From contig JAPYXD010000308.1 of assembly GCA_030998225.1 (NCBI GenBank), positions 4,598,001-4,662,000 of the forward strand: DNA of 64,000 bases. The letters are read 5' to 3'. The stretch comes from Diplolepis rosae. Its lineage: Eukaryota; Arthropoda; Insecta; Hymenoptera; Diplolepididae. The stretch's first letter is position 1; each line of letters begins with the position of its first letter. Positions 1 to 64,000 of the stretch are shown here, in pieces. Both the position numbers and the translations under genes were made by a program. Below the pieces are notes generated by a model. That model had not been told where the DNA came from, made no database searches, and was given only the letters and a program-made list of their open reading frames with translations.

Positions 1-1140
1 AATAAAATAGAGAATGGTTCTTGATTTTCGTAAATTAAATGAAAAAACAATTGGCGATTCGTATCCTTTACCTAATACAAACGATATACTTGATTCTCTA
101 GGATCAGCAAAATATTTTTCAGTGTTTGATTCAGCTACCGGTTTTCACCATATAAAAATGGATCCAAAAGACTCGCATAAAACTGCATTTTCTACACCTC
201 ACGGTCATTACGAATTCGATAGAATGCCTTTCGGTTTAAAAACTGCACCAGCCACATTTCAGAGATTAATGGATTTAACATTAACTGGATTCATCGGAAC
301 GGAAATTTTTGTATATCTGGATGACATAATTATATATGCAAATACTCTAGAATAGCACGAAATTAAATTTAACAATTTAGCAGAAAGACTTAGAAAAGCA
401 AATCTTCAATTACAACCAGACAAATTCGAATTTTTACGACTCGAAGTAGGATATTTAGGTCATATAATTGATAAAAATGGAGTACGTCCAGATCCAAAAA
501 AGATAATAGCTGTAAAAAACTTTCCAGTTCCAAAAACACAAAAAAATGTTAAACAATTTTTAGGCTTAGCAGGATATTATAGACGATTTATTGATGGGTT
601 TTCAAAAAATGCAAGTCTTTTAAATCAACTTCTGAAAAAGATATACCTTTTAATTCGGCAGAAAAACAACAAGCAGCAATCGGTATTTTAAAAGCAAAAT
701 TATGTGAAGAACCACTTTTACAACGACCTGATTTTTCTCAACCTTTTATACTCACAACAGATGCCTCAGGATTTGCAATAGGAGGTATTTTATCACAAGG
801 TAAAATAGGTAAAGATAAGCCAATAGCATATGCTTCACGTAGTCTAAGTGATACTGAGAAAAAATATGATACATATGAGAAGGAAGCTCTTGCTATAATA
901 TTTTGTGTAACTCATTTTCGTCCTTATTTGTATGGGAGAAAATTTACTTTAGTGACTGATCACAAACCTCTAGTTTGGTTTCAAAATTCTAAAGACCCTT
1001 GTTCACGAGTTTCACGTTGGAGATTGAAACTCGCAGAATATGATTTTGATGTAATTTACAAAGCTGGAAAAATGAATGTAAATGCAGACGCTCTCTCAAG
1101 AAACCCTATTGATGATAACAAAGAGAAATCAAAAAATTTA
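1..1140 (+). pseudogene. pol: Ty3/gypsy pol: reverse transcriptase and RNase H
   Basis: RT palm motifs are present: an Asp in FSVFDSATG (about 118-145), RMPFGLKTAPATFQ (about 222-260) and the catalytic YLDD box near 313-324. The thumb continues through GYLGHII and QFLGLAGYYRRF. RNase H follows with TTDASG (about 757), YEKEALAI (about 877) and TDHKPL (about 955). RT and RNase H are in different frames: a stop lies at 353-355 and a frameshift near 630-650, so this copy cannot make polymerase. The fingers are cut by the window edge. The FDSATGFHHIKM and PYPLPN-like context places it with the gypsy/17.6/297 type (family knowledge). Confidence 0.93.
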
Positions 1141-1915
1141 CAAGCCGATGACAATGATACTTTTATGAGTTCTCAAGAAAAAATGTTTTCCAAGAAAAAT
1201 TTTACAAGAAATAAACAAGAAAACTCTAAAAATGAGGTAAGACCTTCAAAACGAAGAAACTTGAATCCAGGAATCGTACCAGGCGACATAGATCGTTTTA
1301 GCGAAATTTCGGAAGCCCAAATATTAGATATCGACTCAAAAATCCCAGAATATTTTCAAGGATTTCTTAGTAAAGAATTATTTAGTGAGATTGGTAAAAA
1401 TATTTTAAAATACACAAATTTATTCAAAAATATGGCTTCAAGACTTATTTTTATGACAATATTTCCATTAAGTCCAGTGTTTTCCAAAAATACGAAAATT
1501 TTTCATGTAAAACTGTTACTACAAGAGCCCAAAAGAGAATACAACAAGAAAAAGCGAAAAATTTGAATGGAAATGACACTCAAGAAAAATTAGACGAAAA
1601 TTTTTCTTTTAAACCTCTTGTGAAAAAACCACGAGGTAAGCCAAGGAAAAATCTACTTACAAATTTGAAAAATATTCCCTGTCAAACAAAAAGAAAGAGA
1701 GGTAGACCAAGAAAACAAATGTATGAAGATGAATTACCAGAAATAAATATGCAAAAGGGAAGCCGAACAAAAGTAGAATCAGATTCCGACTCTGATCCTG
1801 ATTATTTAGATTATTTGAAACAAACTCAAGCGAAAAACAAAAAGAAGAATCCCAAGAAGCCAAAAAATATTAATGGATTTGAAAGCGAAGAAAGTGAAAA
1901 TTATTTTTCATAGCG
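1110..1915 (+). pseudogene. pol linker with paired AT-hooks, between RNase H and integrase
   Basis: After RNase H the frame continues to a stop at about 1566. A second frame (1563-1913) carries a highly basic and Ser/Asp-rich stretch. Two AT-hook-like cores are visible: KPRGKPRK (about 1626-1650) and KRKRGRPRKQ (about 1687-1716), followed by an acidic SDSDSDPDY cluster. Known gypsy elements have only a short tether between RNase H and the integrase zinc domain, so about 1.5 kb here is odd. A chromatin- or DNA-binding insertion is inference; simple low-complexity expansion is the alternative. Confidence 0.5.
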
Positions 1916-2026
1916 CCTCCTTTGAAAATCCGATTTTCGGTACCTGTAGAGCGGGTTGAAGCTACGATTTTCAACCCGGTCCACAGTTACAGCCAATTAG
2001 ATTCTCAAAAGAGTTGCTTTAAAAAG

Positions 2027-2154
2027 TAGTATACATTAGTCGAAACAAAACACAGCGAAAGCATTTCGTGTGATTGCAGCCCTCGTTTCACTGGGGCAGC
2101 AAACTTCACACTCATGCAATCGCTCTGTTTCGCCCCTTGTAATGTAACATACTA
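2027..2154 (+). repeat. 128-base foldback hairpin in the pol linker
   Basis: The left arm tagtatacattagtcgaaac pairs with a right arm ending ...gtttcg, then taatgt and catacta, with a further tgattgca / tgcaatcg pairing inside. It sits in a stretch (1916-2160) that does not continue either flanking coding frame. It could be a small inserted MITE or a structured RNA segment of the retroelement. Confidence 0.45.
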
Positions 2155-2163
2155 TTTCAACCT

Positions 2164-2552
2164 CAGAAGATGAAATCAACGACATTGAAACCTCACACGA
2201 AGGAAATCATGGAGAAAATTATGAAAAAAATTTGGTAGAAAATTGTGAAGAAGATTTTGAAGAAAATTTCGAAAAAAATTTTGAACAGAATTTTGAAGAC
2301 AATCTTGAGAAAAATTTTAAAGAGAAGTTTGAAGGAAACCAAGAAAAAAAATTAGAAGAAGAATTTGAAGAGCCTTATTTTAAAGAAAATTTGAAACTAA
2401 ACCGAAGATCTCAAATAAATTCTGAAAAAATCGATAATGATCATGATTATTATGGTCGTCCACTCCCAGAACCTCCTCCTATAAACTCTCAAACAGAAAA
2501 AATTATAACAAGGAAAAATTTAGTTGAATGTCGCGATCAATTAACTAAATAA
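2164..2552 (+). pseudogene. acidic 4-residue repeat segment upstream of integrase
   Basis: An open frame encodes a run of near-identical four-residue units of the type NFE(K/D/Q) from about 2232 to 2370, then EEEFEEP, a short basic tract and PLPEPPPINS. The bias is Glu/Asn/Phe/Lys and no domain is recognised. Regular acidic repeats with a phenylalanine every four residues suggest an amphipathic coil or a disordered acidic tether. It precedes the integrase frame by about 100 bases containing stops, so it is probably a decayed part of the same polyprotein. Confidence 0.4.
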
Positions 2553-2651
2553 TAATATAAATAATATAAAATTATAAATTCACTCAATACATGAATTATC
2601 TCAATAATTTGAATTACGATCAATTAGTATTTCAAAAACTTCCAGAATTAA

Positions 2652-3801
2652 TCATAAATCTTAGGAAGAAGTGAAATCAATTTTCGATTCAATTTTTTCA
2701 AATTCAACTACAAAAATTATAGTTTGCAACGGAATAACGCAATATCCAACAAAGGAACAACGAACTCATTTAATTGAAGAAGCTCATTCTTCAGCATCAG
2801 GAGGCCATAAAGGCGTTAGCAAAAAAGGCCGAATTCGCCAAAAATTTTTTTGGGAAAATATGAAAGTAGACATTCAAAAATATATTCCAGCCTGTTTACA
2901 ATGTCAACTGAAAAAATTAATCAGAGTCAAAGCAAAAAATCCTATGGTAATCACTGACACACCCACCACTGCTTTTGAAAAAATATCAATGGACAATGTT
3001 GGTCCACTACCTGAAACAAAATCTAGTAACTTGTATATTCTATTAATACAAGACAATTTTACCAAATATTCTTTAGCAATACCTCTTCCTAATCACCAAG
3101 CTAGTACGACAGCAGATGCTTTCGTGAAAAAATTTATTTGCATATTTGGATCACCGAAAGGACTACTTACTGATCAAGGCAGAGATTTTTTAAGTAACCT
3201 GATAGAAAGATTGGCATAACGTTTTAGAATTAAACAATTTCGTACCACAGCTTTTCACCCTCAATCAAACGGATCATTAGAACGTTCACATCATTTTTTA
3301 GGGGAATATCTCAAACAATTTGTTGCAACAAATTCGGAATGGGATGATTGGCTTGAACTAGCAATGTTCTCATATAATACTAGTGTATAGGAAGGCACAA
3401 AATGCACACCCTATGAATCGGTTTTTGATAAACTAGCTCGTGAACCTTCCAGTGAACCTTTATCACAACAAGAAAAATTACAAACAAATGACGATTATTT
3501 AATTAATTTCGTAACACAACTACATGAAATGCGAACACAAGCAAGAGAGAATCTTATTTGAGCAAAAGAAAAATCGAAATTATATTATGATAAAAAAATA
3601 AATCCTTTAGAAGTAAAAATTGGAGATAAAGTATTTTTATTAAAAGGAGGTAAAATTAAAAAACTTGACAGCCATTATACACGACCTTATGAAGAATTGG
3701 AAGTGTTAGGAAAAGGGAATGTCAAAATAAGCTATAAAGGCAAATCTACTGCAATTCACATTAATAGACTAAAACGCTCACATGTGCAAGTACAAAAGTA
3801 A
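2652..3801 (+). pseudogene. pol: Ty3/gypsy integrase
   Basis: The HHCC zinc domain reads EEAHSS, GGHKG and CLQC (about 2775-2915). The catalytic core shows MDNVGP (about 2989), TDQGRDF (about 3170) and the glutamate in GSLERSHH (about 3270). A GPY/F-like module (HYTRPYEELEVLG, then INRLKR) ends at a stop at 3799-3801. In-frame stops at 3217-3219, 3388-3390 and 3559-3561 break it. Domain order and length otherwise match a full gypsy integrase. Confidence 0.92.
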
Positions 3802-4031
3802 ATAAACAAAAATAAAAACAAAATATCTTTACTTTAATTATAATATATATATTTATACATATACAATTTAAATAAATATATAAAAATTTTATTTTGTCGA
3901 TAAATAGTAAAAATATAAAAAATAAAAAATTTTTTACGAAAATATATATTTTATATAGAAAAAAAATATATATATATATATAAAACAAAAGAAAAATGAT
4001 ATTTCAGACATAAAACATTATTCCAGATATA
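3802..4031. other. AT-rich spacer between integrase and CARD ORF
   Basis: Almost pure A/T sequence including a short (TA)n run near 3967-3983. No ORF or motif is recognised. In envelope-bearing gypsy elements the env message is spliced across pol; a splice acceptor cannot be identified here by eye. Confidence 0.6.
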
Positions 4032-4313
4032 ATGGAACAAATTCATCGCAAACGCATAGATGAACTCATTGAAATACTTCCCTGTTTTATCGACATGGTA
4101 GCTCTCTGGCCGTATTTAATTCAAACTAGAATTTTCAAGCAAGATGACTGTAATATTTCCACATGGAGCAGAAACCTAAACAATCCAGATATAATAAAAG
4201 ACATTTTTTCAACAATCAAAACAAGAGGACCGGGCGCTTACAAAAATTCAACTCTCAGTTTACGGCTATCAAATCACATTGTCATAACCGACATGTTGGA
4301 TATAATAAACTAG
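4032..4313 (+). CDS. CARD-only protein (death-fold adaptor) inside the retroelement
   Basis: An intact 93-residue ORF from ATG to TAG whose whole length fits one CARD. It starts with a charged helix (HRKRIDELIEIL), then LWPYLIQTRIF-x-QDD matching the H2-H3 hydrophobic pattern. It ends with NNPDIIKDIFSTIKTRGPGA and a final LSLRLSN...ITDML helix; the TRGPGAY turn is the most CARD-like segment. CARDs mediate homotypic contacts in apoptosome and inflammasome-type complexes; in insects the CARD proteins are Dark and Dronc. It lies 230 bases after integrase and 119 bases before the glycoprotein start. The two G-relic frames and the integrase are broken, yet this ORF is not. A role as a CARD-only decoy is inference. 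Confidence 0.68.
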   Translation: MEQIHRKRIDELIEILPCFIDMVALWPYLIQTRIFKQDDCNISTWSRNLNNPDIIKDIFSTIKTRGPGAYKNSTLSLRLSNHIVITDMLDIIN

Positions 4314-4432
4314 GAACGCAAAATACAAGAAGTAAATCAATAACTTCAAAAATATACATATGTAACGATAAAACATTTTTCTATTCTTATATTACAAAGC
4401 AAGCTGCTAATTGGAACCTCCTTTTTCCAAAG

Positions 4433-6462
4433 ATGAGATTACGAGGCTTCCTTTTGGCACTGCTCACTTGCAACTTCAACTATATAATAACAGTCTACGC
4501 CATCATAGGATTCGATTGCGGTTCAAATAAATCGAATATTACGACATTATCTTAACTAGAGGTAGGAGAATGTGATCTACCTCGATCTCAAGTACATGTT
4601 GAAAGAACTTATATACAACTTTCACAATTAACTGGATTTTCAAATACAAAAGTAATACAATGCAAAATAGAAATTCGACGCGCCATCTCTCATTGTGGTA
4701 TGCATTCTCACAGTTCCATAGTTGCAAATGGCCACAGTGAATATATACATGATGTTACACGAGATCAATGTAATCAAATGCACACAATAGGAACATTTTT
4801 AGTAACCCCGTTTCTTCAAATATCAAAGTTAAAAGTAAACGAAACTTCATTTCATAGCGTTACTTTAGCAGGTTCTGTAACACCGAACGGAGACTGTACT
4901 GGTGAACAATTGTCTGACCCATATGGAACATGGAATAATGTCGTAGTCCAAGCAATATTCAAAATAACTTTACAAGAACATTACGCGACTATACATTTAA
5001 ATTCAAGTAAAATTCAATTAGGATCTGGAATAATATGCACACTTTCAGACACATTCTGTACAGACGTAGAATATGGACAAACATTCTGGTATACATTACC
5101 TAATGACGTATGTAATTTTGACAAATATGAAATTATTTATGAAGGACCAGCAAATAGAACATATGACAACACGACAGACAATTCTAAAACCTTTTGTTCT
5201 TTAACGACTGAAGATATATCTTTCGTACTAGCTGAAAAAACAAGAAAACCAGTTTATAGTTACCTTTTAATACAAACTGAACATCAAAAAGTATTAATTT
5301 TTGAAACCAGACCTGAAAATTCATTTTTAGAAAATAAACATTTAGAAGTTCAAAATATGGACATTTTTACATACGTTAACTCTTAATTTATATATGTAGA
5401 ACGACATATACGCACTGAAGTAAATAGACTTTTCACGACGTGCTTACTCAACGATGTATACTTGAACAGCAAGTTTTTAGAAAAACATTAACCTTAGCAA
5501 CCCAATCACCAGACGAATTTGCATATCATTTAATGAAAGGCCCAGGATATATGTCAGTAATTGCAGGAGAAGTAGTAAATATCATAAAATGTATACCGGT
5601 TGAAGTAAAATATCGCAAAACTGAAGAATGTTATCTACAACTACCAATATTTAGAGGAAATCAATTTTTTTTCCTTTCTCCACGAACTCATATATTAACA
5701 AAATCCGGTATCCAAACAAATTGCAATTATTTCCTTCCACCAATGTACCTTTTTGGAGAAACCTGGTACAAATTACTTCCAAATCCTGTCGAATCCATAG
5801 CACCAACTATAGTTAAACCTCTTACAAAAGCAACCTGGAAATACACAAATCCTTCATCCTTAGCAGCAAGAGGCATTTATTCTCAATCTGATCTTGCTAA
5901 ACTGCGAGATCATATTATGTTTCCAGTAGAAAAACCAATGATTCTAAATTCTTTAGCTAGAGAAATAACAGGACATCCAACTATTAATCAAGGAATATCA
6001 TTAACGAATTTATTCAATGAAGATGTAATTGATAAAATTGCTGAATCCGCATGGGGTAGATTTTGGACAATTTTTACAAGTTTTGGAACTACTAGCGCAG
6101 GCCTAATTGGATTCATAATAATAATTAGAGGGATTAGATTGATAACGGATACCATTATTCATGGATATGCACTACACAGATTATTTGGATGGTCTCTCCA
6201 TCTACTAGGCGCCTTTTGGGATTCGGTCACTAACCTCTTATTACACTTAGGTACCCATCGACCATCTGGACCTCCTGCTGAGAGCCATCAAGAACTGCTA
6301 ACAGCTTCAGCGCCACAAAGCTCGAAAGAGGCACCTAAAAGTTCATCGTATTACGCAAATACTACTTCAGGTAAAGATCACAATAATACAATCACAACTG
6401 TTTATCCTCACTCTGAACTAAAAGAAGAACTTAGTAGAACCCACTACTCTATCCAAATCTAA
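4433..6462 (+). pseudogene. chuvirus-like (jingchuviral) envelope glycoprotein relic
   Basis: A signal-peptide-like start (MRLRGFLLALL) is followed by a Cys- and N-glycosylation-rich ectodomain, a conserved C-terminal half with many WK/PRTHIL-type motifs, a hydrophobic segment near 6090-6150 and a hydrophilic tail. The pattern resembles chuvirus glycoproteins, which are known to have been captured by insect LTR retrotransposons (from memory of the family). Breaks: in-frame stops at 4553-4555 and 5384-5386, and a frameshift near 5440-5450. With the CARD ORF it forms the env position behind pol. Non-functional as it stands. Confidence 0.68.
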
Positions 6463-6542
6463 CATCTTCAGAATGTCGCATGTTCCTTTTACAACCTTAC
6501 TAAACAAAATTATTCAACAAAGAGTTTTTCATTTATGAAAAA

Positions 6543-7053
6543 ATTATATAATAATGAATAGTGGCAAAGATGAAGAAAATGTAAAGAAGAGGTAGCACAC
6601 AATTTATATAATGCCTTAATTAATGAATCAAAGGAAACAAATCAAAACGTCCAACCAAATTCTATTAGTAAAAATTGCAAAAAATGAAACGAAATTTGCA
6701 CTCATAATAAATTTCAGTATCCAAAATATACAGTATTAAGTATAAAAACCTCATCAAGAGACTCAACATACATAGCAATTTGTTTCATTAACAACATTAA
6801 ACAAATAGGAATAGCAAACTCGATAGAAACAGCTAAGGATTTTCCTGCCATAAAAGTTATTAATTCTCTTTCGCATAAAGACGAGAAATGTGAACTAAGT
6901 TTGATAAACTCACTAGAACATTTGCATGTAACAATTCAAGAATCACCTATAAACGATCCAAAACCTTCAACGAGTAGCCAAATAACAAAACCTATTACTT
7001 CAAATAACAACCGTGTTAAAAATACAAATTCATATAAAATGAAAAAAAAATAA
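6543..7053 (+). pseudogene. unrecognised decayed ORF with Cys pairs
   Basis: One frame stays open for about 370 bases after a TGA near 6687 that falls within a Cys-rich patch (NCKK, then NEICTH). The rest is a Ser/Thr/Asn/Lys-rich tail. No family is recognised. By position and Cys spacing it may be another member of the small zinc-binding ORF set further downstream, but this is weak. Confidence 0.3.
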
Positions 7054-7169
7054 TAATCATACTACATCATCTTTCTCTACGAAAAGCTTCAAAAAATGTT
7101 TAAAATGCGGATATAGACCTCCCAACCAGTACAATAAATTCTAATATAAACATTCCATATCGATTCAGA

Positions 7170-7749
7170 AAATCAACTGCAATGGAGCATTACTACGACG
7201 AGCCTACACACGTACCAAGTTACCCAAAAAGAAATAAAGAACAAACTCCATGAGATTTTCAAATCATGTAGAAATTTTGAGGAATTTCACGATATAATAT
7301 GGATTTCCGTTATCGCAATATACAGTTTATCCTGACCCAAATTCGAAAAGAAAGTCATTTTTTCTTGCACAAATTAATATAAATGAAAATTTTGTTATAT
7401 AAGCCGGCCCTACTAGTGAATTAGAAGAAAACAGAGCACCTCTAAAATTATTATTACTACTAATAAGATCATACGATCTCTGCGACGAAAAATTTTATGA
7501 TAATGATGATAAACAAATGCAAAAAACCAAAAATCAAAGTATTTAAACCGATCCAAGACCAAAATTAATACCTTGGGAAAATTCCTGTAGATTTTGTAAC
7601 ACTCAAATGCATGCTACAAAAGAGTGCCGTAGACGAAATTTTTCTAAAGTAAACAAATCACCCCAATTTCCCCCTCCAGTTTCACCAAGAAACTCCTTAA
7701 TATTTAGTAGACTTTTTTCCCCTTTTCTCCAAAAAACTTCTAGACCTTA
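7170..7749 (+). pseudogene. Gag/nucleocapsid-like zinc-knuckle relic
   Basis: A broken reading frame ends in a textbook CCHC knuckle (CRFCNTQMHATKEC, CX2CX4HX4C) at about 7590-7631, followed by a basic CRRR...K tail and a proline stretch. Stops at several points upstream (for example near 7250, 7402 and 7543) show decay. Zinc knuckles bind nucleic acid in Gag proteins. Its place downstream of pol and just before a second envelope gene is unusual; gag normally precedes pol. Confidence 0.5.
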
Positions 7750-7824
7750 ATCCAACCACATGTAAACATCCTATTTTATCTAATATTAATCGTACTTTTC
7801 TTTTTCAGCCTTTCGAGAAGCCTA

Positions 7825-9603
7825 ATGAATTTCCTTAATCAACTAGCATCCAGAGTGTATTTAATTTTAATTCCACTCCTTTTCTCCAAAGCAGAAAAAT
7901 ACTTCATAGACTCACAATTCTCTCATTCTTCAGTGATTCATTTTGAACCAATTTCAAAAGTTCGTCTTTTTTCTGAAAAATATCATTTTATATCTTATAT
8001 CGATATCTTTCAGCCAGACGTACTTAAATACAAAATAATAGATTTCTCACATAAATTATATGAATATTGCATACTTTCAAATATTGCCAATAATTGTAAT
8101 TTATACGATCATCAGACACAACTTGATTTTATAGAACAACGAATCAACTATTTTCTTGAAGAAATATCATTTATATCTAGACAAGCTCGTAATATCACGA
8201 ATATTTCTAAAACTAATGATCCATTTCTGCAACAGATACAAAAAGTACTTTTAGAATTGAGAATGAGACAGGAAACCTCCCTTTACTGGCCCAACGAAAA
8301 TTTATTTCTACTCCCAAATCCATTTTTCCAAAAAGTTACAAATCTTTCTTCAAAACTTGGCAACATTATGACCTACAAAAAATGGAATAATTCTCAAAAG
8401 TATCCAAATATTCTCCTATATCGAATATTAGCAGGAAATTGGCTTCAAGACCTGCATGAAATATCTCAATCTTTTCTATTACTCCTTGACCAACTCACAG
8501 AAGCCATTACCCATGCCGCAACTAATTTATGGCACCCTATGCTACTTCCTGATACCTTTTCAGACTTAAAATCCAATAAAGAAGACCTACACCTTCCAAC
8601 ATTCCTTTTTTCTATGGTCCTTCCATTTTCTAAGATACAATACTTCTTATTCGATAAGTACTTGATTTTTATTATGACTATACCAATCCCATCTGAAGAA
8701 TTACAATTATTTAAACCACATCCAATTCCAATACATCTCAATTTTAATACTGACGTAATTTCCTCTATTTACATAAAACCTCAAAATTCTTATCTCGCTA
8801 TTTCTTCAAATAACCAATCATACTTTACAACAAATGAAAATTTCCTCAATGCATGTTATCAAAATGGATTCCAAACATTTTGTCACCTATCAAAATCTAT
8901 ATCTAATATCGATAACAATCCTATTTGTGAAATATCAATGTTTCTAAATTCTCAACCATACAATTGTAAAATATTCATCAGTTTTAGTGAATATCCCTTT
9001 CTAACACCATTGCAATTTCATCATGGATGGCTATACTCGACAATTTTCCCCTGACAAATTTTCTTATCATGTCTAAAAAACTCTAAGACCTTAATCACAC
9101 TCCAAGGAATAGGAATTTTGTAAACAAAGTCAGGTTGCAATCTAGATTCATCAACTCCATATTACCATCTCCAAAACCATTTGAGTATAACAGATAATTC
9201 AATTCCTGTCAGCAAATCAACCACATCACTTGCTATAATTTCACCATTTTTATATAATATTTCTATTCAAGAGCCTCACTTACTAAAAAAGGTATTACTT
9301 CTTCTTCAGCAAAAAGAAGACTTGCCATTATCAATCTTCGAAAACCATGTCTTTATCCTTACAAAATATGCAAACATTCAAAAAATCATTCCATCTATTT
9401 TTATTTCTGGTGCACATAAATTAACATTAGCAGTAATTATTATCACTTTACTTATGATTACAATTTTAGGATTAATATTATTGAAAATTCAAAAAATATC
9501 TAAACAAATAAACAAAACAACAACACGTATAGAACTTATACAAAAAACTCCTTTAAGCTCAGTGACAAAACCTTTACTGACCGACTTGACATTCAACTTT
9601 TGA
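7825..9603 (+). pseudogene. env: baculovirus F-type / errantivirus Env-like envelope relic
   Basis: A long frame opens with a hydrophobic signal-like segment and has the layout of Baculo_F/errantivirus envelopes: a helical, Leu/Gln-rich middle, then a region with paired Cys and short beta-like motifs (YLIFIMTIPI, SNNQSYFTT). A C-terminal membrane anchor lies at about 9418-9486, with a short basic tail. The frame is continuous except for stops at 9052-9054 and 9118-9120. Total 593 codons, within the usual size for F/Env. It is the second, unrelated envelope-type gene in this element. No clear furin site is seen. Confidence 0.68.
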
Positions 9604-9945
9604 CCTTTCCTTTATTCTATCTTCCTTTTACCCTTTTTTTTAAAGTCACTTTAGAAATTTTTTTCCAGATACAGGTATATTCTATCCTTCCTTTTCTTAA
9701 AAATCACCTGCATGATAGTTGAAAGTTCTATACCGTCAGAAGGACAGTTTTTGTACCCACGTCTTTAATGTTTCTAACTAAAGAAATAACAAACTGTAAT
9801 ATAAAAGTTGTTTTTCTGACAGAAAGTAAAATACTTCTAGCAAAATCTTTTACCTTGCATGATTAGAAAATATATTCAAAAATTTATTATTCAATCTCCT
9901 TATTAGACCTTAATAAAATAAATCTATTCTAACAATTTGTAGAAA
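9604..9945 (+). other. spacer after the F-like envelope
   Basis: AT-rich, no ORF. It contains T-runs and a short repeated phrase around 9715-9800 but no promoter or terminator that I can defend. Confidence 0.5.
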
Positions 9946-10300
9946 ATGATACCAACTCCAACTGAACCTATTGTTAACCATCTTGGACCAGTAGACGGTG
10001 TATGTCCGCAAGAATATCCGATAGCATACGCGCACTTATTACAGAGTTATTGCTTTGAATTAGAACCCTCGAAATTGTTTTTAAATTATTATCATCAAAC
10101 CACAAAAAGATATTTTCAATTCTGTTTCGAAAAATTAGATCAGGAAACTCAAAATAACTGTGAGTTTTTTACTTCATGGCATTCCATTTGTAAATTGGAA
10201 TGCATATAAATATATATATATAAATTGTTACGGTTGTCAAGAACTATTAATTAATCCGCGACAAAGAGCAGCTAATTGTAACAAATGCATCGAAGCATGA
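9946..10300 (+). CDS. small CxxC zinc-binding ORF, split by an AT repeat
   Basis: The ATG frame runs 87 residues to 10,209, where a short AT-repeat (about 10,207-10,222) introduces a stop. Just beyond, in a shifted frame, NCYGCQELLINPRQRAAN-CNKC then a stop at about 10,300 completes a CX2C-X15-CX2C zinc ribbon. It shares the RQRA-x2-CxxC signature with the next ORF, so the two look like tandem paralogues. No known family is recognised. Likely broken by repeat slippage. Confidence 0.45.
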
Positions 10301-10401
10301 AAAATTTTGTAAATTTTAATAGAATCCTCAATACTAAAAAATTGTAAAATTTTGCAAATATTTCAAATTCCTTAAATATTGTAAATTTCTCCTTAGAAAA
10401 A

Positions 10402-10833
10402 ATGCTGCCTCAAGAAATCGAAATAATCGAAGCAGTAGAAGGTCGATCAAGCGAGCAGGATGTTCAGCCGCATTTTGAAAATCATTTATGGTCGGAATAC
10501 TGCTGCACAACCCTTATCGAAAATTTCTATATGAACGTCCTCGAAAAAAATCTTGTTTGCGAGCATTGTTACATGACAAAACTTAGCTTCTTTGAGGCCG
10601 AAGTAACATTGCCTGTCCGAATAGATCACATAGTCACTAAAGACTTATATTGTACCTTAAAGCTCTCCAGCCTCGACTGCTCCCTTGGCGATACACAAAT
10701 TTTTTACATGCGGCAAAGAGCAGATTTATGCGTAACTTGTGACGAACGTGTAATTTATTTATGCCAACAAGAAGCATTATATAACGACGTCGATTCCGAA
10801 GCATCCACCATTATTTATAATAACAACGAATAA
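10402..10833 (+). CDS. 143-residue CxxC zinc-binding protein, paralogue of the upstream ORF
   Basis: Intact from ATG to TAA. It is acidic overall, with EYCCTT, CEHCYMTKLSFFE and a distal RQRADLCVTCDERVIYLC. The two CXXC pairs about 60 residues apart suggest a zinc ribbon. It sits 101 bases after its paralogue and in the same orientation. Function unknown; virus-derived or retroelement accessory protein is inference. A 28-base piece around 10,530-10,557 recurs at 13,321-13,348. Confidence 0.5.
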   Translation: MLPQEIEIIEAVEGRSSEQDVQPHFENHLWSEYCCTTLIENFYMNVLEKNLVCEHCYMTKLSFFEAEVTLPVRIDHIVTKDLYCTLKLSSLDCSLGDTQIFYMRQRADLCVTCDERVIYLCQQEALYNDVDSEASTIIYNNNE

Positions 10834-11079
10834 AAATAATAAATCAAACCATATTTTTTATTATTCTTTTTTCTAAATATAAAAAATATCTATTAATAAC
10901 TTTCGTTAAAAATTTTTTTCCCTTTTTATTTCTATTCGTTGTTTAAAATCATATTGCATATACATCACTACTTTTCCTTAACCGCCATAATTAATGACAA
11001 ACCATAATAAATTAAAATGTTCTTTCGGCGAAAGAAGAACTTTTTTTTGTACATCTTAAAACAGACCACTGTTTTCTCT

Positions 11080-11350
11080 GCATGAAATATCTCTTTGAGT
11101 TAGGAAACGCAGAAAGTGAATATTCTTGGAAATTCTTTCCACAAGATACGTATTTTTAGAAGAAATAGAAGGAAAAAGCTTAATCCCGGAATCCGAAATT
11201 TTCAAAATAAGTGATGAAATCAGTAAAGAAACCTTGCAAAAATGGACTAATGCATGTGAAAGGTGTTTTCGAAGAGGACATTTAGCTCATAACTGCCGCA
11301 ATCCTTTACATAATAAAAAATATAAAAATAATTTTAAAAATTATCACTAA
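11080..11350 (+). pseudogene. small zinc-knuckle ORF, frameshifted near its start
   Basis: A short ATG frame (about 11,080-11,160) appears to continue in another frame to 11,350, where a CCHC knuckle CERCFRRGHLAHNC (CX2CX4HX4C, about 11,251-11,292) is followed by a basic Asn/Lys tail. This is the second knuckle downstream of pol. It may be a nucleocapsid-like accessory protein or a remnant of a duplicated Gag end. The open part alone has no ATG at its start. Confidence 0.45.
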
Positions 11351-11780
11351 TATACATTATAAAATTACGTTTTGTATAAAATCTTACGGCATGAAATGTA
11401 TTAATTACGTGTGAAAGATATTTATTTATTTGGGTGCATGGCAAATCATATGTAACTTTATACTTATGTTAAGTTGAAACCATTACAAAATAAACTAAGT
11501 AACAATTTATAACAAAAATTATGATGTTAAAACAATGTAAAATTGTTAATGATAATCGAGCTAGAATGTTAATATTGGAATGTATTAAATAATACAATGC
11601 AAGAAAAAATAAATAAAAAAAATACAAATTGTAAAACAAAACGTCAAAACGAATGTTATATTCAATTCAGCTATTGTTATTATATCAGAAATAGAAATTC
11701 AATGTATCCTCAAAAACTTTAATGAATGTATTCTTCTTCCGAAGATTCGATCGCGGATGTTTCACCCCCGCGCTCGAACT

Positions 11781-11796
11781 AGGGGGGGGGGGGAGG
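11781..11796 (+). promoter_or_regulatory. polypurine tract (plus-strand primer) of the LTR element
   Basis: An uninterrupted purine run, A-G12-AGG, ends exactly where a TGTCAC... LTR start begins. Such a tract abutting the 3' LTR primes plus-strand DNA synthesis in LTR retroelements. Confidence 0.65.
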
Positions 11797-11965
11797 TGTC
11801 ACTTCCCGCGACGTATTAGAATGTACTATAGGCACAGGCTAGGTCTAGAGAAAAATCTGGGGAAATCACTAAAAGAGAGAGAAAACCACCCATTGAAAAG
11901 AGAGGTATAACTACGTCACACGCAGCGAGAGATTGCGCAATGCACGACGTCACCAAAAAATATAA

Positions 11966-11973
11966 TATAAAAA
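11966..11973 (+). promoter_or_regulatory. TATA box of the LTR promoter
   Basis: TATAAAAA followed about 30 bases later by a tagtcttg start-site-like sequence. Its position inside the inferred U3 region fits a polymerase II LTR promoter. Confidence 0.45.
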
Positions 11974-12445
11974 GGACACGCCGCCTAGGGAAAACTAGTC
12001 TTGTGAGCAGAATTTAAGTGCGGCAAATTTCTAAAAACTTAAAAGGATTCTCAGCGTGAGATAATTATACCGTGCAGTTTGACAGTGTAAAGACCCGAGA
12101 GTCATAAATTTACCGTGGTCCGTTTTACTATCCTTGAAGGGATTGAAAGATTTCGCTCTGTTGACGAAGTAAATTAAATAATAATGATTTTATTAATAAC
12201 TTTTATTTTTCATTGTTTCAAATTTTCCTCATGGAAAACAATCTTTTCTCTTCCAAATTACCCTTTAAATGATAATATTGCTATTCTTGAAAGCAAAATT
12301 ATCAATCGAAATATTCCGCACTTTGGCGATTTTTATCGTTTGTCTTCAAATTATTTTATATTGTCTTTTATTGCCTAATTTGGCTAATGTTTACGGACTT
12401 TAATTTTATTTATTGGGTTCCACGAAGGGGGAAGGTTTCGCGCAA

Positions 12446-12487
12446 TCTCTCTCTCTCTCTCTCGCTCTCTCTCTCGCTCTCTCTCTT
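12446..12487 (+). repeat. (CT)n microsatellite
   Basis: About 20 CT repeats interrupted twice by CG, near the 3' end of the inferred LTR. Confidence 0.9.
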
Positions 12488-12524
12488 CGACCCAAGTAAG
12501 TATTTACGTACTTGCGACGTTACA

Positions 12525-13289
12525 GAATAAACAAAACAAAAAAAATACGTTTTTGTTGTTTTTAAATTATTTAAAAACTGAAACTAGGAAAAATTCTAAA
12601 CAAAATTATACAAACGTATAATCACAAGGCCGATGTAGTAACATTTTTCGGAAAAATTTTTACTCCAAAGTTAATAACGAAAAAAAAAATTTTTTTAAAA
12701 TTGATTTTTTTAAAAAAACGTCATTTTTGTAAAATATGAAAAAAATTCAGCGTGATAGTCCCAATTATTACGCAAATTTTAGGTATATAATTAAGGTGCG
12801 CACGCGCAAATTGCGCGAAATATAAATTTTTTTTGCAAAGTGAGGTGCGTGGAATCACGATCTTCGATCGACGGCGATGATTGCAACTTCCACTTGTGCT
12901 GACTACCGTCTACTCTCTCATCGTTGATCACAGACTTCAATTTTGTATCCAATCTTTTCTTTCTTTTGCCTATTTCATTTCTATTTCCCAAATTATTGTA
13001 GATTTAACCACTTACACTTATACTTATCTTGTCCGTGATTTATTATTATTATTTTCGATTTTATCCGTATTTTATATACTATGATCGATAATTGACTGCC
13101 GATGACCAATCAATCCTTCATTTATGATTAATAATCGATGTTTTCTCCATCGATTATAGGTGATTAATCGTCGGTTGTCACTGAACAGTAATATTAATGA
13201 TAATTAATCCTATTTTAATAACCAGGATGGTGATACAATTATATTAATATGATAACGTTTGATTACATAATTTATACATACATACATAG

Positions 13290-13293
<4 letters not shown>
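12525..13293. other. non-coding, no feature recognised
   Basis: AT-rich with homopolymer runs. Around 13,130-13,160 there is a short palindrome (aatcgatg ... catcgatt). The small ORFs here show no family signature. Confidence 0.6.

Positions 13294-13322
<29 letters not shown>
13294..13322 (+). repeat. (TA)n microsatellite
   Basis: TA dinucleotides preceded by an imperfect CATA run. It directly abuts a 28-base piece also found in the ORF at 10,402-10,833. Confidence 0.9.
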
Positions 13323-13326
<4 letters not shown>

Positions 13327-13639
13327 CGTCCTCAAAAAAAATCTTGTTAAATCTTGTACAATTTGCGTTAAACTCAATTGAAATGAAGAAAATTAGTCGG
13401 ACGAAAAATATCATATAAGTTAAATCAATGGAAATAAAATAACCAAGTATGATTATGTCTGAAAAAAAGGAGAAAAATAGGAAAAAAATGGAGACGGACT
13501 AAAAGTTGCACAAAGATAACAATACTGCAAATGCGATAACTGCAGAGAATTACTCTAGTTTGACAGTCTTTTAATTTTATCAATATAAAAATAACAATAT
13601 AAAATAAATAATAAATATGGGCTACAATGGAAAAACTGA

Positions 13640-16600
13640 ACAAATTTGGAGATGGGATATGTTACAGCTTGTATCTTATAATTAATGTTAGCCTTCTATT
13701 ATTCAAATACTTGATCATATTCTATACACAAATATCCACTATATGTCCTCCTACAGGAGGCTACAATGAGTGACTTGACAATATAAGCAACGTTAAGGTG
13801 TTAATGAAAAAAACTCAAAACACTTTACCCGAACTTTTTGCAAATAAGGAAAATTATTAATTAAGATACTAAGAATTACAAAGGAAGTTATAACAGATAT
13901 TAATATAGCTGAAGATTCAGGGATACTAAGCTATGGTGAAAAAGGGCCAACAGTAGCACAAAAGTTAACAATACCACATACTGATTTTTAAAACGATGCA
14001 GCCGTTATTACAGGGTACTAATTACAAGCGTAACGTGTACTTCTGGGACCGTGACTTTACTTATACTGTGTGTACTACAGGGACATTATATTGTATCCCT
14101 AAAACTGCGTGAAATAAGACACAGAAGCATCTTGTACAGTACAAGGCCACCAGCGATGCATTCCTAGTTTGGCAGCTTTGTTATTTCATTAAGATAACAG
14201 AAAAATACCAAGTCACCAAATATGAACTACTTTGGAAAAACAAAACAAATTTGGATTTGCGATGGCTTTAAGAAAAGATTGTAAGATCATCTGAGCCATT
14301 AGTCTGAATAAAAAATTCTTTTATAGTCATCAGACGTAATACAGGTAAATAGAGAACAGTGCATTTCTGTCTTATTCCAATCACTGTCATGCGAAAATAT
14401 CAACAGCATAAGGACAAATAGTAAAACATCTTCTGGAATATATGAAAAACAAGCAAAAATGTTTTCTATAAATTCAATCTAATCTTTGGAGTGAATAGTG
14501 AATACAAAATTTTGCGTAAAACCACTACTATCTCTGATATAAGGCCAATAAAGGCCAATAAAGGCCAATGAAGGCCAGCAGTACCACAAAAGATATTACC
14601 GCATACTTATTTGTAGAAGGATACAGCGGTTACTACAGGCTACTAATTCTAAGCGCAACGTGTAGTTCCGGGACCGCGATCTTACTTATGCTGTGTGTAC
14701 TTCAGGAACGTTCAAAGTGTATTCCTAAAACTGCGTACAATAAAACACAGCAGTATCTTGCCCAGCACAAGGTCACCTGTAATGAAATCCTATTTTGGCA
14801 GCCTTAATATTTTATCAATATTAATAACAATCAAGCCACCGATTACGACCTACTTTGAAAAAAAAGAACAAATTTGAAGATGGCATATGTTAAAAAAATA
14901 GTCTTATTTTCTAAAAGTATAAGTAAAGGGTTCTGAACTTTATCCATTAACGCTCTTTGTTAAAGTTTAACTCAGATGTGGACTTTTACTTTATCTATAG
15001 GAAAAAATTTCAGTTCGCATTACGTAGAATAAAACCGATTTGAGGAAAACGAAAAGTTTGGACTTTTATCCATGGTCTGATGGAGTCAAGCCATTGAATG
15101 TAGAACTACTTCAGAAGGACAAATGGCAGAAATGTGGGCAAAGAATATGATTAAGTGTTCGAAATGTGGAAAGATAACATTCACCTTAAGATACAAGCTC
15201 TAAAATATCTCATTTCTAAATTTGTCCTGTTCCGTTTCTCTGAAGTAAGCCATGTTCGGTGACGTGGTTTTTTTTTATTGAAATACAAAACAGTCTGACT
15301 AGGAATGGATCGCAGGTGGTTTTGTACTGTTTAAGATGCTGCTGTGTCTTACCTTTCGCATTCATCTACTACTGCGTAGTAGAGGCGTAGCCGAGACGAA
15401 GCCGAGACAAAGCCGAGACAAAGCCGAGACGAAGCCGAGGCGCGATCAGTCCTGCGAGCATTGTCGCTCGTCACGCAATAACCCTCATTGTGTACCTAGG
15501 CATGTAATATATTATTGTCAGCCTTTACATTTTATCAATATTAATAACAATGATGTCACCGATTATGGCCTACTTAGGAAAAAAAGAACGAACTTAAAGA
15601 TGGCATATGTTAGATCTCGTATCTTAGCGTTTATATCATTTTCCCATTTCTCAAATACTTGATCACATTTTACGCACATATATCCATTATCCGTCAATCT
15701 GAAATAGGCTACAATGAGTGATTTGACTTGATCTGATTCTATTTAAATTCCAATATAGTAAGTAGTAATGCGTCTCAAAAGTCCCATCGCTTTAAGAAAT
15801 GATTGTAAGATCATCTGAGCCATTTCGATGACTACTAAGAATTTATACAAATATGTATATGGAAAGAAAGAACCCGAATTTGAATTCAAGTTTTACGTTC
15901 CTGTCAACTAAAAAGTACGTTGACAATACAAGTGCAATACCAGGTACAGTACATACAACCTTTACCTATACTTTTTGCAAATAAGAAAATATTTGAATAT
16001 AGATAGTAAGATGGTAAAAAAATTGGTTGAAGTAAGATGAATGGAGGCTAACAGTAGCACAAACGCTAATACTGCATATTTATTTGTAAAAGGATGCAAT
16101 GGTTACTACAGAGTACTAGTTTCAAGCGCAACGTGTACTTTCGGGAACGTGAACTTATTTATGTCGTGTGTACTTCAGGGACGATCAAGGTGTATTCCTA
16201 AAACTGTGTAAATTACAACACAGCTGCACCTTGCCCAGTACAATGTCACCTGTTATGAAATCCTATTTTGGCAGCCTTGACATTTTATCAATATTAATAA
16301 CAATCATGTCACCGATTATGGCCTACTTTGGAAAAAAAGCACAAATTTGGAGATGGCATATGTTAGACCTCGTATCTTATGGTTTATATTATCTTTCCAT
16401 TTCTCAAATACTTGTTCACATTTTATGTAAATATATCCATTATCTGTCCATCTGTAATAGGGCTACTATGAGTGATTGGACTTGTTCTGATCCTATTTAA
16501 ATTTAAAAATAAGTAAGCAGTAATGCGTCTCAAAAGTCCTATCGTTTTAAGAAAATATTGTAAGATCATCTGAGCCATTTCGATAACTACTAAGAATTTA

Positions 16601-16700
16601 TACAAATATCTACCATATATGAACAGAAAGAACCCAAATTTGAATTCTACGACCCTGTCACCTAAAAAGAACTTTGACAATACAAGTAGCGTCAATACGT
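13640..16700 (+). repeat. diverged tandem array of a ~0.6-0.8 kb non-coding unit
   Basis: The same ordered phrases recur at about 13,650-13,790, 13,900-14,330, 14,570-14,890, 15,510-15,950 and 16,040-16,690. Examples are gcgcaacgtgtacttcggga, cagccttgacattttatcaa, agatggcatatgttagacct and gtaagatcatctgagccatt. Unit D (16,040-16,690) is the most complete. Copies are partial and about 80-90% alike by eye. No coding frame is shared, so this is a non-coding repeat family. Copy C is interrupted by a short G/A-rich array (gacgaagccga, about 15,385-15,440). Confidence 0.7.
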
Positions 16701-17931
16701 TGTAGTGATTAACACATATTCATAAAAATCCGAAAGCGTTATTATTGCCTTTTTTCCAACCTTTTGTTTCCTTTGATTTAGTTTCGAACTTTTTGATTCA
16801 AACGAGTTCTTTCTAACTGATTGAGTAAAATTTTAAGTTCATATTCTAGTTTTGCGTCACATACCACAACAGTGTTGTATAAAATACAAGCATACTTGTT
16901 AAAGTTTTATCAAAACCCTTCACTTACAGTTTGTGCTAATCAGACAATGAATATAACAGGATAATGAATTTGTTAATAAGCATCAATACAGGTATTAAGA
17001 TAATTTATGAATCATGCCTCTAGTTAATATAAAAAATTCCTCATCTGGGAGTGCATCACAAGAGGCCCCATACTTTGTAGGATGTTCTGCAGCCCTTTCT
17101 TGCACGTCTAAGATAGTAAAATCTTTAACGTCTTGGAAGTACACGTATTTTAATCTTGTCACTGTCCCGGAAGTACACATTGCGTTCGATACTGGTACCC
17201 CGTTGTAACCGCTACGTATTTATACAAGTCTGTTTCAGCATTGTTACGTTCTTCAGATTGAAAATGAAAAAAAGTAAAGAGCGCTACAAACAGCATGTGC
17301 AAGTTAGGTTAATTACTTTTAATAACATTTTTTGAAATATTAACGTGGGAGACGAATTCTGATTGTCCTAAGAACAATCTTTCTTCACTTTGTATACGGT
17401 CCCGGAACTATACATTTTGTATATTTTTTGGAGAGGTTTTTTATATTTCTTCTTCATCAAACAAAAATTTGCATGCAGCTCATATATTAAGGAGCAATTT
17501 TCATTTCCCTACAGTTTTTTGCGTTCAGCACTTCAAAAAACCTTTAAAATTGATAAATTTCTAAAATTTCCATAAGTTTCCAGGTCCTGGAACTAACCGA
17601 TTCATAAAGTTATGTAATTCATGCATCAATTTCGTCATAAATGTCCACTGATTTTTGATTTTTCAGTAAATTTCCATGAAATTAGTCAATCTGCATCAAT
17701 TAAAGCAGATGTAATGTTCTGTTTGTATATTAAGGACTTCATTTGAACCTTATTCATTACAGTCCCCAAAGTACATGTTGCATATATTATATGCTCTAAA
17801 AATCGTAATTTTTATTATAAATGATTATTTTAAACGGCATTTGGTTTATACTAACTACGTCTTTGATCTCCAGCAAAAAAATGGGGGTTGGGAAAAGTCC
17901 CTGAAGTAAACGCTGGACAAACATATATATA
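16701..17931. other. non-coding; scattered copies of a cccggaagtacac phrase
   Basis: No gene. Variants of gtcccggaagtacacattgcg occur near 17,163, 17,397, 17,580, 17,762 and 17,893, on the strand opposite to the related phrase in the 13.6-16.7 kb array. They are probably diverged pieces of the same repeat family in inverse orientation. Confidence 0.4.
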
Positions 17932-18324
17932 CAGGGTGTCTAAAAAGTCCCGGGACGGTTGGATATTTCCTCAGGTAAAATATTTTTCAAAAAAGTGAAG
18001 GTCATTCGTAAAGTAAATTTCAACGAAAAATTCAATGGTGACCTTCATTTTGACCTTGAAGTTGACCTTCATGGCTTTTTCAAGGTCAACTTTGTTTTTT
18101 TAAATGGGAACCCCCTTTTTTACATCTGCAATCGATAGAGCGGAAAATTCTACGTTCAGATACGTACCCAAGTCATAGGTCAATTGTAAGGATCAAGGTC
18201 AATTAGAGGTTATTTGAAATAAACAAAGTTTTCCAAGAGGTCAGTGCAATTCCTGAAGTATTTTTCAACGAGGAATTCAATGGTGACCTTCATTTTGACC
18301 TTGAAGTTTCATTTTCAACATATT

Positions 18325-18657
18325 TGGTTCCAGCAGCAGGGAGCAGCGGCTCATTACGGTATGAAAGTTCGAGCATATTTGGATACTCAGTTCCCTTATA
18401 GGTGAATTGGAAGAAGGGGTGAAATCGAGTGGCCTGCTAGATCTCCTGATCTGACGCCTCTCGACTATTTTCTTTGGGGTTATTTAAAGAGCAAAGTATA
18501 CTCAACGCAACCCCAAAGCTTAGACGAATTGCAGAATCGGATTCTACAAGAGGCTACTTTGATTGATAGGGAGATGATTCGTAATGCTGTAACTCATTTT
18601 TACAATCGCATAGCTTTTTGTCAAGATCAAGGTTTTCAGTTCGAAAATCTTCACTGA
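18325..18657 (+). pseudogene. rosa-like transposase C-terminal fragment
   Basis: 110 codons ending at a TGA (18,655-18,657). It contains QQQGAAAHYG (second catalytic motif with Gln in place of Asp), an internal TGA where Trp is expected (R*IGRRG), then WPARSPDLTPLDYFLWGYLK with the third Asp. There are 41 positions between the second- and third-motif residues, the DD41D spacing of the rosa group. The catalytic Asp loss and the nonsense codon make it inactive. Confidence 0.8.
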
Positions 18658-18660
18658 AGC

Positions 18661-18829
18661 GTGAGAGGCAAGGGGACACACGCTAATCAAGCACCCCGAA
18701 ACGTGAGAGGCAAGGGGACTCACGCTAATCAAGCACCCCAAAACGTGAGAGGCAAGGGGACTCACTCTAATCAAGCAACACCGAAAAGTGAGAGTCAAGG
18801 GGACTCAAGCTAATCAATCACCCCAAAAG
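18661..18829 (+). repeat. 42-bp minisatellite, four copies
   Basis: Units start gtgagaggcaaggggac at 18,661, 18,703, 18,745 and 18,788, each ending ...aatcaagcaccccaaaa. The array begins a few bases after the transposase stop, inside the DNA transposon. A two-unit array of the same 42-bp period occurs at 50,597. Confidence 0.9.
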
Positions 18830-19301
18830 GAACAGAATTTACTACATCGACGTGGTTGTTCCTGGGTAATGCTAAACGTAAACGTAAACTGTTTGGAAAA
18901 AACCTTGAAAAAACCTTGAAGATCATCACCAAGATCAATACAGAGCTCACTAATGAATTTCTCGTTGAAATTTACCTCAGGAATTACACTGACCTCTTGG
19001 AAAACTTTGTTAATTTCAAATAACCTCTAATTGACCTTGAACGTTACAATTTACTTATGACTTTGGTACGTATCTGAATGTAGAATTTTCCGCTCTATCG
19101 ATTGCAGATGTAAAAAAAGGGGGTTTCCATTAAAAAAACAAAGTTGACCTTGAAAAAGCCATGAAGGTCAACTTCAAGGTCAAAATGAAGGTCACCATTG
19201 AATTTTTCGTTGAAATTTACTTTACGAATGACCTTCACTTTTTTGAAAAATATTTTACCTGAGGAAATATCCAACCGTCCCGGGACTTTTTAGACACCCT
19301 G

Positions 19302-20202
19302 TATATATACATATATATGTATGTATGAATAATGTATATATATATATATATATAATATAAATATTATATTCAAATGAGGCTATGTTGATAAACTCTCACA
19401 TCCTCATTAGGTTATTAATACAGCATTACTATTTTATCGACACGTGGTGCGAGTTACTGACTCATTACCATCGGTACAATTACCACACCGACAGAGCGCT
19501 GCTCTTCTTTATCACTCATTACCGAGTGTCAAACCGATCTGTCGACGTGAGGTATACATTGGTTTACCTCATTCGAACAGCTACTCGGTCCATATGACAA
19601 TGTACCATCGAAATGTTATTATATGAATAATTCAATGCTCTTTCTCCTTGGTGTGTGGCGTGTTGCCATTGCACAGGGGCAATGTGAAATTTTAAGTTAC
19701 CGGGATGTAACAACTCTTTCTTCTTTACAAAGCAAAAGAACCTTCATCGAATTTACATGCAGCTTCATTAGCTACAATTTCAACAATTATATAGAAACCC
19801 GGCCTCGAGCAACAAATTTTCAAATACTCATCATTATAAAAACAAGGTTAGTTTGTATCCTCGCTTAGGAATTTTCACGATTTGAATAAAGATTATTTAG
19901 GGTATTTAATTCCCTTTTTTATTATTGGTTATCCTCATCCCTGTTACAGTTAAAAATCCTTTAGATTTCTTTCTGTTCAAAAACGAGGAAAGTTTTACTT
20001 ATAATTAATAGGTAAGTAACCAGGACGTTACAAATATAAGAATAATGAATGTGAAAATACTAATAACATTTGTTTTGTGCCAATCCACCTATTACGTTTG
20101 CTAGTTATATGTATAGAAATAGGGTGAAACCGAGAAGCATATTAAATATGGGTACAATAAAAGAAGTCTAAATGAAGGTACAACAGAATAGAAGAATAAT
20201 AT
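19302..20202. other. non-coding; possible LTR end near 20,031
   Basis: A TA repeat at about 19,330-19,355, then sequence with an AATAAA (about 19,884) and an end ...ggacgttaca (about 20,031) like the last bases of the 11.8-12.5 kb LTR. No start or target duplication can be defined, so a solo LTR is only a possibility. Confidence 0.3.
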
Positions 20203-20529
20203 TTAAAACTTAATACCTACCAAAAGCTGATGTCGTACATACCCTAAATACCATGATATGCTCGCAATGTGGGCACGTGAACCAACTGTTCTAGCTCCAA
20301 TTTTACCTGTGCAATAATACCCTAAGATAGGTTCATTAGGTTCTTCACTTGCAAAGTCCTCATTTTCTTGCCTGTTAAAGTCTTCTTCAATGTATGCTAT
20401 CCATAGTAGGTATTTGGTAATATTTCTGAATCGGGAATACATTTGCACTCTAATCAGTCCACTTCCATCTAATAGTTCGTCTATTTGAAATTGTTCTGCC
20501 TGTTCTCTTTGAAGTTTGTCTTGTATGTA

Positions 20530-21477
20530 CACAGTATGATTTGAAAATAACCGAACTTTTAATTTAAATCATAGAACACTTGGCGCCATCTATTGAACGT
20601 TGGCAGCATTAGAAAGGTACATTTTTCTTCTTTCAAGCGCAACCAAGTTCAAGCAAATTAGTTGACAGGTCACAAAATTACGCACGTTTTAATGACAGTA
20701 GCTTTTGTTACGAATTATTAATAAAAGTTTATGGTGATGATTGCATGAGTCGTACTCAAGTTTACACGTGGTTTACACAATTGAAAAATATCCATGACGA
20801 TTTAAATGATGATCCAAGACCTGGACGAGAAGAAGCATCAAATCGTGTTGAGTTAGTGGAGAAAATACGTGAAATAATCACTATCGATGTAAATTTCACT
20901 GTGAGAATACTGGCAAAAGAATTAAATTCATCTTACTGTATAATCTACACAACATTAACTAAAGATTTGGGTAAAAGAAAGGTCTGTGCACGTTTTTTTC
21001 CACATCACTTAAATGAAGATCAAAAAATCGCTCATGTAGAGCATTGCAAAGACATCATTTCAGCAGCTGAAAACGATTCAGATTTTCTTGATTCGATCAT
21101 AGCTGGTGATGAAACATGGAGCTTTAAATATGACCCTGAAACTAAGCGACAATCTGCAGAATGAAAGTCGGAAGACGTGCCACAACCTAAAAAATTGCGT
21201 TTTCGGGAGTCAAGAATCAAGACAATGTTGACAACTTTCTATGATTCCAAGGGTATTGTTCACAAGGAATTTTTTTTCCAGAAGGTGAAAATGTCAATGG
21301 GAGATACTATTTACAAGTTTTACATCGTTTGTTGTCGATAATTGTTCGTGGTAGACCCGAATGTCTGGAATTGAGTCCAATGGATCCTATTTTGAATAAA
21401 TATTACCTCTGAAATATAATACTATGTTTGCTTTATTCTATGACTAAAAAGTTCGGTTATTTTTAGATCACACTGTG
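20530..21477 (+). mobile_element. mariner element, internally deleted
   Basis: Bounded by TA and by inverted repeats starting CACAGTATGATTTGAAAATA and ending ...ACTGTG (about 30 bases, few mismatches). Transposase sequence in plus orientation covers 20,745 to about 21,400: an HTH region, the VEKIREII linker, GDETWSFKYDPETKRQSAE (first catalytic Asp), then a TGA at 21,162-21,164 and KIKTML-type sequence. The part with the second and third Asp is deleted. 948 bases, against about 1.3 kb for an intact mariner. Confidence 0.88.
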
Positions 21478-21503
21478 TAAGCAGATGCAAGCTTTTGTTG
21501 ACA

Positions 21504-21930
21504 TCAGGTGTACAAATAAGTTTCCGCCGATTTTTATCAAAAATTGGGGATTTAATGTGAAAGAACGAAACATTTTGTTTAATTCGAAATATTGTCCATC
21601 GTATTGTTCTTCTTGCACTTAGGACGAATCTTGATCCAATAATGCTTTCAATTCTGCGTCTTCGTACACTTTCGGCCTTCCGCTACGTTCTTTGTCTTTG
21701 ATGTCAAATTCACCGTTTTTAAACTTTTGAAACCACTCACGACAAATTCTCTCACTTAAGGCACACAAAGGAATATATTACACTGATAAAAATTAACTAA
21801 TATTTCAAGATTATGTTGTTGACAGATGACAAACCTTACGACAGTGACGTTTTACATCAGTCAGTTTCAACCAAACCTTACTGGTGACGCCAACTTTTGT
21901 CAAACGGCGGAAACTTATTTGTACACCTGA
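21504..21930 (-). mobile_element. short mariner derivative (MITE-like)
   Basis: The 26-base terminal repeats (tcaggtgtacaaataagttt... and its complement) are perfect by eye. Inside, the minus strand encodes only an HTH fragment: REWFQKFKNGEFDIKDKERS, then GRPKVYEDAELKALL. The rest of the transposase is gone (427 bases in all). It is inserted in the Harbinger-like pseudogene; the right flank is TA, the left flank CA, probably a mutated TA. Confidence 0.82.
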
Positions 21931-22639
21931 TATATTCCCATTGTCAGCTCCATCAAATAAATGAAATCGAGTCTTGGAAAATAGGGTACATGATTAGCGT
22001 TTGATTGATCCCGCCGAACGTTTTTCGTGTGAAGGTTATCCATTTAAACTCTAGCTTGAATTACATTAGGTGTTCGAGACTTTTCAAACATTCTTTCCGC
22101 TACTTCAGCAGTTGCTCCCTCCATAAGATTGGCTATCGATAATTATTGAGAATCGCGCCGGCAATTCGGTTAAAGTCTCCGATGTAGCTGACATGGTTCA
22201 TGGAAACAGTTCCCTCAAAGAATTGAAAAACGGATTTTATATGACCATTGCGCGCTTCTACTAGCCACCTTGTCTTTGTAAATATTCTGGCGTCCTTTGC
22301 AGCTTGACTATCAAGTTGACGTTAACCTGGCTGTAAAAGGGCGGGCATTTTATGATGAATACCCAAATTTTCGAGTAATGATAAAACATCTCTGTAGCCA
22401 CGATCCACTATGAATATGTCCCCATTTTAAAACCATTCTCGAAGACTTGCAGCATTCATCTAAAATTCGTTTTCAAGCATTGATGCATCATTATTCCTAG
22501 AGTCCGAGAAATAAGGGCCATGGATATCTAGTACATCTCCATCTGGAGTTGGAAGAAGGGCTGGCTCCATTAAATGACGTCCCTTATGCATTGAGTATGA
22601 CTGCCTCAGTGCTCTGAAGTTACTGGATTTATGCATATA

Positions 22640-23895
22640 CTAGGTTATTCAAAAAGTTTTGAAAGCGGAAATGAAAATACGTTTCTTTTTTGGTGAAATC
22701 ACTTTTATTGCTCAGTATGATCTCCCATAAGATCAATACATTTGGTCCAACGGTCTTCCAACTTGTTGATCCCATCATGGAAGTGACTTTCTGCAAGGCC
22801 TGCAAAATACTCCTCTACGACGGCTATAACCTCTTCGTTTGATGAAAAATGCTTCCCACGAAGGAATTTCTTGAGGTGTGGGAACAGCCACAAGACAGAG
22901 GGAGCTAAATCAGGCGAATAAGGTGGATGCTGCAACAATTCGTACTTTAATTCGGTTATTTTAGTGATGGTTTTTTGAGCTGTGTGAGCGGGTGCATTGT
23001 CTTGATGAAAAAGGATTTTTTTCATGTGCAAACCGGGTCTTTTTTCACGAATTTTTGCATCCAATTGATTCAAAAGGTTACAATAATATTCAGAATTTAT
23101 TGTTTTGCCAGTTTGGAGATAATCCACCAACAAAATCCCTTTTGCATCCCAAAAAACTGATGCTAACACCTTCTTCGCCGATTTCTGGACACGAACTCGC
23201 TTCGGTGCCGAAGTGCCTGGTTCACAGAACTCCTTAGCCTCTTGTTTTGATTCAAAATCGATGCAAAAAATCCTTTTCATCCTTTCGAAAACGCTCCAAA
23301 TGTTGCTCTGAAAGTCGCATTCGAACGTGTTTTTGTTCCATTGTGAGCGAATGCGGCACCCATTGTGCACAGAGCTTTCTGAAACCCAAAACTTCACGTA
23401 AAATATGACTCACACTGCCTAATGAGATGTCTAGGGCCTCTGCTAAATCTCTCTCGGTCAATCGACGATCTTCCAAAACCATATCCTGTACTTTTGCTAT
23501 GAATGCTGGTGTTGATGCACTTTTTGAACGTCCTGAGCGTGGATCGTCTTCAACGCTTTTTCGACCACGTCTAAACTCTAAAACCCATCGATGCACAGTT
23601 GGAAATGAAGGAGCAGCTTCCTTTAACACTTTCACCATTTTTGTATGAATTTCCGTTGCTGATAAACTTTCCAAAACAAAGAATTTTATCACTGCACGAT
23701 ATTCGGTTTTTTCCATTGTACAAAAATACACTGACACGTCAACTTCAAATGGCTTGTAAACAAACAATGAATTGACAGAGTGGAATGACACTTTGGGTAT
23801 GTTCATATGAAAGATGAAAACTTAAAATGGCGTAGAAATTTTGGTTCTTCTACTGCTCTATAGATGTCGCTTTCAAAACTTTTTGAACAACCTAG
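22640..23895 (-). mobile_element. mariner element, copy 1
   Basis: Ends are CTAGGTTATTCAAAAAGTTT and the complement of CTAGGTTGTTCAAAAAGTTT, flanked by TA. The same family as copy 2 at 55,701-56,994. It interrupts the Harbinger-like transposase pseudogene in a GTA-TAT-ATG context. Confidence 0.93.
22705..23716 (-). pseudogene. mariner transposase copy 1, catalytically dead
   Basis: Probable start at the Met of [13 protein letters not shown] (23,716). An HTH domain, linker and WVPHSLT motif are present. A 38-base deletion near 23,255 relative to copy 2 removes the DETW motif (first Asp) and shifts the frame. HQDNAPAH is kept, but the third-Asp motif reads APSVLW instead of APSDFW (GAC to GTC). 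Two of three catalytic residues are therefore gone. The frame ends at 22,705. Confidence 0.92.
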
Positions 23896-23949
23896 TATAC
23901 ATACGTCCCATCGATGTATGCAATTGCAACAGGATCATTAGGGTTAGGA

Positions 23950-25190
23950 TTATAGATCAGCGTATTCCTTTCGATGATCAGACAAAATATTATGATAATT
24001 ACACTTTCTCCCAAGATTCTTTTTGTGTTCTTCTACTCTAGTATTAAGAAGTCTGCCCGTTTGACCCCCATAAGTCACTTTACACCTTTTACAAATCAGT
24101 TTGTATAACAAACCACTTTTTTCTAATCTATTCAAGATGTCTTTACCCAAAGTTATAAGTCCTTCCATTCTAAATGGTATTCTAAAAATTGTATGGATTT
24201 AAAACTTTTTTAACATATATTGAATTGTTCTTGAAATTTGACCTGAATATGGAAGAACAATAGTGTTATTTTTATCAAAAATTTCACTTTGTGTAACCGT
24301 GTCTACATTTCTACTCTTTTTACTTTTAATTTGTTGAATTCTAATTTTTATATGTTTTTCAATCAAATCTTGTGGGTAGTGATTAAAAAATAAAATCTTC
24401 CTAACAACTTCTAAATTTTCTGAATGGAATGATTCACGAGACAAACAAACAGCTCTGTCAACTATATTTTCAATAATAGCGACTTTATTTTGAAAGGGGT
24501 GATTTGAGATGAAATTTAACATTCTGCCAGAATATGTACTCCTTCTGTACCAATTTGACACTATTTTACCATTATCAAGTTTAATTATTTCCAAGTCCAA
24601 AAAACTAATTCTATTGTTTTTTTCCATTTCATGAGTAAATTGAACTCTTGGGTGATATTCATTGAAAGTATCTATAACTTTTTGCAACTTATCCAAAGGT
24701 ACACACAATAAAGTATCATCAACATATCTAAAATAAAAGGGCACAACAAACTCCAACCTCTCAAAGACAGTCTTTTCCAAATCTTCCATGGCTATTTCAG
24801 CCCACATTGGAGAAATAACAGAACCTATTGGAGTACCAAACTTTTGTTTATAGAATTTACCATTAAATTTAAATTTAGTAGAATTCATAATGAAATCTAA
24901 TCCTTTGAGAAACTCTTTTTTATCCAATATTGTATGTGATTTAACTTTTATCCATCTATTTGAAACAGCTTTTTTGACCAAATCCAACGGAATGTTCGGA
25001 AACATTGCAACAACATCCAAAGAAATCATTACATGAACATCAGGTATCGTCATTGTGACTATAATCTTTTGAAATCCCCAACTATTTTTAACAGTATAAT
25101 TTGACTTTGATAATGAATTTTTAAGTATCATATTAAAATTTTCTTCTAAAAATCTAGTAGGTGTATTAATAGTCGAGAAAAACTAGTCTC
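23950..25190 (-). pseudogene. Penelope-like element: RT plus GIY-YIG endonuclease
   Basis: Minus strand. RT motifs: ISLDVVAMFPNIPLD (A), GTPIGSVISPMWAEIAM (B), FYFRYVDDTLLCV (C, YVDD) and FLDLEI (D/E). Then a TAA at 24,199-24,201 and, in the same frame, a C-terminal domain with CKRCKVTYGGQTGRLLNTRV, the GIY-YIG nuclease typical of Penelope elements, though the second motif reads YGG. The 5' part of the RT is missing beyond about 25,190. One nonsense codon between the domains makes it a pseudogene. Confidence 0.9.
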
Positions 25191-25204
25191 AAAGGATAGT
25201 TTTC

Positions 25205-25640
25205 TTTGGTTCTTTGGTTTTCTTGGTTCTGCTCTGACTCGGCTCATACCCAACATTGGTGGCCCCAGGAAAGCTAAGAGAAGGCTGGTGGCGAACGTGG
25301 TAAATTCGAAGCTGCTTTATGCAGCTCCAGTCTGGACAAGTGCCCTTAACAACCATGCTATCCAGAAGAATCTGTTCTCGGCACAGAGGTGTGGTGCTGA
25401 GAATTGTCTGAGCATACCGAACTGTGTCGACGAGTGCTGTGCTGGTCCTGGTGAGCGTCCCACTAATAGACTTATTGGCGGAGAAAATGAAAGAGGCCTT
25501 TCAGCTCCGTAAAGAGCTCACCTGCTTAACCAACCTGCAGGAAATCGCTCGCGCGATGGAGGCCATCCGCAAGGATGGAAGGCGCAGACTCGTCGAGAAA
25601 TGGCAGACGAGATGGCATGGTTACCAATCCAATTACTTCT
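25205..25640 (+). pseudogene. R1/jockey-like LINE reverse transcriptase C-terminal fragment
   Basis: RRLVANVVNSKLLYAAPVWT at about 25,276-25,338, then frames switching at about 25,400 and 25,510 through LLAEKMKEAFQLRKEL and WQTRWHG. This is the post-palm region of insect R1/jockey-clade RTs. It is joined at about 25,640 to gypsy gag sequence, so a later insertion or deletion fused the two. Confidence 0.8.
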
Positions 25641-27345
25641 CAAAGGTAAGGTACTGTCGGACGGTAAGCCTTCATTTCTTCTGAACCAACTACGTAACCT
25701 CAATAACAACAAGTGCAACGACGACGTTCTTAAAACAATATTTGTAGACCAACTCCCATCGCATATCCGTGCCATTTTGACCATATCCAATGTAGACAAT
25801 CTTCAGTACCTTGCAGAGCTCGCGGACAAAAAAAATACGTTTTCGCCTATGTAGACGACATTTTCGTCGCATCGTCTGATATCGAGGAGCACGAGCGTTA
25901 CCTTAAAGTCGTTTTCTAACGACTCAGGGAGTACGTCCTGCGGCTCAACTTAGGCAAATGCGAATTCGGAAAGACAGAACTTGGGTTTCTTGGGTATTTG
26001 GTCACTAGCAAAGGGGTCAAACCTTCCCTTGAGAGACTTAAGCCCATTACAGAATTTCCGCGCCCACCAACCGTCAAAGAATTGCGCAGGTTTTTAAGCA
26101 TGGCTAACTTTTACAGGCGCAACCTGCCTCAGCTTGAACAACGTATTTCCAACGCGTGGAAGCCTTTGGCATTCTTCTCCAGAAAATTCACGCCTGCACA
26201 AAGTGCTTATAGCACTTACGATCGTGAACTCACTGCGATTTTTGAAGTGATCAAGTACTTTCGCCATTTTCTTGATGGTCAAAATTTTTCTGTGATCGCC
26301 GATCACAAGCCGCTTATGTACGCTTTGTCCCAGAATTCTTTTAAGGCGTCTCCTCGCCAGCAGAGGCAACTCACGTATATCTCGCAGTTCACTTAGAGCA
26401 TCTTATACCAGCCTGGTACCGAAAACGTTGTGGCGGACTCCTTGTCTCGTGTGGAGACAATTAGACTGCCCACAGAGTGGAATCTGTTCGAGCTGACCGA
26501 CGCCCAGAAGAACGATCAGTAACTTCCGGATTTGATCAACAACCCGGATATGTCCATCAATCTTAAAAGGATTTAATGGGGGCCTGATCACACCACGATT
26601 TATTGCGACTTGACGGGCGAAGCTCTCCGCCCATACATTCCAGAATCTCTGCATAAACGAGTCTTTAGCTTACTCGACGAACCTGCTCATCCGAGCAAGG
26701 TCACGGACAGGGTTATCCGTAAGCGCTAAGTTTGGCCCTACATGCAAAAGGACATCGCACGATGGTGTAAGCCTTGCGTGGATTGCCAACAATCCAAAAT
26801 ATCACGATATAACCACGTAATTCCAGCAGATTTTGTCGCCATAGACGGACGTTTCAAACATGTCCACGTGGACATTGTAGGCTCTCTTCCTGAGAGTAGA
26901 GGATATAGATATCTTCTCACGCTGATAGATAGATTCTCGCGTTGGCCGAAAGCTGTCCCCCTCAAGGACATGGAGGCCCTGACCGTTAGTCAGGCTTTCG
27001 CGGACCACTGGATATCTCGCTTCAGCGCCCCAGAGACCTTGACAACTAATCAGGGCGGCCAGTTCGAGGCAAAACTGTCCAAGGCACTCTTGCAACTCGT
27101 GGGTTGTCAAAGAAATCTAACTATCGCCTACCATCCTGCTTCGAATGGTATAATCCAGCGGTGGTATCGTAGCTTGAAAGCCGCCTTAATGTGCCACACC
27201 GGCACCGACTGGTCACTTTCGCTATCCACTGTACTTCTCGGACTGAGATCTAACGTAATGGACATCGGTTTATCTCCCGCCGAATTCGTATATGGTACGA
27301 CACTCATAATTCCCGGTGACAGTTTTTACTGCATACACAATTTTT
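25641..27345 (+). pseudogene. pol: second Ty3/gypsy element, gag-to-integrase with large internal deletion
   Basis: Capsid C-terminus (PSFLLNQLRNL, IFVDQLPSHIRAIL), then a jump straight to the RT YVDD box (about 25,840). RT thumb (LGFLGYLVTSKGV), RNase H (SAYSTYDRELTAIFEV, VIADHKPLMYAL) and integrase (CVDCQQSK, HVDIVGSLPES, TNQGGQFE) follow, to about 27,340. Protease and most RT are deleted and several stops interrupt it (for example near 25,917, 26,394 and 26,727). It is GC-richer than, and unrelated in sequence to, the gypsy element at the left edge. No LTRs are recognised. Confidence 0.9.
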
Positions 27346-28519
27346 AGTATTTAAATATAATATTCTTGTTTATTTTTCAATTTATTTGCTATTGAGTAAA
27401 AACAGTTTTAAAATAACTGTTTTCTTTGCTGAAAAAAAAAAATTTCATAAGATATATAAAACATATAATCATGAATTTTTTATCGAATTCCTTTAAAACA
27501 TATATTCATATCATCTTTATTATGATTTACCTACAGATGAAATGTTTTCGAAATTTCTTTACTTTTTTAAACAATTTCTGTAGAATCTCAGCTTTAAAAT
27601 GAGCCCAACAACATTAAAAAATGTTGATTATTTCGAAAGTTATTTAAAATTTAAGAAATCATTGAAATTTTGACTTTTTTTGCAATAACTTCTTCAAAAT
27701 TTAAGAAAACGACTTCATTTTGGACTAATTTTAAAGATAATTTTGATGATTCATTCTTACCGGTAGTTTATATAATATATTGTATCAAATGAGGGATTTA
27801 GAAAAACAACTATGGTCCTTAAAATTTTGTCCCCAAAATTCATATTCAATAAAATATTTAGCCGTTCCTGAACATTCAATACACCCTTTGCGGCGTTAAA
27901 GTAAGATGAAGAGATTCTTCCATCTGCACTTTTCATGGGGCACAAATAACGTCAGAATATCACAATGTTTTCTTTTATTTGAGAACAGGGTTTTCATTAC
28001 ATCTATAATATGCTGATATCAATAGTGTAAATAATTTCTAAAAGAAGAATGAAAGAGAAAGAAGGATTCAGTATTGCAAGTATTATTTTTAACAGACCTA
28101 ATGCAGAAAATGAAGTTCTTTAAATTGTCTTGAAATTCTTACAACGCTATTCTCTTGAAAATTATGGATAATGATGGAGAGTGAAATTTTCTATATTTAT
28201 TTATGAATTACCTTAACACTTATATGGGTATTTATGTCCATTAATTTGCGACTCAGTTACTATCATCCTATAGACAAAAAAATATGGGAATTTGGAGGCA
28301 ATCAAAGAACTTCATTGCTAAATACTAGTAGTTTAGAAATAATATTCCATATAAGACTTCTTTCACTTTCACTTATTTCACATTAATTTTTTCGTTTCTG
28401 TATGGAAAATTTATATCAATCTTGAAAAGGTGATCTTCTGAGATCATTTTCACTTCAATGCGAAAAGTCGATATAGAAGAAATAGTATTTCCCTTTGTAA
28501 TAAAAAAAGATAATTTCCA
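27346..28519. other. AT-rich region 3' of the beta-COP gene
   Basis: No repeat or gene recognised. It should contain the beta-COP 3' untranslated region on the minus strand; the nearest AATAAA on that strand is at 28,196-28,201. Confidence 0.55.
28196..28201 (-). terminator. candidate polyadenylation signal of beta-COP
   Basis: AATAAA on the minus strand, about 320 bases after the stop codon. It is the first such hexamer downstream that I found, in very AT-rich sequence, so chance occurrence is possible. Confidence 0.35.
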
Positions 28520-28750
28520 TCAGGCAGCCTGTACGAATTTGCTCTGCGGACCTTTCTGAGTAGAATTGATCTTATCACCTAAAGAAAGTGCCATTCCTTG
28601 ACTTTTTGCTCTAATGCGAATATGGCCGACAACTGGAGCATCAGGTTTATTCAGAGGTTTTTCAATTGATAGATTAGCCAGAGCGTCTTCACCAAATATC
28701 GACTTTGCATACATGTTTGCTGCCATGAAACCACATTGACCTGAAAGAGC
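28520..28750 (-). CDS. betaCOP: beta-COP last exon with stop codon
   Basis: Starts [17 protein letters not shown] after TTATTTCAG; ends SKFVQAA and TGA (28,520-28,522). Confidence 0.95.
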
Positions 28751-31700
28751 CTGAAATAAAAACAGACATCAGCTTTCAATAAATACTTTAATTTAACCCT
28801 CCTTTACCAAACATATGAGGGATTCCCTCAGTGGGGTCAGTTTTTTCGAAATAACTTCTAATTTACGCTTCACACAGTCTGGTCCGTTTGAATACCTTTC
28901 CACGAATTATTCCTGAAGCTTTTTGTAGCAATAAAAAATGTTCAAGTAGAATACTCATTCAATAATCACTTTTCAAAACCAAAGGTGACGTGAATTCTGA
29001 GGGAATTCCTCCATAGTTTGGCTTTCGTGCAATGGAAATAGCTTGAGTTCTTGAGTGCGGTGTTGCCATATTTTGATGTTAAATGTTCAATCAAGTAGTC
29101 GCAACATTTGGCAACACTGCAGATGTTCTAACACGCAGAGGGAAATCCTCTAGGGTTTGGTAACCGTGTAACAATTTTTAAGTTTGGTAACGGGGGGTTA
29201 AAAAAGAAACAATCACACATGAAGTGCTTTATTTAGATTACAATTGATCAAACAAAACATAGATTGTAACCAAAATATATTGTAATATATTGTGATATAT
29301 TTATAACAAAAATTTGTCTTGCAAGATTGGAATTTATCATAGGAAGCTAAATGAAAACGCGCAATAATACAAAGAATATTACGAAAATAAGAGGTTCATA
29401 GAGCAGGGCATTCCATGGTGTCTAGTCTTCGCATAGTTCGACGATGAGACTTTGAAGGGCAGATGGAAACAGGGAGATATGTTCTTAGCACATTCCTTGA
29501 TATCGATGTAGCATTTAGTGCAACATCATATTAGGTAATTTGCAGAGAAGCGAAGATGCATGGTGTTCCGAGGAAGATGCTGGGGTGGATGTGAGAAATG
29601 CTGTACCACAGCAACATGGTGGCTAACCACAAAGGGGTTAGGATTTAGGTCTCACAAGGGGACCCGGCAAGTATTACCTCAACTTTGAGCTGAGAAATTT
29701 TTCTAAGATGGATAAGCAAAAAATATTGGGTAACGCACGCTACTATAGCCTGACTCTACAGTTTTGCGTTGTAATCACAATGGCCCTACGGTCAAGCGGA
29801 TTAAGCGGCCCACCTGGAACATTCGAGGTTCTGGGTTCAATTCTTGCATTCGAACATGTTTTTTTGTATATACAGTAAAACCCCATTTATCGCAACTCCC
29901 GTTTATCGCAATAAACTTTACCATTTTTTTCTCCCTCTTATTAGTAGAAGGAGTGGTCACGTGATTCTTAAGGATAGGCGGGAATACCCCTCACTTTTAA
30001 ATTTGTGATGCATATATTTATATGAATTTTCGTATATTAGGGAGATATGAAATATATCGTTTATATGATATGAAACTATCGTTTATGTATATATTGCTAC
30101 ATATTTGTGTTTTATATGTAACAGGAAAGTATATAAATTTTTCACATTTCAATGTATATTATTATGACAAATTATAGCATGAATTGTGCCTAGTACAGCA
30201 ATCGCTTTACCAATTGCGAATCAATTGTTTTACAAAATGCGGGAATATTTCTACTGAAAAAAATTCAATCATGCATTCGAAAATTATGAGAGAAATATGT
30301 AAGCTTTAAAGTAATTAAAATGTATTGTTTGTACTAGTCGTTTACGTACCACCGTTCGGTTCCACTTTTTCACTCATTTATAATTGCACATATAATGACA
30401 ATAAAAAAACGCATTCGAGGTTATTGGAACACGACTGTAAACAATGATAAACAGAGAAAGCGCGTGAAACTATTCGTTTAGGCGCATGTGCTGATAATCA
30501 GTTGTTCAAGCTGGTGGCGAAGAAGTGGGAACCCCTCCGTTTTTGCGATAAACGGGAGGCATTTGATTGGAAGGTGTTGCGATAAACGGGGTTTTACTGT
30601 ACTCAATTTTTGAATATCTTTCGAAACTGTTATTCACTTATAAAATAACATGAAATTTTTACTCTGAAAATGGTGATGTTGAATATTGTAATACAATTTT
30701 TCATCGGAAATAAAAAGTTTCAAGTTTTTTCATAAGACATTTGCTTTCACGACAAGCTGGAATTTTTCTCCGAATAATATTTCTATATCATTTATGCGCT
30801 TCACACCTTTTTTTTGACATTATAAATTGATAAACTTGATAATTGATATTGGAAAATAAAACGCAATGGGCCGTTTGTCACCGATAAAGAGATAATTGAC
30901 GTTTTGATTAATATATAAGTAAATGAGTCATTTACTGGCATAAAGGAATAATCAACATTTTATTTAACTTAAGAAAAAAATTTTGATGTTCTGTTTATTG
31001 CAGTTTGGAAATAATGAACGTAACAAAATTCAATAGGACGTACAGTACGTTGAATAATGAGCGATGTTTTTCTCATGGCGAACAAGAATTTAAAATGCGT
31101 CGTCTTTACCATTGCATCGTTTGCCATTTTCAGGGTAAAAAATGTCATGTTCTTTTATAAGTGAATAACAGTTTCGCAAGATATGCAAAAAATGAGTAAA
31201 CACAAAAAAAAAATATCCGGATGCAAGAATTGAACCCAAAACCTCGAGAGTCCCAGGCGGTCCGCTTTAACCGCTTGACACAGGCTGGCTAACCTGTTTT
31301 GTGGACAAACCTTGCCATTTTCTAGAACCCTTTATACGTGAATGAGGCGAAGCATCCTTATCGTCATTCACTTTCTCTCTTTTCACTCACGGAAGCGGGG
31401 CGAAGCATTTTCTCAACGCTTTTCGTCGGGAATAAGGTGAGACATTTCTCTCATTCTTCTTTCCCTGAGCGGGACGAGGCATTCCTCTCGACGTTCTCTC
31501 TCTCATCCATTATAAGTGACTAAGGCGAAGAATCCTTCTTGTCATGCACCCTTTCTCTCTCTCCCTCTCGTGACTGAAGACTAATAGACTTTTGCCTTCC
31601 CTACTTAGATAGTAGTGTGAGCGGGGCGAGGCACTCCTCTCGTCGCTCTCTGCTTCTCCGCCACTCGATTACACTTCAGGTAAGTTAAACGCAAAAAAAT

Positions 31701-34700
31701 ACATTTTTTTCATGTTTTTTTTTTACAAAATATTGTTATTTATTTATTTTTAAATGTTTTAATAAAAAAAGTATAACATATAGGCTATTGTGTGGATCCT
31801 CAATAATGCTTATATGTATTAAAACGAAAAATAAAAAAAATTAATTTCTGGGCTCAAAGTCGAGGCAACACTGGCCAGGGTCCCCTTGTCAGTTGGGTGT
31901 ACTCTCTTCACTAATGTGGTGCCTGGTGATTGACGGGCTCATCCATAGTCTAAACGAAGTGGCTTATTACACACAGGCGTATGCTGGTGACATCGTCATC
32001 TTGATCCGGGGAATACATATTGAGGTGCTGATACAGCTGACTCAAGAAGCCCTAGGGATAACACAGCAGCCGTGTGAGAAAACACAGCTATTAGTCAATC
32101 AGTATGGTCTTTACTAGAAAATATGAGTTGGGACAGATAAAAGGCTCAAAGATTAGGGCGACAGAGCTGCAGATCTTGAAACAGGTCAAATATTTTGAGG
32201 TGACCCTGGATAGGAAACTGAACTGGAGAAAGCATCTGGAGAACCAAACTCGGAATTTCTACGCAACCATGTGGATGTGCAAAAGAGCTTTAAGGAAGAA
32301 CTTTTCAGTTAACGTGGAGACTCAGGCCAAAAATGATCGCCTGTTTGTACACAACGATCTTTAAACCGAGATGGCTCCATGGGGTCGAGCTTTTTTATGA
32401 ATGAAGAGGCCTATCCTCTCTATCCTACTTGAACCTACCCTTTCCCGCTCAGTAGGAGTGAGGTGAAGGTGGTAACCTAGCCCCTGACAAGACCTTAAAC
32501 ATAAAATAGTGAATATATAAACAATATATATACAGTAAACTTCAACTTATCTAGACTAAATTCTTCCAGTTATCTAGAGTGAAAGGGTTCCCTACATTTC
32601 ACACCACCCACCATTAATACTTTGGCGCAAATCCACACGTATTGAATTTACGTTTTTAGTGAGTCCAGATAAGTGAAAGTTTACTATAATTAGAATGAAA
32701 AAAGAACCTTTTCTGGAGTTAGACAGCGCATATTTGTTGATTTAAGAAGGTGCGCCAGGTAATCTCGTAAATCTGGAAGTGTTGTGTTGACCGAAACTTT
32801 ATTTTCCCACTCGAATTCTGCCCACATTTGTCGAAATTCTGCATCTGTGCAGGTCGCTGGTACGATATAATCCATTATATCAATGTGAATGTCATTTAAA
32901 ACGACTACACACCTATCTGATCCCGCTCCAAAGACGTCATATACTAAAAAATGTATATAAATCTCATATCTTCTCAAGCGATCAGAATATGTGACGTGTG
33001 CCGAAGAAAGGAGGCTTCCTCAGGAAAGGAAGATTTTACAGGAGAAGCGATCGAAACGGACCCAGCGAACGAGAGTTTCGGGAGGAAGGGAAGGCCGCCA
33101 GCCCAATTATTTACAATAATTACGTTCGAAACATTTGTTTGTATTGCTTCAATGAAAAGAGCAACTCAAAAACTATCAAAAGGCATAAAAACTGGAAACC
33201 GATTTTTTTCGAGAAAACCCCCTTTCTTCAGTGCACGTCACATATGATAAATCATAATATAAACGGCTCATTCCTCAAAAAATTCTATGAACGAATTTAA
33301 ATATGTAATATTAAACTTTGATGAGTACTTGAAAAAAATGTTGAATAGTTAAATTTGATAAACTGCTGGAATTTTCGCTAATATGAATGTCAACATGTAA
33401 ATATGATTCAACAAGATTTTTAAACTATGGTTTCCATTCCAAATTATACAAAACAAGTTATTTTAAAAAATCGTACTGTGTAGAACAAGTCTCTTCCTGG
33501 ATTATTAGTGGAAGAAGTTTCACGCTAAATTTCCAAGTATCATTTTTTTAAAATTATATAGAGTTAACAAAGTTCCATACCAATATTTCCAAAAATGATT
33601 CCATTTTCTGTTGAGGCAACTTTAACGTTGGCTTTAATGCTCGCAAAATCACGAGGTGCAAGAACAATCGGTTGTGGTCTTTCTACAAGTTTCAAATCTC
33701 CCATCGTAGCTAGTTCAAGAGTACAGTTTTGAAGAGTATCTTCGCTCTGATTGACAATTAGAACGTCAAGAACAATGTCGTACTGGTTGACGTGCACTAA
33801 GGCTTCGGCGTAAACGGGATCAGAAAAACCCGTAAGTTGCGTGACTTTGCTAAGAGCACTAGGAATTGAAACGTCGCTACCAATTCCAGTCTTTCCAGCT
33901 ACAGCAGCACTTAAACTCTGTTCGAAGACATCGCCTGTGCCACCAGACAAGTCCGAGCTGCGAGTTAATTGCAGGAACTGAATTGCATCATCTACCTGTA
34001 CAATGTTGCCTGGTTTCTCCTTAGCCTGTAAAAATATCATGCATGTATTTCTTAACAGACTATTGTATCCTGTATTCGTATAGGGTGTCTTGAGATTCCC
34101 TGAACATTCAAGTATCTCGAAAACAATGCATTTTACACAGAAAATGTTTTTCTCAAAATTTGTAGGGCTTTAAGAAAGTTATTCGTGGATGGTCATGACC
34201 TTTACCTAGAGATCATTTTGAATATCAACATTTTTTTCAAATGGAATGACGTACTCTTCACATCGGAAATCGTCACTTACTGGTGACGAATGTCAAATTT
34301 TACGTCAGAAACGTGTAGTAACGTATGGGGTTGAATTGACCCTAAAGTTTTATAAAGGTCAGCTGATTTTCTGTGTGGACATAATACTAAGATTAATAGA
34401 AATATGCTGAGAAATATACTATTTCAGGAAAAATGTTGAGTCCGCATCATTTTAACAATTTTTTCTTATTGATGAAATTTACCAGATACTTTCAGAAAGA
34501 TTTTCAAAGCATCTTTCAAAGTTTAATAAAACTTGGAGTGAAAATTTTGATTTTTAGCAAAGCAAGAAAGAAAAAATTAGTTTTTTTGTCTTAAAATACA
34601 ATAGATCTAGTTGACGGCATGAAACATTATTTTGAAACAAAAAAATAAATGAAGGGTGGCAAGCCAAAAGAAGGTAATTCTCAGTGGCAATTGTGCAGGA

Positions 34701-37700
34701 GAACGAAAAAATGTTGTGTCAAATCGAAATTTTAAAAAAAAAGTACATTGTTAAGCTGACGCATTGCTTAATCGATACTAAAAAGTTTGATCAAAAAGAA
34801 GCTTCCAGTTATAAGAAAACATGGTCCAAACACGATCATCCGAGAAACTTTTTTTTTACCTTGTCCGAGTCGACTTAAAAAGATGATGAAAAATGAAATA
34901 TCAAATTAAAAAATAAATGAATAACTCATCCCCGAGAAATTGAGTTGCTAAACACAGGGAAAAATGTTTTATCGAAAAAATTTATTCAGTTTTTAAATAG
35001 TGATGAATAATAAAATTTACATTTTTTGTTGTCAATGCACGAAGATATTGAAATATATGTTCTTTATGAATATAAAAAAAAGTAGTTTGATTATAAATAG
35101 TCTTTATTTTCAATGAACATGAAAATGTTATTTTAAGGTCAGGGCCATCAAGATTTTATTTCGAACAAATCCTCCTAACACGATGTTTATTAAAATTTTT
35201 GAGAATTTTTCAGCAAAAACACCTATTAGCGAAAAAATAAGACTTGCCTTCTTTTGGCTTGCCAACCTTCAATTGACCTCCATATGTCTCTTTGGGCCTA
35301 TATTTATGGTCAATTTGACTGCATGTCACCACACGTTCCTAGCGTGAAATTCAACGCTATATTGATTGTCGATGTCTATTTCATTCCTAAAACAAACGTC
35401 CCGTAAATGTCCTTTAAAAATGACAGTTGATTACACAGGTCGGCAAAAAAAATGTTGAAATTGTTCTAGAAAAGATAGGAGTTATTTCCAAAGTAGTTTT
35501 TCCCGTAGAATCCAATTCTGGCCTCAGAACTGCTCCAGCACGTCAGGTTTTTGAGTAATCCTAACCTAAAAGTGCGGAAAACACGGTTTTTCGCTTTATT
35601 TGAGCACCCATAACTTCGCGAATTTTTATTATTACTCAAATCTGAAAAAACACCAAAAAGAGCCACTTTTCAGCTTTCCATGTCACTAATTATATGTATG
35701 ATTTGAACTTTTACAACCACAGATATCGCCAATTGAAAAAAAAATTTTGACGTCCTATAAGTTTGTCCCTTCATATGTTGCTCATTGCGAAACCTGCAAT
35801 TTTTCTAGATTTTGGAAGATTTTTTAAATTTAGACAAAAAAATTACCATAATGATCATATGATCTGGTTGATCCATGGCCGTAGCATTTACGTCGTAATA
35901 TATAGTGCAATATCGAAAAATTATTTTTTGCTTTTGTTCCAGTCTCTCTTTTGAAAAGCTCGCTTATTATTTATTGATATGTCACGTCCCGCGACTCTAC
36001 CACCTCGAGTAACAAACAAAGTAAGGAACCAATGAACGAATCAAGGCAACATTACCGCGTGCGTGATTTTATCGACGCACTACTACTTGCACTCATCACA
36101 CACATTACAGTTACAGCATGTAACTTGTAATAACATGTAACTGGTCATAGCATGTAGCTCGTCATAGTTGACCTTTAAAGTTCTATAAAAAGCGAAAGTT
36201 CCAATAGAAGTCAGTCCAGTCAGTCCAGTGTCATCACTTCTATACCGCGAGTTTAGTCCAGTCTAGTACACTCTCAACAGATTATTCACATAAAACGAGG
36301 AAATCTTTAAAGAGAAGTGTATATTCTAGCAAGGGCACTTTTTGTTCGTTCGCACATATGTTGTAGTACTCCAAAAACTAAGCGACACGTATTTTTTTTT
36401 CGTGCACAAAATGGTTTTTAGGGGGTAAAAATCACCCCCGAAAAGTGCGGTACCAAATACCCATTCAATTGTTTCACATATAATAATAGAATCTTTTACA
36501 ATCAAACCAACTGGAAAAATATCCTCACTATTAGAGATGAAATATGTGATTTTGTCAACGTGATAAAAAACATTTTTGGGGGGTAAACTACCCCACAATA
36601 TGTTTTAATTATACAAAAAACTTTCAAACTGACATTATTTCAACCCAAAAAATCTGGAAAAAATATATGTTGCACGCGATAATAAAATAAAGTTTACGTA
36701 TATTTGCATTTTCATGAGGAATTAATTTATAAGGGGTAACCACCCTTAAGTGCATGTTATTATATTTCTACAAAGTAAAGTAAATTTCGCGTACTTGTTT
36801 ATTCATTGTACGTGGTACAGTAGTGATGCTCTTCGAAGAAATGTTTAAAGCACAAAGGATTTTTGCACCACGAACATCTAATTGCGGCTACATTTTGACA
36901 TCCTGAAATTTCACATAACGTGTTGGAAAATGTTTTGAAGGAAAAGTCCACTGGATTCTCAAATTCTCCTGGTTTTTCTGCAACATAACCACTTTTAAAC
37001 CAGGAGTATTTAAAAAGACTGTGATACCTTGGTGAAGATAATTGATTATGTACTAAAGACTGTAACTTTATAATATTATTTCGTATGTGCAGATTTAAAT
37101 CATAGTCTAACAGTATAACTGAATCTGAAAAATGTCGCACATAATTTTTCCATATGCGAAATCCGTAGAAAGTCAAGGGGCTGAACTTTTCCAGTAGTGC
37201 CTTTTGGTATAATCATAGGAAAAACATTCTTTCCCGTAGGTGTTGCTTGTCGTACAACTTCTGGGCAGTGTCCAATCCAAGAATCTATGACCAACACGCT
37301 TGTTGGCCCTACCTTCGGGAAAATAGTATATTACGACCCTAGGCCAGAAAATAATTAAATCTTATTGTGGAGTAGTTTACCCCCCAAAAATATTTTTTAT
37401 CAAGTTGACAAAATCACATACTTCATCTCTCATAGTGAGGATATTTTTCGAGTTGGTTTGATTGTGAAAGATTCTATTATTATATGTGAAACAATTAAAT
37501 GGGTATTTGGTACCGCACTTTTAGGGGGTGATTTTTACCCCCTAAAAACCATTTTGGGCACGTAAAAAACCAGAATGATAGGTAGTAGTTAAGAAAGTCA
37601 CTTTTTTGAATGATCAGAAGGTCCGTGCTCGAAATCCTTTCAAATTAACATTTATAAGGCTGTAAAAACTTTCAAAAGTAATAAAAACAAACCTTTTGAT

Positions 37701-40700
37701 TCTGTGAATCCTCTTCAGCCTTCGCTGCAAGCATTCTGTCGAGAGCGTCGCGACATCCTTCAGTAAATACTTTTTGGGAAAGGGGACTGGGACATGCGAG
37801 TGATCTTAAGCATAGGGAAACTCTTTCAGCGTCATCGTGTGTCATTGCTTTAGAAGGTAGGCCAGATCTACCAAGTTGTAGTATGCTAGACATAACAAGC
37901 ATCGCCTCCGTTTGCATTCTGTTGCTCTTTTCTATGTATGTCTCTAGATTCTTGTAACGCAGTGCTAATTTTGAGAGCGTTGTAGCTAGGGATGCGCCGA
38001 TGAAGAAATCGCCTTCCATCATATACTGAACAAGCGCTGGTCGTTTCTCTTCCTTTTTTTCTACAAATATTAAATGCAATAGTTAAACAATATGTGCTGC
38101 TCATCTAAAGTTTTTCTCTAAAAATGAAGAGCTAATTTGTGTACAGCTAATATTTTCAGACTTGTAATACCCCTTTAAGAAGATTAATACTCATTTATTT
38201 TTTCCAAAAATAATATCTCTTGAAGATTTTTGAACGTGTGATGGTTAAAAAAAAGCTAATATTTTCAAGATTTTTTTTACAGGCTACAAAATTCTTTAAT
38301 TTATTTTCCTAATTCTGATTTAGAGCTGTATTTGAGGCATAAAATTCTATCGAATTCTAGCGAAAACGGATTTTTCGTCTTTCATATGTAATATTTAAAA
38401 AAACAAAAAAAGTTTAAGGGTATATAATACATAAGAAATTAGCAAATTTTATTGATTTTAGGTCTCTACATGTTTGTATCCAAAATACATAATATTTTTA
38501 TTTTAAAATTTGGGAAATAGTAGAGGAGATAAAAACAAACATTGATAGACAACTTTTGGTTTTTAAAATGAAAAAAAGTTCAATTTTAGAAAAATCTATG
38601 AGAATTTTTTTTTCCTCACCAAAATTAAAAGTAGTCTACCTACATCAGTTTTTATTTTCTCTGCCATTTCGTAAACATGAACGTAAACATATAGAAACTG
38701 AAATGTATTTCCGAATCTAAAAACAAGCCTAATAACGTACCATATATGGAACATCTGACATGCAAAAAAGATACAATACAGGCTGTAGCAGCGTATGTAT
38801 GGTTACGCTTCAGAAAAAGGTTTAAAAAAAATATTAGGTGCGCAACTAAGTTCCCGCTGTTTGTCAATAGATGGCTCCAGCAGTAAGTTCTGGTCGATTT
38901 TAAGATATCCAAAACGTCATGAACCAAGCTTAGACATATGGTTTACAAACCGTTTTGACACATTAGTGATTTTGTTTTGGCGTCATATACCATATACCTT
39001 GGGTTGGGGTTTTCCACGTGGTTCATTTTCAAGGCTAAAATCTCCAGAACGAAATTTCGCAAACGAAAACGATACTTTGCTATGGCTACTTGAACCTTCT
39101 CCAAATACACTATCAATTTTACGAACTGTCTCCAATGCGTACAATGGAAGTTTGAGACATCTAACATTCAAACCTTTGACGAATTGTTTGACGAAATATT
39201 AATAAGTAAATTTATTTCAGGGAAGAAATTTATTTGCAGACCAGGTAACAAACGAAGACGATAAATGCAATATATACTACCTTTATAAATCGCAAAAATC
39301 CCATATCCTCAGTTCCAAATAAAATTTACCTTGGGAACCCTTTGATTCCAGTAAATATTTCATCATTTACACACACATACACACGCGCGCGCGCACGCAC
39401 ACAGAGTAAAGCATAACACGATTATAATTACCTGCTGTTACTGAACTGAAGGCGCTTTGCGTCGCATAAGTTCCATCAGAAGTGACAAGTTGCACTGGTG
39501 CATTCTGAGTATTATCTTCTGTCGATTTTTCTCCAGCTTGCCTCTTGTTTACCGCTTCCACCAATGGCAATTCTCCTAAAGCAGCTCTAATGCGGCTCAT
39601 AACTGCTTCAATATCTTCTTTTGATGTCGCATATTCTCCTAGAATCCAAAGTGCCGCTCTATGGACTTTAACGGAGCGAATTTGTGAAAACACCTGCAGC
39701 AATATAAGATAGAGATCTATATAGATATAACATAATATTTTGAGTGGTTAATTTGACTTTTTTGGTAAAACACGTGCTTCTTGAGGCTTAAGATGTTGAA
39801 AAAAGATGTCTTAGCACTGCATATTACGATAGTACAGTGTGACCATCTCCACAGTTGCTGTTCGAACTGCTTAGCCAACTTCGTATTTTGTGTTTCGCTA
39901 AGGGTCGTGAGACTTCAAAGTGTTAGCATATTTATTGACGCCACCGATTGAAAATTAGCTTTTTCTCTCTTTGCTCTGCAGTTTTAAAATACAAAATTGC
40001 GGAACCGACCCACAGTTATGAAAAGTGCCTAAATTATAGGAGATGTGAAAAAAGTATCATGTGTGACTTGGGGGGGAAAGCTTTCTGTTTCTATGGCAAG
40101 GGAAATGTTTTCTGCACGAGATGTAGTCGAGCGCTCCGTCAGCGCGTTTCATTTCCCTCGCCGTAGAAACAGAAGGATCTCCCCCTAATTACACAATGAA
40201 CTATTTGAACATTTAAAAAAAATTTAAGTTAAGTTAAGTAATCATAAATGGTCATCAATAATTTTACAAATAAATATTCAATTTGTCAATTTTTATCTGT
40301 ATGACACAATTTAATAATTAGATTAAATAAATAATGTCTAGACGCAATCACTTGCACCATCAAAAAGTATAAGAAATATATACGTTATACTTCTATTCTA
40401 TTACTATTTATGTTTTCTGACTTAATCTGCTTTCAATATGGTATATGACATGTGCATTTTATTGATTTTTTTACAGATTAAGAATAATATTGTTGAAGAT
40501 GGCGATTTTGTGGATTTATTCACATGTCACAACACATGAAAATAAATAAATTTGAATGGACGACTATGCGTCTTTGATAGACCAAAGGTCTGTTGGAATG
40601 GAAATTTACGCCAATGGCAAATAACACAAAAAATGTTTTTGAAGTTTCAAAGTAAAATGAATTTGAAAAAAGAAGGGGTACGTTACGTTACAATTTAAAA

Positions 40701-43700
40701 AAATTCCTTGGCCGCTGTGCCGCACTAGGCTATAGCCTTTTCAGCCTTTCTATCAAATGCGACTCTGCCTAGTCCCCTTAAGGGGATAGAGGAGTATGAT
40801 CGGGTTCAGCAGAAGCATCCTAACCAAGATCAACTTTCATTATAGCGAAGAAGACATCCTCCCACTACAAGGCTACGAATTCTCTAGTTAATCACTGCAG
40901 GGAAAGAGACTTTCTCCTCTTGCTTGATCGTGATGCTAATTCACATCATACTTTATGGAAAAGCAACATGACTAATGCAAAAGCTAGCGATTTTGTGGAA
41001 TGTCAGACGAACACGGATCAGGATATTCTCAATACAGAATCTGCCACGAACTTTCGCAACTCGATTAAAAAGGAGGTCATTGACCTCCCCCTCTTCTCCA
41101 GGACTCCTAAAAACAGAGTAAGTAGGTGGAGAGTCTCGGACGAACCCTTTCTGTTGGGTCACTTATAGAATATTCCAAGAAGCTGGAGAGAGCACTCTCG
41201 AAGGTGCCGGTAGCAATCAAGGATGTGTAAATTCTGGAATTGTCATCTGAACGGTTCAGATACCATCGACTCGGCCAAAGAAAAAAACTGACTACTTATA
41301 AAGGTTTTAAAGACATGAAAAATACTCTAATAGAATAAGGAGCTAAAAGTTTTCCGTGAGAGAACCAGGAAGTCATTTAGACAAGTATAAAGAGGCAATA
41401 AGAAGGGCCCAGAAAGACTTTCTTTCTACGGCGTCGACTGAACAATGAGATTGACTCCCATGCTGGTATCAGCTGTCCCTACGGCCTGGAATAAAATGAA
41501 AGTAGTCTTTATTCCCGACGTTCGTAAAAGTGAATATGCCTCACCAGAGGACATTTGTTCTATCAGTATTATATGCTCCCTACGAAAAACACTAGAAAGA
41601 CGACACGACACGACACTCACCAAAAATGGCTCTTTAGTGAGCGCTTGATCTAATCGAGCTTCAACTAGAAGCCAAAGGCCTTTCAGTGGGTGCCATCATA
41701 AAAATAGAAGTATCATTCAACTATAAAAAAAATGAAAATTAAACAAACAATTATAAATAGATTTAAGTTATTGAATTAATCGAATTGATTTTGACAGCCA
41801 TAACACACAAAAATTATTTCGCCGCAAAGGATGGCTTACGAACCACTTTCTGCACGCTCTACATGCACTGTAAGTATTTTTCTTCAATTGGGATAAGGGA
41901 CACTAGGTTGTAAATTTCACACTTGCATATAATTGCATGCTTCCGTAGTTTGCAACAAAAAACACTATTTGCCTAATATTTTCCCATGTTAAACCCGTAA
42001 AAACAAAAAACTGTTTTTCAAAAAGACTGAAATCTCTGAACTGATCATAGAGAGTAGAATCACATCTAATCGAGAGACTTATCATCATTTTTGTCATCTC
42101 TGAAGCGCTAAGACTTGACGAATTTGAATATACTCTTAAGGGGGGCGCCCTATCCAGCATTTTCAAAAATCGATTTTTTTTTTTTCCATTAATCGATTGG
42201 GTCATGTCTTGAAAGTATATTCTCAAAATATTATGACTCAACTCTGAATATTGTGACACCCACAGTTCGGGCGCGCTGTGGCCGCTGTGGGTGCGATTTG
42301 GCGCGCGATGCACAGCAAATGTTTCTCGCTCTTTTTATGCTTGTTAGACCCTTCTAATTGTTCCTTTCACGCTATTCTTTATCGACAGAGGATAAATGCG
42401 TTATATTTTATCTCTCTTTATCGGCAGAGAACAAATTTAACCTAACCCTTATTTAAACTTTAAATCGATTTTTCTCAAAACTATGTTTTCCAAATTGCGG
42501 TACACGATTGTGAAAAAACTACTAAACCGATTTTCGATTTCTAAAAAGTTTTTTGTAAATTATTGAATAAACGAGTGCATGAATGTCTGAAATTATAAAA
42601 AAAAAGGTTTTTTATACACTTTTTAGCCACATTTAGCAGCCAAAAATGACGAAAAAAAAGCAATTTTTTTTCAAGACGTGATTTCAATATTTTGAAATCA
42701 AATTTTTTGGAGTTGCTTACATTGATGCACTCGGGGGAAGCCTGCTGAATAATAAAAAAAATTGGGTTGCATATTTCAGATGAAAACTTTGGGCTCCACG
42801 ATGTACCGCGAAAAATCCGTCCACCGCGACACGCCACACGCGATCATCAATAAGTCCGCCATTTTTTTATTTTAGTTCTTGAAAAAATACTTTTTTGTAG
42901 TTCAAACATGTCTTTAAATATATGCAAAAAATTATTCGTGTGTGTTTTTATTTTTCGAGTCCGATCTTCGTCATAAAAACGATGTTTGATCAAGTGGCTT
43001 TGACAACACCGATTACCTGATGGTACATAGATTTTCATCTTTATAAATGCTTGCACACGAGCGTCAATTCGTTCATCGTTCGATTTGTCTACTATACGTT
43101 TAAATCGTATATTGAATGTCAGATCATCAGAAGTAGATTGTTCATTGTTTTCGTCTTCAATACCGGATTATTTTAATTCTTTTACTTTGAAAAAGTCGAC
43201 ATTTATTACACAAGGTGTCGTTAACAGCGATCGAGAGTTGAAGCATATTGCCAAAATGAACTGCTTCATCTTCAGTTTTAATTATTTTTCTTTGACACCC
43301 AGCGCACTCCAGTTGTTTCAATGACACGGAAATGTTAAATACATATGTATGAAGTCAAAGCAAGAATAAGATGAAAGATCAACGTAATTATAAATAATTT
43401 TAGAAAAGCAATTTTTCTATTGTATGAGAAATTTTTAGCAGTAAACAGTTTACCTCGAATATATCTCCAATAGAAAATCTAATAAGTATAAGGAAGAAAA
43501 TGCAGATCAATAATATGATTTATAATTACGACGATTTATGAAAGAAATGGAGATTCATTCGTTCGAGCATTGTCGGGTAAAACGAATGTGCGGGCTGAAA
43601 GTCGCTCAAATCCAAACGATCTTCTATATCCGAATGTTCAAATGAATACAGGGACCTCCAATTCGCAACTGTTTTCAATAAATTGAAATAAAACACAATT

Positions 43701-46700
43701 ATATAATTACCAATTTCTTATTTTGCACGGCAGTTATGCATTACCATGCAAGTCATACGTGGTACACTGAACAATTTTGGTTTAGTTAACTATATTATAA
43801 CATTCCAATCGTTCTAGGATTTAGATATGTTATACTAGAGAAAACAAACATTTTTTTGGGAATGAATGATGGTAGAGTCTCAAATGCATCCCATAAAAAA
43901 ATATTGTTGAAAAATTCGAACATTTTGTTTTGAAAAAAAATTCTATTATTTTCATAACATACCGCACTACCGAGCAGAATAACATATATTTTTTCATTAA
44001 AATTGGTGCAGCCGTTCTCAAGAAAAAATTCTTTTTCAATTTTTTTTCTTGACCCCATAATTCCCATAAAATTTTTTTTTCACATCTAATCTTTTGGGAA
44101 GTTTTATCTTACACCAGTTCAACTTCTAGCAAAAATATTAACTAAAGTTTCTGCGGGGATAACACATGCATACTTATCTTGCTATGGCCTTTGCAGAATA
44201 TAACACATCACTCAATAAGTTTCTGTCTAACTAAGAAAAACACAGTTTTTTTTCGATAATTTGACTTTATGTATCAACATAGTTTCCTTCAAGCGTAATA
44301 TATTCATTCCAACGCTTCCTTAACTTTTCGATGCCTTTTTTGTAGAATGATTCGTCTTTCCACTCAAAATAGGCCTCAGTTTCGGCAATCATTTCTTCAT
44401 TGGAGCCAAATCTCTTTCCCTGGAGCATTTTTTTATAGCAGCAAAGAGCCAGTAGTCACTAGGGGCCAGATCTGGAGAATATGTTGGGTGAGGAAGTAAT
44501 TTGAAGCTCAATTCATTCAATTTGACCATCGTTTTCATGGACTTTTTCTCGACCCATTAACGACGAAGAACTCGGATTTTTCAATTCATTTTCAAGCCTT
44601 ATTATTACAAATGAGGAATGAGATTTTTTGAACGAAAACCTTGATAGACGCCTACACCTATGATTCCTTAGATACCTGATACAACCACGCTAGACCCGTT
44701 TAAACACCCAAAGTGCACTTTGGAAGAATAATTTTCATATACTAATCCCTGACGGTAGCCAGGTGTACCCTGTTAGGTCCCGTTTTCCAATTAAAATAAT
44801 ATATTTCAAAATGACATGTTTGATAACATGTCTATTTTTGTATTGACCCATATTCATAAAAGTTTTGTTCATTTCCTTGGCATATGGTCAGTTTCTTCTT
44901 ATTTTCTTAGATTAAAATTATAATTAGATTTAAAAATGCGCAAAAAGTAAGAGAGGCAAACGTTTCGGCCACATATGGGGGCCCTCTTCAGTGCCATAAA
45001 TTCAAAGATTAATTCAAAATTTCTTTAAAGGATTAGAATATAGAAGATAATTAAAAAAAGAATTATCATAGAAATTAAAAACTTATCTCATAGCTTGCAA
45101 TTCAAAATGAAGTAGTCCAGTATGCAGCATCACGAATTGAAGTTCACTATGAATAAAAAACCGGATAAAATGAAGAAGTATAAAAGATTTTGCACACGAA
45201 CCGACCGGAATTTTTTTCAAAAAATGTTTATTAATCAAGAAGGATGCCAAATTGGTTCTCAATGGCAAAACGCGAACAGGGTTGACATTTATGAAAACTT
45301 CCCGTGAAGACTTTATTACCGGCGTCTCTCACAGAATGATCTGAACTGTTTTAAAAACCGACTAGGGACATGTGGCTCTGCTGACCGAAAATTTTTTCCT
45401 ATAAGGAATTCTGATAGGTTCTTTTCCTCCTTGAAGAAGACTATTGTCCTGTACCTAGTTAACAAATTCGAGACGTTTATGATGATTTTCACGAGTGGAC
45501 GAAGGCGTTTATTTTTCAAGAAAACGAATTTTGAATATAAGCTTCACGGACAATCCATTTAACACTGAATTTGCAAGCAAGTCGTTACATAAACATAAAA
45601 TATTATAATATCTGTATATTTAATTGTACACAATATTTAAAAAAATTGAAAGTTGTTTATTTTTGCATTCAGATTTATTCTGAGATGTTTTTGAAAAATG
45701 ATAATAAATTTTATAATATTTTATGTTTGTATAACGACTTGCTTGCAAATTCAGTGTTAAATGGATTGTCCGTGAAGCTTATATTCAAAATTCGTTTTCT
45801 TGAAAAATAAATGCCTTCGTCCACTCGTGAAAATCATCATAAACGTCTCGAATTTGTTAACTAGGTACAGGACAATAGACTTCTTCAAGGAGGAAAAAAA
45901 CGATTCATTTCCTCTCACACAGAGTCTGAAATAGATACCTCTGACGAAGATAATGGTGAAATAGTCACAATACCGAATTCTCACGATTCTGGGTTTTCCC
46001 ATGATCCCGGTTCTGATTTTGAATCGGACGAAGAATTACCGCGTGTTACTTTTAGAGAAGTACGTAAATACTACACTGGAGATCAATCAAAGCTTAAAAA
46101 AGATCACCAATACAATTGGATGGATGACGAAAACTGCTATCCTGATGATATTGGCGATAAATTACAACTGAATGAGTCTGTAATGAAAAATATACAAAAA
46201 AGTGAGCCTGCAAAGTTATTTGAAAAATTCTTCTCTATTTCAATGAAACAATATATCATTGAGGCTTGAAACGAAGCCGAGTTTGACTTACAGTTGGAAG
46301 ATTTAAATACTTTCATAGGAATTATCATCCTAAATTCCATCAATGAGAGAAAGTCCCAAAGAAACTTTTGATCAACTGAACCCTATCTGTCTCTTGAATT
46401 AGTTCGTTCTGCAATGCAAAGGGATATATTTGAAGAAATTAAATCAAAATTGAAATATTCAAAGTCTAAAGACAACGACCCCACTGATAAGGCATGGCGC
46501 GTTCGTAAATTGCTGAAACTGTTCCAAATCAATGTTTGACAATTTGTATCATGGAAAACGGCTTTGTCAGTCGATGAAATGATGACTAAATCATACGCAA
46601 GGATATCACTGAAGCAGTTCATCCGGGGAAAACTCATAAGATTTGGTCTTAAATTCTGGGGTCTTTGCAGTGCAGGTGGATACGTGTTGAATCTCGACTT

Positions 46701-49700
46701 ATATATGCGGTGAAAATTCCGCAATCACTGATAAATAGGCCAAATGAGCATTAGGTTTTCAAGTGATAATGAACTTATTGGAACCATTCCTCGAAACCAC
46801 AACGCCAGGAAAAATATCTCAAATTCATCTTTATTGTGATAATTATTTTACAAATCTCGATCTTCTTGTGCACTTAAAGAAGTTAGGCTTACGATGCACA
46901 GGCACAATTCGAGAAAACCAAGAGAATGAAAAAAATGTTTTAAATAAAACGTCGTCCTGAGGTAAGTATGCTGTAAAGAATGAAAGTAATAGCAGAATCA
47001 ACTACATAACTGTAGTTGACTCAAAACCAGTCTCAGTAGCTTCTACTGCTACAGGTGTGACTCCTCCATTACCATCAAAAAGGTATAGTACGGAAAGAAA
47101 TTCCAGAATCGAGATACCTTTCGCCGGGCATTCCACCTTTATAATAAATTCATGGGAGGAGTTGATGTTCACGATGGGCACTGCAATTAATGTGTTACCT
47201 AGTATTCGTTCCAAGAAATGGACATGTTTGAACCAAAATGGACCACACGAGATTTCTCGTCAAAGTAAGCAAGCTCAGTGTTCAGACTGTTCCATAACAA
47301 CATACAAATTTAGTGACACATGTCAATTATACTTCTGCAGTGCATATATGAAGAAGAAACATGACCTGACATAGGATTCCGTGAGAGGCAATGAGTCTTA
47401 CTCAAAAGAAGCATCCCGAAGAAGAAAGAAATCTACCACGTCCACGTCGTTTCCTCGGGCTCATGCTCAGAGTAGAATAAGAAAATATTTACCTCTTTGG
47501 AAAGTTTAATTTATTTAAGAATCGAAATTCTAAGTTGTTGATTTGATGGCAGATTCAGATTCAGTGACCACAAAAACATGATATGACTAATTTTATTAAG
47601 TTCGAGACCATTTTGAATTTTGAAAATTTGATGACAGATTTCGATTCAGCGACCCCAAAAACCAGTGTACGGACAATTTCATCGAGTTCTGAACATTTTT
47701 CAAAATTTGGACCTCTATATTGAATCCGCCATTTTAAATTTAGAAAATTTGTCATCGGCTTCGGATTCAGTGACTCCAAAAACCTATGTACAGCTACTTT
47801 CACCAATATTCGTTGGAATCTGAGTGAAGCGTCCACACCCCTATATTCTTTCAGAATTTTCAAGTGAAAAATCACCATTTTGAAAATGATAACGACACTT
47901 ATGATGAAAACTAAAAGTATACTGTTCAACTATAAGGTTTGTGTGCACCGATGGTTAAAGAAAGTGTGACATTGTCTCACGATTTCAATGTGAAACAAAA
48001 CCATGACAAAATCCTCCTATCCCTTTTCAAAGACCTAACAAGGGATTTTTTTCTATCTTAATAATAAAAAAAGAGGCATCAGTTAAGAACAAGGCACTGC
48101 AGGCTTGATATCACAGGCCTGGCCTGATTCATCATTTGCCCACACCACCCTGACATGATGAATCAATGCTCAATAACGCGTCACCTGGCAGGCCTTCCTC
48201 ACTGAACATCGTGCGTTTATAAAGGTTCTCTAGGCGAAGTTCCCCGCGTGAATGCGACTCCTTTAAAACTATATATGCTTGGAAGTCTAAATCCTCCAGG
48301 TGAAGTTCCATGTGGGAATTCGATTCCCGTTAGACTTTCCTTTCATCCTTTTTTTAAAAAAAATTTTATTTTATTTATGGGAGTGCCAGGTTCGATGTGT
48401 CTCTCTATAAGAGAGTTCATACTAGTGGTAGCACAAGTGAGGCTAACCAGGCATGGACTAAATTAATAAAATATTCAGAAAACCCTAACACGACCTTTAA
48501 TTCTACATTTCTGCACCTAATTCCGTTCCTTAAACCTGAGCTCGCTGGTTCCTAATTAAGGGAAGACGGGTTGCATATATAATCAGGTTCTCAGAACCAT
48601 TCACCTGATGCTTTGATGCAGGTGAGTTCGTTCGAGCCCTCGATCTATTTTCTTTTGCTCCAGCGACAAGTCCTCATCTTATTCACGTGCGGCACCAGAC
48701 TGAAACTTCAGTATCTGCAACCAAGCTTGTTACCTCGGTTTTCCACCTCCCCGGAGAATCCTCACCTTAATTACAAAGGCGTGCGTCCCAAATAGCGACG
48801 ATAAATTAAAAGATTTCCGAAAGGTGTTTTCAACCCTTTACAGATGATTTTGAGGGAGCATTCTGATATCAAATAAAAGCTGACATTTTCGCGATGATAA
48901 TGATCCATCTAATATCTCCGAGGAGTGCATTTTTCATCCGGTGCATGCCTTGATAGATCTGTGCACATTGAAAAGAGAGTACATATCTGGCGTTGATCGA
49001 AGAGAGCTCTTCCCCACTATATGCGCCTTTCCAGGCATGGATGGCGATCGAGGTGAAGCATAACGGCTTGTCGATTGGTCGCCCATATTTGAGGCTCCAA
49101 TCAGACGCATGCCCTGACTGAGCACGTGTTACTATTGGGTGCCGGCGTGAAAGTTATATTTGTTTATTTATTTTTTTAAATAATTTTTTACCTACTTTCT
49201 GGCATGGTTTTTCGCTCAATCTTCTGATTTTGAAAACTTCTTGTCTTATGCTATATTTCTGGGCTATAAATTCAACAATGTTAAGAATTCATTTACTTAC
49301 AAGCTACTTAAATTATATCTGTAGTTACTCTACATTTTTTTTTTAAATTATGTTTATAATTATGGATAACTCAAAAGGCTGCTGACTTTATTTTCAATCT
49401 ATACTACCATATATGAATAAGATATAGTTTGAGGTATAATGTCTATGACCTCACCTTTTGTCTTTCTCGTGGTCCTGGCCGTCTAGTCGCGATTTTTGAC
49501 TTTTTGAGGCTCTAAAGAGGGTTCAAAGTTTAGAAATGCTGTTGTACTTTTAAAAATGATTCTTTATCGTTTTCGTATGAGAACGTGTTAACAGTCTTTC
49601 CATGTAATTAGACCGGATAGTGTGGGAATTTCTGGATTATTGGAGTATGCTTATGATTGTGGGAACGAAAATACAACTGTTGGATGCTTTTCGCACGTTT

Positions 49701-50975
49701 CTACAATAGTCTATTATTTAGTTCACACCCGGTATCTTTCAAAAATCATTAAGGGAACGGAACCAAAAATTGGCCCCAAATTCGTATTTTTAATTCCCAT
49801 ATACAATGAAACTAAATTAAATTCTGAATAAAATGGTGTATTCAAAATTAAAATTGGACCATAGGAAGCGGTTGAAATAATTAAACGAAATGAGGTCTAG
49901 CAAGCGAGTCTAGTGAAGTTCTGCGCCATATGTGGGACAAAATACAAAATACGGACAAAATAAAATTTCTCCAGGAAGAGTAAGAAATGGTAAGGGAAAG
50001 AGGAAATCAGCTGTTTTGCTAGCGGCGCGCGACAGGCAAAATTATTGTTTAGTTGACTTGACGAAAAAACGCTCTCATGAAACTCACGTTTTCTGCGCAA
50101 CTTGTCCCTGTTTATCATGATGTATTATAACTATCGATCTGATTTTTTTCTTTTAAATTGAAGGTAACATCTGTCTGCACATTTTCTCATATGCTTTAAT
50201 TCGAAATCAAACGTTAAGTATCAGAACCAGTGTGTAGACTAAGTTGATGGAACATGAAGCAAAAAATAAAACGAGATTATAACATGAGTATTGGAGTGAG
50301 AAGGAAAATAGTACGACAAATTGGACAGTATAACGAGTAAAAGGAAGAAAAAAAATTTGAATAAGGTCCATTGGTATGGAATTGGTCAGGGCACAAAGTT
50401 GAGCATCTAAAACCTGGCGTTCCTTGCCGATCGGTTTTTTTTTTTTGGACTTATTTGAGATTTGGGCTACACCGTTCAAAAGTATAGTGTCCTGAACTTA
50501 AACCAGCTAAGATCCTCAGTGAATTGTTTCAACAAAATAATAACATTTCCGTGATTGACGAGGATGGTGATGAAGAGTGAAAACCATCCTGAATGGTGAG
50601 AGACGTGGGGACTCACCGAAATCAAGCACTCCGGATGGTGAGACGCAAAAGGGCTCACCAAAAAATGAAGACTAAAATCTCTCAAGAAAATAACAGACTC
50701 AAACTATGGCAACAAACTGTAGCTTTTTTTTCAATGCAATAAAATTCGATTGCACCAGCTTGAAAAGTCTCCTAACACATGCCTAACACACAAATTGCCT
50801 GTAAAAAATATGGGTACGAAGGTATGAACGTAAAAATATCCCGCTTATTCAGAAGGCGCTTTCAAAAACGCGTTTCCATTTGATGGCAAAAAATTTTACC
50901 TTGAAATAACCTTAACCCTAACTTGATGAAGTCAAACAAACCCTGGATTAAGATTGGGTGATTCCAAAAACGTAT

Positions 50976-51012
<37 letters not shown>

Positions 51013-54000
51013 TATATAATGCACAGAACATTTTTGGTGGGGCTATGTAATTGGTTTTACAGAGTGTAAAACCTATTAGGTATTAGTGTACAGAGTGTGT
51101 GTAGACAATTTTCAAGAATAAGAGGTGATAAATATACAGTCACTATGAGTTATGTTATAAAATTTTTGACTCCACCTAAAATGATCGTTAAAACCGAGGA
51201 GAAAGAAAAGGAGAAGAGGAATCTAGATCTATTAAAGGAGTTGCGACGACTGTACCTTGAATGTTCTGACATGACGGTTGTTTTTAACAATTGTGTTCTG
51301 GGCAGCGCCATTCATCACTAGCACGAGACATAAAGTTCGCCTATAGTTGTTAAAGAAGATATATTGAATTTCAAATTAATAAAAGATGCTTTTAAACTTG
51401 TTTGACTTCTAAGACTTTTTACTAAATTCAGTATTGAATTTCATGGTAAAAATCCAAGGCAGTAAAGGGGTTGAACAGCGTTCTTTAACAATTTGAAATT
51501 AGTAGTAACGTGGTTAAAATACAGTTTTCATTTAATATTAAGACTCACAGGTAGGAATACGGAAAGTATCAGCCTGTAAGTGACTATGAAGAGCGAGAAA
51601 GGATCTGTCGAGGCCTGGGTAGCGTAATTAGTTAGTATACCACTCACGTAAAATGGGGATTCTTAATCGAATCTAGACCAAGGTAAATTTTTTCTTGTTT
51701 TTTATTTGTGACTTGTCACAAGAAAAGGGAACGAAGGATGCAAAAATTGATTGTCAGGTTTTTGCATTTATAAGTAGTTTTTAAATTGTTCTTCCCAATG
51801 GACGAATTCAAAAATCACTCTGTAGAATCTTGCCTTTAATCCTTAGGTCCCTATTTTCGTGACAGGTCACATTTGTTCTTTGTAAGAACCGTAAAATCCA
51901 ATACGGAATAAAATCCTATTTCAAACATGATGCTGGAGTGGATGTGAGGAATGTTGTGCAATAGAAACCCAGTGGTAACTACAAAAGTACTACAGTGAGG
52001 AGTTTGATCTCTAGAGGATGTCCACAAGGGGAATGTACAAGGTGAGGCACATAAAGTGTTACAGAGCGATAGCACTCAAACTATTGATCATATCCAAAAA
52101 TGTTTCAGACAAAAGTTTCAGTGTTCGAGAAGGCCGTCAAACTGGACCACCCTATTTCTTCATCCGTGGAGGTACTTAATCTACGTCAAGGTCAACTCGA
52201 CTTGTTTGAATGGAACCATGTATTTTTTTTCGATGACATTATTACCGATTTTAAGATGAATTCAGCGAACTGCAACACAAGGTCATTCTAGTCATGCAAA
52301 GTATGAAAATAGTCGAAAAATCGAAACATGTTGGAATAAACACTTTCAAAGGATCCACTAACTAATTCCACTCTTTTTTTCCATTTGCCTGCTGCTCACA
52401 TGTGGATTTAGTGCAGCAAAAGCTAAGATAGCAGCCGCATTATTTTCATTAACAATTGTTCGACGTTTGACTCGTGTTTGTTTCTTTCACTGTACCGAAG
52501 CGACAGGAACGGTCAGCTAATTGCTTAAAAGCCATGTGCGATTTTTGTTTCCTATCCGGATAACGAGCCGCATTCAAGTCTTAAGAGTTTCTGTAATGTT
52601 TACAGCATTATCCCAGCACCATCAACATATCAAAATATTCTTGAAATTGGTTCATTTTTGCGTTCTGATGTACTCACATTAGAAGGTAATGCGTGACTAA
52701 CTGATATTTCAGCAGAAAATGCTTACTTTCTGCCGATGTCAACAATACCCTATCGATGTGTATTATCGTGGGTATCGTAAGAAATGAAAAGAAATGAAAA
52801 TGATTTTTCGACTATTTTTATACTTTGCGTGACTAGAGTGACCTTGTTTTGTAGTTCGCTGAATTCGTCTTAAAATCGGTAATAATCTCATCGAAAAAAA
52901 ATATATGGTTCCATTGAAAAAAGTCGAGTTGACCTTGACGTAGCTTCAGCGCCTCCACCGATGAAAAAATAGGGTGGTCCAGTATGACGGCCTTCTCGAA
53001 CACTGAAACTTTTGTCTGAAACATTTTTGGATATGATCAATAGTTTGAGTGCTATCGCTCTGTAACACTTTATGTGCCTCACCTTGTATCCTTCCCTTTT
53101 ATGTTGTGTGTAGTGGTCGAAGGACTCATCTGCAGGTTAAACAAAGCAAGATTTTACACGCAGACACTCAAACTAACTGAATGAGTCGGGCTGCGCTGGC
53201 GACACTGGGGGCTCCTTTCGTAACATCTAGGTTAATCTAGTGATCTAAACGAACATCGAACAGACTAGCAAAAGGAAATAATTTTGCGCTTATATGGGCA
53301 CCTAAACACATGAGCTTTTCATTAAAAATAAAAAATAAAAAATGTGTTCTTTTACCTCAAGAAGTTTTTCAATGATGAGAGGTCTAAGATTCTCGAACCT
53401 TTGGATGGCTTCTCTTATGAAAACCAGGACGTCAGTGGCAGCAGCCTCGTTGTTTTCAGCAAGGAAATCTGCCAAGACTGGTATAACTGTGGCAGCCACA
53501 TCCGAAAATTTTATAGAACAAGCGTGAAGTGTTCTTACAAGAAGTTGTCGATACTTCCCAGCATCTTCGTGCTCCCCTCCGGCACTACGCATAACTTCCT
53601 TCTTTAACAATTGAACCATTTCTTCAATCGTTCGAGTTGTTACCAAGTCCATTGCCAATGACAAGGTTTTCGTGCGTACTTCCAACGCTGGAGAACCTGT
53701 AAAGAAAAAAAGTAATGTGAGTAGTGATCTACTAAAATATCTTACGACTAACCTTAGTCAGGACATCTGACTTTTCTTACCATCTGCGGGATATATGGGG
53801 TCCGTTTAACCCCCTCGCGACGCGATAGTGTAAAATACTTTTATTCAAGATAGTGGGGTTTTAATAAACGTCAATCTTCTCGTCAATCCATATAGAAGAG
53901 AATGGTGTATATAAAAAGGAATTTGGAACTCAAATTGCTAAAAGTGTGCAAAAAGCAGAAAAAAAATGCGAAAAATTCCTAAAATGACTTTGTTTGAAGG

Positions 54001-57000
54001 AAAGAGTTTATCTTTCTTTGCAATCAATCGATCGGAAATATTCAAACTGGATTTTAAAGTGGACACAATACACTGTATGTCCTCAGGCGAAAGTTCTAAT
54101 CGCTCTTCTATGGCATCTAGTGGTGAATAACCTTTGTCACAAGCTAGTAAGCCAGAGTACCTAGTAGGATAAAACCAGGTTATCAGCCAGCAAAAGTCGC
54201 CCAAAAAGGATCAAAAGACTGATTCTTAGAGGAATCACTAGGGTCACTAAGAATACGTGGTCTGTCCGGAAAGTATCGGGCCTACCTTTATATCTCCGCG
54301 CCATAGTGTTCGAGCGATCTCTGCGGGGCATGAACGTCAACAGTAATGCCTCACGAACCTATCGGTTGCTTGCTGACATCTGCCGGACGTATAGTTCATG
54401 CGCAGCGTGTCTTTGTTTACAAAGCTATTTTTGAGTTCGGCGGATTTTGTGATTGTTAAAAATGACTGAAAAACAAGATCAACGAATTTGCATCGAGTTT
54501 TGTTTTCAACTCGGAAAAATGAGTTCGGAAACTATTCAGATGATGCAGAAGGCCTTTAGGAATGAGTTTATGAGCAAAACACGAATAAAAGAGTGGTATA
54601 ATCGTTTCAAAGAAGGCCGCACTTCTGTTGATAGTGATTCTCGTTCTGGCCGACCTTCGACGACAAAAACATTGGATAATATTGAGCGGGTGCGACTTAC
54701 GATTGAAGGTGATCGTCGATTAACTGTTCCTGAACTAGAAAATGATCTCAGAATACCGAAAACTACTGTTTGGGAAAATTTGAACAAGATTTTAGGAACG
54801 ACTCGCGTGTGTGCGGTGACTGGCTTCTTCACCACGATAACACGCCAACGCATTCATCGAATCTTGTGCAGCAGTTTCTGAGTAAACACAGTATTGCATT
54901 GCTTCGACAACCTCCGTACAGTCCCGACATAGCCCCCTGTGACTTTTGGTTGTTTCCAAAAATCAAAAAACCACTCAAAGGACAGCGATTCGATGATAAA
55001 ACGGCGGTTGAAAATAATGCGACGAGCGTACTCAAGGCCATCCCTAAAAGTGAGTTCCGGGACTGTTTCGAGAAGTGGAAACATCGCTGGAACCGTGTTA
55101 TTCAATCAAGTGGGGATTACTTTAGAGGATGCCACCCGCCCGATGAGGAAGAATAACGCCAGCGCGGAGATATAAAGGTAGGCCTGATACTTTCCGGACA
55201 GATCTCGTACACACATAATATTAGGTAATAGGGTAGTGATATTAAGTAGTGGTGAAGCTATTCTCCCAAAACATGGAGACGCTGATACAAGAATGGCTAC
55301 AGGCAGGATGGTAAAGCTGTCACACACTGGTATAAAAGGCAACAAGATCATGGACAGGTGAGCTAAGCTAGCAGCATAAGAAAACTTCACTGGACCGTAA
55401 CTAGCAGTAAGTATTCACGATAGTTGATCATTGAGTAATTCAACAAGTGACTAGTTGTAAGCAGTCAATAATCATATTTTGAAACAAAATAAACCACACA
55501 TAAGCATTAGGTATCTGTAATCTCGAAAGGAACGAGGCAATGGTCTTGACTCGTAGGATGACTAATAAAACAACAACTTTTAAGCAAAATTCGACTTCAT
55601 CCATTAACATAGTCTCCTTTAAGAGTGATACTACATTCCAACGCGTCTCTAAGATTTCGATGCCTTTTTTGTAAAACGATTTATCTTTGACCTCAAAATA
55701 CTAGGTTGTTCAAAAAGTTTTGAAAGCAACATCTATAAAGCAGTAGAAGAACCAAAATTTCTACGCCATTTTAAGATTTCATCTTTCATATGAACATACC
55801 CAAAGTGTCATTCCACTCTGTCAATTCATTGTTTGTTTACAAGCCATTTGAAGTTGACGTGTCAGTGTATTTTTGTACAATGGAAAAAACCGAATATCGT
55901 GCAGTGATAAAATTCTTTGTTTTGGAAGGTTTATCAGCAACGGAAATTCATACAAAAATGGTGAAAGTGTTAAAGGAAGCTGCTCCTTCATTTCCAACTG
56001 TGCATCGATGGGTTTTAGAGTTTAGACGTGGTCGAAAAAGCGTTGAAGACGATCCACGCTCAGGACGTCCAAAAAGTGCATCAACACCAGCATTCATAGC
56101 AAAAGTACAGGATATGGTTTTGGAAGATCGTCGATTGACCGAGACAGATTTAGCAGAGGCCCTAGACATCTCATTAGGCAGTGTGAGTCATATTTTACGT
56201 GAAGTTTTGGGTTTCAGAAAGCTCTGTGCACAATGGGTGCCGCATTCGCTCACAATGGAACAAAAAGACGTTCGAATGCGACTTTCTGAGCAACATTTGG
56301 AGCGTTTTCGAGAGGATAAAAAGGATTTTTTGCGTCGATTCATCACTATGGATGAGACTTGGGTCTTCCATCATGATCCTGAATCAAAACAAGAGGCTAA
56401 GGAGTGGTGTGAACCAGGCACTTCGGCACCGAAGCGAGTTCGTGTCCAGAAATCGGCGAAGAAGGTGTTAGCATCAGTTTTTTAGGATGCAAAGGGGATT
56501 TTGTTGGTGGATTATCTCCAAACTGGCAAAATAATAAATTCTGAATATTATTGTAACCTTTTGGATCAATTGGATGCAAAAATTCGTGAAAAAAGACCCG
56601 GTTTGCACAAGAAAAAAATCCTTTTTCATCAAGACAATGCACCCGCTCACACAGCTCAAAAAACCATCACTAAAATAACCGAATCAAAGTACGAATTGTT
56701 GCAGCATCCACCTTATTCGCCTGATTTAGCTCCCTCTGACTTCTGGCTGTTCTCACACCTCAAGAAATTCCTTCGTGGGAAGCATTTTTCATCAAACGAA
56801 GAGGTTATAGCCGTCATAGAGGAGTATTTTGCAGGCTTTGCAGAAAGTCACTTCCATGATGGGATAAACAAGTTGGAAGACCGTTGGACCAAATGTATTG
56901 ATCTTATGGGAGATTATACTGAGCAATAAAAGTGATTTCACGAAAAAAAAAACGTATTTTCATTTCCGCTTTCAAAACTTTTTGAACAACCTAGTACGCT

Positions 57001-59783
57001 TCAGTTTCTCCAATCACTTCTTCATTGCAGCCAAATTCTGATATCTTTAAGGTGTAAGCTATCTCACGCAACTTCAATTCATGATCGGCCAAAACAATTT
57101 TGTGGACTTTTTTCATTTGAAAAATTGTCTGTGATGAAAGGAACACTTCCACTCCACTGGGTATCAAGCCCAGGTCGAATGCTCTATCATCTGAACAACT
57201 ACCGAATTTGGGCGATCAAAGCGTTCAGCATCATCGGTGTTTATACGGCCACGTTTAAAATCAGACCACTTTTCTACAATTTGTCTCGGTGGAGCAGAGT
57301 CCGGATTATACTTGTCAAGCAATTGCTTTGTTTGAACCTTATTTTTTCCCATCAAAAAGCAATGCTTTATCAACACACGAAATTCAAATTTTTCCATTGT
57401 TTTGAAAACCACTGTAACTTGTGAACTAAACGTCAGATTATCATGAAATTTTGACACGTATCGTTTGAAGATTGGTACTTCCTAAAAATCATATGGATTT
57501 TTCAATATTGGCGCCATCTATACGTCATCCTATGAACTTATTGAATGATGTGTTATGTTTCTGTCATGCTATGGTTCCCATGCGCAAATAGTTGCCCGGC
57601 AGGTTCTTCATAAACGAGTCTGATATATCTGCCAAGACGACGTCCGAGGTCGTCTTTTGTAGAAAAGACTTTGGGGGCATGGATAGAATAAAGGAGGTCA
57701 CGAACAGCTTACCCAAGCGACAGGGACTCTTCATTGAGTTTAGTCTAGAACCGATCAAATATAAATAGCTATAGCCTAAAGCTTGAGTAACGAGATACAT
57801 AAGCAAGATCAAAGAATTATAACTTAAAGAGTCTGATATTTTTTATATAAACTCCCAAAGTAGGTAGTCATGAACTACCAAACTTGGTTTCTACCAATTA
57901 AAATAAGTGAATATTTAAACACTAATAGCCCTCAACTCACTTTTATTGAGTTACTCGATCACTGTGCGACGCTTACGCGCTAATCAAATTAATTAATTTA
58001 ATAAACACTTGTGCAACAGTTGTCTTAAAGTTTGTAAAATAAAAACATTGTTTCGTACCTAGAACGCGCAGAATGTCCATAACAAGATCTTGAAGGACTC
58101 TTTCATGTGAGGGACTTTCTTTCATAGCAATTAGCCTATCAAGAGCGATAAGTTTAACATTGTTGTCACTTTCCTTAACAACAAGCTCTATGTAGCATGA
58201 AGCAGCTGCTTTTATAGCTGTCGGCACACTTGAAAGAGTTACTAACGTACCGGCTGCTTCATAACGAACCGCAGCACTTGGTGAATTCAACAAGCTGTAA
58301 ATGCATCTGATAAAGCGTGCACGCTCAGAAGGATTTGCCAAACATACCTGAAAAAGATTTCATTGAAATACCTAAATCTATTTTCTAATCTAGCTATTAA
58401 AATATGTATGTCGTGTATTTCGGACAATATCTACAACTGAACAACATTTGGTCTCTAGCGTAAATTTATATTATTCCGATTTGACAAACAATATTCGGAA
58501 ATTTTAGCAATCAAAATTTATTTCAAAGAACTTCAGTATGTTAAAAACAGTACAAGTGGCAAAAATGTGATTAGAATAAAGATAACACAAAATAAAATAA
58601 AAAAGCATTTCAGAGATCAATTTCTTTTAATTCATTTTCTTATGATTTTTTTTTCATCCTAATCACTTTATATTTATATTTCGTTCAAATTTGGACAATT
58701 TGTTACAATGAAACAGTCATTTCTAAAACCAAAATTTATTTAAACTGTACAATTGTTAGATCCTTTTCAAATAAGTTGTATAAAGGACCCCGCATATTTT
58801 GCATTAAAATCCGACTCCGGTCAAATTGGCTGAATTTTGGAAATAGGAGCGTTCAAGTATTATGTAACGCAGTTTTTCGGAATTTTGACCCTCCCTCTCG
58901 TAGCGCGGCGTAACAAATAAGCTGAGCCCCTCTTTCCTCCTCTGTGGGAGGTTCTCTGTGGTTACGTAACGCAAATTTTTTTTTTCTGAAATAGCGTTCC
59001 AGTGTCAGTTATCACTTATCGAAAGAATTACAATTAAATATTACTTGATGATGATCAACTGAAATTTTAATGACATTTCTGTGTTGGTAAAAAAATGCTT
59101 TGGTAGCAAAAAAAGCGAGGAAATTCTTCTGTATCGCAAATGTCTGCGCTACGCAACACCGCGTTTGACACCCCCCCCCCCCCGCCCCCCCCACATACAC
59201 ACACACTTAAAGTGGCGTAACAAATAGGCAAACAAATACTTGAACGTTCCCTGTGTTGTAGTTCATGAGATTTTGAGGATAGTATACAAACTTAAGTCTT
59301 TTATACGAGTATTAATACTTTTGAAAGCATTAAGTAAGATCAGTTAAATATTCAAATATTGACAGGTATGCTGATGGTTTACAACAAATTGAGTTTGCAT
59401 GACATAGTTATATTTGAAATTAATATATTTCAAAAGCATATTGTATTACCTTGTAAATTAGTTCAACTATAACCAGCTGAAGGATATCACCAAAGCTGGG
59501 CACCTGGTCTAAGCAAGCGGTTAAATATGCCAAAGCTCTGCTTTGGTCAGCATGTAAAAGCATTAAAAATGCATTTCTCCTGCAGGACATGTCTTGCTCT
59601 CCTTCCAAATACTTAGCAATTAGCTCCGGTGCGTCAGGTATTAAGAATTCGAAGTTACGGTAAATCGTAAAGATAGCAAGAACAGCATTACGTCGCACAT
59701 ACGAATGTCTGTGTTCTAAACACGAAATTATAGCTGGCATCAAAGGTTCAAGCAACTCCGGTTCCTTCAACTTGCAGAGAAAC
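28520..59783 (-). CDS. betaCOP: coatomer subunit beta (beta-COP), residues ~120 to the end, 8 exons
   Basis: Exons in transcript order: 59783-59450, 58347-58059, 53696-53356, 39693-39432, 38060-37693, 34025-33581, 32943-32708, 28750-28520. All borders are AG|...|GT and all phases agree, giving 834 codons then TGA. The N-terminal exons form the Adaptin_N alpha-solenoid ([27 protein letters not shown]). 34,025-32,708 is the beta-COP C-terminal appendage ([29 protein letters not shown]), and the last exon holds [10 protein letters not shown]. Beta-COP is a core subunit of the COPI coat in Golgi-to-ER transport. The missing N-terminus (about 119 residues by comparison with the family length of about 950) must lie past 64,000. 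Intact and strongly conserved, so presumed functional. Confidence 0.97.
29555..29700 (+). pseudogene. short LINE RT fragment (R1/jockey type)
   Basis: Contains [21 protein letters not shown] and a VSQGDPAS stretch in one broken frame, like the RT segment preceding the palm GCPQG box. A more diverged copy of the piece at 51,915-52,037. Too short to assign to a family. Confidence 0.5.
29781..29872 (+). repeat. tRNA-derived SINE head, copy 1
   Basis: A-box-like tggccctacggtcaagcgg and B-box-like gggttcaattc at tRNA spacing, then a T-run. The SINE body resumes at about 30,602-30,690 after the inserted MITE. The inverted copy is at 31,130-31,295. Not a real tRNA: no acceptor-stem pairing. Confidence 0.65.
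29873..30599 (+). mobile_element. pogo-like MITE inserted in a SINE
   Basis: Ends CAGTAAAACCCCATTTATCG... and the complement of CAGTAAAACCCCGTTTATCG, flanked by TA duplications (29,871-29,872 and 30,600-30,601). 727 bases, no coding frame. Subterminal cccgtttatcgcaa copies are also inverted. The terminal sequence type resembles pogo/Tigger-related elements. Confidence 0.85.
31130..31295 (-). repeat. tRNA-derived SINE copy 2, inverted
   Basis: The reverse complement matches copy 1 through the tRNA-like head (gtcaagcggttaaagcgga, gggttcaattcttgcatc), the T-run and the body (cgaaactgttattcacttat). It lacks the MITE, which shows that the MITE entered copy 1 later. Confidence 0.7.
31344..31660 (+). 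repeat. degenerate G/C-rich minisatellite
   Basis: Variants of gcggggcgaggcattcctct followed by pyrimidine-rich sequence start near 31,344, 31,395, 31,469, 31,523 and 31,621. Spacing is irregular (about 50-100 bases), so it is a decayed array. Confidence 0.6.
31862..32380 (+). pseudogene. LINE reverse transcriptase fragment with mutated YADD box
   Basis: [17 protein letters not shown] at the palm B motif, then [16 protein letters not shown], where the catalytic YADD reads YAGD. After a frameshift near 32,100, [20 protein letters not shown] follows. Typical of R1/jockey-clade RTs. It lies antisense in the last beta-COP intron. Confidence 0.85.
32708..32943 (-). CDS. betaCOP: beta-COP exon G
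   Basis: Two bases complete Val, then [10 protein letters not shown]; ends MRCLTPEK in phase 0 before GTTCTT. Platform subdomain of the appendage. Confidence 0.95.
32944..33580. other. beta-COP intron, no recognised element
   Basis: Overlapping short plus-strand frames at 32,951-33,300 show no domain, and no inverted repeat is visible. Confidence 0.5.
33581..34025 (-). CDS. betaCOP: beta-COP exon F
   Basis: Starts [13 protein letters not shown] after TTTTACAG; ends NGIIFGNI plus one base before GTATGG. Carries [14 protein letters not shown] and [18 protein letters not shown] of the appendage domain. Confidence 0.95.
34651..35270. mobile_element. non-autonomous element with 27-base inverted repeats
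   Basis: gaagggtggcaagccaaaag... at 34,651-34,677 and its complement at 35,244-35,270 differ at 2 of 27 positions. No coding frame inside. No target duplication is obvious, so the class is unknown. Confidence 0.5.
35980..36300 (+). repeat. LTR fragment, same start as the 11.8 kb LTR
   Basis: TGTCACGTCCCGCGACTC at its start matches the TGTCACTTCCCGCGACG start of the LTR at 11,797. A TATA box (36,184-36,190) and two TCAGT initiators (36,211 and 36,220) follow at the spacing of an insect core promoter. The right end cannot be defined. It is antisense to beta-COP. Confidence 0.55.
36184..36224 (+). promoter_or_regulatory. TATA plus TCAGT initiator core promoter in the LTR
   Basis: TATAAAA followed 27 bases later by TCAGTCCAGTCAGTCC; TCAGT is the arthropod initiator consensus. 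The distance fits TATA-directed initiation. It could drive antisense transcription in the beta-COP intron (inference). Confidence 0.5.
36391..37570 (-). mobile_element. DNA transposon with ~210-base inverted repeats
   Basis: Arms at 36,391-36,600 and 37,363-37,570 are mirror copies (gtttaccccccaaaaat..., ggtaccgcactttt..., accccctaaaaaccatttt) with scattered mismatches. The interior encodes a truncated DDE transposase on the minus strand. Confidence 0.8.
36799..37310 (-). pseudogene. DDE_1/pogo-like transposase C-terminal half with Cys/His tail
   Basis: [13 protein letters not shown] (catalytic Asp), then [12 protein letters not shown] (third Asp, 36 residues later) and, after a frameshift near 37,160, [16 protein letters not shown]-terminal Cys-rich tail follows ([29 protein letters not shown]) that looks zinc-binding. 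It ends at 36,799. The N-terminal DNA-binding part and first Asp are missing, so it is non-autonomous. Confidence 0.65.
37693..38060 (-). CDS. betaCOP: beta-COP exon E
   Basis: Two bases complete a Glu codon, then [19 protein letters not shown]; ends EEDSQNQK in phase 0 before GTTTGT. The charged linker and the last solenoid part. Confidence 0.95.
38440..38690 (-). repeat. MITE-like copy related to 61,621-61,976
   Basis: Shares ordered phrases with the element at 61.6 kb: tctacatgtttgt, gaaatagtagaggagataaaa, cttttggtttt and aaaagtagtcta. Ends are not defined here. Confidence 0.5.
38830..39215 (-). pseudogene. mariner fragment, irritans-like N-terminus
   Basis: The minus strand reads [16 protein letters not shown], then [19 protein letters not shown], a mariner HTH region. 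Further along, a different frame gives KQRELSCA, after which ggtgcgcaactaagttcccg resembles a terminal repeat. The catalytic domain is absent. Confidence 0.65.
39366..39405 (+). repeat. (CA)n/(CG)n microsatellite
   Basis: Alternating ac/ca then cgcgcgcg then cac repeats just outside beta-COP exon D. Confidence 0.9.
39432..39693 (-). CDS. betaCOP: beta-COP exon D
   Basis: Starts [20 protein letters not shown] after GCTGCAG; ends SSVTA plus one base before GTAATT. It lies 13.66 kb from the previous exon, the largest intron here. Confidence 0.95.
40058..40198. repeat. 141-base imperfect hairpin
   Basis: Arms 40,058-40,107 and 40,150-40,198 pair over about 49 bases (ctgtttctatggcaagggaa against ttccctcgccgtagaaacag) with about 10 mismatches and a 42-base loop. 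A MITE or an intronic hairpin. Confidence 0.6.
40735..41660 (+). pseudogene. LINE endonuclease and RT start (R1/jockey type)
   Basis: Endonuclease-domain sequence [25 protein letters not shown] and [13 protein letters not shown] (40,910-41,168), then degraded sequence and an RT N-terminus [23 protein letters not shown] (41,480-41,602). Stops and frameshifts throughout. Antisense to beta-COP in its largest intron. Confidence 0.8.
41661..44179. other. intron sequence, no recognised element
   Basis: Contains a GC-rich patch (ggggggcgccc near 42,140; gtggccgctgtgggtgcg near 42,280) and long A/T runs but no supportable ORF or paired inverted repeats. Confidence 0.5.
44180..44560 (-). pseudogene. 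mariner transposase C-terminal fragment
   Basis: The minus strand reads [36 protein letters not shown] (third Asp), then [20 protein letters not shown] and [14 protein letters not shown]. The same family as the host mariner at 55.6-57.4 kb, which has [15 protein letters not shown] at the matching place. The N-terminal two thirds are missing. Confidence 0.85.
45423..45896. repeat. 165-base inverted duplication at the piggyBac start
   Basis: Arms 45,423-45,587 and 45,732-45,896 are near-perfect complements (for example gaagcttatattcaaaattc). The right arm holds the piggyBac ATG region, the left arm an inverted copy of it, with about 145 bases between. Confidence 0.85.
45809..47480 (+). pseudogene. 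piggyBac transposase
   Basis: A DDE_Tnp_1_7 protein in broken frames: acidic N-terminus ([15 protein letters not shown]), [23 protein letters not shown], the first Asp in [10 protein letters not shown] (about 46,573), [16 protein letters not shown], the second Asp in [12 protein letters not shown] (about 46,838), and a Cys-rich tail ([17 protein letters not shown]; about 47,278-47,340). Stops near 46,267, 46,366, 46,538 and 46,711 and frameshifts make it inactive. Flanking TTAA cannot be assigned. Confidence 0.9.
47481..50559. other. intron sequence without a recognised gene
   Basis: 47,540-47,800 has a ~110-base phrase repeated with drift (gacagattcagattcagtgaccacaaaaa, three times). 48,230-48,330 has two gaagttcc...gaatgcgactcc-like blocks about 65 bases apart with a tRNA B-box-like ttcgattccc. 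Otherwise nothing. Confidence 0.45.
50560..50672 (+). repeat. two-unit 42-bp minisatellite, same family as 18.66 kb
   Basis: Units gtgagagacgtggggactca at 50,597 and gtgagacgcaaaagggctca at 50,639 (period 42) match the 18,661 array unit, including aatcaagcactcc. The host element of this copy is not recognisable. Confidence 0.7.
50979..51013 (+). repeat. (TA)n microsatellite
   Basis: TA run bracketed by two taggtatata copies. Confidence 0.9.
51609..51690 (+). repeat. tRNA-derived SINE head
   Basis: gcctgggtagcgtaattagt resembles a Pol III A box and attcttaatcgaatctagac a decayed B box at tRNA spacing, then a T-rich tail. No acceptor stem, so a SINE rather than a tRNA gene. Confidence 0.55.
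51915..53172 (+). pseudogene. LINE RT fragment split by a TIR element
   Basis: Left part (to 52,037) reads a palm segment ending RGCPQGE; right part (from 53,087) continues [20 protein letters not shown], the same RT just after the GCPQG box. The 52,038-53,086 element lies between them with TA at both ends. R1/jockey type, antisense to beta-COP. Confidence 0.75.
52038..53086. mobile_element. TIR element (1,049 bases) inserted in a LINE
   Basis: Ends CAAGGTGAGGCACATAAAGT and its complement, TA on both sides. Arms about 285 bases long with scattered differences. The interior (about 480 bases) has no transposase. TA duplication suggests the Tc1-mariner superfamily. Confidence 0.85.
53356..53696 (-). 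CDS. betaCOP: beta-COP exon C
   Basis: Two bases complete the previous codon, then [17 protein letters not shown]; ends ...EKLLE in phase 0 before GTAAAA. Contains [18 protein letters not shown]. Confidence 0.95.
53697..54255. other. intron sequence, one unidentified ORF
   Basis: A minus-strand frame (53,938-54,204) reads [20 protein letters not shown] but matches no family I recognise; probably a TE scrap. Confidence 0.4.
54256..55207 (+). mobile_element. mariner-like element, internally deleted
   Basis: Terminal repeats of about 50 bases (ggtctgtccggaaagtatcg... and complement), TA on both sides (54,254-54,255 and 55,208-55,209). 952 bases. Confidence 0.88.
54453..55156 (+). pseudogene. 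mariner-like transposase with the first catalytic motif deleted
   Basis: The N-terminal HTH frame begins [18 protein letters not shown] and runs through [20 protein letters not shown] to [11 protein letters not shown] (to about 54,815). A deletion and frameshift then join [14 protein letters not shown] (second Asp) and [18 protein letters not shown] (third Asp, 34 residues between), ending at 55,156. The DETW-type first motif is lost. Confidence 0.88.
55210..55520 (+). repeat. possible LTR or promoter-bearing fragment
   Basis: TATAAAAG at about 55,331 and AATAAA at about 55,489 in one orientation, 158 bases apart, resembling U3-R. No LTR ends or primer site found. Confidence 0.25.
55701..56994 (+). 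mobile_element. mariner element, copy 2 (nearly intact)
   Basis: 1,294 bases between TA dinucleotides, with ends CTAGGTTGTTCAAAAAGTTT and its complement. About 95% like copy 1 by eye. Inserted into an older mariner relic. Confidence 0.95.
55880..56929 (+). pseudogene. mariner transposase copy 2, one nonsense codon
   Basis: 349 codons from [13 protein letters not shown], the usual mariner length. HTH region, WVPHSLT, first Asp in [10 protein letters not shown] (56,351), second in HQDNAPAH (56,633), third in APSDFWLF (56,738), with 34 residues between the last two (DD34D). The only break is TAG at 56,483-56,485, where copy 1 has TGG. I chose the inner Met because mariner transposases begin at this motif. 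One substitution from an open frame, so probably a recent inactivation. Confidence 0.93.
57490..58058. other. intron sequence, nothing recognised
   Basis: A short gacgac...gtcgtc hairpin near 57,635-57,655 and AT-rich sequence; no ORF with a family signature. Confidence 0.5.
58059..58347 (-). CDS. betaCOP: beta-COP exon B
   Basis: Starts [14 protein letters not shown] after a TTTTTCAG acceptor; ends ...DILRVL plus one base before GTACGA. Solenoid repeats including [12 protein letters not shown]. Confidence 0.95.
58846..59252. mobile_element. MITE with gcgttcaagtatt termini
   Basis: Left aggagcgttcaagtatt and right complement of agggaacgttcaagtattt, with further inverted cgtaac motifs inside and a poly-C tract (59,169-59,195). 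No coding frame. Target duplication unclear. Confidence 0.5.
59450..59783 (-). CDS. betaCOP: beta-COP exon A (first in window)
   Basis: Starts with the third base of a codon, then [14 protein letters not shown]; ends ...VELIYK in phase 0 before GTAATA. Adaptin_N solenoid repeats. Confidence 0.95.
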
Positions 59784-60189
59784 CTGTATGAGTATAAATA
59801 TTATTGAAACCGATTCGCTATTATTGAGTGAGGATTTCCTTTATGGTTTTCATAGATACAATACTGATCAGAATTATGGACACGACCAATCCAAGCTCTA
59901 TTAAAAATCACTGCTGATTTTGAAACACGATAACTCGGTCAGCAAAAAGTTGGAAAATTGTTTTACAAACTGGGGTAAAAGTTTATGAAATCCTGTATCT
60001 TATTATTCCTAGTAGAAATATTTTTGACTTTTCAAAGAGAGAAAATTTGTCCTGTGCATCTTTTATTAGTCAAGTGAAATGAAATTGATAAATACTTGAT
60101 TCACCCAAAGTGAAACGCCGCGTGACTGTGATAAATGTCCTTTGATCGCGAGAGAAGACCCTATAAACGGGCTCTCTTCTGAATGGTGC
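59784..60189. other. intron 5' of beta-COP exon A
   Basis: Should contain a beta-COP intron; no element recognised. The upstream exons encoding the protein start were looked for to 64,000 on the minus strand and not found. Confidence 0.5.
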
Positions 60190-61160
60190 TTAAAGTAGTT
60201 TGGTGAATGGGATCTCCTGGGAGGACAATGCTAAACCTCCGCATTCTGCGACTAAGAACATCCCAATCGATCGTTCCCGTATGGCGATTTACTGGGAATG
60301 TCCCACCGCCGAATGGTGTCTTTCCCGAAACATAAGTAGGCGAGACGGATGTGAGCTTAGCTCTGTCAAGGTGGTGTGCCATGCGGGATCAGGAGCCAGC
60401 CCCTTCGGGGTCTTGATCAGAATCCAAAACGGGATGCGTCAAAACACTCCGGTCACCATCAAAACGAGTGTTAGAGAGGCTGCCGAGGTTTTGGACATTC
60501 TCCTCAACACTTATAAGTGTATACTGCAAAGCGAGGTGGAAATCCAGAAGAGGCTGGAATTTCACCCCGCCTTCAGGAAGATGGGGTTTTTCCGGAGACC
60601 TAGACTAGCGTCTCTGTGAGATACCCCAAAAACGCAGTCCAAGGGGGAGAAGAGGGAAGCACCATCTCCCCCCGAGGAACGGATAGCAAAAAAAGGACAG
60701 GGCAGTTCATCGCCCTCCTATTCTGTGGCCGCCAGGAGCCAGGGCTCTAACGAGATTGGGGAATGACAACTGGTGAAAAAGAGGGAGAAGAAAAAAGATC
60801 ACAAAAAGGACAGAGAAGAAAGAAGTGCAGGAGGCACACAAGGAAAAAGGAAAGACGCCAAAGCGTTCTCCGGCCGCCAGGTCAGACGATACTATCAGGG
60901 TATCAGCAAATGACGGACAGTCCTATGCGGAGATCCTGAAGGCGATGAAGGCCAGGCTAAACCCCTCGGATACAGGACTAGAGACTGACCATCCGAAAGG
61001 ACGCGGAAGGATGAGATCCTTCTGGTCCTGAAAAAGTGGGGCGATTTCTTGGCCTTTGAAAAGGCGCTCGATCAGGCTGTCGGAGAAAAGACTGAAGTTA
61101 AGTCCTTGGTCTCGAAGAAATCCCTCGAAATCAGGGATTACAACGCTGAGATATAGAATT
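60190..61160 (+). pseudogene. R1-like LINE ORF1 (Gag-like) relic
   Basis: SYAEILKAMKARLNPSDTGLE (60,911-60,975) and KGGDFLAFEKALDQAVGEKT-like sequence in changing frames match the Gag-like ORF1 of R1-clade LINEs, preceded by a Lys/Glu-rich linker. No zinc-knuckle end is seen. GC-rich compared with its surroundings, plus orientation (antisense to beta-COP). Stops and frameshifts are frequent. Confidence 0.7.
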
Positions 61161-61620
61161 TGAGACTTTCTTATATAGTGACTGCAAGAATTACTCAGAG
61201 CATGTGAGAGTACTAGTGTGAAAAATAAAGAAGTAATTATAAATGAATTAAGAAAAAACTATGAATCAAGAATTTATTAAACTTAATGACTAGATTATCT
61301 ATAATTGTTAATCTATAACTAGATTTTAACTAAATTGACTATAGTTTTTAAACCTTAAGAGTAAAGAAAGATTCAGATGGAATGGAAATAAAAATTCTTA
61401 TTGTAGTAACTTGTTATCCATTTTTGGATAGGACTGAAATTGTAAAAAAATTCATTGACGATTTCAATACTTCCGTACACCTTTCAATGAAAGCTTCTAA
61501 AAACGTTGTAAAAATTCGCATTGACTAGTCATATCCAAAATTCGATGACAATAATTGAAGAAAGTTTTAACAACTAATATTTTCCGTGCAGGAGCGTTAA
61601 CTTCAATCTATTGGGATCAA
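61161..61620. other. AT-rich, no feature
   Basis: No ORF or inverted repeat that I can support. Confidence 0.5.
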
Positions 61621-61976
61621 ATTAAGGGCATGTGGTACTCGAGAAAAGTAGCAAGTTCATGTGAACAATTTAGTCCAGTTTCTACATGTTTGTGTCGAAA
61701 ATACACAAAATTTTGTTATCGAAATTTGGAAAATGTTAGAGAAGATAAAAGCAGACGTAGATAGATTACTTTTGGTTTTGCCAATGAAAAAAAAATTGCG
61801 ATACATTTTGCTACAACTAAACTTTTTTCAATTTTAAAACTAAAAGTAGTCTACTACGTCCATTTTATCTACTCTACCATTTCCTAAATTTTGAACAATG
61901 AACTTTATGTACTCTAGACACAAAATCAATCAAATTTGTTAATTTTCCAAGTATCACATGCCCTTAATAACACCCT
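61621..61976. mobile_element. MITE-like foldback element
   Basis: Ends ttaagggcatgtggtact and complement of ttaagggcatgtgatact; inner arms (gttagagaagataaaagcag / gtagagtagataaaatgg) also pair. About 356 bases, no ORF. A related copy lies at 38,440-38,690. Confidence 0.65.
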
Positions 61977-63647
61977 TTTAAAATAAACTGTAATTGTATT
62001 TTGTATGTTTTTAATTGAGTTTTATTATTAAATATTTGGAACATCAGTATGCTGAAAATTCAACACGTTTTTCAAATTAAAAATATTTTATGTGTGCCCA
62101 AGGTGCATATTACTTTCATTCATTCCTGTGTGAATTGATGTGGCTGGTGGAATAAGTTTTGCGATTCACGGTTTGCTCAATTCTCGATTGAAGCGTAGAG
62201 TAGAATGAACGGGAAGCTCTACTATTTTTGTGATTTAATAAAAAATTGGTTTTTCATAATTATACTACGATTAATAATATATATTTTTAGAAATATTTAG
62301 TGCACACTTCAATACTTTACTCTACACTTCTGAATTTAACTGAACTGTGATTTATTCTTGAACATTTGATACATCACAAATAATTACAGTGATACTAAAT
62401 AATTTCTAACTTGTCCATGTGTCCCAACTTTGATCGAAAGTTGAGTAAAATTACTCGAACTATTTTTCTCCGTGCATTCCAATTTTTGATTTATTTATTA
62501 TTTTAGAATATTGAATTCGTCTCGATTTTTTTACAATTAAAAAATTTTACAAGTAGAAAATTTACTTTTTTACAATTCTTTTTAGACTGGTTTATTTATT
62601 TTTGACCAGTTTGTTTAATTAAATAATAAATTTTTCAAGAAGTTTGAGTAATTTTTTAATTGCAAAATATTGATTTATATCCGAGTTGCACGAAATTTTG
62701 TCCAAGACCATACTATATAATGACATAACAAAAGCAATTTTCTGCAAATCGATTTTTTTAAATTTTTAATTGACTCTAATCCTTTAAGCAATTTTAGAGG
62801 CAGCACAGTACTTCAAGAGTAAAGTATATTATCAAGATTTATGTAATCACGAAGAACAGAGGAACCAATATAGTAGAACGTTTGCTGTTGTTGAGCCTAG
62901 ACTGTAATACATTCTGACGGCCTAAGTTGGATGAAACAAATTTATATGAAGGAGTATTGGTGTTGGGCCACAGAAAATTCTACCAAGAAAAATTAACTTT
63001 CTATAATATAGTTCTTATCCGGTAAATGGAGACAATGGGAGACAACGATTTGTAGGGTTGGAATCTGCACAAAAGGCTGCACCATCTTTCGTAAAATTTG
63101 CAAATTGAAATTGTCAAATATATGTATATGTATTGTGTATTTAAGGTTCAAAGTAAATGTTCGGGAAATTATAAAAAATAGGAACAAAGATCAAACTTAG
63201 GGAACCAATCTATGAGAGATTGGGTGACTCAATCTGGTATCAAAGACAAATCAGTAAAAATTCGTAAAAACGAAAATCCATTAAACTAGGATATGAGACA
63301 TAATTCATTTGATTAAAGGGGATTAAAAAAAATTTGCAGACTACACAGGGAAGATCGATATAAAAATAACTACGGTCATTCTAAGAGGGGCTATAAATCG
63401 CTGAGAGCGGGTCCAACCAAGAGCTCTATACAGCCACGCGCCAAATCCGAAAATTCAAAGAGACTACATATTGTATAATGAGCACCAACCGGCTCTCCAA
63501 GGGTACAATAATAGGTGGGGTAGAGTGCTTCCAAGGATGTTAGCAGCATCATAATGGGTGACGAGAGAAGGGTCCTATTATTACGATCAGTGATGTGCAT
63601 TAGTCGAATTTAACCGACTAATTTTCGATTCGACTCAGCTGAGAAAT
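61977..63647. other. AT-rich non-coding region
   Basis: Only short random-looking frames; no repeat or RNA recognised. Confidence 0.5.
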
Positions 63648-63835
63648 GAGTCGAATGTCGGATTTTGGACAACCGAGCGAAGCGTGAGTCGCTTTCCGGA
63701 ATTCGAATACGAGCAACTGCTGAGTCGAATGTCGGATTTTCGACAACCGACTCAAACGTGAGTCGCTTTCCGACATTCGAATACGAGCAAGCGCTGAGTC
63801 GAATGTCGGATTTTCGACAACCGACTATTGAAGTG
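63648..63835 (+). repeat. 74-bp tandem repeat with internal palindrome
   Basis: gagtcgaatgtcggattttc starts at 63,648, 63,722 and 63,796 (period 74). Each unit also has ccgacattcgaatacgagca or ccggaattcgaatacgagca, so cgaatgtcgg and ccgacattcg pair within and between units. Confidence 0.85.
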
Positions 63836-64000
63836 TAAATAAATACAGTAATGCTTTCTATATGTAAAGGAAAATTTGAGGTTATGAAAAACAAAAAGCA
63901 CTACAATTCCACAAATAAAAAATTTAAATCTCGCATTTTTTTCTCCTAAAACGTATAATATTTTATTGGACAAAACTGTTAAGACTTTTGCATACATTTA

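Follow-up and report, generated by a model that had tools for sequence, protein, structure and literature searches.

A single intact frame of 93 codons, standing between the broken pol and env frames of a retroelement in Diplolepis rosae, raises the question of whether the element carries a CARD gene of its own, where such a gene came from, and what it does for its carrier. In this study, the window (the whole stretch of 64,000 nucleotides analysed) and its 757.7 Mb source genome were searched for the frame, its relatives and its neighbours. We hold with fair confidence that a Dronc-type CARD was captured by a gypsy-type insect endogenous retrovirus and is now an accessory gene, most likely acting as a decoy of the apoptosome.

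The CARD frame and its carrier element

The frame runs from the ATG at 4032 to the final stop base at 4313, and the integrase stop lies at 3799-3801, so that both the 93-residue ATG-to-stop frame and the 230-base spacing described in the initial annotation were borne out. The window protein is a lone CARD in which no other Pfam domain was found, and its length of 93 aa is common to all 15 aligned members of subfamilies A (the window's own), B, C and D, though a few copies read through, such as the 123-codon frame in L073. The CARD identity proposed for it is supported by profile search at the family level and by the predicted fold. PF00619 was reached at E<=1 by 13 of 15 members (best 2.8e-7), but the window copy alone remained under the Pfam cut-off (13.4 against 23.9 bits). 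No CARD was matched among PDB sequences by the window protein alone, nor by the subfamily-A profile, whose top match was a designed repeat protein (1.7e-6); the family profile matched CED-3 at 1.2e-5, and the Dronc CARD (PDB 8y6q, 3j9k), CED-3 and caspase-9 were among its best sequence matches. The ORF product is predicted to adopt a six-helix death fold with a split helix 1. In the Foldseek comparison of this predicted fold, CARD structures were among the matches, several of them CARD filaments, but none had an E-value under 0.001; the structure aligner cautions that helical bundles can score high Z by arrangement alone, and a designed protein scored 11.6 in the same structural alignment comparison. 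A first structure model, built from near-identical rows, had a pLDDT of 57 and was discarded.

The features of the window copy are collected in Table 1. Its carrier had been called a Ty3/gypsy retroelement, and this assignment stands, as the pol domains follow the order RVT_1, PF17917/PF17919, Integrase_H2C2 and rve, an RT-RNase H-integrase arrangement that indicates the Ty3/gypsy type, and two copies have LTRs at both ends. These are the C58 copy of about 21.2 kb (LTR identity 97.9% over 852 bases and 99.8% over 547 bases) and the C359 copy of about 17.6 kb (99.7% over 765 bases), and their near-identical LTRs point to recent movement of such elements. From the 5' end, the order is LTR, leader ORFs (C58 only), gag with CCHC knuckles (read by eye), pol, CARD and a chuvirus-like env, followed by two dsRBD-like ORFs, a Baculo_F-like env, cysteine-rich ORFs (one in C58, two in C359), a dsRBD+CCHC ORF and the LTR. 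The window copy, in which the LTR was seen only as a 3' remnant, keeps this gene order up to that remnant; its positions 1-1910 share 94.9% DNA identity with the related copy L064, and AT_hook (PF02178) was matched in the pol spacer of the relatives L061 and L062.

Table 1. Features of the CARD-bearing element in the window
Feature	Position	Strand	Evidence
pol: RT and RNase H relic, frames broken	14..1566	+	PF00078 E 2.4e-21 on 14-355
pol spacer, basic, AT-hook-like, RNase H to integrase	1563..1913	+	frame reading
integrase, zinc-binding and core domains, stop 3799-3801	2671..3801	+	PF17921 E 2.9e-15 and PF00665 E 1.3e-9 on 2671-3219; 2782-3768 85% to L059 integrase (tblastn)
splice-acceptor-like AG, 5 bases before CARD ATG	4025..4026	+	motif only
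CARD-only ORF, intact, 93 aa	4032..4313	+	frame reading, profile searches, fold comparison, dN/dS
first env, chuvirus-like fusion glycoprotein, broken	4433..6462	+	PF24664 (Monjiviricetes fusion glycoprotein) E 1.6e-67 on 4700-5386, 2.2e-114 on 5440-6462; start ATG at 4433
dsRNA-binding ORF 1, broken	6422..7141	+	tblastn 65-94% to L064 frame
dsRNA-binding ORF 2, knuckle-like motif at end, broken	7062..7747	+	7062-7573 85-95% to L064:3-533 (tblastn)
second env, Baculo_F-like, frame broken between 9051 and 9124	7744..9600	+	PF12259 E 3.4e-14 on 7825-9054
cysteine-rich ORF x	9943..10297	+	homologues L062 (42%, 43 residues), L067
cysteine-rich ORF y	10348..10830	+	frame present in L067 too
dsRNA-binding ORF 3 remnant and CCHC knuckle	11120..11347	+	zf-CCHC_3 E 1.6e-4, below cut-off
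3' LTR remnant	11797..12528	+	11797-12063 93.6% identical to C359 LTR; short LTR matches at 12484-12528

An envelope relic does follow the CARD, as the initial annotation had stated, with the correction that it is chuvirus-like and not of gypsy type, and that a second env of Baculo_F type, present as one 602-codon frame in L067, lies further on. Some subfamily B copies are without the first env and the next two ORFs and have retained the CARD. The L062 copy is 96-97% identical to C58 until 33 bases past the CARD stop and matches it again, with 91.5% identity, beginning at L066 position 101, which lies within the Baculo_F env or immediately ahead of it. The pattern is best explained by the loss of about 3.3 kb in an internal deletion, but the lower identity on the far side means that a sister lineage may instead have contributed by recombination. 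An env swap, with a chuvirus-like env after the CARD in L061 and a Baculo_F-like one in L062, was rejected on the finding that the extended C58 copy has both.

Three dsRBD-like ORFs belong to the element; the Pfam cut-off is exceeded by two of them in the A copy and by one in the B copy. The dsrm domain exceeded the cut-off in one ORF each of L061, L063, L064 and L067, and fell under it in L064:3-533, L061:8637-8975 and ORF 3 of L062 and L066. For ORF 1, the L064 frame matched dsrm (PF00035) at 2e-10 and the window piece scored 15.7 bits, below the cut-off of 23. The L064:3-533 counterpart of ORF 2 was slightly below the cut-off (E 6.2e-4, 20.7 bits); the knuckle of ORF 2 was read by eye, 7547-7747 being without a Pfam match. 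The L067 counterpart of ORF 3 displays dsrm (9.3e-7) together with CCHC, and neither cysteine-rich ORF x nor y matched a Pfam family over the cut-off. The occurrence of dsRBD ORFs beside the CARD suggests a counter-defence gene set, which may extend to RNAi suppression.

An AG was found 5-7 bases before the CARD ATG in 53 of 54 loci, covering all subfamilies, against a background AG of 0.038 per position, and by eye it also stands immediately before the env start in several subfamilies. The AG at the CARD suggests that translation of this gene probably relies on a spliced message of its own, and separate spliced messages for CARD and env may be supposed. Three loci in which homology seemed to end immediately ahead of the acceptor AG (L004, L008 and L028) were considered as reverse-transcribed spliced messages and rejected, their upstream pieces being rearranged, unrelated or diverged, with no leader-AG junction.

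Other sequences were also noted. A second, distantly related Ty3-like integrase stretch lies at 26715-27296 of the window, with 31-33% identity to the integrase of this element, and 13616-19309 contains diverged direct repeats and some inverted pairs. Beside the CARD element of C359, L070:5804-7054 (minus strand) holds a 417-aa double jelly-roll frame (PF21738, E 1.7e-119), which, with two neighbouring frames, is perhaps a Polinton- or adintovirus-like insertion.

Recurrence and purifying selection between subfamilies

All the CARD copy counts given here derive from sets picked for CARD similarity. A first genome scan gave 1150 candidate copies of the CARD ORF, and 145 of the 150 best-scoring ones, a set biased by score, were stop-free. 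The Pfam CARD search of the same genome yielded 61 matches, 37 of them over the curated cut-off, and exposed diverged subfamilies beyond the window's own; the 30 above-cut-off matches that were fetched comprised 29 element CARDs and a non-element one, L036. Aligned members of B, C and D share 42-55% identity with the window protein at the same length, and public relatives go as low as 39%.

The initial annotation had proposed looking for recurrence between integrase and env, and within 1.5-kb flanks both neighbours were indeed found at 44 of 59 element loci, with integrase upstream in 48 and env downstream in 54 (48 chuvirus-like and 6 Baculo_F-like). The CARD takes an equal position in subfamilies A, B and C; in the flank of subfamily D (L060), env was found and integrase was not. 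Under a strict filter, the 93-codon ATG-to-stop frame was present in 49 of 60 loci, the 60 including L036. At L059:493-1740, integrase and CARD share a single open frame of 416 codons. L036 itself (1435-1830, minus strand) is a CARD exon scoring 29.8 bits, over the Pfam cut-off, with no element gene found in its surroundings; its identification as Dark or Dronc was not borne out for either.

When the window copy was compared with L064, the CARD had no stop or frame-shifting gap, pol_a had 11, the first dsRBD ORF 5, and env and the integrase piece 3 each. With 22 such lesions across the 6,760 bases compared in pol, env and the dsRBD pieces, 0.91 would be expected in the 279 CARD bases (P about 0.4), and the intactness of a single copy is therefore not significant. 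The earlier observation of an intact CARD beside broken pol and env was thus correct, but it makes a weak argument by itself; judged from the window copy alone, a 93-codon frame would stay open beside broken neighbours in about 40% of cases, as would suit a passenger, that is, a host fragment or chance open frame without function for the element.

The proposed dN/dS check across copies is more telling. A set of 12 open sequences, drawn from all subfamilies, gave dN/dS of 0.10-0.44 in 62 of 66 pairs, the remaining 4 being saturated, and all but one of the 66 pairs had an excess of synonymous over nonsynonymous change at P<0.05. The sequences had been chosen as open frames, and the pairs are not independent. 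Subfamilies A, B, C and D differ at 33-45% of bases, and at such divergence a ratio well under 1 shows, as read from these sequences, purifying selection between subfamilies and would be hard to explain otherwise. It is this conservation between subfamilies, and not the intactness of the window copy, that raises the CARD above chance. Together with the stop-free state of most of the best-scoring copies (the biased set noted above), the equal length in 15 of 15 aligned members and the equal place in A, B and C, it makes a functionless passenger extremely unlikely, unless the selection of open frames accounts for the low ratios.

Host relatives and the origin of the CARD

The protein search also reached sequences outside the elements. 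In P0128, the tail of a similar CARD leads into a caspase domain (PF00656); in P0125 and P0126, an apparent intron begins after codon 46. In the same genome, two CARD exons (L078) lie on C95, with caspase exons (L072) about 11.6 kb beyond on the same strand, and we read these as one Dronc-type gene with a protease domain. A second host CARD gene on C395, with two exons at L077:1235-1620, has a counterpart in Belonocnema kinseyi (Cynipidae), LOC117174601, to which its exons are 85% and 69% identical; it is possibly a gene for a host CARD-only protein. Both genes are predicted from DNA to have a phase-0 intron with proper ends after codon 46, whereas the element CARD ORFs are without an intron. 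From this difference it would follow that a spliced prodomain was captured without its protease, and of the host or viral source that had been suggested earlier, these intron-bearing Dronc-type relatives support the host side.

The window CARD shares 44% identity with the CARD of C95, 47% with that of C395 and 24% with fly Dronc, and the two host CARDs are 52% identical to each other. Identity to the 14 A-D sequences named in the tree is 42-55% for the C395 gene and 43-48% for the C95 Dronc-type gene. The tree grouped element and host CARDs at 94% support against CED-3 and caspase-9, with fly Dronc placed, by a long branch, among the host sequences. It gives no resolved element-only clade apart from the host genes, so that one capture cannot be told from several, nor does it show whether the caspase or the C395 gene is the nearer donor. 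The relationships indicate that the CARD descends from a caspase-type prodomain, with either the caspase gene or the C395 CARD gene as donor. An origin in another virus, such as a DNA virus, instead of directly in a host gene would have a parallel in the CARD-only proteins of vertebrate iridoviruses; we judge it very unlikely, as the viral fold matches were weak (best E 0.77), a viral-contig scan gave 190 pattern matches and 0 confirmed relatives, and two host CARDs are as close to the A-D sequences as 42-55%.

Proposed function and relation to known systems

Dark and Dronc make up the insect apoptosome, which also appears in the title of PDB 3j9k. As a lone prodomain able to bind partners but without a protease, the element CARD would most plainly be read as a Dark-Dronc decoy. 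The proposed source is a wasp-like host, from which an ancestor element would have taken up, through spliced mRNA, either a Dronc-like CARD gene or the CARD prodomain of an initiator caspase of Dronc type, with the protease part left out. The gene, placed between pol and env, would be expressed from its own spliced message, and its protein would occupy the CARD surfaces of Dark and/or Dronc; having no protease to activate, it may lessen apoptosome-driven death in cells that the element infects or in which it replicates.

Inhibition and assembly are indistinguishable from sequence and fold, and with CARD filaments among the fold matches, a working CARD could instead gather or mildly activate Dronc, or form filaments, serving the element rather than blocking death, for example in non-lethal caspase activity, cell fusion or particle assembly. 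We regard this as unlikely, since the ORF is without a protease domain, the iridovirus protein GIV-CARD lowers apoptosis and caspase-8/-9 activity, and human CARD-only proteins are described as decoys (PMC4457926). The target might also be another host CARD protein, from the C395 gene or L036, in place of the apoptosome; the C395 gene is as near the A-D sequences as the Dronc-type gene, bears an intron and has its Belonocnema counterpart, but at 52% identity between its CARD and that of the Dronc-type gene a shared interface is likely, and we rate a separate target as quite improbable.

The human CARD-only decoys ICEBERG, COP/Pseudo-ICE and INCA are copies of the caspase-1 prodomain; they differ from the present CARD in being immobile cellular genes against caspase-1. 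The Dronc CARD is alike as a top-ranking sequence match, and the Dronc-type gene found in this genome, with 44% identity to the window CARD, differs from the element ORF in its intron after codon 46 and in its protease domain as read here. GIV-CARD and ranavirus vCARD of vertebrate iridoviruses are similar as lone, caspase-CARD-like viral CARDs of about 91-93 aa (PMC4457926), but they belong to large DNA viruses and are caspase-1/ICEBERG-like, whereas ours is Dronc-like and resides in an insect LTR element.

Errantiviruses share the LTRs, gag, RT-RNase H-integrase pol and Baculo_F-like env, the last being the one feature that would point to kinship with them, and they lack the length of about 18-21 kb, the extra chuvirus-like env, the CARD and dsRBD genes and the gag CCHC knuckles (by eye) seen here. 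The mosquito Pao element Anakin likewise uses a chuvirus-type glycoprotein as env, but it is BEL/Pao and not gypsy, and its abstract does not mention a CARD (PMC7642597). For capture of the chuvirus glycoprotein by gypsy elements, PMC10084718 reports no clear evidence; the LTR-bounded copies described here are, by their sequence, a case of it. LTR elements of bdelloid rotifers resemble ours in having a captured non-env ORF3 (GDSL, DEDDy) and an env of negative-strand RNA virus origin in one of the lineages, and differ in their captured functions, with no cell-death gene in the abstract (PMC5408684). CARD-only viral proteins and LTR-element accessory ORFs are thus known kinds; among the matches listed from the open-licence PMC literature, none reported an LTR element with a CARD gene or a dsRBD gene, and a Dronc-type CARD in a gypsy-type element was not found.

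Whether these features add up to a complex, recently active insect retrovirus of 18-21 kb, with an anti-apoptosis CARD taken from an initiator caspase, up to three anti-RNAi dsRBD proteins, two unrelated envs and spliced CARD and env messages, is in our judgment evenly balanced. The best-studied insect defence against LTR elements is the piRNA pathway. If the proposed role is true, a host-derived caspase decoy would mean that insect retroelements have to overcome apoptosis as a further barrier, and its binding of Dark/Dronc would offer a direct handle on that barrier, in elements that combine two envs and dsRNA-binding accessory genes in one.
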